DNA from: Salinicola socius
Lineage (GTDB): Bacteria; Pseudomonadota; Gammaproteobacteria; Pseudomonadales; Halomonadaceae
Direction of reading: 5' to 3'
Assembly (NCBI RefSeq): GCF_001937195.1
Contig: NZ_MSDO01000022.1
Location: 62,001-126,000, forward strand
DNA: 64,000 nucleotides
In this document: one piece after another, positions 1-64,000 of the stretch
Layout of the letters: the number at the start of each line of letters is the position of its first letter
Position numbering within the stretch: position 1 is the first letter of the stretch
Notes under the pieces: generated by a model
Databases searched by the model: none
Told to the model about the DNA's origin: nothing
Seen by the model: only the letters and a program-made list of their open reading frames with translations
Program-made: the position numbers and the translations under genes

Positions 1-1
1 G

Positions 2-181
2 AACAACGTCGGCGGATTCGGTGACGTGGAGAAAGCGGCACGGGTATTCGTGACCAACGAGCTCGAGCCGCTGCAGGCGGTGTTTCTCGAGATCAACGAC
101 ATCGTGGATCAAGAGGTGGTGCGGTTCCGGCCGTATGAGCTGGGCGCGGCCCAGGAGGAGGAGGGAGTACCACTCGTCTAG
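2..181 (+). CDS. Phage portal protein, C-terminal fragment (PBSX/P2 gpQ-like)
   Basis: Only the last 59 codons lie in the window; the reading frame is open from base 2 to the TAG at 179-181. The translation contains NNVGGFGDVEKAARVF and ends in a segment with NDIVDQEVVRFRPYEL, which is the typical C-terminus of PBSX-family (P2 gpQ) portal proteins. In that family the portal is the dodecameric DNA entry channel of the capsid vertex. It is followed by a hairpin and a phage-type adenine methylase, so the left edge of the window is probably the end of a prophage or prophage remnant. The rest of the gene lies upstream of the window. Recognition is from the short tail only. Confidence 0.75.
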   Translation, partial: NNVGGFGDVEKAARVFVTNELEPLQAVFLEINDIVDQEVVRFRPYELGAAQEEEGVPLV

Positions 182-185
182 AAAA

Positions 186-207
186 GCGCCCGGCGGCCAC
201 CGGGCGC
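186..207 (+). terminator. Hairpin after portal gene
   Basis: GCGCCCGG (186-193) pairs with CCGGGCGC (200-207) across a 6-nt loop, five bases after the portal stop codon. There is no U-tract, so it may be a weak or factor-dependent terminator, or only an mRNA 3' stabiliser. Confidence 0.4.
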
Positions 208-301
208 ATCGCCTGAATCTTCCTGATTCCTGTCACTCCCTTGGACCTCACAGCGACAGCCGGATCTTAACGAAAAGCTGTATAAATAGACAGGTGTCAG
301 G

Positions 302-1063
302 ATGTCCCAGAAACCGATTCTTCCATGGATGGGCGGCAAGCGTCGCCTCGCGAAACAGATCTTGCCGCTGTTCCAACCCCACCACACGTACGTGGAGCCA
401 TTCTGTGGAGGCGCCGCGCTCTACTTCATGAAAGAGCCCAGCCGGGTGGAGGTGATCAATGATGCCCATGGCGAGTTGGTCAATCTCTATCGGATCGTCA
501 AACATCACCTCGAGGAACTCGTTCGGCAATTTCGCTGGGCCCTGGTCAGCCGAGAGGAGTATCTCACCCAGCGCGACATCGATCCTGCGCATCTGACCGA
601 TATCCAACGCGCCGCGAGGTTCTTCTACCTGCAGAAGCTGGCGTTTGGAGGAAAGGTCTCAGGGCAGACCTTTGGCACATCGGCGGTCAGCCCGCCGCGG
701 CTCAACCTGCTGCGAATTGAAGAGGATCTAAGCGGGGCTCACCTTCGATTGGCGCGCACGTTGATCGAGCACCTCGACTGGGCTGAGTGCCTTCGGCGAT
801 ATGATCGGGACGAGACGCTTTTCTACCTGGATCCACCCTACTGGGGAACCGCTGGCTACGGCCGCGACTTCGGTCTCGAGCAGTACGACCGAATGGCGGA
901 ATTCGCCAGGAACTCAAAAGGGCAGGTGGTGATCAGCGTGAACGATATCCCCGAGATGCGAGCCGCATTCGATGGGCTCAACATCAGCACGACCCAACTC
1001 AAGTACACCGTCGGACGTCAGACGACAGAAGCGCGCGGGGAACTCATCATCTCCAATCGCTGA
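302..1063 (+). CDS. Phage-type DNA adenine methylase (D12/Dam class)
   Basis: The 253-residue protein is a class alpha N6-adenine methyltransferase. It has the N-terminal PWMGGKR motif (about residues 8-14), the SAM-binding FCGGAAL block (34-40) and the catalytic DPPY tetrad (177-180). The D12 family methylates adenine in short palindromes such as GATC, but the target cannot be read from sequence. An AT-rich TATAAAT sequence lies just upstream of a short spacer and the ATG. The gene sits between a phage portal gene and a strong terminator, with no restriction gene nearby, so it is probably a solitary phage methylase that protects phage DNA or modulates host methylation rather than part of a restriction system. 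The C-terminus looks complete, so it may still be active. Confidence 0.85.
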   Translation: MSQKPILPWMGGKRRLAKQILPLFQPHHTYVEPFCGGAALYFMKEPSRVEVINDAHGELVNLYRIVKHHLEELVRQFRWALVSREEYLTQRDIDPAHLTDIQRAARFFYLQKLAFGGKVSGQTFGTSAVSPPRLNLLRIEEDLSGAHLRLARTLIEHLDWAECLRRYDRDETLFYLDPPYWGTAGYGRDFGLEQYDRMAEFARNSKGQVVISVNDIPEMRAAFDGLNISTTQLKYTVGRQTTEARGELIISNR

Positions 1064-1084
1064 CGGTTGCACTGGCACGAAACG

Positions 1085-1107
1085 GCCGCCCACTCGGGCG
1101 GCTTTTT
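1085..1107 (+). terminator. Rho-independent terminator after the methylase
   Basis: GCCGCCC (1085-1091) pairs with GGGCGGC (1096-1102) around a 4-nt ACTC loop, followed directly by five T. It isolates the phage genes from the chemotaxis operon. Confidence 0.85.
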
Positions 1108-1108
1108 C

Positions 1109-1368
1109 GTGGGCGTCGCTGAGGTCGTTGAGGGTTACCCACACGTCGCCCAGCACCGCTGCCGCGCCGTCGACTCCCCGCCCCGCCTGCGCGCTAAATG
1201 GGTCGGTTTTGTTGCAGTGATGCAGATGGTGGCAGGCCGCGCCGTTGCTGGGGCGTCCCACGGTTTTACAACGGAATTTTTCGATGCGGAGTGGTGCGTT
1301 TTGACGATGGTGGGTCGTGGGGTGAGCCTGTGGGCACCGTTAGGTCCACTGATGGTGAGCGAATTGAT
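1109..1368. other. Intergenic stretch between prophage edge and cheA promoter
   Basis: No convincing gene is seen. Open frames exist on both strands, but none shows a recognisable domain or a good ribosome binding site. One of them, on the minus strand (914-1261), reads through the methylase terminator and into the methylase gene. The prophage/host junction probably falls here. No clear att repeat can be seen because only one junction is in the window. Confidence 0.4.
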
Positions 1369-1396
1369 TAAAGGGGACCAGACCAGCTGCCGATAG
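1369..1396 (+). promoter_or_regulatory. Sigma-28 (FliA) promoter for cheA-cheW
   Basis: TAAAGGGG (1369-1376), a 12-nt spacer and GCCGATAG (1389-1396) match the FliA consensus TAAAGTTT-N11-GCCGATAA at 5/8 and 7/8 positions. The same spacing and a closely similar -35 occur at the mcp promoter at 4254. The implied leader to the cheA ATG is about 115 nt. Confidence 0.7.
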
Positions 1397-1406
1397 TGAG
1401 GTCATC

Positions 1407-1458
1407 GTGAGTAGCGACCATATGCTGACTTAGACCATTGTGAGTAGGAACGTGAGTA
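1407..1458 (+). repeat. Three direct GTGAGTA repeats in the cheA leader
   Basis: GTGAGTA occurs at 1407-1413, 1440-1446 and 1452-1458, inside the predicted untranslated leader of cheA. The function is unknown. The repeats could bind a protein or an RNA regulator such as CsrA, although they lack the GGA core. Confidence 0.4.
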
Positions 1459-1516
1459 AGCATCTTGGTTAATGCTTTTAAAGTCCATATAAATCAATGG
1501 TATAGGTTCGCCAAAC

Positions 1517-3658
1517 ATGGACATTTCTGACTTTTACGACACGTTCTTTGAAGAAGCCGAAGAATTATTGGCGGATATGGAACGCTTGCTGCTGGATCTG
1601 GATGTCGACGACCCGGATGTCGAGGAGCTCAACGCGATCTTCCGGGCTGCACATTCCATCAAAGGCGGGGCAGGCACCTTCGGGTTTACCGTCCTGCAGG
1701 AAACGACCCATCTGCTGGAAAACTTGCTGGACCATACCCGGCGTGGCGAGCTCAGTCTTCGACGGGATATCGTCGACACGTTTCTGGAAACCAAAGATAT
1801 GCTTCATGACCAATTGGACGCCTACCGTAACGGCGGTGAACCCGATGCCGAGGCGTTCGAAAGGATTTCACGTGTTTTGCAACAGATGGCGCTGGATGAG
1901 CTGGGTCAGCAGCAAGCGCTGACCCAGGCGCCTCCGGTCGATAAGGCACCTGCGCCAGCGCCGGCGGTGAGCACGCCTGTTCAGTCCGAACTCGAGCCGG
2001 CCATGCAGGCGGTCGAGGAGGGCAAAGGGCAGCGGCTATCGATCACGTTGACGGGTGTCAGCGACAAGGATCGCGCCTTGCTGGTCGAGGAGCTTGAGCA
2101 TTTCGGGACGATGGTGTCCCAGTCGGGCGATACCGAGCGCTATCAGGTAACGCTGGACAGCTCGGAATCGAAGGACGATATCGAAGTCGTGCTCTGCTTC
2201 ATCATCGAGCCGGAACAGCTGTCGATCGAAGTCGCTGCGGCGCCTGCGGTGGCGGCCAGCGCGACGGCGGAAACGCCCGTGGCAGAAGCTCCAGCAGAGA
2301 GCGCTTCCGGGCCAGCGGAAGCATCGACGGTGCCGACGGCGGAAGCCGTTTCGGATCCGGATAGTGCTGCACCCAAAGCCGAATCTGCCCCGGCTCGCCC
2401 TGCTGGCAAGGCGGGCGGGAAAGCCGCGAAGGGCAGCGAGTCCAGCACGATTCGGGTGCCGGTCGACAAAGTGGATCAGATCATCAATCTGGTCGGCGAG
2501 CTGATCATCACCCAATCCATGCTCGAACAGACGGCCAGTGACCTGGATATCGTTTCCCATGGACCCTTGGTCAACGGGATGAATCTGTTGCAGCGCAACG
2601 CTCGGGATCTGCAGGAAGCGGTGATGTCGATCCGCATGATGCCGATGGATTATGTCTTCAGCCGCTTCCCGCGGCTGGTCCGCGACCTGGCCGCCAAGCT
2701 GGGCAAGGACGTGGAGCTGGTGACGGAAGGCAAGTCGACCGAGCTCGACAAGAGTCTGATCGAACGCATCATCGACCCGTTGACGCATCTGGTACGCAAC
2801 AGTCTGGATCACGGCCTGGAACCTCGCGAGAAGCGAGAAGCTGCCGGCAAGCCGACGACCGGGCGCCTGACCCTTTCTGCCCAGCATCAGGGCGGCAATA
2901 TCCTGATCGAAGTGATCGACGATGGCGCCGGGCTCAACCGCGACAAGATCCTGGCCAAGGCCAGATCGAGCGGCATCGCCGTCACCGATACCATGAGCGA
3001 TGACGACGTCTGGCAGTTGATCTTCGCGCCGGGCTTCTCCACCGCCGAGCAGGTCAGCGACGTGTCCGGGCGTGGCGTCGGCATGGACGTCGTGAAACGA
3101 AACATTCAGGAGATGGGCGGTCACGTCGAGATCCTGAGCAAGACCGGACAGGGAACGACGACGCGTATCGTGCTGCCGTTGACGCTGGCGATCCTGGACG
3201 GGATGTCCATCCGCTGCGGCAGGGAAACCTTCCTGCTGCCGCTCAACGCGGTGCTGGAGTCGTTGCAGCCGCAGCCGGAGGATATCTACTCCATGGCTGG
3301 CGACGATCAGCTGCTCAAGGTGCGTGACGAGTACCTGCCGATCATCGCGTTACACCACGCGCTGGATGTGACCGACGCCAAGACCGAATTGACCGAAGCC
3401 ATCGCGGTCATCGTCCAGGGCGAAGGCCGCCGCTACGCCTTGCTGGTCGATGACCTGGTCGGTCAGCAACAGGTCGTGGTCAAGAATCTCGAAACCAATT
3501 ATCGCAAAGTGCCGGGGATTTCCGCCGCTACCATTCTCGGCGATGGCAGCGTTGCCCTGATTCTCGATATCGCCGATCTTCATCGTCTCGACCGACGCAA
3601 GTCGCAGCAACGACATGAGGCGAAACGCCAACACTTACATGAGGTATCGCTAGTATGA
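1517..3658 (+). CDS. cheA: Chemotaxis histidine kinase CheA
   Basis: This 713-residue protein is the central kinase of the chemoreceptor array. It autophosphorylates and passes phosphate to CheY and CheB. Domains in order: Hpt (P1) with phospho-acceptor H46 in [10 protein letters not shown]; a CheY/CheB-binding-like segment (about 165-235); an Ala/Pro/Glu-rich linker (about 235-310); the dimerisation helices (P3) starting near [15 protein letters not shown]; the HATPase domain (P4) with NSLDHGLE (N box), DDGAGL (G1) and GRGVGMDVV (G2); and a C-terminal CheW-like P5 domain. The length is typical for gammaproteobacteria. The stop overlaps the cheW start (ATGA), so the two are translationally coupled. 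The promoter at 1369-1396 is sigma-28-like. motA and motB, which precede cheA in enteric bacteria, are absent here; prophage sequence lies upstream instead. Confidence 0.97.
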
Positions 3659-4155
3659 GTCCGCAAGCGAGCACAGATGCCCTCGTCAACGACGCAGCGA
3701 GCAGTGAATATCTGGTTTTCTCTCTGGGCGACGAGGAGTATGCCGTCGATATCCTCAAGGTGCAGGAGATTCGCGGCTACGAAAACGTCACCCGGATTGC
3801 CAACGTGCCTGAGTTCATCAAGGGGGTCACCAATCTGCGCGGGGTGATCGTGCCTATCATCGATCTCAGGCTGAAGTTTCATCTCGACAAGGTCGAATAC
3901 GGTGGTCAGACAGTGGTCATCGTGGTCAACGTCGATGACCGGATCGTCGGCATCGTGGTCGATGGTGTTTCGGACGTCATGAGTCTGGCACCGGATCAAA
4001 TCAAGCCCGCGCCGGAGTTTGGTGTCACGCTCTCGTCCGATTATCTGAGCGGTATCGGCAGCCTGGAAGACCGCATGCTGGTGCTGGTCGACATCGAGAA
4101 ACTGCTGACCCACGAAGAGATGCAACTGGTCGAGCGCACCGCAGAGAGCGCCTGA
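3655..4155 (+). CDS. cheW: Chemotaxis coupling protein CheW
   Basis: A 166-residue CheW-domain protein that bridges chemoreceptors and the CheA P5 domain in the array. The CheW fold is recognisable from [21 protein letters not shown] through [15 protein letters not shown] to the ILVDGVSDV-like [11 protein letters not shown] segment. The ATG overlaps the cheA stop by four bases, and a strong terminator follows at 4181. cheA-cheW therefore forms a two-gene operon. Confidence 0.96.
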
Positions 4156-4180
4156 TTTCAGACCGGATAAAGGTATGACC

Positions 4181-4207
4181 AACCGCGGCTTCGGCTGCGG
4201 TTTTTTT
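4181..4207 (+). terminator. Terminator after cheW
   Basis: A 9-bp stem (4181-4189 with 4194-4202, one G-T wobble) closes a TTCG tetraloop and runs into seven T (4201-4207). This is a strong intrinsic terminator. Confidence 0.92.
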
Positions 4208-4253
4208 ATGGCCGGACTCGGCGCCAGTTTTTGAGACTTTGGTCTAATAAAGA

Positions 4254-4281
4254 TAAAGGTAATCGATCTGTAAGCCGATAA
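4254..4281 (+). promoter_or_regulatory. Sigma-28 promoter for the Cache-domain chemoreceptor
   Basis: TAAAGGTA (4254-4261), a 12-nt spacer and a perfect GCCGATAA (4274-4281) lie about 90 nt before the mcp start and just after the cheW terminator. Confidence 0.88.
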
Positions 4282-4368
4282 GGAGAGAGTCGCGCTAGGT
4301 CAATAAGCTCATGGGAGCGGGCGTGGCGCCCATCAAGCAATCTTTCGAGCAATCCGGGTGAAAATGCC

Positions 4369-6003
4369 ATGCTGAATTTCCGTGAGTGGACGATGCGTCG
4401 CAAGTTATGGACCACGTTGGGGTTGATGTGGGTGGGTCTGATTCTGGTGGCGGGGTGGTCGCTCTATTCGATGCGGGAAAATCTCCTGGAACAGCGCATA
4501 CAAAGCCTGCAGTACTTCATCGGTAGTGCCAAGCAGCTGGTCGACAGTTACGTCAGCGATGCCGAAAGTGGCGAGTTGAGTGAAGCGGACGCCAAACAGC
4601 AGGCCCGCCATGCGCTCTCCAATATGGGATTTGGCGCCGATGGCTACATTTTCGTGTTCGACTCCAACCTCGAGGTCGTCGAGCATCCGCGACGCGCGGT
4701 GGGTGACAACATGCGGGATTATCAGGATCCCAACGGCGTCTATCTCTATCGGGAGATGTTAGCTGCCGCCCAGCAGCCCGGCGGCGGGCTCGTTCATTAC
4801 GCCTCGCGGCGCAGTGAGGGTGGCGAGATGTACGACAAGCTGAGCTACGTCATGCGGGTGCCGCAGTGGGACTGGCAGATCGCCACGGGCGTCTATGTGG
4901 ATGATATCGATGCCGTGCTCGCTGATGGCGCCGTCGTTTATCTCGCGCTCATCGCGGCTATCGGCACGCTGCTGTCACTGATCGTCGCCTGGGTCATCCG
5001 TAACGTGCTGAGCCGGTTGGGCGGTGACCCGGCACACGCTCGCAACAGTATCCAGAAAATTGCCGAGGGGGATTTTTCCCAGGCGCTGGTGCTCAAGTCG
5101 AAGGACACCGATAGCCTGCTTTTCGCGATAGAGAGCATGCGTCAAGGCCTCTCCCGGACGTTTGCCGATGTCCGAGCCAGCGCTGAGTGGGTCAACGTTG
5201 GTGCCGGCCAGATCGCCAGCGGTAACCAGGATCTGGCGGTACGTACCGATCAGCAATCCGCCGCCATCGTCGAAACGGCCTCCAGCATGGAGCAGCTGAC
5301 CCAGACCGTTCGCCACAATGCCGACAACGCGGAAACCGCCACCAAGGCTGCAGCGCAGACCCGGCAGCGTGCGCAACAGGGCGGCGAGATGATGCGTGAC
5401 ATCGAGACCACCATGGCACAGATCCAGGACGGCTCACGCCAGATGGCGGAAATCGTCGACATGATCGACAACATCGCCTTCCAGACCAACATTCTGGCGT
5501 TGAACGCTTCCGTCGAAGCTGCCCGTGCCGGCTCGGCAGGGCGAGGCTTTGCCGTCGTCGCCGAAGAGGTTCGCAATCTGGCCAGTCGCAGCGCGGATGC
5601 CTCTCGAGAGATTCGCAAGTTGATCACCGGCTCGGGCGAGCAGGTGAACAGCGGCGCCACGCTGATCGAGCAGGCGGGTCGCGCCATGGAAGAGATCGTT
5701 TCTTCGGTGGCCAGCGTCAGCGGCTTGATGGAAGAGATCGCCAATGCCTCGCGCGAGCAGCGCAGCGGTATCGAACAGGTCAATCAGGCGATCACGGAGC
5801 TCGATCAGGTCACCAGCCAGAACGCCGCCCTGGTGCAGCAGACCGCCAATGCCTCGCAGTCGCTGGTGAGTCAGGCCCAGAAACTGGAGTCGGCGCTGGA
5901 GCACTACCGCGTTGCGGCAGGAGACGGGAGCAGTGAGGCAGGGCTGACGCAGTGGCGCCCCAGCGCCGATCGCGCACACCAGCGTCTGGAGCAGCCAGCC
6001 TGA
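4369..6003 (+). CDS. Methyl-accepting chemotaxis protein, single-Cache sensor
   Basis: A 544-residue transmembrane chemoreceptor. An N-terminal membrane helix (about 14-32) is followed by a periplasmic single-Cache domain (about 35-185) with the GYIFVFD and [13 protein letters not shown] motifs, which usually bind small organic acids or amino acids. A second membrane helix (about 188-210), a HAMP domain and a long cytoplasmic signalling domain follow. The hairpin tip includes the conserved [18 protein letters not shown] and [12 protein letters not shown]. No W-x-x-F type CheR tether is present at the C-terminus. The start is not firm: ATG 4369 is used, and ATG 4393 is an alternative. It is transcribed alone from its own sigma-28 promoter. 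The ligand cannot be assigned. Confidence 0.93.
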
Positions 6004-6024
6004 GTGGATGAGGTCTCGGAGATA

Positions 6025-6051
6025 TCAAGAGTGTGATCCAGCGGCCGATAA
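6025..6051 (+). promoter_or_regulatory. Sigma-28 promoter for aer-cheR-cheB
   Basis: TCAAGAGT (6025-6032), an 11-nt spacer and a perfect GCCGATAA (6044-6051) lie about 80 nt upstream of the ATG at 6133. The position supports that ATG as start over the GTG at 6052, which would begin right at the -10 box. Confidence 0.85.
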
Positions 6052-6132
6052 GTGTCCGCAGTGATGACGTTTGAACCGCCCCATGCCCGCTGGCGAATCG
6101 CGAAGGGGCATAACAACACCAGGGATGCTGCG

Positions 6133-8304
6133 ATGCGAAACAATCAGCCTGTGAACGATCAGGAATTCGTGATAGGCGACTCGGATTACCTGATCTCGCG
6201 AACCGACCTGAAAGGCCGGATCACCTACGCCAATCCGGCCTTCGTCAGGGTCAGCGGGTTCAGTCGGGAAGAGCTGATCGGCGCGCCTCATAACCTCGTC
6301 CGTCACCCGGACATGCCGTCGGCGGCCTTCGCGAATCTGTGGCAGACGCTGGAGAACGGCGAGAACTGGTCGGGGGTCATCAAGAATCGGCGCAAGGATG
6401 GATCGCATTACTGGGTTCAGTCGACCGTCACCCCGATCGTCGAAGACGGCAAGATCGCGGGTTACACGTCGGTCAGGGTCAAGGTTGCCGACAAGCCGCG
6501 TCGGCTGGCGGAGAAGCACTATCCGCAGTTGCTGGCGGGGCGCAAGCGTGGTGTCAGGCTCGATCACGGCGTGCTGAAGCCTCGTGGTCTGTTGCCGACG
6601 ATCCGGCGTGTCAGCCTGCGCTCGCTGAAAGGCCGGTTGATCTCGATGATGGTGCTGGCGCTGGTCGTGCTGGCAGGCAGTGGCGGCGTCTCGTTGTATG
6701 CCCTGCATGAAGACGGGCAGCGATTGCAGCAGTTGACGGTCAACGGTCTGGAGGATCTGGCTCGACTGCAGAAGATCGATCAGTTGATGTCCAAAGGACG
6801 AGACCTGGTCGACAAGCCGGTCAGCAATCCGATGGCGGCCGATCTGGCGCCGATCAACGAGCAGGTCGATGCCCTCATTGCCGAGCTGGATAGCACCTGG
6901 GATGCCTACTATCAGAATCGTCCGGTCAACCAGACCGCCGCGGCAGACACCTTTGCCGCCGACCTTCAGCAATACCGTGATGAAGGCCTGAAAGGTGTGA
7001 TGTCCGCGCTCAATGCGGGTGATTTCTATCAGTCCTACGTGGCCTACAACGACGTGCTGGGGGCCAACAGCGACAAGATCAGCAGTGACCTGAATGTTTT
7101 GGTCGAAGCAAAACGTCAAAGCGGCGCGGACATGGCGATCAGCGCTGCGGCGTCCCAGCGCACCACGATGATCATCCTGATATCGCTGCTGGCGACAGGG
7201 GCCATTCTGCTGTTCATCGTGGGGCTGACCACGATTCGCGCCACGCTCAAGCCGGTTCGCGAAGCCCTGGACTTCTCGCTGCAGATCGCGTCGGGCAATC
7301 TCGGTGCCACACTCAAACAGCGCAGCCATGATGAAGTCGGCCGCCTGATCGGTGCGCTCAACAGCATGCGCCAGAGCCTGGGCACGATCGTCGGTGACGT
7401 CAATTCGAACGTGGCGGTGGTTGCCCCGGCGACGCGGGACATTGCCCGAGGTAACGAGGATCTCTCCTCGCGTACCGAGCAGCAGGCGGCATCGCTGGCC
7501 GAGACCGCGAGCAGCATGGAGCAGATGACCGCAACGGTGAAGCAGAATGCCGACAACGCCCGTCAGGCCAGCCAGCTTGCCGGAGGGGCGACGGATACGG
7601 TACGCCGAAGCGGTGAAGTGATGGGGCAGGTTGTCGGTACCATGGGGCGTATCACCGACAGCTCGCGCAAGGTCGCGGATATCGTCGGTGTCATCGATTC
7701 GATCGCCTTCCAGACCAATATTCTGGCGCTGAATGCCTCTGTCGAAGCAGCGAGAGCCGGCGAACAGGGCCGCGGATTTGCCGTGGTGGCCGGAGAAGTG
7801 CGCAATCTTGCCAGCCGCAGTGCCGACGCCGCCAAGGAGATCCGCAATCTCATCGACAGCTCCACGCAGGAAGTGGGACACGGTGCCGACCTGGTGCGTC
7901 AGGCCGAAGGGTCGATCAGCGAAGTCGTCAGTGCCGTGACGCGTGTCAACGACATCATCAACGAAATTTCCGCGGCCTCCGAAGAGCAGACCAGCGGTAT
8001 ACAGCAGATCAGCCAGGCCGTCGCGCAAATGGACCAGGTGACTCAGCAGAATGCCGAGCGGGTGCAAACCACCGCCGCCTCCGCGGCGGAGCTTCGTGCC
8101 AGTGTCGAGCACCTGACCACGTCCATTGCCGTTTTTCGTCTGGCGGGTAGCGGCGAGGAGCGAGTGGCTGGTACCGCCAGTCGCGAGTCAAAGGCGCGCA
8201 TCGACGTCCAGCCCCGGCATCAGCTAGCCAAAACAGCAGCGACGTCTCCGGCCTCCGACCGTCGCGTGATAACGGATGACAACGAGGAGTGGGAGGCATT
8301 TTGA
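6133..8304 (+). CDS. aer: Aer-like PAS-containing chemoreceptor with CheR tether
   Basis: A 723-residue chemoreceptor. An N-terminal cytosolic PAS domain (about 10-120) has the Aer-type sequence [19 protein letters not shown] and NLVRHPDMP, which in E. coli Aer holds FAD and senses redox or oxygen. Two hydrophobic segments (about 173-193 and 346-366) flank a roughly 150-residue helical region, unlike E. coli Aer, which has one short hydrophobic loop. HAMP and signalling domains follow, with [18 protein letters not shown]. The protein ends in EWEAF, which fits the aromatic-x-x-aromatic pentapeptide that recruits CheR and CheB in Tar/Tsr. The ATG at 6133 has an AGGGA site. cheR follows with overlapping stop and start. 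Confidence 0.9.
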
Positions 8305-9215
8305 AAGCCGAGACAGCGATGTTTTCAGGTCCGGGGTCGGGCGATGGAGCCAGTGACAATGCCATGCGCTTTACCCGAGACCTCGACTTCACTCCACGTG
8401 ATTTCGAACGGGTGCGGGATCTCATCTACCGTCGTGCGGGTATCGTGATGGCGGAAAACAAGCGGGAGATGGTTTATAGCCGCTTGGCCAAGCGACTGCG
8501 GCTGCATGGCATGAGTCGATTCGGAGAGTATCTGGACAGGCTCGAGACGCGCGCCGAGTCCGAGGAGTGGGAAGCGTTCACCAACGCCTTGACCACCAAC
8601 CTGACGGCGTTCTTTCGCGAAGCCCACCATTTTCCGGTGCTGGCCGAGGAAATACGCCGCCGGGGTAGCGGGATCAAGATCTGGTGTGCCGGCGCATCGA
8701 CGGGAGAAGAACCCTACTCGTTGGCGATGACTGTCAGGGAAACGCTGGGCGCTGCGGCGTCTCAGGTCAAGATCCTGGCCACGGACATCGATACCGAAGC
8801 GTTGAATACCGCCCGTGCCGGTGTCTATTCCCTGGAGACGGTGGAGAAGCTCGGCGAGGCGCGCTGTCGACAGTTCTTTCAGCGCGGCAGCGGTACTCGT
8901 GCCGGCAAGGCACGGATTCGTCCGGAACTGGCAGCGATGGTCGATTATAGGCAGCTCAATCTCGTCACGGGATCATGGTCGATCAACGGCCCCTTCGACA
9001 TCATTTTCTGTCGTAACGTGATGATCTATTTCGATCGGGAGACGCAGACCAATATCCTGCGTCGTTTCGCATCCCAGATGAAACCGGATGGCTTGCTGTT
9101 TGCGGGCCACTCCGAGAACTTTTCCTTTCTGAGCCAGGCTTTTCGATTGAGGGGGCAGACCGTTTACACCTTGGCACCGCCTTCGTCGCTGACGGTCTCG
9201 GACGTCTCGCGCTAG
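8301..9215 (+). CDS. cheR: Chemoreceptor glutamate methyltransferase CheR
   Basis: CheR uses SAM to methylate receptor glutamates during adaptation. The 304-residue protein has the N-terminal all-helical domain ([19 protein letters not shown]) and the SAM-binding domain with [34 protein letters not shown] and [12 protein letters not shown]. Start choice is open: TTG 8301 overlaps the aer stop (TTGA) with GGGAGG four bases upstream; GTG 8289 and ATG 8319 are in frame. Its neighbour aer carries a C-terminal CheR-binding pentapeptide, and cheB follows 9 bp downstream. Confidence 0.94.
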
Positions 9216-9224
9216 GAGTGAACG

Positions 9225-10289
9225 GTGAACCCGAAAATCAGAGTACTTTGTGTCGACGATTCGGCCCTCATTCGTGACTTGATGACCAAGATCATCGATT
9301 CCCAGCCAGACATGACCGTGGTCGCCACGGCGCCGGACCCGCTCGTCGCTCGCGATCTGATCAAGAAGCACAACCCTGACGTGTTGACGCTCGATGTCGA
9401 GATGCCCCGCATGGACGGGCTGGATTTTCTCGAACGCTTGATGCGGCTGCGTCCGATGCCGGTCCTGATGGTCTCATCCCTGACCCGGCGCGGCTCCGAG
9501 ATTACGCTGCGCGCGCTGGAGTTGGGCGCTGTCGACTTCGTGGCCAAGCCGGAAGTCGGGATCCGCGAAGGGATGATGGAATACGCCGGCATGATTGCCG
9601 ACAAGGTTCGCGCTGCGGCGCAGGCGCGGCCTCGCCGTCAGGGTCTGATGGCCGAGCCGGCAGCGCCGCGTGAGGCGCTGAAGGCGCCGATGCTGTCGAG
9701 CGAAAAGATCATCATCATTGGCGCCTCGACAGGGGGAACCGAAGCGATTCGTCAGGTCATCGAACCGTTGCCGGCCAACAGTCCTGCGGTACTGATCACC
9801 CAGCACATGCCGGGAGGCTTCACGCGCTCGTTCGCCGAGCGGCTCGATCGTCTTTGCCGGGTCACCGTCAAGGAGGCGGAAGCGGGGGAGCGGGTGCTGC
9901 CGGGGCATGTCTATATCGCGCCGGGAGACTGGCACATGCGCCTGACGCGCTCGGGAGCGAACTACGTGATCGCGCTGGATGATGGACCGCCCGTCAATCG
10001 CCACCGACCTTCGGTCGATGTGCTGTTCGATTCGGCTGCCAGCTGTGCCGGCCGTAACGCGCTGGGTGTGATTCTTACCGGGATGGGACGTGATGGCGCC
10101 ACCGGGCTTCTGAAGATGCGCCAGGCGGGCGCTCATACGGTGGCCCAGGACGAGGCAAGCTGTGTCGTATTCGGCATGCCCAAGGAGGCGATCGCGTTGG
10201 GTGGGGCGACAGATGTCATCGCCCTGAACGACATTGCCGGCCACCTGGTTCAGCAGATGCACCTGTCAGGGCGCGCCCAACGCGTCTAG
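9225..10289 (+). CDS. cheB: Chemotaxis protein-glutamate methylesterase CheB
   Basis: The 354-residue protein has an N-terminal receiver (D11/D12, phospho-acceptor D57 in [12 protein letters not shown]) and a C-terminal methylesterase/deamidase domain with the catalytic Ser in GASTGGTEA, His in [11 protein letters not shown] and Asp in [10 protein letters not shown]. Phosphorylated by CheA, it removes receptor methyl groups and opposes CheR. The start is GTG 9225, with TAGGAG, which includes the cheR stop, six bases upstream. cheB is the last gene of the aer-cheR-cheB unit; cheY has its own promoter. Confidence 0.96.
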
Positions 10290-10312
10290 GTCGCGGGGAT
10301 CATCAGTACCTA

Positions 10313-10339
10313 TAAAGCGAGCGAGCTGGCTGCCGATAA
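10313..10339 (+). promoter_or_regulatory. Sigma-28 promoter for cheY-cheZ
   Basis: TAAAGCGA (10313-10320), an 11-nt spacer and a perfect GCCGATAA (10332-10339) lie 39 nt before the cheY ATG. This is the best FliA match in the window. Confidence 0.9.
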
Positions 10340-10378
10340 TCTCAGCATGCTTGCCCAACGATTCGAAGAGGAAAGACG

Positions 10379-10768
10379 ATGGCTGACAAGAACATGAGCA
10401 TTCTGGTAGTGGACGATTTTCCGACCATGCGTCGGATCGTCCGCAGTCTGCTCAAGGAACTCGGATTCGAGAACGTGGAAGAGGCCGAGGACGGTCAGGA
10501 GGCCTTGACCAAACTGCGCGCCGGAGGCTTCGAATTCGTGGTGTCCGATTGGAACATGCCCAATCTCGATGGCCTGGAGATGCTCAAGGAAATCCGCCAG
10601 GATCCCAAGCTTTCGTCGCTCCCGGTGTTGATGGTGACGGCAGAGGCCAAGAAGGAAAATATCATCGCGGCGGCCCAGGCTGGCGCCAACGGCTATGTGG
10701 TCAAGCCGTTCACCGCAGCGACACTCGAAGAGAAGCTCAACAAGATTTTCGAGAAACTGGGCAAGTGA
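10379..10768 (+). CDS. cheY: Chemotaxis response regulator CheY
   Basis: A 129-residue stand-alone receiver domain. The acidic pair D12/D13, phospho-acceptor D57 ([10 protein letters not shown]), the conserved Thr in VTAEA and Lys in VKPF are all present. Phospho-CheY binds FliM/FliN and switches flagellar rotation. GAGGAAAG precedes the ATG. cheZ follows 19 bp downstream. Confidence 0.97.
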
Positions 10769-10787
10769 CACCTATGGAGGGTAGATC

Positions 10788-11456
10788 ATGAGTGGTGCCA
10801 ACCCTCAAGGCAGCGTGATGGAAAGCGTGGCTCCGGACGATCTGATTCGCCGCATTGGCCACCTGACCCGCATGTTGCGCGAGAACATGCGTGAACTGGG
10901 GCTGGACAAGGAGGTGGAGAAAGCGGCACAGGCCATTCCCGACGCCCGCGATCGACTCAGCTACGTTGCGTCGATGACCGAGCAGGCGGCGGAACGTGCG
11001 CTCAACGCGATCGATCACGCCCAGCCGCTGCAGAATGCACTCGAGAGCGAAGCGAACGATCTCGACAAGCGCTGGGACGCGTGGTTTGCCGAGCCCATGG
11101 CGCTGGACGAAGCCAAGACGCTGGTCAAGGATACTCGCTCCTATCTGCAGGCCGTGCCGGAGCGCACCGGCGCCACCAACGCTCAGCTGCTCGAGATCAT
11201 GATGGCGCAGGATTTTCAGGATCTGACGGGGCAGGTCATCAAGAAGATGATGGACGTGATCCACGAGATCGAGCAGCAGCTGGTTCAGGTGTTGATCGAT
11301 AACGCCCCGGAAGGAACCGAGCGGAGAGAGCACGCCAACCTCGCGGCTGCCCAATCCAGCTCGCTGCTCAATGGTCCGCAGATCAATCCGAAAGCTGTCG
11401 ATGTCGTCAGCAATCAGGATCAGGTCGACGACCTGCTGGACAGTCTAGGGTTCTGA
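10788..11456 (+). CDS. cheZ: CheY phosphatase CheZ
   Basis: A 222-residue helical protein that dephosphorylates CheY. The active-site helix includes [20 protein letters not shown] with the conserved D-x-x-x-Q arrangement (DLTGQ). The C-terminus DDLLDSLGF is the CheY-binding tail typical of CheZ. TGGAGGG precedes the ATG. It is co-transcribed with cheY and followed by a hairpin at 11504. Confidence 0.95.
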
Positions 11457-11503
11457 TTCGCACGAAGACGCCCCCCGCGACGCTTCCCTCTGTGTCGCCC
11501 CCC

Positions 11504-11540
11504 GAAATAGCAGGGTGTTCATCCTGCTATTTCTCCCTTT
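11504..11540 (+). terminator. Long hairpin after cheZ
   Basis: GAAATAGCAGG (11504-11514) and CCTGCTATTTC (11523-11533) form a perfect 11-bp stem with an 8-nt loop, followed by the pyrimidine stretch TCCCTTT. It is a probable terminator between cheYZ and flhB. Confidence 0.75.
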
Positions 11541-11606
11541 GATATTGCCCCTCTCCCAGCAGAATAGCGCTCAAGATTTCATCCCCGACCGTGGCGGAGT
11601 GCGCGC

Positions 11607-12770
11607 TTGGCCGAGCAGAACGACAGCGACCAGGAAAAGACAGAACCGGCGACGCCCAGGCGAATCGAGAAAGCGCGCGAGGAGGGGCAGGTCGCGCGGT
11701 CGCGCGAGCTCGCCACCTTTCTGCTGCTGGTCAGCGGCGTGCTGGGTCTGTGGGTCATGGGCAACAACCTCTATGACGAGTTGAGTATCGTCATGGAGCA
11801 GGCTTTTCTCTTCGATCATGGGCTGGCGTTCGACAGCGCCCGCATGCTGAGTCACGTCTGGCTGATGGGGCAACACACGCTGATCGCGCTGCTGCCGCTG
11901 TTCCTGCTGTTCACGGTCGCGGCGATTCTGGGGCCGACGATGCTGGGTGGCTGGCTGTTGTCCGCGAAATCACTGCAACCTCAGTTGAGCAAGCTGAACC
12001 CGCTCAAGGGTTTGAAACGCATGTTCTCGACCCAGGCGTTGGCGGAATTGGCCAAGGCCATTGCCAAGTCAGTGCTGGTGGGCGGCGTTGGTGTCACGTA
12101 CCTATGGTCGCAACGCGACACGCTGCTCGAGCTGATGGAAATGCCGATTCAACAGGCGCTGGCTACGGCCATGCGGCTGGCGGCCATCGGCTGTGCGCTG
12201 ATCGTGACATCGCTGTTGCTGGTCATACTGATCGACGTTCCCTATCAGATATGGAGCCATAACAAGAAGCTGCGGATGAGCCGCGAAGACATTCGTCAGG
12301 AACACAAGGAGAGCGAGGGCGACCCGCACGTCAAGGGCCGCATTCGTCAGCAGCAACAGGCGATGGCCAGACGGCGGATGATGAGCAAGGTGCCGACCGC
12401 CGACGTGATCGTGACCAACCCGACTCATTATGCGGTTGCGCTGAGCTACCAGCAGAACTCGATGTCCGCCCCTCTGGTCGTGGCCAAGGGGGCGGATCAC
12501 GTGGCGGCCAAGATCCGCGAGCTCGGCGACGAGAACCGCGTGCCGCGGCTAGAGGCCCCGCCGCTGGCGCGCGCGCTCTATCACCACGTCGATCTAGAAC
12601 AGGAAATACCCGGCGATCTCTATACCGCGGTTGCCGAAGTTCTGGCTTGGGCATTTCGCCTCAAGCAGGTCGAGACCGAAGGCGGTGACGTGCCGCAGCC
12701 CCCGCGCGACCTGCCCGTGCCGCCAGCCCTCGACGAGCCGGCATCGGATTCATCCAAGGAGAGTGAATGA
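11607..12770 (+). CDS. flhB: Flagellar export gate/switch protein FlhB
   Basis: A 387-residue inner-membrane component of the flagellar type III export apparatus. It sets the substrate switch from hook to filament proteins. The start is TTG 11607 (GGAG about eight bases upstream), giving an N-terminus with KTEPATPRRIEKAREEGQ that aligns with E. coli FlhB. Four membrane helices are followed by the cytosolic domain with the autocleavage motif NPTH in VIVTNPTHYAVAL (about residue 270). The stop overlaps the flhA start (ATGA). Confidence 0.96.
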   Translation: MAEQNDSDQEKTEPATPRRIEKAREEGQVARSRELATFLLLVSGVLGLWVMGNNLYDELSIVMEQAFLFDHGLAFDSARMLSHVWLMGQHTLIALLPLFLLFTVAAILGPTMLGGWLLSAKSLQPQLSKLNPLKGLKRMFSTQALAELAKAIAKSVLVGGVGVTYLWSQRDTLLELMEMPIQQALATAMRLAAIGCALIVTSLLLVILIDVPYQIWSHNKKLRMSREDIRQEHKESEGDPHVKGRIRQQQQAMARRRMMSKVPTADVIVTNPTHYAVALSYQQNSMSAPLVVAKGADHVAAKIRELGDENRVPRLEAPPLARALYHHVDLEQEIPGDLYTAVAEVLAWAFRLKQVETEGGDVPQPPRDLPVPPALDEPASDSSKESE

Positions 12771-14851
12771 ACGCGCTCAGCCAGTGGTTCGGTCATCGCA
12801 AATGGCCGGCAAACAACCAGTTCAAGATCCTCGCTGGCCCTGTTCTGATCATCATGATCCTGAGCATGATGATCTTGCCGTTACCGCCATTCGCCCTCGA
12901 TCTCTTTTTCACTTTCAATATCGCGCTGTCGATCATGGTCCTGCTGGTCAGCATGTTCACGGAAAAGCCGCTGGATTTCGCGGCCTTTCCGGCAGTGCTG
13001 CTGTTCTCGACCCTGCTACGCCTGTCGTTGAACGTGGCCTCGACCCGAGTGGTGCTGATGGACGGCCACGAGGGGGGCGATGCCGCGGGCAAGGTGATCG
13101 AGGCGTTCGGCGAGTTTCTGATCGGCGGCAACTTCGCCGTCGGTCTGGTGGTGTTCCTGATTCTGGTCGTCATCAACTTCATGGTCATCACCAAAGGTGC
13201 CGGGCGAATTGCCGAGGTGGGGGCGCGGTTCACCCTGGACTCCATGCCGGGCAAACAGATGGCGATCGACGCCGATCTCAATGCCGGTCTGATCGGCGAA
13301 GAAGAGGCCCGCCGGCGCCGTACCGAGATCAATCAGGAGTCGGAGTTCTTCGGCTCCATGGATGGTGCCAGCAAGTTCGTCCGCGGCGACGCCATGGCGG
13401 GTCTGTTGATCATGGTGATCAACCTGATCGGCGGATTGATGATCGGTGTGGCCCAGCACGGTCTGCCGTTTGGCGAGGCCGTGAAGACCTATACCTTGCT
13501 GACGGTAGGTGACGGCCTGGTCGCCCAGATTCCGGCGCTGGTGATCTCGACGGCGGCGGGTGTCACGGTGTCTCGCGTCAATACCGATCAGGATGTCGGG
13601 CAGCAGCTGTTGAGTCAGCTGTTCAACAATCCGCGCGTGATGTATCTCGCGGCCGGTGTGATGGGTCTGCTTGGCATGATCCCCGGTATGCCGAACGTCG
13701 TCTTTCTGCTGTTTGCCATCCTGCTTGCGGCGCTGGGCTGGTGGATCTCCCGCCGGGTGCAGGACGAAGCGGTGCGGGCAGTGGAGGACAAGGCGCCGTC
13801 GGCGGTGCAGGAAACGCCGGAGGCGAGCTGGGATGACGTGCAACTGGTCGATACTCTCGGGCTGGAAGTGGGGCATCGTCTGATCCCGCTGGTCGACCAA
13901 CGCCAGAAGGGCGAGCTTCTGGGGCGAATCAAGAGCGTGCGCAAGAAGTTCGCCCAGGATGTCGGATTCCTGCCCTCGGTGGTGCACATCCGCGACAATC
14001 TCGAGCTGAGCCCCAACGTTTACGTGATCACCCTGAAGGGCGTGGAAGTCGGTCGTGCCGAGGCGTTTCCGGGGAAATGGCTGGCCATCGATCCCGGCCA
14101 GGTGTCCGGCGCGATCGACGGCACTCGGACCCAGGATCCGGCGTTCGGTCTGACCGCCTACTGGATCGAAACGACCCAGCGCGAGCGGGCGCAGATCTAC
14201 GGTTATACCGTGGTGGATGCCAGTACCGTGATCGCCACCCACCTCAATCACCTGCTGCATGAAAACGCCGGCGACATGCTGGGACGCGCCGAGGTCCAGC
14301 AGCTTCTGGACAAGGTCGCCGAGCATCAGAAGTCGCTGGTAGAGGACGTGGTGCCCAAGCTGCTGCCGCTGACCTCGCTGCAACGCATTCTCCAGAATCT
14401 GCTCATCGAAGACGTGCCGATCCGCGATATGCACACGATTCTCGATGTCCTGGCGGAGTACGCGCCCCAGCAGTCGGATGCCAACGAGCTGACCGCGCTG
14501 GTACGCGTCGCGCTGGGCCGGGCGATTACCCAACAGTGGTTCCCGGGCCGCGAATCGCTGCACGTGATGGGGCTCGAACCCCGGCTGGAACAGGTTCTCG
14601 CGCAAGCGCTCAACAACGGCGGGGCACTCGAGCCTGGGCTGGCGGACACGCTGATGCAACAGACCGCTGCTGCGGTGGAACGCCAACAGAGTCGTGACGA
14701 GCCGACCGTGCTGGTCGTCCAGCATGGTCTGCGGGCTCTGTTGTCGCGTTTCCTGCGCCGTCAGATCAAGTCGCTGGTGGTGCTCTCCCAGGCGGAAATC
14801 CCGGACGATCGCAATCTGCGCGTCACCACCACCATCGGCGCGCCGTCATGA
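12767..14851 (+). CDS. flhA: Flagellar export gate protein FlhA
   Basis: A 694-residue export-gate protein of the flagellar type III system. About eight membrane helices fill the first half. The FHIPEP region is seen around AAFPAVLLFSTLLRLSLNVASTR and GAGRIAEVGARFTLDSMPGKQMAIDADLNAG. The C-terminal cytosolic domain (from about residue 340) forms the nonameric ring that docks chaperone-substrate complexes. It overlaps flhB at the start and flhE at the stop (ATGA at both), so flhB-flhA-flhE is one coupled operon. Confidence 0.97.
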   Translation: MNALSQWFGHRKWPANNQFKILAGPVLIIMILSMMILPLPPFALDLFFTFNIALSIMVLLVSMFTEKPLDFAAFPAVLLFSTLLRLSLNVASTRVVLMDGHEGGDAAGKVIEAFGEFLIGGNFAVGLVVFLILVVINFMVITKGAGRIAEVGARFTLDSMPGKQMAIDADLNAGLIGEEEARRRRTEINQESEFFGSMDGASKFVRGDAMAGLLIMVINLIGGLMIGVAQHGLPFGEAVKTYTLLTVGDGLVAQIPALVISTAAGVTVSRVNTDQDVGQQLLSQLFNNPRVMYLAAGVMGLLGMIPGMPNVVFLLFAILLAALGWWISRRVQDEAVRAVEDKAPSAVQETPEASWDDVQLVDTLGLEVGHRLIPLVDQRQKGELLGRIKSVRKKFAQDVGFLPSVVHIRDNLELSPNVYVITLKGVEVGRAEAFPGKWLAIDPGQVSGAIDGTRTQDPAFGLTAYWIETTQRERAQIYGYTVVDASTVIATHLNHLLHENAGDMLGRAEVQQLLDKVAEHQKSLVEDVVPKLLPLTSLQRILQNLLIEDVPIRDMHTILDVLAEYAPQQSDANELTALVRVALGRAITQQWFPGRESLHVMGLEPRLEQVLAQALNNGGALEPGLADTLMQQTAAAVERQQSRDEPTVLVVQHGLRALLSRFLRRQIKSLVVLSQAEIPDDRNLRVTTTIGAPS

Positions 14852-15354
14852 GTGCCGGCGCTGCCGCCGTGAGTGCCGGGAGCCGAACGCGATCTACACG
14901 TCGAACCCCGGGACCTCCGTCCCCGAGATCCCAAGCGTGTTCGGCGCTCTTCGGCTGGAGCTTGCTATCTGCTGTTGTTGTCATGGGCATGGCGACACCA
15001 GCCTGGGCTGCCGACGGAACCTGGGTTGGCCAGCTGCCACGTCAGACGATCGTGGTGGCCGACCATGCCCTGGAGAGCGCGCCAGTCGAGCTACCGGCGT
15101 CCATGGCTGATGCCGTCATCGAACGTGTTCGTTGGACCTTTCGGCTCGATGCCCCGGCGCTGACGCTGAAAACCTGGCTCTGTCACGGCCAGTTCTGTCT
15201 GCCGCTAGCCCGGAATCGGGGGGAAACCCAGCGCTTTGCCGATCGATCTGCCTCTTTGCCGTTCCGGCTGCGATTCCAGTGGCAGCCGGGCGAGCAGTCG
15301 GACGGGAGGCGCGTGATTTTCGGTGGTCAGCTGATCGTCGACTACCGTCATTAA
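14848..15354 (+). CDS. flhE: Flagellar protein FlhE
   Basis: A 168-residue exported protein. A basic, Pro/Ser-rich N-terminus precedes a hydrophobic stretch ending in AWA (about 45-57), a signal peptide with an unusually long n-region. The mature part matches FlhE: GTWVGQLPRQTI, then VRWTFRLDAPALTLKTWLC..CLPL, and the end VIFGGQLIVDYR. FlhE is periplasmic and in Salmonella/E. coli acts as a plug or chaperone that limits leakage through the flagellar export gate. The gene overlaps the flhA stop by four bases, as in enteric bacteria. An internal ATG (about codon 47, MGMATPAWA) is too close to the cleavage site to be a better start. Confidence 0.85.
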   Translation: MSAGAAAVSAGSRTRSTRRTPGPPSPRSQACSALFGWSLLSAVVVMGMATPAWAADGTWVGQLPRQTIVVADHALESAPVELPASMADAVIERVRWTFRLDAPALTLKTWLCHGQFCLPLARNRGETQRFADRSASLPFRLRFQWQPGEQSDGRRVIFGGQLIVDYRH

Positions 15355-15484
15355 GGCTGATAAACAGCCGAATTAGCCGCTGGAAAACCAGTAGTTTGTC
15401 GTCTTGGGTCGATGTCCGGGCGGCATAATGGAAAGATGAGTCATGCATCCCATGACCGTAAGCTGTTTCGCACGAGGCCATTCG

Positions 15485-16183
15485 ATGTATACCGCACAAG
15501 GCAAAATCGATCAGAGGGCATTGATTGAGCAGTACATGCCAATGGTGAGGCGCCATGCGCTCTCTCTTCAGGTGCGCCTACCCGCCAGCGTGGAACTCGA
15601 TGATCTCGTGCAGGCCGGCATGCTGGGGTTGCTGGACGCCATGGGGCGTTATGACAACTCGCACGGCGCCAGCTTTTCGACCTACGCCAACCAGCGAATT
15701 CGTGGCGCGATGATCGACGAACTGCGTAGTCGCGACTGGATGCCGCGCAGCGTGCGGCGCAATGCGCGGGCACTGGATCAGGCCGTGCGACGGCTGGAAC
15801 AGCAGCTGGGCCGGGCGCCGGACGAGCGCGAAATTGCCCAGGAAATGGGGGTTTCCCGGGAGGAGTACCATCAGCTCCTGGCAGATGCCAACAACGGCTT
15901 TCTGCTGGCGTACGACGAGAGCGATAGCGAAAACGGTGTCGCCGCCGTCTCCGAAGGCGGCCCGCCGTCGCCGTTGGAAGCGCTGCTCGATGCAGACAAT
16001 CGATCCAACGTGATGGCCGCGATCGATGCCTTGCCGGAACGCGAGAAGCTGCTTCTGGGACTCTACTATCAGGAAGAGCTCAACTTGAAAGAGATCGGTG
16101 CCGTACTGGGCGTCAGCGAATCCCGCGTCTGCCAGTTGCACAGCCAGGCCGTGTCGCGCCTGAGAAGCCGTCTGAATCCCTGA
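15485..16183 (+). CDS. fliA: Flagellar sigma factor FliA (sigma-28)
   Basis: A 232-residue sigma-70 family factor with regions 2 (LDDLVQAGMLGLLDAM, FSTYANQRIRGAMIDELR), 3 (RRNARALDQAVRRLEQQLGR) and 4 (LPEREKLLLGLYYQEELNLKEIGAVLGVSESRVCQLHSQA). It directs late flagellar transcription; at least five strong and two weaker matching promoters occur in this window. The ATG at 15485 has an upstream CACGAGG; an ATG at 15443 is in frame but would add 14 residues not seen in the family. It lies about 130 bp after flhE and has no FlgM or FleN next to it in this window. Confidence 0.95.
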   Translation: MYTAQGKIDQRALIEQYMPMVRRHALSLQVRLPASVELDDLVQAGMLGLLDAMGRYDNSHGASFSTYANQRIRGAMIDELRSRDWMPRSVRRNARALDQAVRRLEQQLGRAPDEREIAQEMGVSREEYHQLLADANNGFLLAYDESDSENGVAAVSEGGPPSPLEALLDADNRSNVMAAIDALPEREKLLLGLYYQEELNLKEIGAVLGVSESRVCQLHSQAVSRLRSRLNP

Positions 16184-16195
16184 TGGCGGTCAATT

Positions 16196-16225
16196 CCGTG
16201 ACCGCGTCCGGCGGCGCGGTCACGG
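16196..16225 (+). terminator. GC-rich hairpin after fliA
   Basis: CCGTGACCGCG (16196-16206) pairs perfectly with CGCGGTCACGG (16215-16225) across 8 nt. There is no T-tract, so termination here may be inefficient. Confidence 0.5.
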
Positions 16226-16264
16226 AGCCGTAACGTCAATCGATAGACAACGAGCGATCCCGAG

Positions 16265-16320
16265 CGCCTGCCGAGCCGATCATGACGTCGATGTCACGAC
16301 CGGGTCGGCAGGCGTCTTGT
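16265..16320. terminator. Hairpin between convergent fliA and pqiC
   Basis: CGCCTGCCGA (16265-16274) pairs with TCGGCAGGCG (16305-16314), with a smaller TGAC/GTCA stem inside the 30-nt loop. TCTTGT follows. It is a plausible bidirectional terminator between the convergent transcription units. Confidence 0.5.
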
Positions 16321-16352
16321 CATGCGAGGCGCTCGATGATTCGTCAAACTGA

Positions 16353-16976
16353 TCAGTCGCTGGCCCGCGAGGGCGCCGACACATGGCGGATCTCGTCGGC
16401 GATCTCGCTCGCCACCTCTTCCCACACGCCTCCCAACGTTCGCACCAGCGCCGGATAGCCGTCGTCGCTCAGCGGCCGAGAGACATCGAAATGGCGCTGG
16501 GCCAGCAGCCGATTGCCGTCATGCAGCTGCCACTCGCCGGAGGCCACGGCCTGGCCGTCGTAGCGACCCTGGAACTGATCGACGCTGAGCGTCAGCCGCT
16601 GCGCGCCGGGCTCGCCGTGGGCGGCGTTCAAGACCATGACAGCGGGCAGGTCGGCCGCCAGGGACTGGCGCAGGCGACGCGTCAGCTGCTGCCCCAGCGC
16701 TTCGGCCCACAGGTTCTGATTGGCTGCGTTGAGCTCGATATCGCTGGTCTGCATCACGATTCCCTCCTGGTCGAGGTAGCTTGCCACCTCGACCGGGACG
16801 ACCGTCAGCTTGCGCGCTTGCGGGCCGGTCGTCGGCGGCTGACTGTCGGCTTCCGGCAGCGTATAGCGATTGGTCGGCGTCGATTGCGCGGCGCAGCCCG
16901 CCATTGCCACGGCGGCAAGGGTCAGCAGGGCAGTAGCGCCGATGCGGCGACACCGGGAGAGGGAAGACATCTTCAT
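16353..16976 (-). CDS. pqiC: PqiC-type outer-membrane lipoprotein
   Basis: A 207-residue lipoprotein of the PqiABC envelope transport system. The lipobox is VAMAGC (Cys at about residue 28). The body has the family's VEVASYLDQEGIVMQ and WAEALGQQLTRRLRQSLAADL segments, which are also seen in ABC-transport auxiliary lipoproteins such as YmbA. In E. coli PqiC sits in the outer membrane and docks the PqiB tube. The ATG overlaps the pqiB stop (ATGA). Confidence 0.9.
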   Translation of the reverse strand: MKMSSLSRCRRIGATALLTLAAVAMAGCAAQSTPTNRYTLPEADSQPPTTGPQARKLTVVPVEVASYLDQEGIVMQTSDIELNAANQNLWAEALGQQLTRRLRQSLAADLPAVMVLNAAHGEPGAQRLTLSVDQFQGRYDGQAVASGEWQLHDGNRLLAQRHFDVSRPLSDDGYPALVRTLGGVWEEVASEIADEIRHVSAPSRASD

Positions 16977-18625
16977 TGGGGAGCCCTCGGCACGGGATCG
17001 GTTTTGACTTCTTGGTCGAAAATCAGCGCGTTGGGCTTTTCGCTGAGCGTCTTGGCGACCGGCTGGAGATCACGCATCAGGACTTCCAGCTGCTTGAGCG
17101 TGTCGTTCAACTGACGATAGTTCGAAGAGCCGGAGGAGAAACCCTTCAGCGTGCTCTGAAGCTCCTGCAGCGTGTCGTTGAGACTGCCCGGCAACTGCTG
17201 TGTGGCGGGATCGGAAACGATACCGTTGACCGACTCGGCGATCTGACGCACCTGCTCGAGCGTCTGCTGCGAGGTTTGCATGGTGTCGTCCAGGCGGTCG
17301 AGAATCGGCTCGACCTGTAGATCGTTGAGCTTGTCGAGCAGATTGGACACCTTCTGCTCGATTTGCGCAAAGCCACCGGAAATCGTCGGGAATACCGGTT
17401 TGCCGTCGAACGTCATCGCCTTGTAGGGCGGTACGTCATCGCTGAAATTGAGATCGACGAACAGCGCGCCCGTCAGCAGGTTGCCCGCCTTGAGCGTGGC
17501 TCGCAGGCCATAGTCCTTGAACATTTTCTCGAAGCGATCCCGCACTTCCTGGTCGTCGATATCGGCGTTGACGTCCTCGTTGCTGTCCAATCGCTGCGGC
17601 TCGATCCGGATCAGCACCGGAATCGCGAACTGCGTCAACGAATCGGGCTGCGGTGCGGTGAAGTGCCAGGGAACGCTGACCACGGTTCCCACGCGCACGC
17701 CGCGATATTCGACCGGCGCTACGCGGCTGAGCCCGCGCACGGTATCGTCGACCAGCAGCGCATATTCGATGTACTGATCGTAGGTGCCCTCGCGTGCACT
17801 TTCTTCATTGTTGTAGAGCGTATAGGTCGCATCCTGCTTGGCCGCGTTGCCACGCGTGACATCCTCCGGCACCCCGAACGTCACGCCGCCGCTGATCAGC
17901 GTCTCGAAGGAGTCCAGGTTGACGTTGACGCCTTCCGAATCCAGCTGCACGTCGATGCCGGAGGAGCTCCAGAACCGGGTGGTGTCGGTGACCAGGCTAT
18001 CGTAGGGCGCCTGAATGAAGATGCGGTGGCGCATCTCGCGTTTTTCGGGATCGAAATCGGTGCTCTCGACCCGACCGACGGTGTAGCCCTGGTAGGTGAT
18101 TGGATCGCCCGCGCTGAGCGAATTGCCGACCTGGCTGACCAGGTTGACGCGCAGTCCCGGGGCATCGGGCGGGGCGACCGGCGGCTGTTCGAGCACATCG
18201 AAGCTATCCTGAGCCTCGTCGCTCTTGCCGGGGGCGAGCTGGATATAGGCTCCCGACAGCACCGTATTGAGGCCACTGATGCCTTCGCGACCAATCCGCG
18301 GCTTGACCACCCAGAAGCGCGTTTCGGCATTGAGCATCCGCTCTGCATCGTTGGACATGCGCGCCGTCACCACCGTATGCGACAGATCGTCCGACAGTCT
18401 CACGGCTTCTACATGGCCGACCTGAACATTGCGTGTCTTGATCAGCGTCTTGCCGGCCTCGATGCCTTCGGCGTTGTCCATGTTCAAGGTGATCAACGGC
18501 CCACGGCTGGAGATGTTGTCCCAGACCATCCAGGCCCCGATCAGGGCGGCCAGCAAGGGCACTATCCAGATCGGCGAGAGCCGCGATTGCGACACTCGTT
18601 TGGCGCGTTGCATCGAATCAGGCAT
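16973..18625 (-). CDS. pqiB: MCE-domain intermembrane transport protein PqiB
   Basis: A 550-residue protein with one N-terminal membrane anchor (LSPIWIVPLLAALIGAWMVW) and three successive MCE domains. Each begins with a segment such as GPLITLNMDNAEGIEAGKT, GLRVNLVSQVGNSLSAGDPITYQG or TVRGLSRVAPVEYRGVRVG. A helical C-terminal part (about 440-540) forms the tube seen in the E. coli protein. It probably moves lipids or other hydrophobic molecules between the membranes. The ATG 18625 (MPDSMQR) is preferred over the upstream start at 18703: it has AGGAAG eight bases upstream and overlaps the pqiA stop by 8 bp. Confidence 0.93.
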   Translation of the reverse strand: MPDSMQRAKRVSQSRLSPIWIVPLLAALIGAWMVWDNISSRGPLITLNMDNAEGIEAGKTLIKTRNVQVGHVEAVRLSDDLSHTVVTARMSNDAERMLNAETRFWVVKPRIGREGISGLNTVLSGAYIQLAPGKSDEAQDSFDVLEQPPVAPPDAPGLRVNLVSQVGNSLSAGDPITYQGYTVGRVESTDFDPEKREMRHRIFIQAPYDSLVTDTTRFWSSSGIDVQLDSEGVNVNLDSFETLISGGVTFGVPEDVTRGNAAKQDATYTLYNNEESAREGTYDQYIEYALLVDDTVRGLSRVAPVEYRGVRVGTVVSVPWHFTAPQPDSLTQFAIPVLIRIEPQRLDSNEDVNADIDDQEVRDRFEKMFKDYGLRATLKAGNLLTGALFVDLNFSDDVPPYKAMTFDGKPVFPTISGGFAQIEQKVSNLLDKLNDLQVEPILDRLDDTMQTSQQTLEQVRQIAESVNGIVSDPATQQLPGSLNDTLQELQSTLKGFSSGSSNYRQLNDTLKQLEVLMRDLQPVAKTLSEKPNALIFDQEVKTDPVPRAPQ

Positions 18626-19985
18626 CGTCGACTTCCTTGACAGGCGAATAGGGGGATTGGCGTTTGAGCGCGGCCGGCATGTGAGGCTGCATGTTGCGGG
18701 CATCCCAGATCAGGCGGGGATCGAAGCTGTTGGCCGCCAGCATGGTGATGACCACCACCGCCGAGAATGCCAGGGCCGCCGGCCCAGGCGTGATCGACAG
18801 CAACGACCCGGCATGGACCAGCGACACCAGGATCGCGACGACGAAGACGTCGATCATCGACCAGCGACCGATCAGCTCGGTAATGCGGTAAAGCTTCTGC
18901 CGCTTGTGCTTGAAGCGGGGCTCGCCGCTGCGCTTGACCGTGATGCAGAGCCACGAGAGGGCAAACACCTTGCCGATCGGCACCACCACGCTGGCGGTAA
19001 AGATGATTAGCGCGATGGGCCAGTCGCCGTGACCGAGAAAGATCAGCACGCCGCCGATGATGGTAGAGGGCGTTTCATCGCCCAGCGAGGTCGTGGTCAT
19101 GATCGGATAGAGATTAGCCGGGATATAGCAGAGGGTTGCCGCAATCAGCAACGCCCAGGTCTTCTGCAGGCTATGCGAACCCCGAAAACGCAACGGCTCG
19201 CCACAGCGTTCACAGCGGCCGCGCCCGAAGTGGCTGAGCCGGCTGACGAGACCGCAGGTCGGGCAGCCGGTAAGACCCTGCTCGGCCGCCGGCTCTCCGG
19301 GGCGACAGCCTTCCGGCGCCAGCGGTTCGCCTGCCAGCGAAAACCACATCCAATCGGTGTCGATCGAGCGTGTGGTCAGCAGCAGCAGCAGGGCATAGAC
19401 ACAGAATGACCAGAACGACACGCCCAGATCGACAGAGGCCATGCCGGCGATCTTGATCAGACTCACCAGCGCACCGATGACGAAGACATCGGCCATCATC
19501 CACGGCCCGAGGTGAGAAAGCGCCCGCGCAATGCGGTAGCTTCGCGGCAGAGGGCGACGTTGGAGCAGGCCGAGATGCAGCCAGATGACGGCCAGCAGAT
19601 AGACCGCCGGCAGCACGATCACGGTCAGTAGCACCAGAATGCCGACGAACGGCTCGTGCAGCGCCACCAGGCTGGCGGAGGTGTCCGCCAGTTGAATGGC
19701 ATTGCTGACGCCGCGTGATTCGAAGCTGATGAACGGGAAACAGAGCGCTGCCAGCAGTGCGATCAGGGCACTGATGGCGAAGGCCAGACTGCGTTCGGCT
19801 GGACGAAAGTGGCGGTGGCTCAGGGTATGGTCGCAGCGCGGACAGCTGGCGCGCTGGCCCGGGTGCAGGGGCGGCAACGCGACCAGCAGATCACACTCTT
19901 GGCAGGCGCGAAGTCGCCGTCGGGTTCGACCGGGCGCGAGAAACGTCGCCTTCCTGGAGCTGTTGTCATTCGTGGCTGATGCCAA
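18618..19985 (-). CDS. pqiA: Inner-membrane protein PqiA
   Basis: A 455-residue inner-membrane protein made of two repeated PqiA units, each with four membrane helices. Each unit is preceded by zinc-ribbon-like cysteine pairs: CQECD and CPRCD near the N-terminus, CPTCG and CERCGEPL in the middle. It is the membrane partner of PqiB. The only in-frame start found is TTG 19985, without a clear ribosome binding site, so the first residues are uncertain. The gene order pqiA-pqiB-pqiC with overlapping stops and starts is that of E. coli, where the operon responds to oxidative (paraquat) stress. Confidence 0.9.
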   Translation of the reverse strand: MASATNDNSSRKATFLAPGRTRRRLRACQECDLLVALPPLHPGQRASCPRCDHTLSHRHFRPAERSLAFAISALIALLAALCFPFISFESRGVSNAIQLADTSASLVALHEPFVGILVLLTVIVLPAVYLLAVIWLHLGLLQRRPLPRSYRIARALSHLGPWMMADVFVIGALVSLIKIAGMASVDLGVSFWSFCVYALLLLLTTRSIDTDWMWFSLAGEPLAPEGCRPGEPAAEQGLTGCPTCGLVSRLSHFGRGRCERCGEPLRFRGSHSLQKTWALLIAATLCYIPANLYPIMTTTSLGDETPSTIIGGVLIFLGHGDWPIALIIFTASVVVPIGKVFALSWLCITVKRSGEPRFKHKRQKLYRITELIGRWSMIDVFVVAILVSLVHAGSLLSITPGPAALAFSAVVVITMLAANSFDPRLIWDARNMQPHMPAALKRQSPYSPVKEVDDA

Positions 19986-20430
19986 GGCAGTACCCGACGC
20001 GAAAGCGGAATGGAAAAAGCGTTACGCTGCGTAAATCCCCATGTTACTGGAATACATACGTTCGTGCATGTTTGCTGGATGCACTGCAAAACAGGGCGCT
20101 AGCGTCGCTGAAAAGTCATGGCTTATATTACTGAAAAATCATGAGGGTTCAGCCGCTTGGACACTATAGTAGGTGAATGCCATTTTATGGTAGGTGAAGA
20201 TCGTTTTGCCGAGATAGTAGATGAAGATCATTTTGCCGAGGAAGTACCATCGGTGACACGGGGTTGCTTACGATCCTGTAACGGCCAGTCTGGCGCTTTC
20301 CAGCGGAACGCGAAATTGACGCCAGAGGGAGGTTCGCGGCCGCGGATCATCGACCTGAAATGTGTCGAGACGCTGCGCGCGACAAGGGTTTTCAATCGAT
20401 ATCGGATCAATGACGAAGGGAGAGTCTAAC
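19986..20430. other. Divergent intergenic region pqiA / Ca2+ antiporter
   Basis: No convincing gene is seen. It holds two direct copies of CTGAAAARTCATG (20108-20120 and 20131-20143) that could be regulator sites for pqiA or the antiporter gene, and an imperfect tandem repeat described separately. An open frame covers 20157-20429, but its function is unknown. Confidence 0.4.
20169..20243 (+). repeat. Imperfect tandem repeat, 27-bp unit
   Basis: Units start at 20190 (GTAGGTGAAGATCGTTTTGC...) and 20217 (GTAGATGAAGATCATTTTGC...), 27 bp each with about five differences. A shorter degenerate copy starts at 20169. Because 27 is a multiple of three, an open frame here reads a nine-residue repeat (VGEDRFAEI / VDEDHFAEE). 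Whether it is translated is unknown. Confidence 0.55.
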
Positions 20431-21399
20431 GTGTGGATGGCGCTTGCGGCCATTGTGGCCGGTCTTGTCGTGTTGGTCTGGAGTGCGGATCGTTTCGTGG
20501 ATGGCGCCGCCGCCACGGCCCGCCATCTGGGGTTGCCTCCACTGCTGATTGGCATGGTGGTGATCGGCTTCGGCACGTCCGCGCCGGAGCTGATGGTGTC
20601 GGCGCTGGCGGCCGTGCAGGGCAACCCGGGGCTGGCGCTGGGCAATGCTTACGGCTCGAACATCACCAATATCGCCCTGATCGTGGGTCTGGTCGCATTG
20701 ATCAGCCCGCTGACGGTGCATTCCCAGGTGATTCGCCAGGAATTGCCGGTGCTTGGGGTGATGACGCTGATCTCGCTCTGGTGTCTGCATGATGGTGTGA
20801 TCTCGCGGGTCGATGCGGTCGTTCTGCTGGTGCTGCTCCTTGGATTTCTGGGTTACAGCATCTGGCGCTCCCAACGTCCGGGTAAAGATGCGCTTCAGAC
20901 CGATGTGGAGGCGGATGTCGCGGGCCAATCCATGTCGCTCAAACGAGGCGTATTGTGGACGTTGGCCGGGCTGGCGCTGTTGATCGTCAGCTCGCGTTTT
21001 CTGGTATGGGGGGCCGTGACGATTGCCGAGGCGTTCGGCGTGAGCGACCTCGTCATCGGCCTGACGGTCGTTGCCATCGGTACTTCGCTGCCGGAGCTTG
21101 CTTCTTCCATCAGCGCGGTGCGCAAGAATCAGCACGATCTGGTGATCGGCAACGTGGTCGGGTCCAACCTGTTCAATACCCTGGCCGTGGTCGGCCTGGC
21201 CGGCGTGATTACACCGATCGACGTCGATCCCGACGTGCTGGTTCGGGATTGGCCGGTGATGGCAGCGCTGACGCTGGTACTGCTGGTGTTTGGTATCGGC
21301 CTCAAGGGTCAGGGGCGCATCAATCGTCTGGAAGGGGCGGCACTGCTGGCCAGTTTCGTCGCTTACACCGGCTGGCTGGTCTACAGCGTGGTCGGCTGA
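20431..21399 (+). CDS. Calcium/sodium antiporter (CaCA family, YrbG-like)
   Basis: A 322-residue membrane protein with two homologous halves of about five helices. Each half carries the ion-binding alpha repeat: GFGTSAPELMVS with GNAYGSNITNIALI in the first, and AIGTSLPELASS with GNVVGSNLFNTLAV in the second. These bind Ca2+ and exchange it for Na+ or H+. The GTG at 20431 is chosen because AAGGGAGA lies about eight bases upstream and it gives the family's short N-terminus; the ATGs at 20410 and 20362 are less likely. It lies tail-to-tail with the next gene, 11 bp apart. Ca2+/Na+ exchange fits a salt-adapted host but is not diagnostic. Confidence 0.92.
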   Translation: MWMALAAIVAGLVVLVWSADRFVDGAAATARHLGLPPLLIGMVVIGFGTSAPELMVSALAAVQGNPGLALGNAYGSNITNIALIVGLVALISPLTVHSQVIRQELPVLGVMTLISLWCLHDGVISRVDAVVLLVLLLGFLGYSIWRSQRPGKDALQTDVEADVAGQSMSLKRGVLWTLAGLALLIVSSRFLVWGAVTIAEAFGVSDLVIGLTVVAIGTSLPELASSISAVRKNQHDLVIGNVVGSNLFNTLAVVGLAGVITPIDVDPDVLVRDWPVMAALTLVLLVFGIGLKGQGRINRLEGAALLASFVAYTGWLVYSVVG

Positions 21400-21410
21400 G
21401 TCGCGGTGCG

Positions 21411-22661
21411 CTACCTGCGATTCGGTCCTTCCTGGCGATCGAATCGCAACGCGGTTCTGAGCGCGAGCTGACCGATGACGGCGGCGATGGCGAGCACTAT
21501 CGCCGCCGCCTGAGCGGGGTTGTCTCCCAACCCCGCCAGTCCGGTGCAGAGCGCACCAATTCCCATCTGTGCGAATCCGTAGAGGCCGGCAGCCGAACCC
21601 ACGACCCTTGGGTTGATGCCGACGGCCAGCGTCAGCGCGGTGGGCCCGGTCATGCCCACGCCGAACGTGAACAGCAGCATCGACGCCTCGAGCGTGACGA
21701 CCGACGCCCAGCCAGCGAGCACGATGACCAGCATCGAGATCCCGCCGGCCAGACTCAGAAGGCTTGCCGACAGCATCAGTCGAACCAGGCCGATGCGATG
21801 AATGGTGCGGTTGGTGATGAAGTTGCCGAGCGAGATGCTCAGGATCAGCAGCGAGAGATAGTAGGCCACGTGGCTTGCCGGCTTGCCCAGCTGTTCGACG
21901 AAGATGAACGGCGCCGAGGCCACGAAGGCGAACATCGCGGTGGTGACGCAGCCGCCACCGATGGCGTAGCCGATGAAGGCCGGGGAGCGAAGCAGGGTGC
22001 GATATTCATGGGCGAGGTTGGGCAGGTCGACACGTCCGCTGGGCTGCGCCGTCTCCGGCATCAGCCGCCACACGAACAGCAGGTTGCCGGCGCCCATCAG
22101 ACAGAGCGCCAGCAACACGGTTCGCCAGCCCAGGGTGGTGGTCAGCAGGCTGCCGACCAGCGGGGCCATGGCCGGGCCGATGGCAACCACCAGGTTGAGC
22201 ACGGCCAGACGCTGCACGGCGCGGTCCGGTGCCGCCGTGTCGCGGATCATGGCACGTCCCAGCGCCAGCCCGGCACATCCGCCGAAAGCCTGAAAGAACC
22301 TTGCCGTGATCAGCGTCTCGACGCTCTGTGCCTGCCAGGCGACGACCCCCGCGACGCTGTAGATCAGCATGCCCAGCATCAGCGCAGGCCGTCTGCCCAG
22401 GGCATCGGATAGCGGCCCGTAGAAGAGTTGGCCGATCGCCAGTCCCAGGATGTAAAGACTGATGGTCAGCTGCATCTCGGCGTTGTCGGCGCCGAGAGCC
22501 TCGCCGGCAATGGGCAGCGCCGGCACGAAGATATGCATGGCCAGCGTACCGGCCAGCGTGATCAGGACCAGCATCCACAGTGCCGGCACGGGTCCCGCCG
22601 GCGTGGCTTGTGCGGCAGCTGTCGAAGGCGATCTGGACGTCGAAGTGGCGGGGTCGGTCAC
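21411..22661 (-). CDS. Bcr/CflA-type multidrug MFS transporter
   Basis: A 416-residue major-facilitator protein with about 12 membrane helices. The motif-A segment FYGPLSDALGRRPALMLG after helix 2 and RFFQAFGGCAGLALGRAMIRD in helix 4 are typical of the Bcr/CflA drug:H+ antiporter subfamily. Its likely role is proton-driven efflux of drugs or small metabolites. The start is set at GTG 22661 (MTDPATS), with GAGG six bases upstream; a TTG at 22703 would add 14 residues. It stands alone and is convergent with the antiporter gene. The substrate is unknown. Confidence 0.88.
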   Translation of the reverse strand: MTDPATSTSRSPSTAAAQATPAGPVPALWMLVLITLAGTLAMHIFVPALPIAGEALGADNAEMQLTISLYILGLAIGQLFYGPLSDALGRRPALMLGMLIYSVAGVVAWQAQSVETLITARFFQAFGGCAGLALGRAMIRDTAAPDRAVQRLAVLNLVVAIGPAMAPLVGSLLTTTLGWRTVLLALCLMGAGNLLFVWRLMPETAQPSGRVDLPNLAHEYRTLLRSPAFIGYAIGGGCVTTAMFAFVASAPFIFVEQLGKPASHVAYYLSLLILSISLGNFITNRTIHRIGLVRLMLSASLLSLAGGISMLVIVLAGWASVVTLEASMLLFTFGVGMTGPTALTLAVGINPRVVGSAAGLYGFAQMGIGALCTGLAGLGDNPAQAAAIVLAIAAVIGQLALRTALRFDRQEGPNRR

Positions 22662-23183
22662 GAAGCGCCTCGCGAGCAAGGAAATATGCGCCTGAAGGAT
22701 CAAGTAGCGCGTTAGTCATTAGGAGAGTACGCGAATTGACTTTGTATGACTATTTGACCAAAGCCTGGCACAGCCGCGATCGAAAACCTGTCCAGAATGG
22801 CCTGCAAACAACGTCCCAAAGCCTCTCCAAGGCATCGAAAGCGGATGGCTACGTCGTTTCCGACGTGACGTCAGGCTGACAGATTGTCGCAGCGGGGCGT
22901 GTCGCCGCGATCTCGTAACGGCCACCTGCAAGCCATTCTCGCAGGCCAAAAACCCACGTGGTTGGCGACTTTCGGCATGATTGCCTAGGTTGACTAGAGC
23001 GCCTCAACGAGAACGTTCGTGCTGGCGTGCGACATCTGGACACGGCGGCGGTCATGAGCGCCGAGCCTATGATGGCGTCAGTCGAACGGCTGCAACGGCC
23101 GGGCGGCGGGTAAATAAAACGATGGAGCACCGGCCGTCGGGGCAGAAGGGATTCGCTGCCCGGGCGCTTTCGAGGAGTCCGCC
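22662..23183. other. Long divergent intergenic region before cydA
   Basis: About 520 bp without a recognisable gene. It should hold the promoters of the MFS gene and of cydABDC. No perfect FNR/ANR box (TTGAT-N4-ATCAA) was found by eye. Confidence 0.4.
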
Positions 23184-24596
23184 ATGGAGCTAGATCCTAT
23201 CCTGCTATCACGAATGCAGTTCGCGTTCGTGGTCACATTCCATGCCATATTTCCGGTCTTCACGATCGGGTTGGCGTCCTACGTCGCCCTGCTGCAGGGG
23301 CTTTTCGTCGCGACCGGCAACTCGGTGTGGGATCGTCTGGGACTTTTCTGGACCAAGATATTTGCTGTCGTCTTCGGCATGGGCGTGGTATCCGGCATCG
23401 TCATGGCATTCCAGTTCGGCACCAACTGGAGCAATTTTTCCCAGTTCGCTTCGAACTTCATCGGGCCGATGCTGAGCTACGAAGTCATCACCGCGTTCTT
23501 CCTCGAGGCGGGATTCCTCGGCGTGCTGCTGTTCGGGCGTCATCGGGTCTCGCCGTCGGTGCATTTCTTCGCCGCGCTGATGGTCGCGATCGGCACGTTC
23601 ATCTCGGCTTTCTGGATTCTGGCAACCAACAGCTGGATGCAGACACCTCAGGGCTACGAAATTCGCGAGGGTGTGGTGCACGTGACCTCGTGGATGGAGG
23701 CGATCTTCTCCCCGTCGTTCCCGTACCGGTTTGCCCATATGGCACTGGCGGCGTTCCTGACCGGTGGCTTCGTGGTGTGTGGCGTCAGCGCCTGGTTCCT
23801 GCTTCGTCGGCGTGGTGTCGAAGCACACAAACGCGCGCTGTCGATGACCATGTGGCTGCTGCTGATTCTGGCACCGCTTCAGGCGTTCGTGGGTGACGAG
23901 CACGGTCTCAATACGCTCGAGCACCAGCCGATGAAGATCGCGGCGATGGAAGGTAACTGGGAAACCCAGTCCAACGTGCCGCTGTTGCTGTTTGCGCTGC
24001 CGGACCGCGAGCTTCAGGCCAACCGCGTCGAGATCGGTATCCCCAACGGCGCAAGCCTGATCCTGCGTCACGATGTTGATGGCGTGGTGCCAGGCCTCAA
24101 GGAGATTCCCGTCGAGCAGCAGCAGCCGGTCTGGATCGTGTTCTACAGCTTCCGGGTGATGGTTGCGCTGGGACTTCTGATGATTGCCTGCGCGGTGACG
24201 GGTCTGGTACTCCGTCGGGGCGGGAAACTCTATACCCAGCGCTGGTTCCTGCACGTTCTGCAGGTCATGAGCATATCGCCGTTTCTGGCGGTGACGGCCG
24301 GCTGGTTCGTGACCGAGATCGGCCGCTCGCCGTGGCTGGTCTACGGCGTGCTTTCCTACGCCGATGCGGTGACGCCGTCGCTTACCGGGTGGATGGTGCT
24401 GGCGACGCTGATCGGCTACGTCGCGGTCTACGCGGTGATCTTCTGCGCCGGGGTCTACTACCTGTTCAAGGTCGTTCGCCAGGGCCTGGGTGAGCTCGAA
24501 GATGACGAGGAAGTTCACGATGTCGATCGCCCCTCGCGTCCGATGTCCGCCACCCACGTGCCTTTCGATGGCACCACCGCATCGTCCAGGAGCTGA
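23184..24596 (+). CDS. cydA: Cytochrome bd-type quinol oxidase subunit I (CioA-like)
   Basis: A 470-residue, roughly nine-helix subunit that carries hemes b558, b595 and d and oxidises quinol with O2 as acceptor. Seen directly: His near the N-terminus in TFHAIFPVFTIG, the AFFLEAGFLGVLLFGRHR segment, and KIAAMEGNWET just before the Q-loop. The Q-loop is short, as in cyanide-insensitive oxidases (CioA), rather than the long Q-loop of E. coli CydA. GAGGAG precedes the ATG. cydB follows four bases after the stop. It supports respiration at low oxygen or under cyanide/NO/sulfide stress. Confidence 0.95.
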   Translation: MELDPILLSRMQFAFVVTFHAIFPVFTIGLASYVALLQGLFVATGNSVWDRLGLFWTKIFAVVFGMGVVSGIVMAFQFGTNWSNFSQFASNFIGPMLSYEVITAFFLEAGFLGVLLFGRHRVSPSVHFFAALMVAIGTFISAFWILATNSWMQTPQGYEIREGVVHVTSWMEAIFSPSFPYRFAHMALAAFLTGGFVVCGVSAWFLLRRRGVEAHKRALSMTMWLLLILAPLQAFVGDEHGLNTLEHQPMKIAAMEGNWETQSNVPLLLFALPDRELQANRVEIGIPNGASLILRHDVDGVVPGLKEIPVEQQQPVWIVFYSFRVMVALGLLMIACAVTGLVLRRGGKLYTQRWFLHVLQVMSISPFLAVTAGWFVTEIGRSPWLVYGVLSYADAVTPSLTGWMVLATLIGYVAVYAVIFCAGVYYLFKVVRQGLGELEDDEEVHDVDRPSRPMSATHVPFDGTTASSRS

Positions 24597-24600
24597 GCCC

Positions 24601-25602
24601 ATGGAAATGTACGATCTTTCGCTGATCTGGGCCGTCATTCTGGCCTTCAGCGTCATCATGTATGTGCTGATGGACGGATTCGATCTGGGGCTGGGAATCC
24701 TGTTTCCGTTCGCCCCGGACGAGGACGCTCGCGACGTGATGATGAACTCCGTCGCGCCGATCTGGGACGGCAACGAAACCTGGCTGGTTCTGGGCGGCGC
24801 CGGTCTCATCGCAGCGTTCCCGCTGGTCTATACCATTCTGCTGCCGGCGCTCTATCTGGGTGTCTTCCTGATGCTGGCCGGGCTGATCTTCCGGGGGGTC
24901 GCGTTCGAGTTCCGCTTCAAGTCCAAACGGACCCGGCGCTGGTGGAATGCGGCATTCTCCGGCGGTTCCTTCGTGGCGGCATTTGCGCAGGGCTGCGTGG
25001 TGGGCGCCTATATCCAGGGCTTCGAGACCGCCGATCGGGTCTATACCGGCGGGGCGTTCGACTGGCTGACCCCGTTCTCGATCCTGACCGGCATCGGGCT
25101 GGTAGTGGGTTATACGCTGCTGGGCGCCACCTGGCTGGTGCTGAAATCGGAAGGTCACGTCCGCGAATGGGCGCGAGGATTGATCCCCAAACTGCTGATC
25201 GGCGTGCTGGTGGTATTCGTCATCGTCAGTCTGTGGACACCATGGATCGATTCGGGCGTCTTCGATCGCTGGTTCAACCATCTGCAGGTGATCTGGCTGC
25301 TGCCGTTCGCAGCGCTGCTGTGCGCGGTAGGCATCTACATGGCGACTCGTCGGCACCGGGAAGGTCTAGCCTTTCTGCTGACGCTGGGCCTGTTCATCTT
25401 CACCTACCTGGGGCTGCTGGTGAGCCGCTGGCCCTATGTCATTCCGCCGGACTACACGCTATGGGATGCAGCTTCCGCGCCGGAATCCCAGTTCTTCATC
25501 CTGATCGGCGTGCTGTTCGTGGTGCCAATCATCCTGACCTACACCGCGTGGTCCTACTGGGTCTTCCGTGGCAAGGTTCGCGTGGGCGAGGGCTACCATT
25601 GA
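24601..25602 (+). CDS. cydB: Cytochrome bd-type quinol oxidase subunit II (CioB-like)
   Basis: A 333-residue membrane subunit that pairs with CydA. Typical segments are VLMDGFDLGLGIL in helix 1, APIWDGNETWLVLGGAGLIAAFP, and the C-terminal ILTYTAWSYWVFRGKV. GGAG precedes ATG 24601. No separate CydX/CioZ small subunit is visible: the stop codon overlaps the cydD start (TTGA) directly. Confidence 0.96.
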   Translation: MEMYDLSLIWAVILAFSVIMYVLMDGFDLGLGILFPFAPDEDARDVMMNSVAPIWDGNETWLVLGGAGLIAAFPLVYTILLPALYLGVFLMLAGLIFRGVAFEFRFKSKRTRRWWNAAFSGGSFVAAFAQGCVVGAYIQGFETADRVYTGGAFDWLTPFSILTGIGLVVGYTLLGATWLVLKSEGHVREWARGLIPKLLIGVLVVFVIVSLWTPWIDSGVFDRWFNHLQVIWLLPFAALLCAVGIYMATRRHREGLAFLLTLGLFIFTYLGLLVSRWPYVIPPDYTLWDAASAPESQFFILIGVLFVVPIILTYTAWSYWVFRGKVRVGEGYH

Positions 25603-27386
25603 GCGCCGCCAGGCGAACCCAGGATCCGTCACGCATTAGTACTGCATACTCGGACACCGCCAACTCGGACGCTTCAAGCGCGAAGGCTTCGAGAACGTGG
25701 CTAAAACAGCAGGTGGCCGATATCCGGCCCTGGTATCGAGGCGCCGTCGGTTGCGGTCTGCTGGCGGGTCTCGCTACCTTGATCCAGATGGGGGCATTGG
25801 CCTGGGTCGTCGATCGCGTGGTGTCGAGCCAGGCTGAACTCGTCGAGGTCGCGGGCGGTGTCGCGCTGATGGTCGCCGCCATCGCCGTCCGTGCCCTGGC
25901 GCAGTGGGGGCAGGAGGTCTACGGTCAGGCTTGCGGCCTGCGAGTCAAGCAGCAGGTCCGCTCGCGGCTGCTGGCACGTCTGCAACAGCTGGGGCCGGTG
26001 CGCCTGGCCTCTCGCCACAGCGCCGGCCTGGCCAGCCAGCTGGTGGATCAGGTCGAGTCGCTGGAAGGTTACTATTCGCGTTTCCTGCCTCAGATGATCC
26101 TGGCGGCGTTGATTCCGTTGCTCTATCTCGTAGTGGTGTTCTGGCTCAACTGGCTGGCGGCGATCTGGCTGTTGATCGCGGCGCCGTTGATTCCGCTGTT
26201 CATGGCGCTGATCGGAATGGGCGCACAGCGACTCAACGAGGCGCAGTTTCAGGCCGTCACCCGGCTTTCCGGCCATTTCCTCGACCGCGTTCGCGGGATC
26301 ACGACACTCCAGCTCTTCGGGCTGGCCGAGCGTAGCGTCGAAGAAGTCAGCGACGTCGCGCATGACTATCGGCGGCGCAGTCTCAAGACGCTACGGGTAG
26401 CATTCCTCTCCTCGGCAGTACTAGAGTTCTTCGCCGCGGTGTCGGTGGCCGTCGTCGCTATCTACATCGGTCTGGGGCTGCTGGGTTACATCCAGTATGG
26501 GCCGGCCGAGCAGCTCGATCTGTTCAGCGGGCTGTTCATTCTGCTGCTGGCGCCGGAGTTCTTCCAGCCGCTGCGCACGCTCTCCCAGCACTATCACGAT
26601 CGCGCTTCCGCCCTGGGTGCCGCCCAAGGGCTGGTGGCGCTGCTCGAGCCGACGGCCGACGAGGATGTCGCTTCGGAGCGGTCGTCGCAGGAGCGAGATG
26701 CGGGTGAAGGGAAGGCGGTCGTGCCGGGCGCCGTCACGCTTGTCGATGTCGAGTTGCGGCATGCAGGTCGCGATCGAATCCTCGGGCCGCTGTCGCTGCA
26801 TATCGCTGCCGGCGAGGTGGTGGCGCTGATCGGCCCTTCCGGCAGCGGCAAATCGAGCCTGTTGCAACTGGTCGCCGGATTCATCGCGCCGAGCGCGGGA
26901 ACGGTTCGAGTCAAGCGCGATCCGGCCATTGCCTGGCTCGATCAGCGTCCGCTGATCATCCAGGGCACGCTGGCCGAGAACCTGCGACTGGTCGCACCGA
27001 GTGCCAGTGACGAGGCGCTCCGCAGCGCGTTGACCCAGGCAGGCTTGACGCCCTGGCTGGCCTCGGCGCCGGCGGGTCTCGACACGCCGCTGGGCGAACG
27101 GGGAATCGGCCTCTCCGGCGGCGAAGGGCAACGTCTGGCGCTGGCGCGCGTGTTCCTCTCGCCGGCGAGACTGGTGCTGCTGGACGAACCGACGGCGGCG
27201 CTGGACCCGGAAACCGAACGTCATGTGATCGCCGGGCTGACCCGGTTGGCGGCGAGCGGGCGAACGCTGATCGTTGCCACCCACCACCCGGCGATCATGG
27301 CGATGGCCGGCCGCGTGTTCGCGATAGAGCGGGGCCGCCTGTCCCGAGTCGAGCGTTCGACCTCTGCCCGGGAGATGAATTCATGA
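25599..27386 (+). CDS. cydD: Cysteine/glutathione ABC exporter subunit CydD
   Basis: A 595-residue half-transporter. Six membrane helices (about 40-330) are followed by an ATPase domain with Walker A IGPSGSGKSS, signature LSGGEGQRLALARV and Walker B LVLLDEPTAALD. With CydC it exports thiols to the periplasm and is needed for bd oxidase assembly. The start is taken as TTG 25599, which overlaps the cydB stop and has GAGGG upstream. This leaves about 33 residues before the family-conserved WLKQQ, slightly long, so the start is not firm. The stop overlaps cydC (ATGA). Confidence 0.93.
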   Translation: MSAARRTQDPSRISTAYSDTANSDASSAKASRTWLKQQVADIRPWYRGAVGCGLLAGLATLIQMGALAWVVDRVVSSQAELVEVAGGVALMVAAIAVRALAQWGQEVYGQACGLRVKQQVRSRLLARLQQLGPVRLASRHSAGLASQLVDQVESLEGYYSRFLPQMILAALIPLLYLVVVFWLNWLAAIWLLIAAPLIPLFMALIGMGAQRLNEAQFQAVTRLSGHFLDRVRGITTLQLFGLAERSVEEVSDVAHDYRRRSLKTLRVAFLSSAVLEFFAAVSVAVVAIYIGLGLLGYIQYGPAEQLDLFSGLFILLLAPEFFQPLRTLSQHYHDRASALGAAQGLVALLEPTADEDVASERSSQERDAGEGKAVVPGAVTLVDVELRHAGRDRILGPLSLHIAAGEVVALIGPSGSGKSSLLQLVAGFIAPSAGTVRVKRDPAIAWLDQRPLIIQGTLAENLRLVAPSASDEALRSALTQAGLTPWLASAPAGLDTPLGERGIGLSGGEGQRLALARVFLSPARLVLLDEPTAALDPETERHVIAGLTRLAASGRTLIVATHHPAIMAMAGRVFAIERGRLSRVERSTSAREMNS

Positions 27387-29077
27387 AGGCACTGATGTCA
27401 CTGCGCCCGTGGCTCGGTTTACTGGCCGAGCGCCGTGGCCGTCTGCTGATCGGCGCACTGCTGATGCTCGCGACGCTGCTCAGCGCGTTGGGTCTGCTGA
27501 CGCTTTCCGGCTGGTTCATTACCGCCACCGCGATCGCGGCGGCCAGCGCGTCGGGTTATCTGGACGTGTTCACGCCGGGTAGCGGGATCCGCTTCTTTGC
27601 CGTCTCGCGGACCGGCAGCCGCTATCTGGAGCGGCTCTACAATCACGATACGATACTGAGACTGCTTGCCGACCTTAGGGGGCGCGTGTTCGCGGGACTG
27701 GTCGCCCTGGACGCCCGCACGCTGGCGGGTGCCCGCGCTTCGCAGTGGCTCAATCGGCTGACGGCGGATATCGACACCCTCGATAACCTCTATCTACGGC
27801 TGCTGGCACCGCCGCTGGTGGCGTTCATCAGCATCGTGGCGTTTGCGGCTTTTGCGGCCGTGTTTCTGCCCGTCGCCGGCGTGGTGCTGCTCGCCATTCT
27901 TCTGCCGCTGGGGCTTGTCGCTACCGCCGGATGTGCCTGTTGGGGCTGGCAGGCGAGTCACCGCCGGGTCGACCGTCAGGAACGGCTGCGGGTGCGGGCG
28001 ATCGAACAGGTCGAGGGGCTGGCGGAACTGAGTGCCTATCAGGCGCTGGACACTCATCGCCGGCATTGGCAACGGGAAGAACAGGCGCTCCTCGATGACC
28101 AGCGCTTGCTCGGCCGGCGCACGGCGACGGGCAATCTCGTCGTCACCCTGGGCATTCAGCTGGCGACGGTAGCGGTGCTGCTGTTGGGGCTCGAAGCCTT
28201 TCGGAGTGGCGCCGTGAGTGGCCCGGTGATGGTGATGCTGGCGCTAGGCACGCTCGCCGTAAGCGAGGGTCTGGCGAATCTGCCGATGGCTTTCACGCAA
28301 CTGGGGGCGACGGTCAGGGCAGCGGAGCGACTCAACACCCAGGCCGAGCTGAAAACGCCGCTGACGGGTGCGAAGCTGCAAGACGCGCCATCGACATCGA
28401 GCGGTGCCGCACCGTCGCTGAACTACCGGAACGTCGAGGTGGTTCACGGTTCTCGAGCGGTGTTCAGCGATCTGAATCTCGCCATCGAACCGGGCCAGCG
28501 TATCGGCATCATCGGCGCCTCGGGCATTGGCAAGTCGACACTGGCGCAGTTGGCGGTGCGCGCCTTCGATCCACAGCGTGGATGCGTCGAGTTCTCGCAT
28601 CAGGATCTTGCCGCTATCGCTCCCGAGTCGCTAAGGGCGCGAATCGGCTATCTCACTCAGCGCAGCGAGCTGTTCCACGACACGCTGGCCGCGAATCTGC
28701 GCATGGGCGATCCGGATGCCAGTGATCTGCAGCTCTGGGATGTGCTCGAGCGCGTCGAGCTCAAGACCTGGACTGAGGCGCTGCCGGAAGGGCTGGAGAC
28801 CTGGGTCGGCGAGCAGGGGCGCCAGCTCTCCGGCGGACAGGCGCGGCGCGTGGCACTGGCCCGGGTGATGCTGCGTAACTCGCCACTGGTGATCCTGGAT
28901 GAGCCGCTTAGCGGGCTGGACGCCGACACGGCGGCGACGCTCAAGGCAACGCTGGATGGCTGGCTTGCCGGCCGTACGGCCCTGTTACTGGGCCATGATC
29001 GCCTGGCGCTGCCGACCTGCGATCACTACTGGCAGCTGATGCCGGGTGAGAAGGGCAGTGTGCTGGCAAAAACGTAG
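27383..29077 (+). CDS. cydC: Cysteine/glutathione ABC exporter subunit CydC
   Basis: A 564-residue half-transporter, partner of CydD. The membrane domain includes the conserved GIRFFAVSRTGSRYLERLYNHD. The ATPase domain has Walker A IGASGIGKSTLAQL, signature LSGGQARRVALARV and Walker B LVILDEPLSGLD. It is the last gene of cydA-cydB-cydD-cydC, all overlapping or nearly so, which argues for a single transcript. The intergenic stretch after its stop is part of the promoter of the glutarate genes. Confidence 0.94.
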   Translation: MKALMSLRPWLGLLAERRGRLLIGALLMLATLLSALGLLTLSGWFITATAIAAASASGYLDVFTPGSGIRFFAVSRTGSRYLERLYNHDTILRLLADLRGRVFAGLVALDARTLAGARASQWLNRLTADIDTLDNLYLRLLAPPLVAFISIVAFAAFAAVFLPVAGVVLLAILLPLGLVATAGCACWGWQASHRRVDRQERLRVRAIEQVEGLAELSAYQALDTHRRHWQREEQALLDDQRLLGRRTATGNLVVTLGIQLATVAVLLLGLEAFRSGAVSGPVMVMLALGTLAVSEGLANLPMAFTQLGATVRAAERLNTQAELKTPLTGAKLQDAPSTSSGAAPSLNYRNVEVVHGSRAVFSDLNLAIEPGQRIGIIGASGIGKSTLAQLAVRAFDPQRGCVEFSHQDLAAIAPESLRARIGYLTQRSELFHDTLAANLRMGDPDASDLQLWDVLERVELKTWTEALPEGLETWVGEQGRQLSGGQARRVALARVMLRNSPLVILDEPLSGLDADTAATLKATLDGWLAGRTALLLGHDRLALPTCDHYWQLMPGEKGSVLAKT

Positions 29078-29107
29078 ACATTTTGCCAATAGTGTCGACA
29101 TTATAAT
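29077..29107 (+). promoter_or_regulatory. Promoter/operator region of the glutarate operon
   Basis: A perfect TATAAT (29102-29107) overlaps the half-site TGTCGACATT (29093-29102). This half-site differs at one base from the arm TGTCGATATT of the palindrome in front of the divergent GlaR-type regulator gene (32399-32427). A second GACATT lies 20 bp upstream (29077-29082). It is a candidate repressor site; no clear -35 box is seen. Confidence 0.5.
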
Positions 29108-29165
29108 TGACGCTATGGTGGTTGCTCCATGACGAACGGCATCAACGATGCCAGGAGCGCCAGCC

Positions 29166-30344
29166 ATGTCCGGCTTTCAATGGGACGATCCTTTCCTGCT
29201 CGACCAGCAGCTCAGCGACGAAGAGCGCCAGATTCAGCAGCTGGCGCGCGACTATTGCCAGGAACGCCTGCAGCCACGGGTGCTCGAGGCCTTCGAGAAG
29301 GACAACTTCGATCGCGAGATTCTGCGAGAAATGGGCGGGCTCGGCCTGCTGGGGGCGACGGTTTCCGAGGCCTACGGCGGGGCGGGTGCCAATCACGTGG
29401 CCTACGGGCTGATCGCGCGGGAAGTGGAGCGGGTCGATTCCGGTTATCGCTCGGCGATGAGCGTTCAATCCTCGCTGGTGATGTATCCGATCGAGGCCTA
29501 CGGGACCGAGGCGCAGAAGCAGCGATTTCTGCCGGAGCTTGCCAGTGGCGAGATGGTGGGCTGCTTCGGCCTGACCGAACCTAACGCGGGTTCCGATCCC
29601 GGCAGCCTGCAGACGCGGGCAACAAAGGTCGATGGCGGCTATCGCTTGAGCGGCCAGAAGATGTGGATCACCAATAGCCCGATCGCCGATGTGGCCGTGG
29701 TGTGGGCCAAATCCGACGCTCATGAGGGCAAGATCAAAGGCTTTCTGGTCGAGCGCGGTGCCGAGGGTTTCTCCACGCCAACCATCAATGCCAAGGCTTC
29801 GCTGCGGGCCTCGGTGACCGGCGAGATCGTGCTGGATGATGTCTTCGTCTCGGAAGCGGCGCTGCTGCCGGGCGCGTCCGGGCTGGGCGGGCCGTTCGGT
29901 TGCCTCAACAAGGCGCGCTTCGGCATCGGCTGGGGGACCATGGGGGCTGCCGAGTTCTGCTGGCACGCTGCGCGTCGGTACACGCTGGATCGCCGCCAGT
30001 TCGGGCGGCCGCTCGCCGCCACGCAACTGGTCCAGGTCAAGCTGGCCGACATGCAAACCGAGATCGCCCTGGGCTTGCAGGCCTGCCTGCGCGTCGGACG
30101 ACTGCTCGACAGTGGCCAGGCCACGCCGGAAATGATCTCGCTGATCAAGCGCAATCACTGCGGCAAGGCGCTGGATATCGCGCGCATGGCGCGAGACATG
30201 CACGGCGGCAACGGAATCTCCCTCGAATTCGGCGTGATCCGCCACATGCTCAATCTGGAGACGGTCAATACCTACGAAGGCACGCACGATGTTCACGCCC
30301 TGATTCTGGGCCGCGCCCAGACCGGCATCCAGGCCTTCGGATGA
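29166..30344 (+). CDS. gcdH: Glutaryl-CoA dehydrogenase
   Basis: A 392-residue acyl-CoA dehydrogenase of the glutaryl-CoA type. It oxidises and decarboxylates glutaryl-CoA to crotonyl-CoA with FAD. Seen: [17 protein letters not shown] and [18 protein letters not shown] (FAD/substrate region), [14 protein letters not shown], and the C-terminal [17 protein letters not shown] with the catalytic glutamate of the family. The ATG at 29166 is chosen because AGGAG lies nine bases upstream; ATG 29148 contains that site. The stop overlaps the following CoA-transferase (ATGA). The pair forms a short glutarate route (lysine/tryptophan breakdown). Confidence 0.93.
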
Positions 30345-31591
30345 CGGCGATGAACGGAATCGTCGAACCCTTGGCCGGGCTGAAGGTGCTGGATCTTTCG
30401 CGGGTGCTGGCCGGGCCCTGGTGTACGCAGCAGCTGGCGGATCTGGGCGCCGAGGTGATCAAGGTCGAAAGGCCCGGGCGAGGAGACGACACCCGCGCCT
30501 GGGGGCCGCCCTGGCTGGAACGTGCAGAGAGCCGTAAGGAATCGGAAACGAAGGAATCGGCCTATTTCCTCAGCGCCAACCGCGGCAAGCGCTCGGTCGC
30601 CATCGATCTGTCGACGCCCGATGGGCAGGCGCTGGTTCGCCAGTTGGCGACAAAGGCTGACGTCGTGATCGAGAACTTCAAGGCCGGCGGACTGGCTGGC
30701 TACGGGCTCGATCATGTCAGCCTCAAGCGATTCAATCCGGATCTGATCTACTGCTCGATTACCGGTTTCGGTCAGGATGGCCCTTACGCCGGTCGAGCGG
30801 GTTACGACTTCCTGATCCAGGGCATGGGCGGGCTAATGAGCCTGACCGGCGAGCCTGACGATCATGGCGGCGAACCGATGAAGGTGGGCGTGGCGATCAC
30901 CGATATCTTCACCGGCCTCTATGCCGCCAACGCGATTCTCGCAGCGCTGCGTCGTCGGGATGCCACCGGCGAGGGCGCTTACATCGACATGGCGCTGCTG
31001 GACGTCCAGGTCGGTGTACTCGCCAACCAGGCGCTCAACTATCTCACCAGCGGGCAGACACCGCCGCGAATGGGCAATGCCCATCCCAACATCGTGCCGT
31101 ACCAGGCTTTCGCTGCTGCCGACGGTCATCTCATCGTCACCGTGGGTAACGATGCCCAGTTTCGGCACCTGTGCGAAGCGCTGGGTGAGACCGAGTGGGC
31201 GGTGGATCCGCGATTCGCCACCAATTCGCAGCGGGTTGCCCATCGCGAACCGTTGGTGGCGTTGCTGAGCGAACGATTGGCGGCCCGGCCACGCGACGAA
31301 TGGCTTGAACTGTTGGAAGCCCACGGCGTGCCCTGCGGGCCGATCAATACGCTGGATCAGGTCTTCGACGATCCGCAGGTACGTCACCGCGGGATGGTGG
31401 TGGAGCGCACCATGAACGATGGGCATCGGGCGCGGCTGGTCGCCAGCCCGATCACGCTGGATGGCCAACGGATGACGTCTCTAGTGTCACCCCCGCGCCT
31501 GGGTGAGCACACGGAAAGCGTACTGCACGACTGGCTGGCGTTGGACGCCGAAGCATTGGCGAATCTGCGCCGGACCGGTGCGATCTCCTGA
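30341..31591 (+). CDS. Family III CoA-transferase, probable succinyl-CoA:glutarate CoA-transferase
   Basis: A 416-residue CaiB/BaiF-type CoA-transferase: [30 protein letters not shown] at the N-terminus, VIENFKAG, and [12 protein letters not shown], which holds the catalytic Asp. It overlaps gcdH by four bases. By context it most likely activates glutarate with succinyl-CoA, like human SUGCT, to feed GcdH. The family alone does not fix the substrate. ATG 30350 is an alternative start. Confidence 0.88.
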
Positions 31592-31667
31592 TCGATACGT
31601 GGCATCTGGCCTTGGCCCGTTGAGTATCGCGACAACTCGGCGAGCGCAGGCAGTTTGCGTAAGCGAT

Positions 31668-32357
31668 CTAGCCCCAGCCCTGTTGCTGAAGCCTCTCCCG
31701 AATGATCGGTACCGGCGTCATCAGGTGCTCGCGCATCAGCCGGCCGGCGGCGGGGGCGTCGCGGGACAGGATCGTATCGAGAAGAGCTTGATGTTCGCGA
31801 TGCTTGTTGGCGAGCGCCTGTGGGGAGAACACGGTCTGGCGTAACCACAGGTGGCGGTAGCGCTGGGCCTGGTCGAACAGCGCGGCACGTGACTGCAGCA
31901 ATGGCAGGCAACCACAGCCTGCGACCATCGCATCATGCAGCGCCTGATGTCGGGTATCCCAGCGCTCGAGCATCTCGTCACCATCCTGCACCCGGGTGAT
32001 CTTGGTCAGCGTATGGGCGCGGGCAAGAATCGCCGCCTCCCACTCATCGTCGCCGCGTTCGATGGCGAGCCGTATCAGCAAGCCTTCCAGCTCTGCGCGG
32101 GCGTCGTAAATCGCCGTCAGCTCGGCGATCGACATCGGCGCCACACGATAGCCGCGTTGGCTGATGCCCGTGACCAGACGCTCGCCGATCAAGCGGGTCA
32201 AGGCCTCGCGCAAGGGGCCGACGCCGGTGCCGTAGCGGGTCTTGAGTCGGCTCATCAAGAGCTTCTCCTGCGGCGCGTAGGCGCCGCGGATGACGTCCGC
32301 CTTGAGACGCTGATAGACCTCGAGGGCGGTGGGGGATCGGTCGGATATCGGGGGCAT
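31668..32357 (-). CDS. glaR: GntR/FCD repressor, GlaR (CsiR)-like
   Basis: A 229-residue GntR-family regulator with an N-terminal winged helix (about 10-75) and a C-terminal FCD ligand domain. The sequence closely follows E. coli GlaR/CsiR: GVGPLREAL, ERLVT..GYRVA, GDEWEA, and the end LMREHLMTPVPIIRE. E. coli GlaR represses glutarate catabolism and is released by glutarate. Here the gene is convergent with gcdH and the CoA-transferase, so it probably plays the same role on a different glutarate route. The ATG 32357 is preferred over an upstream TTG (32396). A palindrome lies 42 bp upstream of the start, and the AGE-family gene is divergent. Confidence 0.85.
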   Translation of the reverse strand: MPPISDRSPTALEVYQRLKADVIRGAYAPQEKLLMSRLKTRYGTGVGPLREALTRLIGERLVTGISQRGYRVAPMSIAELTAIYDARAELEGLLIRLAIERGDDEWEAAILARAHTLTKITRVQDGDEMLERWDTRHQALHDAMVAGCGCLPLLQSRAALFDQAQRYRHLWLRQTVFSPQALANKHREHQALLDTILSRDAPAAGRLMREHLMTPVPIIRERLQQQGWG

Positions 32358-32398
32358 CGGCAGGCCTGTCGGTATCGAAAAATATCGCTGCCTCAATT

Positions 32399-32427
32399 CT
32401 GTCGATATTGATTAAAAATATCGACAG
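32399..32427. promoter_or_regulatory. Palindromic operator between glaR and the AGE-family gene
   Basis: CTGTCGATATT (32399-32409) and AATATCGACAG (32417-32427) are perfect inverted arms with a 7-bp AT-rich centre. A degenerate second copy (CTGTCGGTATC, 32366) lies closer to glaR. Its position fits autoregulation by the GlaR-like protein. It might also affect the divergent gene. Confidence 0.6.
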
Positions 32428-32558
32428 TGACGTGTCGATAAAGCCACCGTCGACACAGACGGTACTCGACGAGAGGCGCATTGTGACGCGCTGGCTCGCC
32501 GATCAGAATGGTCGGAAAGCGCCCGACGCCTTCATGGTTTTTTCGCCAGGAAAAATTC

Positions 32559-32633
32559 TTGGTCAAGAGCGGCTTGGTCGAGAGATGTTTGGTCGAGAGA
32601 TGCTTGGTCAAGAAAGGTTCTTCATCAAGAAAG
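32559..32633 (+). repeat. 15-bp tandem repeat, four copies plus one degenerate
   Basis: TTGGTC recurs exactly every 15 bp at 32559, 32574, 32589 and 32604. The units read TTGGTCAAGAGCGGC, TTGGTCGAGAGATGT, TTGGTCGAGAGATGC and TTGGTCAAGAAAGGT; a fifth degenerate unit follows. The array ends about 25 bp before the ATG of the AGE-family gene, in its leader. Confidence 0.8.
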
Positions 32634-32657
32634 ATTCAGCCCGCGAGGAGAGCCGTC

Positions 32658-33866
32658 ATGCCGCTGACCACGCCGCACCAGATCGAGCAGCATATCGCCC
32701 GAACCATGGCGTTCTACCACCCGCGCTGCATCGACGCCCAAGCGGGGTTCTATCACTATCTCACCGACGATGGGCATCTCTACAACCGCCATCATCGGCA
32801 CCTCGTTTCCAGCGCCGGTTACGTGATCCTCTACGCCCGTTCCGCGATCCACACCGGTTCGCCCGAGGCGTTGAGATGGGCGCGCCACGGGCTGAAGTTC
32901 ATCGAGGACGAGCACTACCAGACCCGTACTCAGGGCTACGCCTGGACGCTGGATCATGGAAAGCCCGATGACACGACTCATCACGCTTATGGGCTGGCTT
33001 CGGTCATGCTGGCCTATGCGACCGCGTTGAAGGCGGGAGTTACCGAAGCGCGGGCCGGGCTCGACCGTGTTCATGCCCTGCAGACCCGGCGATTCTTCGA
33101 GCCCCACTGGCAGCTGTATGCCGCCGAAGCGGACGATCACTGGCAACAGAGCGGTTATCGCGGCCAGAACGTCAACCTGCGCAGCTGCGAAGCGTTGATC
33201 GCCGCCTCCGAGGCGACCGGCGATGTCGCCTTTCGGGATCGGGCTCTCGCCATCGCTCGTACCCTATGGCACAAGCTGGCCCCCATGGGCGATGGCTGGC
33301 TGTGGGAGCACTACGATCGCGACTGGCATATCGATTTCGCCTATCACCGTGACCGGCCCGACGATCTGTTTCGACCGTGGGGCTTTCAGATCGGGCATCA
33401 GATGGCGTGGGTTAGATTGATGATCGTCCTCGCGCGCCATTACCCGCTGGAAAGCTGGCTGATCGCCACGGCCAAGCGTCTGTTCATCGAAGCGATCGAG
33501 AAGGGGTGGGATATTCGACATGGCGGGCTGATCTGCGGGGTGGATTTCAACCGCCAGCCTCTCAACCGCGACAAGGTGTACTGGGTGCAGGCCGAGAGCC
33601 TGGCCGCCGCCGCGATGCTCGGCGACCTGACGGGAGAGGCGCGTTACTGGCGCTGGTACGACAAGATCGCCAACTACTGCTGGCAACACATGATCGATCA
33701 TGAGCATGGCGCCTGGTACCGCATTCTGACCGCGGACAATCGCCGCTATTCCCGGGAGAAGAGCCCGGCACCGAAAACCGACTGCCAGACCCTGGGCGCC
33801 TGTTACGAGATTCTCCCGATCATGCAGCGCCAGCACGGCGAGCGTCAGGCCGCGTCAACGGTCTGA
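32658..33866 (+). CDS. AGE-family sugar epimerase/isomerase (mannose isomerase-like)
   Basis: A 402-residue (alpha/alpha)6-barrel protein of the N-acylglucosamine 2-epimerase superfamily. Histidine-rich conserved stretches (HRHLVSSAGYVILYA, GYAWTLD, NLRSCEALIAA, LWEHYDRDW, WGFQIGHQMAWVRLM, KVYWVQAESLAAAA, CQTLGACYEIL) resemble bacterial D-mannose isomerases and YihS more than renin-binding-protein epimerases. The likely reaction is aldose-ketose isomerisation (mannose/fructose or a related sugar). The ATG 32658 has GAGGAG eight bases upstream; the open frame extends further up through the tandem repeat but without support. It overlaps the end of the convergent SulP gene by 12 bp. Confidence 0.82.
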   Translation: MPLTTPHQIEQHIARTMAFYHPRCIDAQAGFYHYLTDDGHLYNRHHRHLVSSAGYVILYARSAIHTGSPEALRWARHGLKFIEDEHYQTRTQGYAWTLDHGKPDDTTHHAYGLASVMLAYATALKAGVTEARAGLDRVHALQTRRFFEPHWQLYAAEADDHWQQSGYRGQNVNLRSCEALIAASEATGDVAFRDRALAIARTLWHKLAPMGDGWLWEHYDRDWHIDFAYHRDRPDDLFRPWGFQIGHQMAWVRLMIVLARHYPLESWLIATAKRLFIEAIEKGWDIRHGGLICGVDFNRQPLNRDKVYWVQAESLAAAAMLGDLTGEARYWRWYDKIANYCWQHMIDHEHGAWYRILTADNRRYSREKSPAPKTDCQTLGACYEILPIMQRQHGERQAASTV

Positions 33867-35717
33867 CGTCTTGGTCGGGGCTTCATCCGAGGTCTCGTCC
33901 GACGATTTGCTCGAGGACTCGGCGGCTGCCAGCAGTGCGGCCCGTTCCGCGTCCAGACGATGGCGAAGCTCGGTCCAGGCCGAGAACGTGCTGAGATAGG
34001 ACTCCCCTGTCAGATGTTCCAGAAAGTCGCTCTTGCCGAGTTTGTCCATGACCGGCCCCTTGACCTCGGCGAGATGAAGGGTGACCTGTGAGTCTTTCAA
34101 CCGGGCGTTGATCGCCTCCAGACTTTCCAGCGCCGAGGCGTCGATCAGGTTGACCGCCGAACAGATCAGCACCAGATGCTTCATGTTGGCGCGGTCGGCC
34201 AGCAGGCCGTAGACGGTATCTTCGAGATAGCGAGCGTTGGCGAAATATAGGCTTTCGTCGATGCGCAGCAGTGCGATCTCGTCGTCGACTTCCGCTTCAT
34301 GACGCCGGATGTTACGGAAATGCTCGGTGCCCGGAAGGCGGCCGACTTCCGCGGTATGGGGACGGCTGGTGCGATAGAGATAGAGCGCCAACGATACGCC
34401 CACCCCAGCCATGACGCCGGCTTCCACGCCCTCGACGAACGTCAGCAGGATCGTGATCACCATCGCCGCAAAGTCGCTGCGCGAATAGTGCCAGGTTCGC
34501 CTGAGCCCGGGCAGATCGACTAGCGTCATCGCCGACACGATGATGCTGGCGGCCAGCGTCGCGATCGGCAGATAAGCGATCAGCGAGGTCAGAAACAGGA
34601 TCACCAGACCCACGCCCAGCGCCGCGAATGCCCCGGCGGCAGGGGTGCGGGCGCCGGCATCGAAGTTGATCACTGTCCGCGACAGGCTGCCCGTCACCGG
34701 CATGCCGGAGGTAAACGCCGCCGCAAGGTTGGCGGTACCCAGGCCGACCAGCTCCTGATCCGGTGATATCCGTTCACGCCGCCGCGCGGCCAGCATCTGT
34801 GCCAGCGAGACGGACTCGATGAAGCCGACCACGCTGATCAGAAACGCCGGTAACAGCAGGTCGCGCAGCAACCCCGGTTCGAATGACGGCACGCTGAGCG
34901 GCGGCAGGTGCGCGGGGATGTCTCCCACCACATTCACGCCCATGGCAGGAAGGTGCATCGTCCAGGAGGCCAGGGTGGTGATCGCAACCGCCATGACCGG
35001 CCCCAGACGCACGACGAAAGTCGCGACACCGGTTGGCAATCCCATCTTGCGCAGCAGTGGACCCGCCCGACGCATCAGCAACAGGAACACCAGGGCGAAT
35101 GCGCCGAGCGCCGCCGTGGGCCAGTGAATCCCTCCGAGATGGGTCACCAGATGGGCAAGTTGGTCGATCAGCGTGAAGCCCGAGCCGCCGATACCGATCA
35201 GGCTCGCGAACTGGCTGGCGGCGATCAATACGCCGGAAGCGGTCAGCAGGCCAGAGACCACCGGGTGGCTGAGAAAGTTGGCAAAGAATCCCAGTCTCAG
35301 TAGACCCATGACGGCGAGAATCACCCCCGACAGCATGGCAAGCGTCGTGGCGGCCTGGCTGTAGGCCACACTGCCGCTGGCGAACAGCGGAGACAGCGCC
35401 GCGGCGGTCATCAGCGAAACGATCGCCATCGGCCCCACGGCCAGGGTGCGGCTGGTGCCGAAGATCGAGTAGAGGATGAGCGGCAGCATGCTGGCGTAGA
35501 GGCCGGTGATTGCCGGCAGCCCGGCCAGAATGGCGTAAGCCAGTGCCTGCGGAATCACCATCAGCGTGACGATGATCGATGCGACCAGGTCCTCGTTGAG
35601 GAGATGGCGATTGTAGTAGGGCGCCCAACTGAAGATCGGAAAATAACGTGCCAGCCGGGCACGGAAGTGAATCTGCTCTCGCGTATCGGTTCCCGTCAAT
35701 CGGCGCCAAAGGCTCAT
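33855..35717 (-). CDS. SulP-family anion transporter with STAS domain
   Basis: A 620-residue inner-membrane transporter. The SulP core of about 12-14 helices starts with FPIFSWAPYYNRHLLNEDLVASIIVTLMVIPQALAYA, and continues with GLYASMLPLILYSIFGTSRTLAVGPMAIVSLM and ASGMPVTGSLSRTVINFDAGARTP. A C-terminal STAS domain (about 465-570, with VLICSAVNLIDASALESLE) follows, then a low-complexity Ser/Asp/Glu tail. Members take up sulfate, bicarbonate or dicarboxylates; the substrate here cannot be told. It is convergent with the AGE-family gene. Confidence 0.92.
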   Translation of the reverse strand: MSLWRRLTGTDTREQIHFRARLARYFPIFSWAPYYNRHLLNEDLVASIIVTLMVIPQALAYAILAGLPAITGLYASMLPLILYSIFGTSRTLAVGPMAIVSLMTAAALSPLFASGSVAYSQAATTLAMLSGVILAVMGLLRLGFFANFLSHPVVSGLLTASGVLIAASQFASLIGIGGSGFTLIDQLAHLVTHLGGIHWPTAALGAFALVFLLLMRRAGPLLRKMGLPTGVATFVVRLGPVMAVAITTLASWTMHLPAMGVNVVGDIPAHLPPLSVPSFEPGLLRDLLLPAFLISVVGFIESVSLAQMLAARRRERISPDQELVGLGTANLAAAFTSGMPVTGSLSRTVINFDAGARTPAAGAFAALGVGLVILFLTSLIAYLPIATLAASIIVSAMTLVDLPGLRRTWHYSRSDFAAMVITILLTFVEGVEAGVMAGVGVSLALYLYRTSRPHTAEVGRLPGTEHFRNIRRHEAEVDDEIALLRIDESLYFANARYLEDTVYGLLADRANMKHLVLICSAVNLIDASALESLEAINARLKDSQVTLHLAEVKGPVMDKLGKSDFLEHLTGESYLSTFSAWTELRHRLDAERAALLAAAESSSKSSDETSDEAPTKTSDR

Positions 35718-35859
35718 GTTGTCGTCCAGCTCCCGGTAATAAGCTTATCGTTGAATAGGATATGGGCGCTAAATGGTGCGCGTAGTCGGGATCGGGTGCA
35801 AGTCGGTGGGCAACTGGAATCACGCTGCTCGCAGTCTGATTCGAGTGGCAGCACCATTG

Positions 35860-35895
35860 CGTACGTATTTTTGTACATGTACATTATGTCGTACG
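35860..35895 (+). promoter_or_regulatory. Operator of yefM-yoeB
   Basis: TGTACATGTACA (35872-35883) is a perfect palindrome made of two TGTACA cores. A CGTACG at each side (35860-35865 and 35890-35895) is centred on the same dyad. E. coli YefM-YoeB autoregulates through TGTACA-core palindromes, so this is very probably the autorepression site, about 24 bp before the yefM ATG. Confidence 0.8.
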
Positions 35896-35918
35896 TTAAA
35901 TTCTGAGAGGTAGGATCA

Positions 35919-36173
35919 ATGGATACGCTGAGCTATTCGGCCTTTCGCAGTCATCTGGCCAAGACGCTGGATAAAGTCAACGACGATCACGCGCCAATCC
36001 TGATTACTCGCCAGAATGGTAAGCCAGCCATCGTCATGTCGGTGGAAGACTTCAAGTCCTACGAGGAAACCGCCTATCTGATGGCTAGCCCCAAAAATGC
36101 CGAGCGGTTGAGCCAGGCCATCGCCGAAATTGAAAGCGGTGGAGCCAAGGAGCACGGGCTGATCGAAGAATGA
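35919..36173 (+). CDS. yefM: Antitoxin YefM
   Basis: An 84-residue Phd/YefM-family antitoxin. The N-terminal DNA-binding and dimerisation part has SYSAFRSHLAKTLDKVNDDHAPILITRQNGKPAIVMS. The C-terminal helical tail, which binds YoeB, ends in IEE. GAGAGGTAGGA precedes the ATG. The stop overlaps the yoeB start (ATGA). The complex should repress its own promoter at 35860-35895. Confidence 0.93.
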   Translation: MDTLSYSAFRSHLAKTLDKVNDDHAPILITRQNGKPAIVMSVEDFKSYEETAYLMASPKNAERLSQAIAEIESGGAKEHGLIEE

Positions 36174-36424
36174 TGCTCACGTGGGCCGAGAAAGCGTGGG
36201 AAGACTATCTCTATTGGCAGAGCACAGACAAAAAGACGCTGAAACGGGTCAATATGCTGATCAAGGACATTCAGCGGCAGCCGTTTACCGGCCTGGGCGA
36301 TCCCGAACCGTTGAGACATGGCTGGTCCGGTTATTGGTCGAGGCGTATCGATCGCGAGCATCGCCTGGTGTACAAGCCGACCGAGCAAGCGATCATTATC
36401 GTCCAGTGCCGGTACCACTATTGA
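36170..36424 (+). CDS. yoeB: mRNA interferase toxin YoeB
   Basis: An 84-residue RelE-superfamily toxin that cleaves mRNA on the ribosome. WAEKAWEDYLYWQ, TGLGDPEPLRHGWSGYWSRRID and EHRLVYK..IIIVQCRYHY match YoeB, including the catalytic Glu/Arg/His/Tyr region at the C-terminus. It is full length and probably functional. Start is ATG 36170 or the next codon, ATG 36173. Confidence 0.94.
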   Translation: MMLTWAEKAWEDYLYWQSTDKKTLKRVNMLIKDIQRQPFTGLGDPEPLRHGWSGYWSRRIDREHRLVYKPTEQAIIIVQCRYHY

Positions 36425-36554
36425 TCCGGCCAGGGGCGGGTGCAAGTCGATGAGCGATCCGAAAAAATCGACCCAGCTACTTTTGCCATAGCATTCTATG
36501 TTTTCTTTCAATGTGCACACTTTGAAGTAGGCTTATGATGAAGGAAGTAGCTCC

Positions 36555-36920
36555 ATGCAAGTGTCTACGCGAGATCTTCGGTTACGAACGCGCGAGCTGA
36601 TGGCGGCGACAGCCCGAGGAGAAAAGATCGTCATCACCTATCGTGGTACGCCGAGTGCTGTCATGTCTCCTTGGGAGGGTGCTGCCACGTCGGGGGAGCA
36701 ACGCAACGACAGAGCCAAGAGCCAGGGTCGCAATCCGGCCCATGGGCTATGGCGAGATGATCGAGCAATGTTTCTTGTCGAAGAATATGCCTTGAGTCAC
36801 AACATGCAGATGGCAGATGCTCTTATCGCAGCCACGGCGTTGGATCGAGGGATCACTTTGATGACGGCCAATGATCGCCATTACCGCCATATCGATGGTC
36901 TTGAGATCGAGCTATTTTGA
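36555..36920 (+). pseudogene. Fused antitoxin-PIN toxin relic (internal deletion)
   Basis: A 121-codon open frame. Residues 1-42 (MQVSTRDLRLRTRELMAATA...) are the N-terminus of a Phd/YefM-type antitoxin. Residues from about 75 on (FLVEEYALSHNMQMADALIAATALDRG...TANDRHYRHIDGLEIELF) are the C-terminal third of a VapC PIN-domain ribonuclease. The antitoxin tail and the PIN N-terminus, including its first catalytic Asp and Glu, are missing. The simplest reading is an in-frame deletion that joined a two-gene antitoxin/toxin operon into one frame. The product cannot be an active toxin; its DNA-binding part could still be made. Confidence 0.75.
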
Positions 36921-36945
36921 CCGGGTACGTGAGAGTACTCGTCAT

Positions 36946-36981
36946 AGCTACCTCTCATCACTCAGCTACGTCTCATCACTC
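36946..36981 (+). repeat. 18-bp tandem duplication
   Basis: AGCTACCTCTCATCACTC (36946-36963) is followed directly by AGCTACGTCTCATCACTC (36964-36981), one mismatch. It lies in the short gap between the convergent TA relic and the esterase gene. Confidence 0.8.
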
Positions 36982-36983
36982 TG

Positions 36984-37919
36984 TCACGGACTCGAATTCG
37001 AGGCCGGCATTTCCCGCGCCAGGAAATCCAGCGCCGCCGATTCGGCACTTCCCCGAAACAGGAACGTGGTGATATGCCCGCGCCCGTTCATCCAGAGCAG
37101 CTCGACATGGTTGCCCTCATTTTCGAGCGCCTGCAGGAACGCTTCGGCCTGCTCGGGCGGCACCAGATCGTCCCAGCTGCCGTGAAACAGAAAGAAGGGT
37201 GGTGCATCGGGGTGAACGTGAAAGATCGGCGAGGCCTCGGCGTAGGCGGTGGGGCGCTCGGCCTCGGTGCCGTTCATCAACTGAATCAGCAGCCGACCGC
37301 TATCCCAGAGGCGTAGATCCGCCGGCGTACCGCCGGAAACCACCGCCGCGAAGCCGCTATCGCTTCCGCCATAGGGGGCGTCCAGTTCGCTATCCGTACC
37401 TGCCACCAGCGCCAGCAGGCTGACCAGATGCGCGCCGGAGGAATAACCGAACCCAGCGATACGCTGCGGATCGACACGCCATTGATCGGCATGTGCATTG
37501 ATCCAGCGTCGCGCCACCTGCAAGTCACGCAGCTGTGCCGGAAAGCGATACGCCGGCGCGAAACGATAGCTCACATTCACCACGACATAACCTCGCCGCA
37601 CGAAGCGCTCGGCGATCGGCGTCATGTCATCTCGCGAGCGACCCTCCCAGCCGCCACCATGAACCATCATTACCGCCGGTCGTCGCGCTTCGCCTTCGGT
37701 ATCTGGCAGATAGACATCTGCCTGCAGTGGCTTCGGCCAATCCGGTGGTGTGTAGGTCTGATCCTCGACAACCCGATAATCGAGATCGTGGGGCTGTCGG
37801 GCCGTCTCGGGCACATCGCGGTCTGGCGCATTGATATAGGTGGTGCAGCCGGAGATTAGAGCGCAAACGAGTAGCGCTGGCAGTAGACGGCCCAGTGATT
37901 TCATGACGCGGGTTGGCAT
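36984..37919 (-). CDS. Alpha/beta-hydrolase lipoprotein (HSL/BD-FAE-like esterase)
   Basis: A 311-residue secreted lipoprotein with a signal peptide ending in the lipobox LISGC (Cys at about residue 25). The hydrolase domain has the oxyanion motif HGGGWEG (about 86-92), nucleophile in GYSSGAH, an acid in GSWDDLVPPEQA and the catalytic His in GRGHITT. These features fit carboxylesterases of the hormone-sensitive lipase or feruloyl-esterase-like group. The substrate is unknown. AAGGAT precedes the ATG; an internal ATG (MKSLGR) would also leave an intact signal peptide. It is a single gene. Confidence 0.87.
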   Translation of the reverse strand: MPTRVMKSLGRLLPALLVCALISGCTTYINAPDRDVPETARQPHDLDYRVVEDQTYTPPDWPKPLQADVYLPDTEGEARRPAVMMVHGGGWEGRSRDDMTPIAERFVRRGYVVVNVSYRFAPAYRFPAQLRDLQVARRWINAHADQWRVDPQRIAGFGYSSGAHLVSLLALVAGTDSELDAPYGGSDSGFAAVVSGGTPADLRLWDSGRLLIQLMNGTEAERPTAYAEASPIFHVHPDAPPFFLFHGSWDDLVPPEQAEAFLQALENEGNHVELLWMNGRGHITTFLFRGSAESAALDFLAREMPASNSSP

Positions 37920-38006
37920 TCACGCACATCCTTGATTCGTGTCCGGTAACTTCAGAGTATGAGGTCACTGGCCATTGTGCGAGTGATGGTAACCGACGAC
38001 GGCATA

Positions 38007-38378
38007 TCAGGCAGAGGCGTCGACCAATCGCCCCTGTGACTCTGCGAAAGCCTCCGCGATATGAAGCATCTCATCCGAAGGAATTTGGCGAATGATGTCT
38101 CCCGTGGCCCGATCGATAACCTGGGTGATGACTCGGCTATCAAATTCACTCAACTCGAAACGCAGACCGTATTGCGTCATGGCAGTGTTGAGTTCGTTGA
38201 CTCGATCGCTCAAGTACCCGATACCTTTAGCCGGGTCGTTTGGTATCGCGGAAGAAGATCCGTGCGTAATCGGCTGAACTAGACCCGCCTGGTCCAGCAA
38301 GGTTTCCAGTCGTTGGCGGGGAGAGCGATCGGCGTTCGAGTTTAGATAGAATGAAGCCAAATCGATTGGGGTGGGCAT
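38007..38378 (-). CDS. flaG: FlaG family flagellar protein
   Basis: A 123-residue FlaG-domain protein. The conserved second half reads LRFELSEFDSRVITQVIDRATGDIIRQIPSDEMLHIAEAF. FlaG proteins lie next to flagellin in many bacteria and affect filament length. The ATG 38378 is chosen because CGAGGAAG lies six bases upstream; the ATG two codons earlier is too close to it. It lies 55 bp downstream of the membrane-anchored bactofilin gene on the same strand and is probably transcribed with it from the sigma-28-like promoter at 39106. Flagellin itself lies about 6 kb away on the same strand. Confidence 0.85.
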   Translation of the reverse strand: MPTPIDLASFYLNSNADRSPRQRLETLLDQAGLVQPITHGSSSAIPNDPAKGIGYLSDRVNELNTAMTQYGLRFELSEFDSRVITQVIDRATGDIIRQIPSDEMLHIAEAFAESQGRLVDASA

Positions 38379-38433
38379 GAGCATCTTCCTCGCAGAATCG
38401 ACACTGAGATTAATCGTCTAAGTTCCGTGATCG

Positions 38434-39057
38434 CTACCGGAACTCGGGTTCAAGACATGATGAGGTGAGGGCGACGGGCACCGCACGGGATGCGCCCACC
38501 TTGTTTCCGCCGATGCTGAAACTTCCCAACAAACTTGCTCCGTCAAAGCAATGCAGGCTCGTTGTGGTCAAGTGACCCTCGAGGCATGCGCCCGCTTCGA
38601 TGACGACACGGTCCAACACATCCAGACGGCCCGAAAATGCGCCCGCGAGATGAAGTTCACGAGATTTGAGTCGTAGGGAAACCTTGGCGTCGAGACCGAT
38701 CAGAACGCGTTGCTGGTGGGCCAGGACGTCTCCTTCGACGTCACCTTCGATCCGAAGAGACTCCTGTGTTTCGAGGCGACCGTGGACGTTGACCGTTCGG
38801 CCGATCAGACTGCTCCCGGTCGATTCCGCTGCTCGTATAGACGTGTTCGATGGGGGCTCAGAGGTGACAGCCTCGAGTGATGACGCTTCGGCGGGAGACT
38901 CAATAGCGCCAGGTTTCGTCGCTCGGACGAACGACGGCCTGGGCCAGGCCGCCCGGCGATAGCCGTCCAGTAGTAGCAGGAAACAGCAGGCGAGACCGCC
39001 GAGCAGAAGCCACTCCCCCGAGTCCATATCTTCCCACTCCCAAACTGGTTCTGGCAC
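38434..39057 (-). CDS. Membrane-anchored bactofilin-domain protein
   Basis: A 207-residue protein with an N-terminal membrane helix (WLLLGGLACCFLLLLDGY, about 15-32), a variable linker (about 40-80) and a bactofilin-like beta-helix (about 82-185). The beta-helix begins SLIGRTVNVHGRLETQESLRIEGDVEGDV and keeps the periodic G-x-L/V pattern to about GASLLGSFSI. Bactofilins polymerise without nucleotide into cytoskeletal filaments. The upstream sigma-28-like promoter and downstream flaG tie it to the flagellum. It is divergent from a second, soluble bactofilin. The exact role is unknown. Confidence 0.78.
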   Translation of the reverse strand: MPEPVWEWEDMDSGEWLLLGGLACCFLLLLDGYRRAAWPRPSFVRATKPGAIESPAEASSLEAVTSEPPSNTSIRAAESTGSSLIGRTVNVHGRLETQESLRIEGDVEGDVLAHQQRVLIGLDAKVSLRLKSRELHLAGAFSGRLDVLDRVVIEAGACLEGHLTTTSLHCFDGASLLGSFSIGGNKVGASRAVPVALTSSCLEPEFR

Positions 39058-39105
39058 TCACGCCAGGGTTGCCGCACCGCGACGATCGGCGTCGATTATC
39101 GATAG

Positions 39106-39132
39106 CTATCGGCGTCGAAGAACAAAACTGAA
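39106..39132 (-). promoter_or_regulatory. Sigma-28-like promoter for membrane bactofilin-flaG
   Basis: On the minus strand TTCAGTTT (39132-39125), an 11-nt spacer and GCCGATAG (39113-39106) match the FliA consensus at 6/8 and 7/8 positions. The -10 is identical to that of the cheA promoter. It lies 49 bp before the start codon. Confidence 0.72.
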
Positions 39133-39163
39133 GATGCCGGTCGTCAGCAACGCTTCGGATGGG

Positions 39164-39190
39164 TAAAGATGTGTCGCCTTTCGCCGATCT
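39164..39190 (+). promoter_or_regulatory. Sigma-28-like promoter for soluble bactofilin
   Basis: TAAAGATG (39164-39171), an 11-nt spacer and GCCGATCT (39183-39190) match the FliA consensus at 6/8 and 6/8. It lies about 69 bp before the ATG at 39259 and diverges from the promoter at 39106-39132. Confidence 0.6.
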
Positions 39191-39258
39191 ACCATCACAC
39201 AGGTGGCGATCTCCCGAAGAGAATCTGTCACCACCCGATAGCGACAGAGAACCGTGTC

Positions 39259-39825
39259 ATGTTTCAGAAATCCAGTCACACCCCGCGGCAACCGACGCCT
39301 TCACCCGGCGCCACCGAAACCTCGACAGCGCCCGGCGAGAATAAAGTCTCCACCCATGGCCTTTCGAGAATTGGGGGCAAGACGACCCTACATGGCGATA
39401 TCAGTGGCGATGAGGACTTGCTCATCGACGGCCGCATCATGGGTAACGTTCTGTTTCGAAAGCACAGCGTCACCGTCGGCAATGACGGCATTGTGGAAGG
39501 GCGAATGGTGGCCAGGGAGCTAACGGTCAGAGGTCGGGTGGAAGGCACCTTGATCGCCGCCGAAAAGATCACGCTGAAAGCGGGGGCAGTGGTCAACGGC
39601 GAACTCCACGCGCCCGGCTTGGTACTGGAGGACGGTGCGGCCTTTCACGGCAATATCGATATGAAGCCGGAACAGGATGAGCTCAGGGAGGCGTTCGAGA
39701 CCGGAACGACGCACGCCGACTCCGCGGCTCCGGAGTCGGCTCACCCCGGCGCGGTGCCGTCACGGGTCGAAGAGGCCGATACCTTCCCGGCGGACGACCG
39801 GAGCACGCCCGTCTCGGGGAGTTAA
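39259..39825 (+). CDS. Bactofilin (soluble, cytoskeletal)
   Basis: A 188-residue bactofilin without a membrane segment. A Pro/Thr-rich N-terminal tail (1-38) precedes the DUF583 beta-helix (about 40-140): GLSRIGGKTTLHGDISGDEDLLIDGRIMGNV, VGNDGIVEGRMVARELTVRGRVEGTL and LKAGAVVNGELHAPGLVLEDGA. A disordered acidic C-terminal tail follows. It could co-polymerise with the membrane-anchored bactofilin encoded divergently. The ATG 39259 is chosen; the open frame extends upstream to 39169 but that would start at the -35 of the promoter. Confidence 0.88.
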   Translation: MFQKSSHTPRQPTPSPGATETSTAPGENKVSTHGLSRIGGKTTLHGDISGDEDLLIDGRIMGNVLFRKHSVTVGNDGIVEGRMVARELTVRGRVEGTLIAAEKITLKAGAVVNGELHAPGLVLEDGAAFHGNIDMKPEQDELREAFETGTTHADSAAPESAHPGAVPSRVEEADTFPADDRSTPVSGS

Positions 39826-39960
39826 GGCTGGATGCGTCGAATACGAGTGAGCGGAATGGCTCGTCAGTTCTTGATATTCGATTGAAACTGAAGATTATCA
39901 TTTTGATCAAGATTTCAACGGCTTACATGTGAGTGTGGGCATTCTCGTTAACACGCAGCC

Positions 39961-39990
39961 CCCAGGCCGGCTTTACGGAGCCGGCCTGGG
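39961..39990. terminator. Hairpin between bactofilin and the convergent glycosyltransferase gene
   Basis: CCCAGGCCGGCT (39961-39972) and AGCCGGCCTGGG (39979-39990) form a perfect 12-bp stem with a 6-nt loop. No U-run follows on either strand. It is a probable bidirectional terminator. Confidence 0.65.
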
Positions 39991-40040
39991 TTCGTCGGAA
40001 TTAAATGCAGGTGGGCCCGCCAGACATAGTCTTGTCGTTG

Positions 40041-43000
40041 CTACGATGCTCCATAAGCCACTTTGTTGTAATTATCCAAAATCCATGCCAAGTGTTTTCT
40101 CGGTAGCGAGTTAGGCTTGAGATCAAAGCGTGCCATCCTGCCCACGGTCTCTGTTGGCTCTGCCAATCTTTCGATCTCGTGGTAGTAGTGCCGATCTGTA
40201 TAGTCATCGAAAAGCACAATGGTTGGCTTCTCGATCATCAAGAAAGTCGTTATAAAGCACGCCCGCCGAAATCTGCCGTCAATCAGAACAACATCCGGGT
40301 GCACGAAGTCATCGTGATGCCATACGTGAGTGGGATCTCGATGGAAATTTCGCCATTTTGCATCATTTTTGGGTTTTGCCCAAAGACCAGTCTCGCCGAC
40401 ATCGACATGCATGATACTTGGACGCGACAAGAGATCGGCTGACTCGATATAGCGGTCCATGTTACGAGCCCAAGCGGCATCGTTCTCCACAGACGTGATG
40501 TGCTTGTTGAACATTTTAGCAGCGATGATCGTGGAGCCGCCGCTTCCATACTCAAGGATGACAGAGCTTTTCTGGTATATATCGGTAATGTAGTTTTCTA
40601 CTTCTGGAGGTAAGGTAACCTTTGGTTCTATCAGTTCTCTCTTGCTGTCGTTCTGATGTTTTGAAATATCGCTATCGATTTTCGGAGAAGTATGGGTGTC
40701 TTCGCCGTTTGATTTGCGATTAGCAGAGTCCCGACTGATGATTCCTTGGCTCTTGGCCTCCTGAAGAAGAGAAAAGTGTCGCGCGATCTGCGAATGTAAA
40801 ATATTCAATAATATCCATGAGTCCGCCTGCTTGCGGAGCTTTTCTCTAGCGTGATCCTGGCCACGAAGATATTCGTGAATCAACACCGGACCAGGGTCAT
40901 AAGCCTGTTTGCGGGCAGGATATCCTGCTTGAGTCAGTCTGTATGAGATGTCCACGCCGCCATGACCGAACAGTATATAGTCTCCCCATCCCCCCACTTC
41001 GAAGAATGCTTTTGCCAGGAATGAAGCATTCCCTTCCAGCTCCGGAGGAGCCGGAAATGGCTTGTCGGAAGGATAATAATGATTGGGGGCGGTCGAGTCT
41101 GATTGCTGACGATAAACGCCTCGCAAGGAGACGATATCCCATTCTTCATGGGCCCTCATGTGGCTGCCAATGAAACCCGGTTCAGGAATACCATCATCAT
41201 CGACAAATAGAAGTATGGGCGCATCGCTGTACAGTGCTCCAATGTTGCGCGCTAGATAAGCACCTGCGTTTCCAGAAGTTTTTAGCCAAGTATCGACCCA
41301 AGGCTCTATCGCTTCGAATTCCTCGTCTGGGCGACCATTATTGACAAAAATGATCTGTAAGCTATCGCCTCCATCTTTGCGAAGCCTTGAAATATTTTGT
41401 ACGACTTCCGGTTTGAACCGGTTCGCTATAACAATAGCCGCCATGTCAAAGCGTTCTCGATGGTTTCGGACACTTTCCTGAGACAACCAGTAGTCATAGA
41501 GCGAATGCTTGTGCGTCCAATTTGCCTTTGCAAGACGACTTTCCAGGGATGCTGCTCTTTCTCTGTCACCTGTACTGGTTTTTCTCGCTAACAGCGCATG
41601 GGTGAGAATAAAAAATGCAGCATTATTGCCCTTTTGCCATTCAAGAAGGCTTTTGCATTTTTCAATCAAGTTGTCGATAACACTTCCGTCGAGTTGGTTT
41701 AGGTTATTTGCCAAATCGACTACGAAAGAGCCCTTTTCTTGATTCAGAGGATCCTCTTCGCTTATTAACGAGAAGATATCGATGGGAGCGAGAGAAGCGC
41801 TTTCCTCGGCGTCGGTCAATGCCCCACGATCATCGTCTTCATCGATCTTGTCATTGAATGACGACAACGAGGCCTTGAAATCTTCAATTCCATAAAAACG
41901 ATAGGTAAGAAATGCCAGCTTCGTTTTTTGTGTCTCGTTTAAGGTGGATAGGCGAGAGTCGCTTGGAATCAGCAGTGCATCAGCACTGATTAACTGGGAC
42001 GCCCGAAAATCTTGGGTCGATGCTTTACCCTGCTCACTGACAGCGTATGAAGCTGAATAAAAACGGTAAAATTGAAATCCGTTTGCATTGGCCCATCGAG
42101 TCAGGTCACCTAGTTCTGTCTGCTTTTTATAAATTGGATTGAATCTTATCTGGACCTGCAGGACAAGTGCATCTGCTAGTGCCTGGGCGCCATGCTTAAG
42201 GATTTTTAGACTATCATGTCGATCATCTAGCGCCAGCAAATCAATACTTTCTAAGCCTTCGATGCTGTCCAAGGAGACGCTGGCAATATCGAATGCCTCA
42301 AGACTGACGGTATCAGTGCTTCTCAATGGCTCCAGGGTTGCCGGTTCTTCCCCCGCACCATCGAGTATCACGGGGGTGGGCTGTCCATCGCCTAGCGTGA
42401 CCTGAGGCAAGTGCTGGAGTTCACCGTACTGAGATAACTCACTCGCATTGTCAAGTCCACAGGCGGGATCAAACACCAGCAGTGCTACATGGCCAGTACC
42501 AAGCAATTCCTTGATGTCGTTGCGTTTTGCGATATTGCAGCCGTTATCCAAAATCGTGATCGCGCTATCCAGATCCCAATCGAACTCTTTGAGAAGCGAT
42601 GTGGGCAGCTTCAAAGGCTTGGATTCGTCTTCAAACCAGGCTTGGCCGCCTTTGTTGAAAGTCAGGGCTGCCGGTACCTTGTCCCCACAGTAGCGTTGCC
42701 AGATACCCCGCAAGGCTTTATGGAGGTGGCGACCAAATTTTGGTGCATCGCAGATGGGCGACTGCTCGAGATAAGTGCGGAGCGCAGCTCGAATCACTGC
42801 CAGACTCGGTAGGTCCGAAGCGAGATCGAGCACACGCTTGCGGTAGTCGTCCCAGTCGTCCGTCACCAATTCCGGCATGCCGGCGTTGCATAGATGGGTC
42901 GCGCTATGGCGACCGGCGAAAGTGGGGCCGGTGTGGGTGACCACGGGAACGCCCATCAGCAGGGCTTCGCATGTGGTCAGACCGCCGGAGTACGGCCAGG

Positions 43001-44546
43001 TGTCCAGCGCGATATCAACACGGTTGTAGCTCTTTAGTAGCTCCTGGTGCTGCGACGGGCCCTCCAGCAGGACTCTCGACCGCTCGACGCCGTGGTTTTC
43101 CAGCGTCGTGAGTACGCGCTCGCACACTTCGTCGCTGCTGTACTGACCGCCTTTCAGGAATAGGCGGCTACCCGGCAGCTGTTGCAGTAGAATTGCCCAC
43201 TCGGCTAGCAGAGTGTCGTTTACCTTGGCGGGGTTGTTGAAGCAGCCGAAGGTGATGTAGCCATTGGTGAGCGAGGGTAGTGCGGTTATGGCAGGCTTGT
43301 CGCTCGGTGGCTGATAGCAGATATAGTCATCCGGCAGGCGGATGAGCTTTTCGGTATAGAGGTGGTCGACGCCTGCCGGGGTTTCATGACTGTCACTCAG
43401 GAAGTAGTCAAATGCATCAATGCCCATGCTACTGATCTGCATGCCGACCCATTTGACAATGATGGGGGCCGGCTTCGTGTCGACGGTCGGCAATCGGTTG
43501 AGACCGCCATGTCCGGCGAGCTCGATCAAAATGTCGATATCGTCCTCGAAGATTCTCTCGGCGAGTTGGCGATGATTCAAGTGATAAACGGGCTTCCACT
43601 CGCAGGACTTCTTGATACGTTTGGCAATAGGATCATTGTCTCCGGTGTCGGTATCAGAGTAGGCATGGAGTTCAATATCGTCCGGTAGCTGCTCGAGGGC
43701 GCTACTGATCATCCAGCCGACCGGATGGGCACGTAGGTTTCCGGATAGCAGACCCACCCGTAATCGGCGATTGGGGGACGTGTTCTTCTCGCCATGATCA
43801 AAAGTCTGGGGCGGCTTGAAACGCGCACTCCACTTTTTCGACTTCTGAAGGATGCTCTCTGCCGAAGCTTCCGGATCATAGTGCTTGGTCAGGATCTCGT
43901 TGGAGTAGGCACCCGAATAGTCTGGTCTCAAGCGCAGGGCTTCTCGATAATGCCACTCGGCCTTTCTGAAATCCGCCATATCCTTGTGGTAGTTGCCGAG
44001 TGTGTTATGCACTGTAGGATCTTGAGGCCTCAATGCATAAAGACGATTCAGTGCCTCCAGCCCTTCCTTGAACTTGAAATGGAGCGAGAGGATCACACTG
44101 CGAATGGCCAGGACTTCTGCAGGAGAGTGGCCTAGCTCCTCGGCTCTCGACAGGAACTTTTCTGCCTCCGAATAGGATCCCATCTGATAGAGCATATGAC
44201 CCATGTTAAAATGGGCTTGGGCGTTGCCAGAGTCGAGTTCGATACTGCGGGCTTGCAATGCCTGGGCACGCTGCTTCTCTCCCGCCATGAAACAGGCTCG
44301 TGCCAGTGCCGTCAGCGTTAAAGGGTCGTCGGGATCGAGCGAATAAGCTCTCTCAAGTGTCTCTTTGGCCTCATCGGGGGCAATCTGTAGCTGACAGTTG
44401 CCCAGTGCTTTCCAGGCGAAAGCATCCTCAGGATAGTTCTGGACCAGTTTCTCGGCATCTGTCATGGCGAGTTTGTGCTTACCCTGCCGATAGAGGTCCA
44501 TGAACTGTTTCTGACGGGAGGCTGGGGTTTGAAGACTCTGGCTCAT
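40041..44546 (-). CDS. Giant TPR / SPINDLY-type GT41 / FkbM-like / GT2 / methyltransferase protein
   Basis: A 1501-residue cytosolic multidomain protein. Order: TPR repeats (about 10-235); a GT41 O-GlcNAc-transferase-type domain (about 255-620) with LIELAGHGGLNRLP, FGCFNNPAKVND and DTWPYSGGLTTCEALLMGVP; an FkbM-methyltransferase-like segment (about 660-890, AITILDNGCNIAKRND); a linker; a GT-A family 2 domain (about 1034-1290) with FVDDDGIPEPGF and FEVGGWGDYILFGHGG; a charged linker; and a C-terminal SAM-methyltransferase-like domain (about 1315-1500, ILEYGSGGST). It is encoded just downstream of flagellin on the same strand, so it most likely O-glycosylates flagellin and extends or methylates the glycan. 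The 3' half is clearly more AT-rich than its neighbours, which suggests acquisition or domain shuffling. The target and sugars are not shown by sequence. Confidence 0.82.
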   Translation of the reverse strand: MSQSLQTPASRQKQFMDLYRQGKHKLAMTDAEKLVQNYPEDAFAWKALGNCQLQIAPDEAKETLERAYSLDPDDPLTLTALARACFMAGEKQRAQALQARSIELDSGNAQAHFNMGHMLYQMGSYSEAEKFLSRAEELGHSPAEVLAIRSVILSLHFKFKEGLEALNRLYALRPQDPTVHNTLGNYHKDMADFRKAEWHYREALRLRPDYSGAYSNEILTKHYDPEASAESILQKSKKWSARFKPPQTFDHGEKNTSPNRRLRVGLLSGNLRAHPVGWMISSALEQLPDDIELHAYSDTDTGDNDPIAKRIKKSCEWKPVYHLNHRQLAERIFEDDIDILIELAGHGGLNRLPTVDTKPAPIIVKWVGMQISSMGIDAFDYFLSDSHETPAGVDHLYTEKLIRLPDDYICYQPPSDKPAITALPSLTNGYITFGCFNNPAKVNDTLLAEWAILLQQLPGSRLFLKGGQYSSDEVCERVLTTLENHGVERSRVLLEGPSQHQELLKSYNRVDIALDTWPYSGGLTTCEALLMGVPVVTHTGPTFAGRHSATHLCNAGMPELVTDDWDDYRKRVLDLASDLPSLAVIRAALRTYLEQSPICDAPKFGRHLHKALRGIWQRYCGDKVPAALTFNKGGQAWFEDESKPLKLPTSLLKEFDWDLDSAITILDNGCNIAKRNDIKELLGTGHVALLVFDPACGLDNASELSQYGELQHLPQVTLGDGQPTPVILDGAGEEPATLEPLRSTDTVSLEAFDIASVSLDSIEGLESIDLLALDDRHDSLKILKHGAQALADALVLQVQIRFNPIYKKQTELGDLTRWANANGFQFYRFYSASYAVSEQGKASTQDFRASQLISADALLIPSDSRLSTLNETQKTKLAFLTYRFYGIEDFKASLSSFNDKIDEDDDRGALTDAEESASLAPIDIFSLISEEDPLNQEKGSFVVDLANNLNQLDGSVIDNLIEKCKSLLEWQKGNNAAFFILTHALLARKTSTGDRERAASLESRLAKANWTHKHSLYDYWLSQESVRNHRERFDMAAIVIANRFKPEVVQNISRLRKDGGDSLQIIFVNNGRPDEEFEAIEPWVDTWLKTSGNAGAYLARNIGALYSDAPILLFVDDDGIPEPGFIGSHMRAHEEWDIVSLRGVYRQQSDSTAPNHYYPSDKPFPAPPELEGNASFLAKAFFEVGGWGDYILFGHGGVDISYRLTQAGYPARKQAYDPGPVLIHEYLRGQDHAREKLRKQADSWILLNILHSQIARHFSLLQEAKSQGIISRDSANRKSNGEDTHTSPKIDSDISKHQNDSKRELIEPKVTLPPEVENYITDIYQKSSVILEYGSGGSTIIAAKMFNKHITSVENDAAWARNMDRYIESADLLSRPSIMHVDVGETGLWAKPKNDAKWRNFHRDPTHVWHHDDFVHPDVVLIDGRFRRACFITTFLMIEKPTIVLFDDYTDRHYYHEIERLAEPTETVGRMARFDLKPNSLPRKHLAWILDNYNKVAYGAS

Positions 44547-44663
44547 AAGAATCCGTATTCCGATCTGGTGCTGACGAGGATTGGGTCAGCTTCCCACACT
44601 CGGATAGATTCGAAGCGACGAAGTGATGTCACTCCAAGCCTTTTATCGTCGCGAACCTTAACG

Positions 44664-44688
44664 TAAAAAGGCCGGCATATGCCGGCCT
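44664..44688 (-). terminator. Terminator after flagellin
   Basis: GGCCGGCATATGCCGGCC (44670-44687) is a perfect palindrome followed, on the minus strand, by five U (44669-44665). It ends the flagellin transcript before the glycosyltransferase gene. Confidence 0.92.
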
Positions 44689-44708
44689 CCTTTACCGCTT
44701 ACTAACGC

Positions 44709-45605
44709 TTATCCGAGCAGTGAGAGTACGCTCTGCGGGGACTGGTTGGCCTGGGCCAGGACCGAGGTACCGGCCTGCTGCAGGATGTTAGCTCGCGTCA
44801 TGTTGGAGACTTCGACCGCATAGTCGGCGTCTTCGATGCGCGAACGTGCGGCAGACAGGTTGGTTGACGTCGTGGTGATATTGTCGATGGCGGTCTCGAA
44901 ACGGTTCTGGACCGCACCGAGGTTACTACGCTCGTTGTCGACGTTGTTGAGCTTGTTGTCCAGAATGGACAGTGCACCGCTGGCGAGCACGTCGAAGCCG
45001 TTGGTGCTGACAGCGCGAGCCTCACCGTTGACAGATGCTGCGGCTGCAGTTGCGCCGCTGGTGTACATGTTCCAGCCGCTGGTGGCGGTGCTGGAGGTAC
45101 CAGAAGCGCTCGCGCCGCCGATGGTGATGCTGATGGTTTCGTTATCCTTCGCACCAACTTGAATGCTGAAGGAGGAACTGCTCGTGTTAGTCTTGAATAC
45201 GTTGGTTCCGTTGAACGAAGTCTGCTCGGTGACGCGGTTGATCTCTTCCAGACGCTGGTTGACTTCCTTCTGGATGGAGTCGATGTCCTGAGCGCTGTTG
45301 GTGCCGTTCTGGGCCTGGACGGTCAGTTCACGAATGCGCTGGAGGTTGTCGTTGATCTGATCCAGCGAGCCTTCAGCGGTCTGAGACAGAGAGATACCGT
45401 CGTTGGCGTTACGGCTGGCCTGAGTCAGACCTGTGACGGTAGAGGTCATGCGGTTGGCGATGGCCTGACCGGCCGCATCATCCGTGGCGCTATTGATGCG
45501 CAGGCCGGAAGACAGACGCTCCATAGCGGTTTGCAGATCACCCTGAGACTTGTTCAGGTTGTTCTGACCGATCAGGGAGGTGATGTTGGTATTGATAACT
45601 GCCAT
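44709..45605 (-). CDS. fliC: Flagellin
   Basis: A 298-residue filament subunit. The N-terminal D0/D1 helices (MAVINTNITSLIGQNNLNKS... to about 140, with LSSGLRINSATDDAAGQAIANR) and the C-terminal D1/D0 helices (from about 210, ending SVLSLLG) are canonical. The central variable part is short (about 140-210) and very rich in Ser, Thr, Ala and Gly, which offers many O-glycosylation sites. AAGGAAT precedes the ATG. A sigma-28 promoter lies about 130 bp upstream and a strong terminator follows. Confidence 0.96.
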   Translation of the reverse strand: MAVINTNITSLIGQNNLNKSQGDLQTAMERLSSGLRINSATDDAAGQAIANRMTSTVTGLTQASRNANDGISLSQTAEGSLDQINDNLQRIRELTVQAQNGTNSAQDIDSIQKEVNQRLEEINRVTEQTSFNGTNVFKTNTSSSSFSIQVGAKDNETISITIGGASASGTSSTATSGWNMYTSGATAAAASVNGEARAVSTNGFDVLASGALSILDNKLNNVDNERSNLGAVQNRFETAIDNITTTSTNLSAARSRIEDADYAVEVSNMTRANILQQAGTSVLAQANQSPQSVLSLLG

Positions 45606-45733
45606 TGTCGTGATTCCTTATCTCGGGTAAGAGGGCGCTTCTCTAAAGAGACCGCAACCTTAGGCCTGATCCGCTGCGCTCATGGCAGGTGTTGCCGGAC
45701 CTTGCTGCAACGGCTCCGTCGCCGTTGTTCCAG

Positions 45734-45760
45734 TTATCGGCGCTACCCGGATTCGCTTGA
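45734..45760 (-). promoter_or_regulatory. Sigma-28 promoter for flagellin
   Basis: On the minus strand TCAAGCGA (45760-45753), an 11-nt spacer and a perfect GCCGATAA (45741-45734). The -35 differs from that of cheY by one base. The leader to the ATG is about 120 nt. Confidence 0.9.
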
Positions 45761-46270
45761 GGGTGATTTCACTTTTTTTGATGTAGTTGTTTGTTACGTT
45801 AGGTAACAGCTCTGAGGTCAGGAGCAAGCGGCCAGTCGCCAGAGGTGGAGAAAAGGTGGAGGGGTAGAAGGGGGACAAAGAGAAAGGGGATAAAGAGGAT
45901 AGAAGGATAGAGAGCTGGTCGTGATCGCACCTTCTGTTCGCGCGCTCCGCGGGAATCTTTCACGCACTGGCGGGTCTGAGCTTTCGAGCACTGCCGTCAT
46001 TCGCAGGCGTGCAGCTCTGGCACCCTTGGGCCGGCGCTTACGGTGTGAGGACTTGGCAGAGCGTGAAGGAATGAACTGGGCTCGTGTCGGAATGTGGTAT
46101 AGATGATTTTCAAGGCGAGTTTCGCTAGACTGGGTCGGTTCTCTGAAGGAGAACCGTTTTATTTCCCTCCGGCAAATTTTTTATCCTGTTTTACGCTGGT
46201 CCGGGATTCTTCATGACTCTTATTCATCGGCCCGAGTCGGGTCATTGTTCAGGATGTTTAATTACTTCTT
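45761..46270. other. Intergenic region upstream of flagellin
   Basis: About 510 bp with no recognised gene. It includes a strongly purine-biased tract at 45841-45918 (listed separately) and AT-rich sequence before the small gene at 46271. Confidence 0.4.
45841..45918 (+). repeat. Polypurine tract
   Basis: About 78 bases are almost entirely G and A on the plus strand, with only a few C or T interruptions and loosely repeated GGATA/AAAGAG words. Function unknown. A similar tract occurs at 62161-62216. Confidence 0.65.
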
Positions 46271-46516
46271 ATGCCTCGTATGATGGATGAACGTGAAAAA
46301 ATTCGTAAGTTTCGTGAACTCGATGACGCTTTTGCTCAGGCGCTTCGGGATCTCGATGGTGGCCCACGAACTTCGCAGTCGGTCGAGCCAGAGCCACAAG
46401 ACGTTGGCCCAGCATTCGAGGAGCGCCTGCACGGGTTAATGACGGAGTATGCGTTGAGTCAGGGCTGCGTGCATGAAATGCTGAGCACGCTGGTGCAATA
46501 CAAGAAGATGGCGTGA
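46271..46516 (+). CDS. Small hypothetical protein (81 aa)
   Basis: I do not recognise this family. The frame encodes 81 residues, acidic and helical in character, with a charged N-terminus (DEREKIRKFRELDDAFAQALRDLD), a Pro/Glu/Gln-rich middle and a second helix ending QYKKMA. There are no membrane segments or cysteine motifs apart from a single Cys. No strong ribosome binding site is seen; ATG 46280 and 46283 are alternative starts. It stands alone between flagellin and a GDP-mannose enzyme. Confidence 0.5.
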   Translation: MPRMMDEREKIRKFRELDDAFAQALRDLDGGPRTSQSVEPEPQDVGPAFEERLHGLMTEYALSQGCVHEMLSTLVQYKKMA

Positions 46517-46851
46517 TGGGTAGCCTTCGTCGAGAGGGCGGTGTGATGGTTGCCGCCATTCCCGCCACGCTCGGTCTTGTTCGATAGATCTGTCGAACTT
46601 GTAAAATGCTGGGGTTTATAAAGAGATCAATTTTATAAACAGTTGATATCTAGAAACCGCGCTATTTGCAGTGACCCCGATTTTTATCGGGTGTTTCTGA
46701 TAAAGGTTTACTATCGCAATGAGGGGACGGCGACTGATTTTCGCGATTATTGTCGGCTCCTCGTTATTCTGGTCGTTATCGTCAGCAAAGTGCCTGCCAT
46801 TCACGGCCGGCTCGACGGTCTTTCGTTCCAGCAAAAGCCAAGGATGTGCGC
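46517..46851. other. AT-rich intergenic region before manC
   Basis: No convincing gene. The region is AT-rich and contains a short hairpin (CCCGAT/ATCGGG, 46676-46691) followed by TGTTT. An open frame from 46719 begins like a signal peptide but then merges into the frame-shifted manC sequence, so it is not called. Confidence 0.4.
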
Positions 46852-48288
46852 ATGCTGATTCCCGTTGTTCTGGCCGGCGGCTCCGGCACTCGTCTATGGC
46901 CGATGTCGCGGGCGAGCTACCCCAAGCAGTTCCTTCCGATCACCTCTGCGCGCAGCATGCTGCTGGAAACGCTGGCACGCATCGAATCTGTCAGCGCGGC
47001 AAACCCGATAATCGTGTGTCAGGAAGATCATCGCTTTCTGGTGGCCGAACAGCTGCGTGAAGCCGACCGGTCAGCGGACATCCTGCTCGAGCCGGCGATG
47101 CGCAATACCGCGCCGGCCATCGGGCTGGCTGCACTGCAGGCCATGAGTCGCGATCCGAATGCGGTGCTGCTGGTGTTGCCCGCCGATCATGCCATCGCCA
47201 ATCCGGAGGCGTTGATGCGAGCCATTACACCTGCGCGTGAAGCCGCCGAGCGGGGCAAGCTGGTGACGTTCGGGGTGACGCCGACGCGGGCGGAGACCGG
47301 CTACGGTTATATCGAGATCGAAACCGGGATCAAGACCGGCATGGCGCCAAGCGAGCCATGCGGCCACGACAGCGCGGTGCCGATCCAGCGCTTCGTCGAA
47401 AAACCGGATGCGAAAACGGCCCAGGCGTATGTCGAAAGCGGTCGGCACCTGTGGAACAGCGGGATGTTCGTGATGCGCGCGGATCGCTATCTGGAAGCGC
47501 TCGGGCGGCAGCGACCTGCGATGCTAGAGGCGGTGACGGCGGCGTGGGAAGGGCGTCAGACCGATCTCGATTTCCTGCGGGTCGACGCCGATGCCTTCTT
47601 TGCCTGCGACGCCGAGTCGATCGACTATGCGGTGATGGAGAATGCCGCCGATGCCAGCGTCGTCGCGCTGGATGCCGGCTGGTCGGACGTCGGCTCGTGG
47701 CAGTCGCTATGGGAAATTTCCGCCAAGGGCGCGGATGGCAACGCACTGCGCGGTGACGTGATCGTCGACGACGTGAGTGGATGCTTGATTCATGGCGAAA
47801 GCCGGCTGGTGGCGGCGGTCGGCGTACGCGACTTGATGATCATCGAAACACCGGATGCGGTGATGGTCGCGCATCGGGACGCCGCACAATCGGTCAAGCA
47901 CATCGCGGAGACGCTCAAGCGCCAGGAACGCCCGGAGTGGGACCAGCATCGTCGGGTGCATCGCCCCTGGGGCAGCTATGACAGCGTGCATCGTGCCGAG
48001 CGCTACCAGGTCAAGCAGATCAGCGTGACGCCCGGTGGTCGGCTGTCACTTCAGAAGCACTTTCACCGCGCCGAACACTGGATCGTGGTTCGCGGAACGG
48101 CGCGGGTGACACGCGGCGACGAGACCTTTCTGCTCGAGGAGAACCAGTCGACCTACATCCCTCTCGGCGTCGTTCACCGGCTGGAGAATCCGGGCAAGAT
48201 CGAACTGGAGTTGATCGAAGTGCAGAGCGGCAGCTATCTCGGCGAAGACGACATCGAGCGATTCGATGACGTCTACCGCCGTGAATGA
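46852..48288 (+). CDS. manC: Mannose-1-phosphate guanylyltransferase/mannose-6-phosphate isomerase
   Basis: A 478-residue bifunctional enzyme (ManC/AlgA/XanB type). The N-terminal nucleotidyltransferase has LAGGSGTRLWPMSR at the start and FVEKP in the middle. The C-terminal type II phosphomannose isomerase cupin runs from about RPWGSYDSV, with QKHFHRAEHWIVV. It converts fructose-6-P to mannose-6-P and mannose-1-P plus GTP to GDP-mannose. AAGGA precedes ATG 46852. No other exopolysaccharide genes are adjacent; the nearest glycosyltransferase is the giant flagellin-linked one, so a supply role for filament glycosylation is possible but unproven. Confidence 0.93.
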   Translation: MLIPVVLAGGSGTRLWPMSRASYPKQFLPITSARSMLLETLARIESVSAANPIIVCQEDHRFLVAEQLREADRSADILLEPAMRNTAPAIGLAALQAMSRDPNAVLLVLPADHAIANPEALMRAITPAREAAERGKLVTFGVTPTRAETGYGYIEIETGIKTGMAPSEPCGHDSAVPIQRFVEKPDAKTAQAYVESGRHLWNSGMFVMRADRYLEALGRQRPAMLEAVTAAWEGRQTDLDFLRVDADAFFACDAESIDYAVMENAADASVVALDAGWSDVGSWQSLWEISAKGADGNALRGDVIVDDVSGCLIHGESRLVAAVGVRDLMIIETPDAVMVAHRDAAQSVKHIAETLKRQERPEWDQHRRVHRPWGSYDSVHRAERYQVKQISVTPGGRLSLQKHFHRAEHWIVVRGTARVTRGDETFLLEENQSTYIPLGVVHRLENPGKIELELIEVQSGSYLGEDDIERFDDVYRRE

Positions 48289-49710
48289 TCACGAGGCCGG
48301 CTGCGCGCCCTCGTGTTGACCGCAGGCGCCTGCACTGGCATTCGGCGCCGTGGCAGTCGAAACCGATAGCGGCGACTGCGGCGTGTTGTCGCCGTTAGGC
48401 TGAGGCATGTCCAGCCGCACGGTCGGCAGATGTTCGGGGTAGTGGGTGCAGATGAAATCGATCAGGCCTTCACGGATTTCGCAGCGCAGATCGAAGGTGT
48501 TCGGGCCGCCGCTACTGCTGATCAGCACTCGCAACTGCTTGTTGCGTTCGGTCATCTCGAGCATCTGCACCTTGCAGACCCGGCCGGTCCAGAACGGTGA
48601 AGCCTCGGCGATCCGCTGGCACTCGGCGCGCAGCGGTGCCATCGGCAGGTGATAGTCGACGTATAGGATCACCACGCCAATGAGATCCTTGTCGCGTCGG
48701 GTCCAGTTTTCGAAAGGGTGGTCGACGAAGTAAGTGATCGGCAGTACGACTCGTCGCCAGTCCCAGGTACGCACGACGGCATAGGTCAGCGTCAGCTCCT
48801 CTACCCAGCCCCATTCATCCTCGACGATGACCGAGTCGTTCAACTGAATCGGCTGCGTCAGCGCGATCTGGATGCCGGCGATCAGGTTGCCCAGCACCTT
48901 CTGCGCCGAAAACCCGAGCACCACACCCAATATGCCCGCCGAAGCCAGGATGCTGGCGCCGAGTTGGCGCACCTTCTCGAATACCATCAGCATCGAGGCG
49001 AGAGCCAGAATGATGATGACGAAATTGATCAGCTTGCGCAGCACGGTGATCTGGGTGTGCACCTTGCGTGCCACGGCATCTTCGTCATCGAATTTGTAGC
49101 GTTCGCTGAGCGCCCGCTCGCTGATGTTGACGCCATGGATCAGCACCCCGGCGATGGCCCCGATCAGAATCAGACTGGTGAGATTGTGCAGCGCCGAGTC
49201 GAGACTGACCGACGTCACGAAGATCGGGAAGATCGAGAACAGCACGAAGATCGGGATCAGTGCGGCCAGACAGCGTGCCATGAACGGCACCAGGAAACGC
49301 TCCAGTATCGAAGTGCGCGAGTCTCCCCAACGGTCCATGGTCGCGACCAGTCGGCGACAGAGGCGGATCAGCAACCAGACGCCAAGCAGCGCTGCGGCAA
49401 AATGTGCCACGGTCATGATCAGCGAATGTCCGTCGACGTCCGCGGGAACCAGGAAGTGAGCGGCGCCGAAGAGTCCGTAGACCCAAAGCACCCCCACCAA
49501 CGGCGGATGAACGGCCTTGGCTGTCGTGCCGAGTAGATGAAAGCGGGATTCATCGAGCCGTCGTAGGCGAAAGTGGACGTACTTGAGCAGTGCGTGAGCG
49601 ATGATCGTCGCGCCGATGATGAACGCCGCCGTGATCCAGAACGGCAGCGCATCCAGCCACGCCTTGATCGTGGTATTGATAAACGTCGCGTTGATAACCG
49701 ATGCATTCAT
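48289..49710 (-). CDS. MscS-family mechanosensitive channel
   Basis: A 473-residue small-conductance mechanosensitive channel of the larger YbdG/YnaI-like type. About five membrane helices precede the pore helix ASILASAGILGVVLGFSAQKVLGNLIAGIQI (about 245-275). The beta domain follows (DSVIVEDEWGWVEELTLTYAVVRTWDWRRVVLPI), then a C-terminal domain and a disordered Ser/Ala-rich tail. It protects against hypo-osmotic shock, which fits a halophile. Its stop abuts the convergent manC stop with no gap. Confidence 0.92.
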   Translation of the reverse strand: MNASVINATFINTTIKAWLDALPFWITAAFIIGATIIAHALLKYVHFRLRRLDESRFHLLGTTAKAVHPPLVGVLWVYGLFGAAHFLVPADVDGHSLIMTVAHFAAALLGVWLLIRLCRRLVATMDRWGDSRTSILERFLVPFMARCLAALIPIFVLFSIFPIFVTSVSLDSALHNLTSLILIGAIAGVLIHGVNISERALSERYKFDDEDAVARKVHTQITVLRKLINFVIIILALASMLMVFEKVRQLGASILASAGILGVVLGFSAQKVLGNLIAGIQIALTQPIQLNDSVIVEDEWGWVEELTLTYAVVRTWDWRRVVLPITYFVDHPFENWTRRDKDLIGVVILYVDYHLPMAPLRAECQRIAEASPFWTGRVCKVQMLEMTERNKQLRVLISSSGGPNTFDLRCEIREGLIDFICTHYPEHLPTVRLDMPQPNGDNTPQSPLSVSTATAPNASAGACGQHEGAQPAS

Positions 49711-49822
49711 GGATGAGCCTGTTATTGGAGTTGTCGACTCACTCGAGTTTAGGCGTTTCTACAACTTTCGTCGCATTGAGCGCTTGGTTCGAAGAATGCC
49801 GGCTCAAAATTTCTGCGATTCA

Positions 49823-49856
49823 CAAAAGCGCGCTCGCCCTGGTGCAGAGCGAGCGC
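49823..49856 (-). terminator. Terminator after tctC
   Basis: GCGCTCGC (49830-49837) and GCGAGCGC (49849-49856) form an 8-bp stem. On the minus strand it is followed shortly by UUUU (49827-49824). Confidence 0.75.
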
Positions 49857-49905
49857 TGACGGGGGTGCCCCGCTATCGAGGAAACCCATTCTCAGGAGAA
49901 ATGCG

Positions 49906-50892
49906 TTATCGAGAAAGGCCGATCTGGCGGGAGATATCCGTGATCTGGGCAATCTGTTCGTTGACGAAGGTGGTGAATGCCTCGCCATGCATTTTGAATG
50001 GCATCAGGCCGTTCTGGGTCATCACGCTTTTCCACTCATCACTGGCGTACAGCGTGTCGATGGTATCGACCCACCAGCCGTAAGCATCTTCGGAGACATC
50101 CGACGGCATGTAAAAGCCTCGCCAGTTGGGGGCGATCGTATCGATTCCCTGTTCTCGAGCGGTCGGCCACTGATGCAGCTTGCCGGGCAGGCGCTCTTCG
50201 GAAAGGATCGCCAATGGCCGCAGGTCACCGGACTCGATAAAGCTGATGACTTCCGAAATATCACCGGTGAAGGCGTCGACGTGACCGCCCAGCGTCTGCG
50301 TCACCGCTTCACCGCCGCCGTTGTAACCCAGATAGGCAATCCGTGCCAGATCGTCCACCCCGGCCTCGTCGGCGGCCATCAACAATTTCAGGTGATCCCA
50401 GCCGCCGGTGGCGGTGCCGCCCGTAAAGGTCAGTGCACGAGGGTCGTCCTTGAGAGCCTTCATCACGTCCGACAGCGATTGATACGGGGAGTCCGCCGCC
50501 ACCGCAATCACGCCATAATCGGCGCCCAGCGTGCCGATCCAGTTGACCATGCTGGCATCCAGCCCCGGAAATTGCCCGCGGGCCAGCCCTGTCGTTGTCA
50601 CGGTGCTGGCAGCGACGATCAGGTTCTCCTGCCCGGCACGCTTCTGCACCACGTGCGAGAAGCCCACTCCGCCGCTGGCGCCTGGCATGTTGATGGTCTG
50701 GACGTTGCCGTCGACCAGACCCAGGTCGCCGAGGACGCGGCCCACGGAACGGCAGGTGAAGTCCCAGCCACCGCCCGGGTTGGCCGGGGCGATGCAGTCC
50801 ACTTTCCCGGTCTGCTCGAAAGCCTGAGTGGCGCTGGCCAGGCTCCAGATCAGGCCGCCTGCGATGAGTGTCCTTAAACTACGTTGGATCAT
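49906..50892 (-). CDS. TctC-family periplasmic binding protein (tripartite tricarboxylate transporter)
   Basis: A 328-residue secreted solute-binding protein with a signal peptide (cleavage after about ASATQA). The Bug/TctC fold is shown by DCIAPANPGGGWDFTCR (carboxylate-binding loop), NMPGASGGVGFSHVV, FTGGTATGGWDHLKLL and GGHVDAFTGDISEVI. It binds a carboxylate for a TctAB-type permease. No tctA/tctB gene is in the window, so it is an orphan here. GAGGAA precedes the ATG. It lies next to a LysR gene and a CoA-transferase/lyase pair, which suggests a shared carboxylate substrate. Confidence 0.9.
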   Translation of the reverse strand: MIQRSLRTLIAGGLIWSLASATQAFEQTGKVDCIAPANPGGGWDFTCRSVGRVLGDLGLVDGNVQTINMPGASGGVGFSHVVQKRAGQENLIVAASTVTTTGLARGQFPGLDASMVNWIGTLGADYGVIAVAADSPYQSLSDVMKALKDDPRALTFTGGTATGGWDHLKLLMAADEAGVDDLARIAYLGYNGGGEAVTQTLGGHVDAFTGDISEVISFIESGDLRPLAILSEERLPGKLHQWPTAREQGIDTIAPNWRGFYMPSDVSEDAYGWWVDTIDTLYASDEWKSVMTQNGLMPFKMHGEAFTTFVNEQIAQITDISRQIGLSR

Positions 50893-51093
50893 GGCGTGTT
50901 CCTCGTCGTCTTGTTATCGATCTGCACTGTTGCAACGATTCGTCGTCCGCGTTTCATCGCCGGAAGGGCGCTGGGCGTTTTTCGTATCGGGATGACGTGG
51001 GAGGACTGTAGCGAGTGGTCGCGACGGGAAACATTGATATTTTGACAAGCGAGCCTTCGTACTTCCCGAAGGCTTTACACCTTCGTCGTAACA

Positions 51094-52032
51094 CTATGGG
51101 CCTTGCGGTGGCGCTTCGATGTCCGGCGTCTCGATGTCTCGCGCGCTCGCGTTCGCCAGATGCTCGATCATCTCTCGGGCAATCAGGGGCAGTGTCTCCA
51201 GGTCGCGGATACCGATGACCAGCTCGCGCTCCGCCCACTCATCGGTCAACGCAGTCGTGGTCAGTGAAAGGCTCTCGCGGTAGGCCGCAACGGCGCGAGC
51301 GGGAAGAATGCCGATCCCCATGCCACGGTCGATCATCCGGCAGATACCTTCGAAGCTGCGCACCTGTATCCGCATCCGCACCGGCCGTGCCAGGCGCTGA
51401 GAGTCCTGATGCAGCAGCGCATGGAGCGAAGAGTCCTGTTCCAGGCCGATGAAGTCGTAGTCCAGGGTCTCGGCGAAAGCCAGACTTTCACGTTCGGCCA
51501 GCGGATGATTCCGTGCCGTGACCAGCACCAGCCGATCCCGACGATAGGGGTATATCGACAATCCTTCTGCGGGAACATGCCCCGAGAAGATGCCGATGTC
51601 GGTCAGCCCGTCACGAACGGCGTCGATGATCTCGTGGCTCAAGCGCTCCTGCATGTCGATGCGAATCTGCGGATAGCGGCGGCTGAAGTCGCTCAGGTCG
51701 TCGGGAAGAAACTCGATCACGGCCGAGGTGTTCGCATGCAGACGCACGTGCCCCCGGATTCCCACACTGTACTCGCTGAGATCGGCGTTGAGATGATCCA
51801 GGCTGTCTAACATGTGACGGGCATGATGAAGCAACGCATGGCCGGCGGGAGTCAGCTCGACGCCGCGAGGGCGGCGATAGAGCAGCGTCGTCGAAAGCTG
51901 AGTCTCGAGATCGCTGATGCGCTTGCTGACCGCCGCCAGTGCCAGGTGCTCGCGCTCGGCGGCACGAGTCAGACTCCGTGAGTCGGCAATGGCGACAAAG
52001 AGCTTGAGGGTGACGAAATCGAGTCGCTTCAT
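51094..52032 (-). CDS. LysR-family transcriptional regulator
   Basis: A 312-residue LysR regulator. The N-terminal winged helix is LKLFVAIADSRSLTRAAEREHLALAAVSKRISDLE. The effector domain covers about 90-295, followed by a short Pro/Glu tail. It is divergent from the CoA-transferase/HMG-CoA-lyase operon, and LysR proteins usually control the divergent unit. The 19-bp tandem repeats between them might be or overlap its operator. It may also control tctC. The effector is probably the carboxylate or its CoA ester, by inference only. Confidence 0.9.
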   Translation of the reverse strand: MKRLDFVTLKLFVAIADSRSLTRAAEREHLALAAVSKRISDLETQLSTTLLYRRPRGVELTPAGHALLHHARHMLDSLDHLNADLSEYSVGIRGHVRLHANTSAVIEFLPDDLSDFSRRYPQIRIDMQERLSHEIIDAVRDGLTDIGIFSGHVPAEGLSIYPYRRDRLVLVTARNHPLAERESLAFAETLDYDFIGLEQDSSLHALLHQDSQRLARPVRMRIQVRSFEGICRMIDRGMGIGILPARAVAAYRESLSLTTTALTDEWAERELVIGIRDLETLPLIAREMIEHLANASARDIETPDIEAPPQGP

Positions 52033-52167
52033 GACAGGACATCTGTTGTTGCGGGAATGGTCGACCCACTTTAGCGTTCGCGATCGACGAAGCCTAGCTT
52101 GACGATCGCCTAATTGTTGCCGCCCGCTGAATGGGCCAATGTTGGCTGGGCGAGATTGGCTGGATCA

Positions 52168-52224
52168 GAAATGGGTCTGGAGTCATGAAATGGGTCTGGA
52201 GTCATGAAGTGGGTCTGGATTGAT
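52168..52224 (+). repeat. 19-bp tandem repeat, three copies
   Basis: GAAATGGGTCTGGAGTCAT occurs at 52168-52186 and 52187-52205 (identical), and a diverged third copy at 52206-52224 (GAAGTGGGTCTGGATTGAT). The array ends 14 bp before the start codon and adjoins the AAAAGGAGAG ribosome binding site. Confidence 0.88.
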
Positions 52225-52238
52225 AAAAGGAGAGCAAC

Positions 52239-53468
52239 ATGGCTGCCAGCGACAATCCGCAGGCGCTAGCGGGACTCAAGGTGGTGGAGCTGGGTCAGTT
52301 GATTGCCGGGCCTTTTGCCAGCAAGCTGCTGGGCGAGTTCGGTGCGGACGTGATCAAGATCGAGCCGCCGGGTACGGGGGATCCGCTGCGCAAATGGCGC
52401 GTGCTCAAGGACGATACGTCACTGTGGTGGCACGTCCAGACCCGCAACAAGCGTTCGCTGGCACTCGATCTCCGTTCCGAGGAGGGCCAGGAGGTCGTGC
52501 GCCGCCTCGTCGATGAAGCGGACATCGTGATCGAGAACTTTCGCCCCGGCACGCTGGAGAAGTGGGGACTGGGGTGGGAGTCGCTGAGCGAACGCAACCC
52601 CGGCCTGATCATGGTGCGTATCTCCGGTTACGGTCAGACCGGCCCTTATCGCGACCGGCCCGGGTTCGGCGTGATCGGCGAGGCGATGGGCGGCTTGCGC
52701 TATCTCTCCGGCCATCCGGATCAACCCTCCGTGCGGGTCGGCATCAGCATCGGCGATTCGCTGTCGGCGCTTTACGGCGTCATTGGCGCCTTGCTGGCAT
52801 TGCAGGAGCGCCATCGCAGCGGCCAGGGCCAGTACATCGATGTCGCGCTGTACGAATCGGTGTTCGCAATGATGGAGAGTCTGATTCCCGAGTACGACGG
52901 CGCCGAGGTGATCCGAGAACCCAGCGGGAGCGCCTTGCCGGGTATCACGCCCTCCAATGCCTATCCCTGTGCGTCGGCCGAGGGTGAGGACGAGGGTCAG
53001 GGCGAAGAATACGTTCTGATCGCCGGTAACGGCGACAGTATCTTCAAGCGCTTGATGGCCGCGATCGGCCGTCAGGATCTCGCCGACGATCCGCGCTTCG
53101 CGCATAACGACGGCCGCAGCCGTCACGCCGAGCTGATCGATGGGGCGATTGCGGACTGGACTCGCCAGCATGAGCGAAGCTATGTCCTCGACGTGCTGGA
53201 GAGTGCCCACGTGCCGGTGGGCTATCCCTATACGGCGAAAGACATCGTTGCCGATCCGCACTATCTGGCGCGGGAGATGATCGAAACCATCCAATTGGGC
53301 GACGGCGAATCGCTGAAAGTTCCCGGGATACTGCCGAAGCTGAGCCGTACACCGGGGCGAATCGAGGGCGGTGGTCCCGCGCTGGGACAGCACACCCGGG
53401 ACGTGCTCGACGAACTGGGCATCGACCGCGAGACCCAGAACAAAATGCGCGAAAGAGGAGTGATCTGA
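52239..53468 (+). CDS. Family III (CaiB/BaiF) CoA-transferase
   Basis: A 409-residue CoA-transferase with LKVVELGQLIAGPFASKLLGEFGADVIKIEPP, IVIENFRPGTLEKWGLG and GQYIDVALYES, which holds the catalytic Asp. It moves CoA onto a carboxylate. It overlaps an HMG-CoA-lyase-like gene (TGATG), and this pairing beside TctC and LysR genes suggests activation of a branched C5-C6 hydroxy-dicarboxylate that the lyase then splits. AAAAGGAGAG gives a strong ribosome binding site. It is a paralogue of the CoA-transferase at 30341. Confidence 0.9.
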   Translation: MAASDNPQALAGLKVVELGQLIAGPFASKLLGEFGADVIKIEPPGTGDPLRKWRVLKDDTSLWWHVQTRNKRSLALDLRSEEGQEVVRRLVDEADIVIENFRPGTLEKWGLGWESLSERNPGLIMVRISGYGQTGPYRDRPGFGVIGEAMGGLRYLSGHPDQPSVRVGISIGDSLSALYGVIGALLALQERHRSGQGQYIDVALYESVFAMMESLIPEYDGAEVIREPSGSALPGITPSNAYPCASAEGEDEGQGEEYVLIAGNGDSIFKRLMAAIGRQDLADDPRFAHNDGRSRHAELIDGAIADWTRQHERSYVLDVLESAHVPVGYPYTAKDIVADPHYLAREMIETIQLGDGESLKVPGILPKLSRTPGRIEGGGPALGQHTRDVLDELGIDRETQNKMRERGVI

Positions 53469-54433
53469 TGGCCGATTCGATGCCCGATTCGATGACCGGG
53501 ACGAGCACGCAGCCCCGCGTTACCATCAACGACGTGGCACCGCGGGACGGTCTTCAGATCGAATCACGGTTCGTGCCGACGGAAGAGAAGATTCGGCTGA
53601 TCGATGCGCTCTCCCGTACCGGCCTTGCCAAGATCGAGGCGACGTCGTTTACCTCGCCCAAGGCGATCCCCAACCTGCGCGACGCCGAAGCGGTGATGCG
53701 TGGCATCGAACGCGTGCCGGGGGTCGATTACGTGGTGCTGGTGCCCAACGAGAAAGGTGCCGAACGCGCGCTTGCTTGCGGCGTCGACGAGATCAATCTG
53801 GTGCTGTCGGCCAGCGACAGCCACGGTCGCGCCAATCTGCGCATGACCGCCGAGCAATCGCTCGAGCGTTTCGCCAATATTCTTCAGATCACCAAGGGAC
53901 ACGACGTGTTCGTCAACGCGTCGATCTCGACCGCGTTCGGCTGTCCGTTCGAGGGTGACGTCCCGTTCAAGCGGGTACTCTCGATCACCGAGAAGCTGCT
54001 GGCAATGGGCGTGCAGGGCGTCACGCTTTGCGATACCACCGGCATGGCCAACCCGCGCCAGGTTGCCGATCTCTGCCGGGAAACGCTGAGCCGCTGGCCG
54101 TGGCTGCCGGTGACGATTCATCTGCACAATACGCGCGGCATGGGGCTGGCCAATGCGCTGGTGGCGTGGCAGAACGGCATCACCCGCTTCGACGCCTCGT
54201 TGGGCGGCCTGGGTGGCTGCCCTTTCGCGCCGGGCGCCACCGGCAATGTCTGCACCGAAGATCTGGTTCACATGTTCGAGCAGATGGGGGTGGAGACCGG
54301 CGTCGATCTCGAACGACTGATCGCGGCGTCCGAGCTGTTGCCGACGATGATCGGCCATGAGGTGCCGGGCCAGGTGGTCAAGGCCGGCACCTCGGATCGC
54401 CGCTACCCGTTGCCGGAAGCGGCGATGGACTAG
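53468..54433 (+). CDS. Hydroxymethylglutaryl-CoA lyase-type enzyme
   Basis: A 321-residue TIM-barrel lyase. VAPRDGLQIESRFVPTEEKI (metal site), FVNASISTAFGCPFEG, LCDTTGMANP, VTIHLHNTRGMGLAN (metal-binding His pair) and LGGLGGCPFAPGATGN with the active-site Cys loop all fit HMG-CoA lyase. It splits a 3-hydroxy-3-methyl acyl-CoA to acetyl-CoA and a keto acid; related citramalyl-CoA lyases share the fold. It is coupled to the CoA-transferase. Its TAG stop lies inside the terminal repeat of a MITE-like element, so the native C-terminus may have been altered by insertion. Confidence 0.9.
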   Translation: MADSMPDSMTGTSTQPRVTINDVAPRDGLQIESRFVPTEEKIRLIDALSRTGLAKIEATSFTSPKAIPNLRDAEAVMRGIERVPGVDYVVLVPNEKGAERALACGVDEINLVLSASDSHGRANLRMTAEQSLERFANILQITKGHDVFVNASISTAFGCPFEGDVPFKRVLSITEKLLAMGVQGVTLCDTTGMANPRQVADLCRETLSRWPWLPVTIHLHNTRGMGLANALVAWQNGITRFDASLGGLGGCPFAPGATGNVCTEDLVHMFEQMGVETGVDLERLIAASELLPTMIGHEVPGQVVKAGTSDRRYPLPEAAMD

Positions 54434-54595
54434 TGTGGTGTCTCACAAATACCATCCAATAATATCGGTCCCTGGCGCCGCCATGCGGCGTTGCTCGTCG
54501 TTGCCATAGACTCCACTATGACGCCTCCTCGCGCCTTGCCTGGCAACGCCATGCATCCGATATTTCTTCGCGTTACTTGCGAGACGCCACACTAG
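54430..54595. mobile_element. MITE-like palindromic element 1
   Basis: Terminal inverted repeats of 19 bp with two mismatches: left end starts CTAGTGTGGTGTCTC (54430), right end finishes GAGACGCCACACTAG (54595). The similarity continues inward (ATATCGG at 54472-54478 against CCGATAT at 54558-54564), and the centre can fold as CATAG/CTATG. The 166-bp element has no coding capacity and looks like a non-autonomous element or a large REP-type palindrome. Confidence 0.7.
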
Positions 54596-54598
54596 ACG

Positions 54599-54757
54599 CT
54601 GTCTGAAAAGGACTGAGCTCGACAATACGGCGTCAAAATCGACTCAAGATGCGCATTTACACTCCGTAAACTGGGGTGCCAGCCCGGTCCGTCGTCGCCG
54701 ATTTTTGCCTTAGCCACGCGCCCCGGTCTTGCCATCGCTCGCCGATTTTTCAGACAG
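54599..54757. mobile_element. MITE-like palindromic element 2
   Basis: CTGTCTGAAAA (54599-54609) and TTTTCAGACAG (54747-54757) are perfect 11-bp inverted ends of a 159-bp non-coding segment. It contains a TTTAC/GTAAA hairpin and two GCCGATTTTT words. It begins three bases after element 1 and ends 18 bp before the guaD stop. Confidence 0.6.
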
Positions 54758-54774
54758 AGCTTGGAAGCTGGAAG

Positions 54775-56100
54775 TCACGCCGCGACCGCATCGCGCTCGT
54801 GAACCAGGCGGCCGTTGGCCCAGGTGGCGGCAACCGTTCGGTCGTCGCCCAGCATCATCATCGCGAACAGGCGTTCCGACAGCGTCGTGGTCTGGGACAG
54901 GCGGCGTGCCATCAACGGGGTGGATTCGGGATCGAGAACCACGATGTCTGCCTCATAGCCCGCCTGAAGGCTGCCGATCTTGTCATCCAGATGAAGTGCC
55001 CGTGCATTGCCCAACGTGAGGCGATAGAACCCCTGCCAACCGGTCAAGGCCTGGCCGAGCAGGGCGCCCACCTGATAGGCACCCTGCAGGGTGCCGAGGC
55101 CGGACAGCGACGTGCCGCCGCCCACATCGCTGGCGAGCGATGTCGCAAGACCCACATCACGACAGGCCAGCCGATCCATCAACCCGCTACCCAGAAACAG
55201 GTTCGAGGTCGGGCAGAAGGCGATATTGGCGCCACGCTGGGCAAGCCGACGGCGCTGATCGTCATTCAGATGGATACCGTGGGCGAAGGTGCTGCGTGGC
55301 CCGACCAGACCGTGGCGCTCGTAGACATCGAGATAGTCCCGGCTCTCCGGAAACAGTTCGGCTACCCAGGCGACCTCGCCGCGATTTTCCGACAGATGGG
55401 TCTGCAGGTAGAGATCGGGGGCGCTGCGCAGCACACCACCCACGGCATCGAGCTGCTCGCGGGTAGACGTCGGTGCGAAACGCGGTGTCAGGGTGTAATC
55501 GAGACGGTCGCGGCCATGCCAATCGGCGATCAGGCGTTCGCTGTCGCGTACGCCGCCCAGCGTATCGTCGGTCAGGGCGTCCGGAGCATGACGGTCCATC
55601 AGCACCTTGCCGGCGATCATGCGTAGGCGGCGGCGCTGGGCGGCACGGAAAAAGCTATCGACCGACACCGGATGCGAAGAGCAGAAGACCTGGGCGGTGG
55701 TGGTGCCGACCCGCAGCATTTCGTCCAGGAATCGTTCGGCGCCGGCCTCGGCATAAGCGGCATCGGCAAATCGACATTCGGCTGGAAAGGTGTAGTCGTT
55801 GAGCCAGTCGAGCAGTTCGCGACCGTAGGAGGCCATGATGTCGAGCTGGACGTAGTGAACGTGACTGTCAATGAAACCGGGCATCATCAGCTTGTCGCGA
55901 TAGTCGACGATTTCGATGCCTTCCGGCAGGCGGCCGGCCAACGCCTCGAACGCATCGACGGCCCGGATGTGCCCGTCAACGATCCAGATCGCGCCATCCT
56001 CGAGATAGCGCGTGGTATCCGGCAGCGGGGTGGCTTCCTCGCCGGGATCGCCGAGGCAGGTAAACAGCGGGCCGCGAAGCAGGCGTTGATTCGTGTTCAT
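54775..56100 (-). CDS. guaD: Guanine deaminase
   Basis: A 441-residue amidohydrolase. PGFIDSHVHYVQ gives the HxH zinc ligands, LQTHLSENRGEV and FAHGIHL supply the further His ligands, and LASDVGGGTS the catalytic Asp. The PGFIDSHVHYVQ...GRELLDWLNDYTFPAE context is specific for guanine deaminase. It converts guanine to xanthine, the substrate of the xanthine dehydrogenase encoded upstream. It is the last gene of xdhA-xdhB-xdhC-guaD. Confidence 0.93.
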   Translation of the reverse strand: MNTNQRLLRGPLFTCLGDPGEEATPLPDTTRYLEDGAIWIVDGHIRAVDAFEALAGRLPEGIEIVDYRDKLMMPGFIDSHVHYVQLDIMASYGRELLDWLNDYTFPAECRFADAAYAEAGAERFLDEMLRVGTTTAQVFCSSHPVSVDSFFRAAQRRRLRMIAGKVLMDRHAPDALTDDTLGGVRDSERLIADWHGRDRLDYTLTPRFAPTSTREQLDAVGGVLRSAPDLYLQTHLSENRGEVAWVAELFPESRDYLDVYERHGLVGPRSTFAHGIHLNDDQRRRLAQRGANIAFCPTSNLFLGSGLMDRLACRDVGLATSLASDVGGGTSLSGLGTLQGAYQVGALLGQALTGWQGFYRLTLGNARALHLDDKIGSLQAGYEADIVVLDPESTPLMARRLSQTTTLSERLFAMMMLGDDRTVAATWANGRLVHERDAVAA

Positions 56101-56128
56101 GGTCTCTCTCTAACGGGAAAATTTCTCA

Positions 56129-57079
56129 CTAGGACTTCCTGGCCGGGATTTTGTCGACGGCGTCGTTCTCGATCCGTTCGGAAGGGGTAAAGGCATTACG
56201 CAGGGCTTTTGGTGCGACGCCGCGTTGCGTCGGTCCGGTCATCAGCCTTTGCCGGGCCAGCAGTTCGGCGGCCACGCTGATAGCGATTTCGCGGGGACGT
56301 TTGCTGGCGGTCGACCCCAGGCCGATCGGGCAGTGAACCCTGGCCAGCGTGGCGTCATCGAATCCTGCTGCGATCAGCCGCGAACGAAAGCTGGCCCATT
56401 TACTCTTCGAGCCGATCAGGCCGATGGACGCCAACGCTTCGCCACCCGGATTGTCACGAGATAGCAGCGTCGCGATCAGATCGCGATCCTGGGCGTGGTC
56501 GTGGGTCATTACCACCACGTGACTGCCGGATGGGATCATCGTCACGGCCTGCGCCATGCCCTCCGCACCCGGAAATAACACCATGGGCCGGACGCGAGCG
56601 GGGTAGCCGTCGTGGCCGTCCTGCAGCGGAAACGCGTCGGGGCGGCTGTCGTACCAGTCGATGCGCCACGGTAGCGGCGCCAGTAGCTCGACCAACGCCT
56701 GGCCGACGTGGCCGGCACCGAACAGCGTCAGGTGACTTTCGGCGCCGACGAACACCTCTAGCAGCACGTGCACGAACCCGCCGCAGCACTGACCGGAGCG
56801 AGCGCCCAGTGCGAACGCCTCGAGATAGGTGCCTGCCGCCACGGGCGTCGCCGCCAGATGCCGGCGCGCGGTTTCGATCACCTGCTGTTCGAAATGACCG
56901 CCCCCCAGGGTATCGATGACCTCCGTCCCCGTGACCACCAGCTTGGCGCCGGGCTCCCGCGGCGTCGAGCCCGCGGCGCCGATTACGCTGGCCAGCGCGT
57001 GAGGCGTCGCGCTCTCCTGCAGTCGATGCAGCGCGGCGTGCCAGCTTTCCAGGCCCTGGACGCTGTCAGCCGAGCTCAT
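56129..57079 (-). CDS. xdhC: Xanthine dehydrogenase accessory protein XdhC
   Basis: A 316-residue XdhC/CoxI-family chaperone. It binds molybdenum cofactor, promotes its sulfuration and inserts it into XdhB. Seen: AVIGAAGSTPREPGAKLVV-like N-terminal domain, the CCGG cysteine pair in GQCCGGFVHV, the Rossmann LFGAGHVGQALVELL, and the C-terminal IGLIGSKSKWASFRSRL. The ATG overlaps the xdhB stop (ATGA). Confidence 0.93.
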   Translation of the reverse strand: MSSADSVQGLESWHAALHRLQESATPHALASVIGAAGSTPREPGAKLVVTGTEVIDTLGGGHFEQQVIETARRHLAATPVAAGTYLEAFALGARSGQCCGGFVHVLLEVFVGAESHLTLFGAGHVGQALVELLAPLPWRIDWYDSRPDAFPLQDGHDGYPARVRPMVLFPGAEGMAQAVTMIPSGSHVVVMTHDHAQDRDLIATLLSRDNPGGEALASIGLIGSKSKWASFRSRLIAAGFDDATLARVHCPIGLGSTASKRPREIAISVAAELLARQRLMTGPTQRGVAPKALRNAFTPSERIENDAVDKIPARKS

Positions 57080-59589
57080 GTCGTTTCCTGTAAATCACGG
57101 CTGGCGGCACGTAACGCCTCGGCCGCCATCAGCATGCGTTCCGGCGTGGCGGGGGTGTCCAGCGCCGGGCTGATGCGATAGGCGGCGAGGCTCGCCAGCG
57201 CGTCGCGCAGCGCCGACCACACCGAAATACCCAGCATGAACGGCGGTTCGCCCACGGCCTTGGAGCGGTAGATACTGGCCTGGGAGTTGGGGTGGCCTTC
57301 GAGCAGTTCGACATTGAAGATCGGAGGCAGGTCACCGAAGGTCGGGATCTTGTAGGTGGCGGGTCCATCGGTGATCAGACGGCCGTCGTCGTTCCACTTC
57401 AGCTCTTCGCTGGTCAGCCAGCCCATCCCCTGGATGAAACCACCCTCGACCTGGCCCAGGTCGATCGCCGGATTGAGCGAGTCACCGACGTCATGCAGGA
57501 TGTCGACGCGTTCGACCCGGTATTCGCCGCTCAGCGTGTCAAGACGGACCTCGCTGACCGATGCCCCGTAGGCAAAATAGTAGAACGGTCGCCCCTGACC
57601 GCTATCGCGATCGTAGTGAATCAGCGGCGTGGAATAGAAACCGGTCGCCGACAGCGAGACCCGGCCGAGATAGGCGGCCTGGATCAGTTCTCCCCACGAC
57701 ACCGCGGGCATCGACGCGCCGTTGTCGGTTATGAGCTTGCCGTTCTCGAGACCCAGCCCTTCGCGGTCGAACTGATAGTGCTCGGCGGCGAAATCGAGCA
57801 GGCGCTGGCGGATCTGGCTGGCGGCATCGCGTGCGGCCATGCCGTTGAGGTCCGCGCCGCTGGACGCGGCCGTTGGCGAAGTGTTGGGTACCTTGTCCGT
57901 GCGGGTGGCGCTGATGCGCACCGATGCCAGATCGATGCCCAGTTCGCGAGCGACGACCTGACACACCTTGGTGTGCAGGCCCTGACCCATCTCGGTGCCG
58001 CCGTGATTGATCATCACGCTGCCATCGGTGTAGACGTGAAGCAGCGCGCCGGCCTGATTGAGATGCTTGGCGGTGAACGAGATGCCGAACTTGACCGGCG
58101 TCAACGCCAGGCCCCGCTTGATGATCGGGCTGCGATGGTTGAACTCACGAATCGCGTCGCGCCGTTGCCAGTAGTCGCTGCTGCGCTCCAGACGTTCGAT
58201 GATCTCCACCATCAAGGGATGCTGGTCCACGTGCTGCCCATAGTGGGTAGTATCACGCCCGGCACGGTAGAGATTGCGCTTGCGCACGGTCAGCGGGTCT
58301 TCGCCAATATGACGGGCGATATCGTCCATCGCGCGTTCGACGATCATCATCCCTTGGGGGCCGCCGAAGCCGCGGAAGGCGGTATTCGATGCGGTATGGG
58401 TGCGCGCGCGGTGTCCGGTCACGCGTGCCGCCCCCAGCGAATAGGCGTTGTCGGCGTGAAACATGGCGCGGTCGACCACCGCTTCGGAGAGATCCGGCGA
58501 GTGGCCGCAATCGCCGATCAGGGTGATATCGCCGCCGAGAATCACCCCGTCGTCGTCGAAACCCAGACGGTAATGACTGTGGAACGGGTGGCGCTTGCCG
58601 GTGGCACGAGTGTCGTCGGCGCGCGGCAGGCGCAGGCGGATCGCCCGCCCGGTACGACGTGCCAGCAGCGCCGCCATGCACGCCCAGGGCGCGGCCTGGG
58701 TCTCCTTGCCACCAAAGCCGCCGCCCATGCGGCGATTTTCCACCGTCACCGCATGGAACGGAATATCGAGCACCTCGGCGACCAGCTTCTGGGTCTCGCT
58801 GGGGTGCTGGTTGGAGGTGTAGACGATGACGCCTTCATCCTCGCTGGGCACGACCAGGCAGGCCTGGCCTTCGAGGTAGAAATGTTCCTGACCGCCGACG
58901 AACTGCGCGGCCTCGAGCACGTGGGGCGTGCCCTCCAGCGCCTGCTGCCAATCGCCGCTGACCTGCACGTGCGTCGGGCGCACGAACTCGCCGGCCTCGG
59001 CGGCGGCAACCGGATCGAAGCGGGGCGGCAGCGGCTCGATCTCGACGACGGCCGCCTTTACGGCGCGGCGCGCTTCGGCATAGCTGGTGGCGGCCACGGC
59101 GAACAGGGGTTGCCCGACGTAGCTCACTTCCTCATCGGCGAACAGGGGGTCACCGGGGAACACCGGGCCGATATCGCGATGTCCGGGAATATGCTGCGCC
59201 GCGATCACGTCAACGACGCCGGGCATCGCCCGGACCGCGTCGAGATCGAGTCGCGTCACCCGCCCATGAGCGATCTGACTTAGACCCACCATCGCATGCA
59301 GCGTACCGTGAGGCGCCGGCAGATCGTCGATGTAGCGCGCCCGCCCGGTGACATGCTTGATGCCGCTTTCGTGGCCCTGGGCATGTCGGGGGGTATTCGA
59401 CACCGGCCGCGGCGTGACGGTATCGCGTGCTACCGGCTCGTCGCCTTCGAGGCGACCGATCTCCTGACCCGTATCCGGAGATTCGGATTCGATCCGGGCT
59501 TCCAGCGATACCTCGGCATCTGTCCGTCCCGCTTCGGTTTCGGACCGGTGGCGAGAGGTTTTGACGAGTCGTTTAGTGAGCGTACGCAT
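57076..59589 (-). CDS. xdhB: Xanthine dehydrogenase molybdopterin-binding subunit XdhB
   Basis: An 837-residue large subunit that carries the molybdenum active site and oxidises hypoxanthine and xanthine to urate. GGFGGKETQ, ARTHTASNTAFRGFGGPQGM and MINHGGTEMGQGLHTK are typical; the active-site Glu lies near the C-terminus (KAVGEPPFMLG). The first 60 or so residues are a charged Glu/Arg/Thr-rich extension before the family start (GHESGIKHVTGRARYIDD), making the protein longer than usual. ATG 59589 has GGAGG nine bases upstream and overlaps xdhA by 17 bp; the frame opens further at TTG 59598. Confidence 0.94.
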   Translation of the reverse strand: MRTLTKRLVKTSRHRSETEAGRTDAEVSLEARIESESPDTGQEIGRLEGDEPVARDTVTPRPVSNTPRHAQGHESGIKHVTGRARYIDDLPAPHGTLHAMVGLSQIAHGRVTRLDLDAVRAMPGVVDVIAAQHIPGHRDIGPVFPGDPLFADEEVSYVGQPLFAVAATSYAEARRAVKAAVVEIEPLPPRFDPVAAAEAGEFVRPTHVQVSGDWQQALEGTPHVLEAAQFVGGQEHFYLEGQACLVVPSEDEGVIVYTSNQHPSETQKLVAEVLDIPFHAVTVENRRMGGGFGGKETQAAPWACMAALLARRTGRAIRLRLPRADDTRATGKRHPFHSHYRLGFDDDGVILGGDITLIGDCGHSPDLSEAVVDRAMFHADNAYSLGAARVTGHRARTHTASNTAFRGFGGPQGMMIVERAMDDIARHIGEDPLTVRKRNLYRAGRDTTHYGQHVDQHPLMVEIIERLERSSDYWQRRDAIREFNHRSPIIKRGLALTPVKFGISFTAKHLNQAGALLHVYTDGSVMINHGGTEMGQGLHTKVCQVVARELGIDLASVRISATRTDKVPNTSPTAASSGADLNGMAARDAASQIRQRLLDFAAEHYQFDREGLGLENGKLITDNGASMPAVSWGELIQAAYLGRVSLSATGFYSTPLIHYDRDSGQGRPFYYFAYGASVSEVRLDTLSGEYRVERVDILHDVGDSLNPAIDLGQVEGGFIQGMGWLTSEELKWNDDGRLITDGPATYKIPTFGDLPPIFNVELLEGHPNSQASIYRSKAVGEPPFMLGISVWSALRDALASLAAYRISPALDTPATPERMLMAAEALRAASRDLQETT

Positions 59590-61072
59590 CGAGGGCAACC
59601 TCCTGCGTCGGCGAATTCGAGCCGGTGTGGTCCAGCGTCAGGTGCCAGCGCTCGAGCAGATTGACCGCCGCGGCAAGGCGGTAGTCGCTAGAGCCGCGGG
59701 TATCACTCATGGGCGTGACTGAATCGCGCAGCGCCTGCTTGGCGGCTTCGAACGCTGCGGTGTTCGGGGCGCGACCTTCCAGCGCCGCCTCGACGGTTTT
59801 GACGCGACGCGGAATCGCAGCCATGCCGCCGTAGGCGACGCGAACATCCGAGAGCACACCGTTCTTCAGCTGCCAACGAAACGCCGCCAGTAGCGTCGAG
59901 ATATCATCCTCGCGCCGTTTGGAGAGTTTCCATACGCGCTGTTGGAAATCGGCCTCTGGCTTGGGTAGATAGATGGCGGAGATACATTCGCCGGGTGCCA
60001 GCGCCGTTTGCTTGTAATCGAGGAAGAACGATTCCAGCGGGAGAGTCCGCACGCCGTCGGGACCGGCCAGGCGAAGCTTGGCGTCCAGTGTCAGCAGCAC
60101 TGGCGGGGTATCGCCGATCGGTGACGCATTGGCGATATTGCCGCCCACGGTGGCGCGGTTGCGAATCTGCGCCGAACCCAGCCGGGTCAGCAGGTGCGCG
60201 AATGCCGGGTAGTGCTCGGCCAGCAGTGGCTCCCACTCCCGATAGGTGAGCGCCGCGCCAATCCACCAGCCTTCGGCGTCTTCCTCGATCTGGCGCAGTT
60301 CCCGCACCTGACGCAGATCGATCAGCATCTCGAACGGCTCGAGCTGCTGGGTAACGTCGAGCCACAGATCCGTGGCGCCGGCCACCAGCGGCGCGTCGGG
60401 ATGTCGGTGCATGGCGGCGATCAGCTCGGCGAGCGTGGTCGGGGTCTGATAGTGGTGCTGATCGGGACGCTGGGCCTGGTCCTCGGCCTTGCAGAACGAT
60501 GTCGATCCAACGCGACGGACCTCGTCCTCCAGCGCGGGGTCATCGGCCCAGGGCGGGCGGGTATCGGCATGCTCGCCCATGCTCAGGGCGGCATCCCGAA
60601 TGGGGCGGTAGCCGGTACAGCGGCACAGGTTGCCACTCAGGGTGAGTTCCAGTCCGTGAGCATCCAGCGGCGCGTCTGGCGTCCTGCGCTGTCGTTCGTG
60701 CAAGGCGAACAGTGACATCACGATACCGGGAGTGCAGAAGCCGCACTGACTGCCATGGCAGGCCACCATCGAAGCCTGGGAGGGGTGCAATGCGTGCCCT
60801 CGAGCGATGCCCTCGATGGTGACGAGATGCGTGCCCTGAAGTTGATGTGCCGGCGTGATGCAGGCGTTGGCGGTGCGATAGGTCAGTGGCTGGCCGGTTT
60901 CTGCGTCGTCTTTCGGATCGGCGATGGCGACAGTACAGGCGCCACAGTCACCGGAGGCGCAGCCCTCCTTGGTGCCACACTTCGCCAGCGGCCCGCGCAG
61001 CAGTTCGAGCACGCTCATGTTGGCTTCGGCGGCCACTCGCTGGCGTTGGCCGTTGAGAAAGAATTCGATCAT
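59573..61072 (-). CDS. xdhA: Xanthine dehydrogenase FeS/FAD subunit XdhA
   Basis: A 499-residue small subunit. A plant-type [2Fe-2S] domain (CGTKEGCASGDCGACTV), a second [2Fe-2S] domain (GSQCGFCTPGIVMSL and NLCRCTGYRPI), then an FAD domain (about 200-480) with GATDLWLDVTQ and ATVGGNIANASPIGD. It passes electrons from the molybdenum site to NAD. The ATG is preceded by a four-copy hexanucleotide repeat. The gene is divergent from a RutR-type regulator, with a RutR-like box about 96-111 bp upstream of the start. Confidence 0.95.
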   Translation of the reverse strand: MIEFFLNGQRQRVAAEANMSVLELLRGPLAKCGTKEGCASGDCGACTVAIADPKDDAETGQPLTYRTANACITPAHQLQGTHLVTIEGIARGHALHPSQASMVACHGSQCGFCTPGIVMSLFALHERQRRTPDAPLDAHGLELTLSGNLCRCTGYRPIRDAALSMGEHADTRPPWADDPALEDEVRRVGSTSFCKAEDQAQRPDQHHYQTPTTLAELIAAMHRHPDAPLVAGATDLWLDVTQQLEPFEMLIDLRQVRELRQIEEDAEGWWIGAALTYREWEPLLAEHYPAFAHLLTRLGSAQIRNRATVGGNIANASPIGDTPPVLLTLDAKLRLAGPDGVRTLPLESFFLDYKQTALAPGECISAIYLPKPEADFQQRVWKLSKRREDDISTLLAAFRWQLKNGVLSDVRVAYGGMAAIPRRVKTVEAALEGRAPNTAAFEAAKQALRDSVTPMSDTRGSSDYRLAAAVNLLERWHLTLDHTGSNSPTQEVALDAYAH

Positions 61073-61079
61073 CGGGACC

Positions 61080-61103
61080 TGTCGTTGTCGTTGTCGTTGT
61101 CGT
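61080..61103 (-). repeat. Hexanucleotide repeat (ACGACA)4 in the xdhA leader
   Basis: TGTCGT is repeated four times in perfect tandem on the plus strand (ACGACA in the xdhA sense), ending 7 bp before the xdhA ATG, where the ribosome binds. Gain or loss of a unit would change initiation spacing and structure. Confidence 0.85.
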
Positions 61104-61167
61104 GTAGTTCATCGTGCAAGTCGCCATCCCAGCACTGACGAGTGGATGGGGACCTTATGAAAAAATC

Positions 61168-61183
61168 CTGACCGATTGGTCAG
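61168..61183. promoter_or_regulatory. RutR-like operator
   Basis: CTGACCGATTGGTCAG is a 16-bp palindrome apart from its GATT centre. E. coli RutR binds TTGACCANNTGGTCAA; the TGACC-N4-GGTCA core is identical. It lies between xdhA and the divergent RutR-type gene and is the probable site through which that protein controls purine catabolism. Confidence 0.75.
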
Positions 61184-61498
61184 CTTTTGCTAGCGTCTTC
61201 GATTCTGATACGGATGGCAAGTGCACGTTGGCCGGCGCGCTTTGGCAATGTGGGGGCTGACGATGCTGGCGGCCTGGCGACGCAGTCATGATTCTGACTC
61301 AGGGCGCGACAAGACAACCCTCGGGATTCAGCATAGCATCGGCGTCGAAAGTCTCCGCATCCGCCCGGTTATCGTCAATCACGCAGGGTTCAGCGGCTCG
61401 GAAAAGCACGTAGTGCGGTGGATCGAACGGCATGAGTGTACCGAGGGCCAAGGGGCGGCTTCGGTTCTCAACCAGGTCGATAGGTGCAAGGAGTTTAG
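61184..61498. other. Leader region of the RutR-type gene
   Basis: About 315 bp without a recognisable gene; it should hold the promoter of the regulator gene. Nothing else distinctive was seen. Confidence 0.4.
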
Positions 61499-62146
61499 GT
61501 GGCTAATCATGATCTTCCCGAAGTCACGGTTCGGGAGCGAAACGAACAGCGAATTTTCGACGCGGCGGAAAACGTCTTCGCCCGGTACGGTTATCGGGGG
61601 GCCAGCATTCAGGCGATTGCCGCCGCCGCCGGGCTTCCCAAGTCGAACGTTCTCTATTACGTCGGCAGCAAGCGGCGGCTCTACATCATGTTGCTCGAAC
61701 GCACGATGTGGCGCTGGAACGAGATGCTGAGTGATATCAGTGTCGATGATGATCCGGCAGAAGTGCTCGAGGCTTTCATTCGCAGCAAGATGCGCCTGAG
61801 CCAGAGCCATCCTCAGAGTTCACGCCTGTTCGCCAACGAGATACTGCAGGGGGCGCCATTTCTCAAGGAGTCGCTGTTCGGGGAGATGCGGGACTGGGTC
61901 GAGTCGCGCACCTGCGTTTTCCGGGAATGGGCGAAGCAGGGTTTGATGGATCCGGTGGACCCGGTCTGGCTGATTTTTCTGATCTGGTCGGCGACACAGC
62001 ACTACGCGGACTTCGAGACGCAGATCGTGGGGATCACTCACCGCGAGACGCTCGCGGACGAGGATTTTCGATCGGCCAGCGATTTTCTCTGTCAGGTCAT
62101 CATCAAGGGATGCGGCGTGCGTCGACGTGAACCATCCAAGCCTTGA
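61499..62146 (+). CDS. TetR-family regulator, RutR-like
   Basis: A 215-residue TetR regulator. The helix-turn-helix reads GYRGASIQAIAAAAGLPKSNVLYYVGSK (about 31-58). The C-terminal domain follows RutR: ASRLF-like SSRLFANEILQGAPFL, PVDPVWLIFLIWSATQHYADF and VTGATL-like GITHRETL. RutR in E. coli binds uracil or thymine and controls pyrimidine and purine genes. Its position divergent from xdhA, with the operator between, makes control of xdhABC-guaD likely; the ligand may be a purine or pyrimidine base. The start GTG 61499 has AAGGAG five bases upstream. Confidence 0.87.
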   Translation: MANHDLPEVTVRERNEQRIFDAAENVFARYGYRGASIQAIAAAAGLPKSNVLYYVGSKRRLYIMLLERTMWRWNEMLSDISVDDDPAEVLEAFIRSKMRLSQSHPQSSRLFANEILQGAPFLKESLFGEMRDWVESRTCVFREWAKQGLMDPVDPVWLIFLIWSATQHYADFETQIVGITHRETLADEDFRSASDFLCQVIIKGCGVRRREPSKP

Positions 62147-62160
62147 TGGGCGGAAGTCAC

Positions 62161-62216
62161 GGGGAAGAGAGAAGGACTGGAAAAGAGAGAAGGACAGGGG
62201 AAGAGGGGGAAGAAGG
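62161..62216 (+). repeat. Purine-rich repeat, 18-bp period
   Basis: AAGAGAGAAGGAC occurs at 62165-62177 and 62183-62195, and a degenerate GGAAGAGGGGGAAGAAGG follows. The tract is nearly all purine on the plus strand and lies just after the RutR-type gene. It resembles the tract at 45841. Confidence 0.7.
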
Positions 62217-62525
62217 TCACGGTCGACCCGATATCGGAAGCGAGTCCTTTCGCGCTCAACTTCCTGTCGAGTCTCAACCTTGAGGGCCGGCAACGTCCTG
62301 TTGCACTGCTGTCGATCCCTGGATGCTGTCCCTGTTCGCGGTCCTTGCGAGCGCGAGTCATCCTTGAAGTTGCTTCCCTGCGGCAGCGGCATCCTGCCAC
62401 CGGCAGTGTATACGAGGCGGGGCCGATAAAGCGATCAGGAAATTGGTGAAAAGTCCTTTATTTACAAAGTGATACGCTTTGCCATTGGTTCGCTTGCTAG
62501 CTTTATATAAGCCTTTGTTTATGCA
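62217..62525. other. Convergent intergenic region regulator / modC
   Basis: No gene is recognised. A GCCGATAA word at 62422-62429 has no matching -35 box and no flagellar gene downstream, so it is not called a promoter. AT-rich sequence near 62450-62525 may hold the terminator of the molybdate genes. Confidence 0.4.
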
Positions 62526-63632
62526 CTAGATCCGGGAGTCGAATGCGACGCTTCGGATCAGCGCCACGGCGGTTTTGCCCTCCGTCAGTTGCATTTCTTC
62601 ACAAGCCTGACGGGTCAGTCGCGCACGGAGCCGTTGTTCGCCGAAACGCAGGCGCACTTCATTGGCGCTGGGCTCCTGCGGCGAGGCCTCGATCGCTTCG
62701 ATCGTCGTCGTGATGCCGTTGCGATAACTGGTGCCTTCGGGCATGGCGTGGGCAAGCGCGACATCGCGCACGCCGACGCGTAGGCGCACCGGCGTACCGG
62801 GGGGCTGGTCGACAGCGGGAATGCGCAATGTCTGGCCATCGTCGAGGGCGACTCGTGTCAGTGAATAGACGCTATCGTGATCGACCACCTTGGCGCTCAG
62901 GCGGGTGGCGGCGTCGAAACCACCGAGTCGGTCGGTCAGATCGAGCCGCATCATCAACTCGTCCAACTGGCCGTGGGCCGTCAGGCGACCCTGCTCGACC
63001 AGCGCCAGATGATCGGCAATCGTGGCGATTTCCGCAGTATCGTGACTGACGTAGACCACAGGGATGTCGATTTCCCGGGTCAAGCGGACGAGATAGCGCA
63101 GCAGCTCCTGCTTTCGCTCGCCATCCAGCCCGGTCAACGGCTCATCCAGCAACAGCAGGCGAGGGTGGGTCAGCAGTGCTCTGCCGATGGCAACACGTCT
63201 GGCCTCGCCGCCGGACAGCGTGCCCGGCAGGCGCTCCAGCAGGTGACCGATCCCCAACAATGTCACCAGATCGTCGAAGCGCGAACGGGCGCTCGGCGGC
63301 ATGCCGTAGGTCAGGTTGCCGCGCACGCGATAGTGCGGAAACAGCCGCGCTTCCTGAAACACGATGCCCAGCTGACGTTTGTGAACCGGAACCTGAGTTC
63401 TGCCTGCAACATCGGTCAAGGTGCGTTCGCCAAGCCGGACGTAGCCGGCATCCGGTCGGTCGAGGCCGGCAATCAACCTCAGAAGGCTGGTCTTGCCACT
63501 GCCCGATTGGCCGAACAGGGCGGTCACTCCGCTGGCAGGTACCGCGAGCGAGATATCCAGATCGAACTCCCCGAGCCGCTTTTGCAGGCGACAGTCCAGG
63601 GCATGGTTGCGCTCCAGGGACGGCTCGCTCAT
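62526..63632 (-). CDS. modC: Molybdate ABC transporter ATPase ModC
   Basis: A 368-residue ATPase that energises molybdate import through ModB. Walker A GQSGSGKTSLLRLIAG, signature LSGGEARRVAIGRAL and Walker B LLLLDEPLTGLDGERK are followed by the C-terminal molybdate-binding (TOBE/Mop) domain (about 290-366). The ATG 63632 overlaps the modB stop (ATGA) and gives the usual N-terminus; a longer frame begins at 63677. Molybdenum supply is relevant to the nearby xanthine dehydrogenase. Confidence 0.94.
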   Translation of the reverse strand: MSEPSLERNHALDCRLQKRLGEFDLDISLAVPASGVTALFGQSGSGKTSLLRLIAGLDRPDAGYVRLGERTLTDVAGRTQVPVHKRQLGIVFQEARLFPHYRVRGNLTYGMPPSARSRFDDLVTLLGIGHLLERLPGTLSGGEARRVAIGRALLTHPRLLLLDEPLTGLDGERKQELLRYLVRLTREIDIPVVYVSHDTAEIATIADHLALVEQGRLTAHGQLDELMMRLDLTDRLGGFDAATRLSAKVVDHDSVYSLTRVALDDGQTLRIPAVDQPPGTPVRLRVGVRDVALAHAMPEGTSYRNGITTTIEAIEASPQEPSANEVRLRFGEQRLRARLTRQACEEMQLTEGKTAVALIRSVAFDSRI

Positions 63633-64000
63633 CGATCCCGCTCCTGCAGGCGCTGCCGGGCCCGGCGAGCCAGCCATTCCGACGCCATCAGCGAGAGCAT
63701 GGCGATCACGATCGAGAGCACGCAGAGTCGCGCGGCGGCGGCTTCCTTGCCGGGTGTCTGAATCAGGGTATAGAGCGCCAGTGGCAGGGTGCGCGTCTCG
63801 CCGGGAATATTGGAGGCGAAAGTGATGGTGGCGCCGAATTCCGACAGCGCGCGGGCAAATGCCAGTACCGTGCCGGTCAGCAGGCCCGGCACTGCCAAGG
63901 GGAGGGTGATCGTGAACAGCACGCGCCAGCGATTCGCACCCAGCGTGCCGGCGGCGGCCTCCAGCTTGGGGTCGACCGCTTCCAGCGATAGCCTGACGGC
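63629..64000 (-). CDS. modB: Molybdate ABC transporter permease ModB (partial)
   Basis: The C-terminal 123 residues of the permease; the 5' end lies beyond the window. The EAA loop that docks ModC reads EAAAGTLGANRWRVLFTITLP. FARALSEFGATITFASNIPGETRTLPLALYTLI is the typical ModB segment. It is coupled to modC by ATGA. Confidence 0.94.
   Translation of the reverse strand, partial: AVRLSLEAVDPKLEAAAGTLGANRWRVLFTITLPLAVPGLLTGTVLAFARALSEFGATITFASNIPGETRTLPLALYTLIQTPGKEAAAARLCVLSIVIAMLSLMASEWLARRARQRLQERDR

Follow-up and report, generated by a model that had tools for sequence, protein, structure and literature searches.

The two divergent bactofilin genes of Salinicola socius, bacA and bacB, carry promoters that appear to place a cytoskeletal polymer in the late flagellar class. 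With a probability of roughly 0.65, we read the pair as encoding a membrane-bound bactofilin copolymer that is made together with the late flagellar genes and serves the envelope of the swimming cell. Bactofilins have been tied to the motility of B. subtilis, with no agreed mechanism in the available part of that study (PMC9103452). The bactofilin family itself is known and the regulatory variant is new; a literature search, with most subscription journals outside its scope, found no paper putting a bactofilin under FliA, which is weak evidence of absence. A pair under switches of the flagellar type would suggest a link between swimming and the inner skeleton of the cell.

The divergent genes and their promoter boxes

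The analysed stretch of DNA, 64,000 nucleotides long (the window), contains bacA at 38434..39027 on the minus strand (197 aa, N-terminal transmembrane helix) and bacB at 39259..39825 on the plus strand (188 aa, N-terminal MFQK peptide of the membrane-targeting type). An earlier note on this DNA had described divergent bactofilin genes, and both open reading frames indeed score above the curated cut-off of the Pfam Bactofilin family (PF04519; 61.2 and 78.4 bits against 27.9), with E-values of 1.2e-16 for bacA and 4.9e-22 for bacB. The probable start of bacA is the ATG at 39027, the longest frame beginning with GTG at 39057, and that of bacB is the ATG at 39259; a longer plus-strand frame has its start at 39169, within the -35 box described below. 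The transmembrane-anchored gene leads to flaG, as had also been proposed: a FlaG frame (38007..38384, minus strand, Pfam 4.7e-14) follows bacA on the same strand after 49 bp. Throughout the 4.17 Mb genome, bacA and bacB are the sole two bactofilin matches, and this flaG is the sole FlaG match.

The surroundings are rich in flagellar and chemotaxis genes. The flagellin gene fliC (44709..45605, minus strand, Pfam Flagellin N and C) has a sigma-28-type promoter of its own at 45760-45734, and between bacB and fliC lies a gene for a 1501-aa protein with TPR, GT41 and GT2 Pfam domains (40041..44546, minus strand), which its position makes perhaps a candidate flagellin glycosyltransferase. S. corii, S. 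lusitanus and S. acroporae each encode a strong homologue of this protein at the equivalent position. The sigma-28 factor itself is encoded in the window by fliA (15443..16183, plus strand, 246 aa), which matches the FliA_WhiG model over its cut-off with 278 bits at window positions 15521-16174 (contig C83, 77521-78174). The left part of the window also holds cheA, cheW, two MCP genes, cheR, cheB, a cheY-like gene, cheZ, flhA and flhB. Two short overlapping frames at 35919-36424 resemble, by eye, a toxin-antitoxin pair of the YefM/YoeB type.

Between the two bactofilin genes, sigma-28-type boxes are found exactly where the earlier note had placed them. The bacA-flaG promoter reads TTCAGTTT-N11-GCCGATAG on the minus strand (39132-39106; -35 box at 39125..39132, -10 box at 39106..39113), and the bacB promoter reads TAAAGATG-N11-GCCGATCT on the plus strand (39164-39190; -35 box at 39164..39171, -10 box at 39183..39190). 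Scanning with a sigma-28 matrix, a hand-set enterobacterial consensus not learned from data, revealed seven sites of at least 16.0 bits (rounded) in the window, where order-3 random sequence would be expected to give 0.5. Six belong to bacA, bacB, fliC (45760), two MCP genes (4255 and 6025) and the cheY-like gene (10313). The -10 box of the site at 6025 lies directly against the first possible start of the frame, so this MCP gene must start further in. The seventh site, at 46710 on the minus strand (18.2 bits), is unexplained, with no evident flagellar gene downstream. The bacB -10 box GCCGATCT is without the usual A at position 7, as it is in the Salinicola and Onishia relatives, and hence the bacB promoter may be the weaker one. 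The minus-strand -10 box overlaps a perfect palindrome, CGATAGCTATCG (39100-39111), in this genome and its nearest relatives; the palindrome was not seen in the remaining Salinicola groups of the box alignment. Listing the regulon genome-wide with a loose pattern was abandoned as too unspecific (60 hits, 31 for the control).

Conservation of the boxes and of the flagellar linkage

A bactofilin match with an E-value up to 0.001 occurs in 101 of 201 Halomonadaceae genomes, and a divergent pair was read in at least 69 of the 201; pair counts are minima, as two further genomes (G091 and G106) have two bactofilin matches each whose positions were not shown. At all pair loci read the two genes are divergent, so that none has the co-directional operon of the BacEF type. 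Within the genus, nine of the ten pair-bearing Salinicola genomes were aligned; some have insertions longer than 100 bases, and two rows (G027 and G107) overrun into bacB. Of the 32 box positions 22 are invariant, whereas 8 of the 155 remaining intergenic positions between 39058 and 39244 are (Fisher p about 1e-14, with no correction for kinship). The tenth, S. tamaricis (G134), was left out of the alignment for its broken bacA. There, at L099 5045-5565 and at L039 6150-6670, bacA is split into two frames of 77 and 89 aa with bacB and flaG present, through either decay or sequencing error.

The earlier note had proposed looking for the arrangement and its promoters in related genomes, and across the family the promoters proved to be kept in a limited set of genera. 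Scoring covered 68 of the 69 pair genomes (G199 left out), with a null of 2000 sequences. Both boxes reached p<0.05 each in 9/10 Salinicola, 1/1 Onishia and 3/5 Kushneria genomes (13/16 in total) and in 0/52 pair-bearing genomes of other Halomonadaceae genera; with a smaller null the counts were 9/16 and 0/52. The one Salinicola miss is S. tamaricis, whose minus-strand boxes, at 19.4 bits in an earlier scan, lie outside the shortened region that was scored. In a control with 60 shuffled matrices, at most one of the 16 clade genomes scored. The boxes on the bacB side are weaker in Onishia and in four Kushneria genomes (10-12 bits, p 0.03-0.07 in the latter) and absent in the fifth Kushneria. 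Among the 52 other genomes one side alone fell below 0.05 in eight, where about five are expected, the strongest such match being the bacB side of G157 with 18.4 bits. Single-copy bactofilin loci of the order and family gave none at the 1% level among the 28 scored; 16 of the 44 such loci yielded no frame by the simple rule used, and at least one of the 28 (L260) looks to be in the wrong frame.

In a tree of BacA plus BacB (FastTree, midpoint root, 64 of the 68 genomes, without G134, G104, G010 and G183), Salinicola, Onishia and Kushneria form a group with support 1.0, Onishia standing beside S. aestuarinus, and on these sequences the sigma-28-box trait is one that belongs to a single branch. 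A species tree from ligA was dropped before building, ligA being a poor marker: LigA of this genome is 88% identical to that of Chromohalobacter (G001) and 72-74% identical to those of four other Salinicola, which suggests exchange of the gene. FliA exceeded its model cut-off in all 18 genus genomes searched. Taken with the boxes, strongly conserved in Salinicola and present with a weaker bacB side in the Onishia and Kushneria genomes, this supports the placement of the pair in the late flagellar regulon that the earlier note had suggested, and control of bacA-flaG and bacB by sigma-28 (FliA) is, judging from the promoter motifs, highly probable. Most halomonad pairs are without these boxes and would thus work elsewhere without FliA.

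The proposed linkage of the two bactofilin genes with flaG held inside the genus and failed outside it. Of nine further Salinicola loci, eight have flaG next to bacA, the exception being S. aestuarinus (G124), which has no FlaG match, yet has flagellin nearby; in other genera 17 loci, each spanning about 9-12.5 kb, yielded no flaG or fliC homologue. No flagellar family appeared among seven neighbouring ORFs at one Onishia and three Kushneria loci, and twenty neighbouring ORFs at ten non-Salinicola loci belonged to varied families, with four assigned to none and one MCP beside a Vreelandella pair. The flaG linkage therefore looks like a feature of Salinicola. As the boxes reach further than the linkage, it is unlikely that they hitchhiked with flagellar neighbours.

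The pair was also compared with flagellation. Of the 177 genomes that match flagellin at least 68 have the pair, as does 1 of the 24 that do not; these counts are uncorrected for kinship, the flagellin model (PF00669) also matching FlgL and one of the 177 being a lone weak match (G039). Eight of the 18 genus genomes have FliA and flagellin with no pair among the matches listed, one of them (G077) having one weak bactofilin match. Phytohalomonas tamaricis (G009) has an intact divergent pair, yet no flagellin or FlaG match. These figures speak against a central part of the pair in flagellar construction.

Fold and predicted membrane anchors of BacA and BacB

Models of both proteins have the beta-helix fold of bactofilins. 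In the AlphaFold2 model of BacA a helix at residues 3-27 precedes beta-helix strands at 72-177, and the model of BacB has beta strands at 35-134 with loose tails. Foldseek returned 6rib as the best hit for both models, with target TM-scores of 0.95 and 0.89 and modest E-values (1.6e-3 and 2.4e-3), and the sequence profiles of BacA and BacB match the solved bactofilins 6ria and 2n3d. The structure alignment used 30 of 56 BacA-like frames picked by pattern, L117 and L148 being mis-picks. Features predicted from sequence to associate with the membrane are present in both proteins: the transmembrane helix in BacA and the membrane-targeting-type peptide in BacB. By pattern, a DGxR-type end of the anchor occurs in 65 of 68 BacA proteins and a loose MFxK-type start in all 68 BacB proteins. 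The earlier note had called one protein anchored and the other soluble; the anchor helix of BacA agrees with this, and the MFQK start of BacB, like that of the membrane-targeting peptide of Caulobacter crescentus BacA, does not, so that BacB would be better termed peripheral.

The BacA anchor (residues 3-27, 38947..39021, minus strand) resembles that of ZipA. A 32-residue profile of 65 BacA anchors, run against 6295 ORFs of the fetched loci, found ZipA in 15 rows with E below 0.01 (best 3.6e-8); outside the bactofilins and ZipA, the strongest hit had an E-value of 0.014. The ungapped similarity spans roughly 31 residues, W6 and the closing DGxRR among them; the ZipA of this genome (contig C136:14345) begins MELREWLIILGLVLVATIVVDGFRRLQRQRR. 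The remainder of the two proteins differs, with a bactofilin domain in BacA in place of the domain by which ZipA binds FtsZ. The likeness may reflect shared origin or convergence.

CcmA of Proteus mirabilis has a swarming and shape phenotype. The available part of PMC12448750 treats it as a membrane bactofilin that occurs both as an integral membrane protein and in a shorter version beginning with MFSRKTE, and the earlier note, which knew of no characterised gammaproteobacterial example, has to be corrected on that account. CcmA thus has, in a gammaproteobacterium, the two forms that are predicted for the present pair; it differs in that one gene gives both forms via processing according to that source, whereas S. 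socius has two genes, one form each, with separate promoters. The same partial text puts bactofilins with a transmembrane helix at about 3.2% of those surveyed, mostly gammaproteobacterial. It also gives MFSKQAKS as the membrane-targeting peptide of C. crescentus BacA, which BacB resembles in fold and in its N-terminal MFxK, the BacB profile aligning with 2n3d from residue 1. The Caulobacter protein recruits PbpC for stalk formation, and sigma-28 control of it is not mentioned in the portions of PMC12448750 consulted.

A possible role in the swimming cell

In the enterobacterial hierarchy FliA is as a rule active only after hook completion and FlgM export. We propose that a two-gene bactofilin module was taken into the FliA regulon, with FliA-type promoters directing transcription leftward into bacA-flaG and rightward into bacB, so that FliA would make both mRNAs once the hook is complete. 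BacA through its transmembrane helix and BacB through its N-terminal peptide would then copolymerise in a nucleotide-independent manner, giving an inner-membrane patch or filament; that the two share a membrane polymer is likely in view of the fold and motifs. The polymer would appear alongside the filament and chemotaxis proteins. Since FliA activity follows the hook, it would most likely serve the swimming cell's envelope or shape and not the building of the hook-basal body; it might position wall synthesis, motors or chemoreceptor arrays. Such a role, suggested by the timing, is put forward tentatively. Against the proposal stand the weaker bacB boxes, the one-sided matches among the 52 other genomes, the many halomonad pairs without boxes, the intact pair of Phytohalomonas and the eight genus genomes that have FliA and flagellin but no listed pair.

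A polymer acting as anchor or assembly scaffold at the flagellar base, perhaps polar, as proposed for BacE and BacF of B. subtilis, is an alternative that we consider unlikely. In Salinicola the genes adjoin flaG, and in several species also the candidate flagellin glycosyltransferase gene and fliC, and the pair is commoner in genomes with flagellin; the B. subtilis proteins (yhbEF), likewise two bactofilins tied to flagellar motility (PMC4627819, PMC9103452, both seen in part), were reported to be needed for hook and filament structures (PMC4627819, available part). According to the accessible portion of PMC9103452, however, that motility defect is strain-dependent, and strain 3610 regained swarming on double deletion. 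The yhbEF genes form a putative operon with yhbD in the consulted part of PMC4627819, whereas bacA and bacB diverge, and no sigma-D promoter is mentioned in the available parts of either article. The hook requirement reported there is made less likely here by late expression, which follows the hook in the standard hierarchy. Moreover, most flagellated relatives were not seen to have the pair, and outside Salinicola no flagellar structural gene was found beside it in the loci examined; the Vreelandella pair has an MCP as neighbour. The genome encodes both FlhD and FlhF, so polar placement is not implied. The earlier idea of a polar scaffold or anchor for the flagellum thus went unsupported, class 3 timing fitting a hook part poorly.

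The ZipA-like anchor raises another reading, in which BacA gathers at the division site or new pole and the late regulon feeds a septal scaffold coupling motility with division or elongation. The profile hits to ZipA, with the first unrelated hit at 0.014, speak for it; short hydrophobic segments can converge, though, the searched ORFs are a sample of fetched loci and no proteome, a ZipA start of such form was visible in 14 of 30 ligA loci, and the ZipA-like anchor also occurs in genera without sigma-28 boxes. We regard this reading as rather improbable. Most improbable is that the two are ordinary shape bactofilins standing beside fliC by chance, with boxes that are fortuitous or drifted in from flagellar DNA. 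Most pairs of the family are indeed without such boxes, as are the single-copy loci scored, but the boxes alone are strongly conserved, and they persist in Onishia and Kushneria, whose examined loci showed no flagellar neighbour.

The reading we prefer, a membrane copolymer made with the late flagellar genes for the swimming-cell envelope, offers two subunits, each with an anchor of its own, that can be studied separately, and the sister genera of this clade, in which the same pair stands without the promoters, provide a natural comparison for the role of bactofilins in a swimming cell. A more far-reaching version, in which the late flagellar sigma factor builds a two-anchor bactofilin skeleton that signals completion of the flagellum to the division or wall-growth machinery, is a long shot. 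If true, one halomonad clade would have a cytoskeleton that is timed by a checkpoint and connects motility with cell form, one of its subunits carrying a ZipA-type anchor.

The regulators do not separate polar from peritrichous flagella here, as FlhD and a long FlhF are both present. This FlhF lies in a 770-aa frame (contig C82:21661); lengths of about 720-870 aa are common in the family, and the listed genera g3 and g4 have frames of 424-449 aa.
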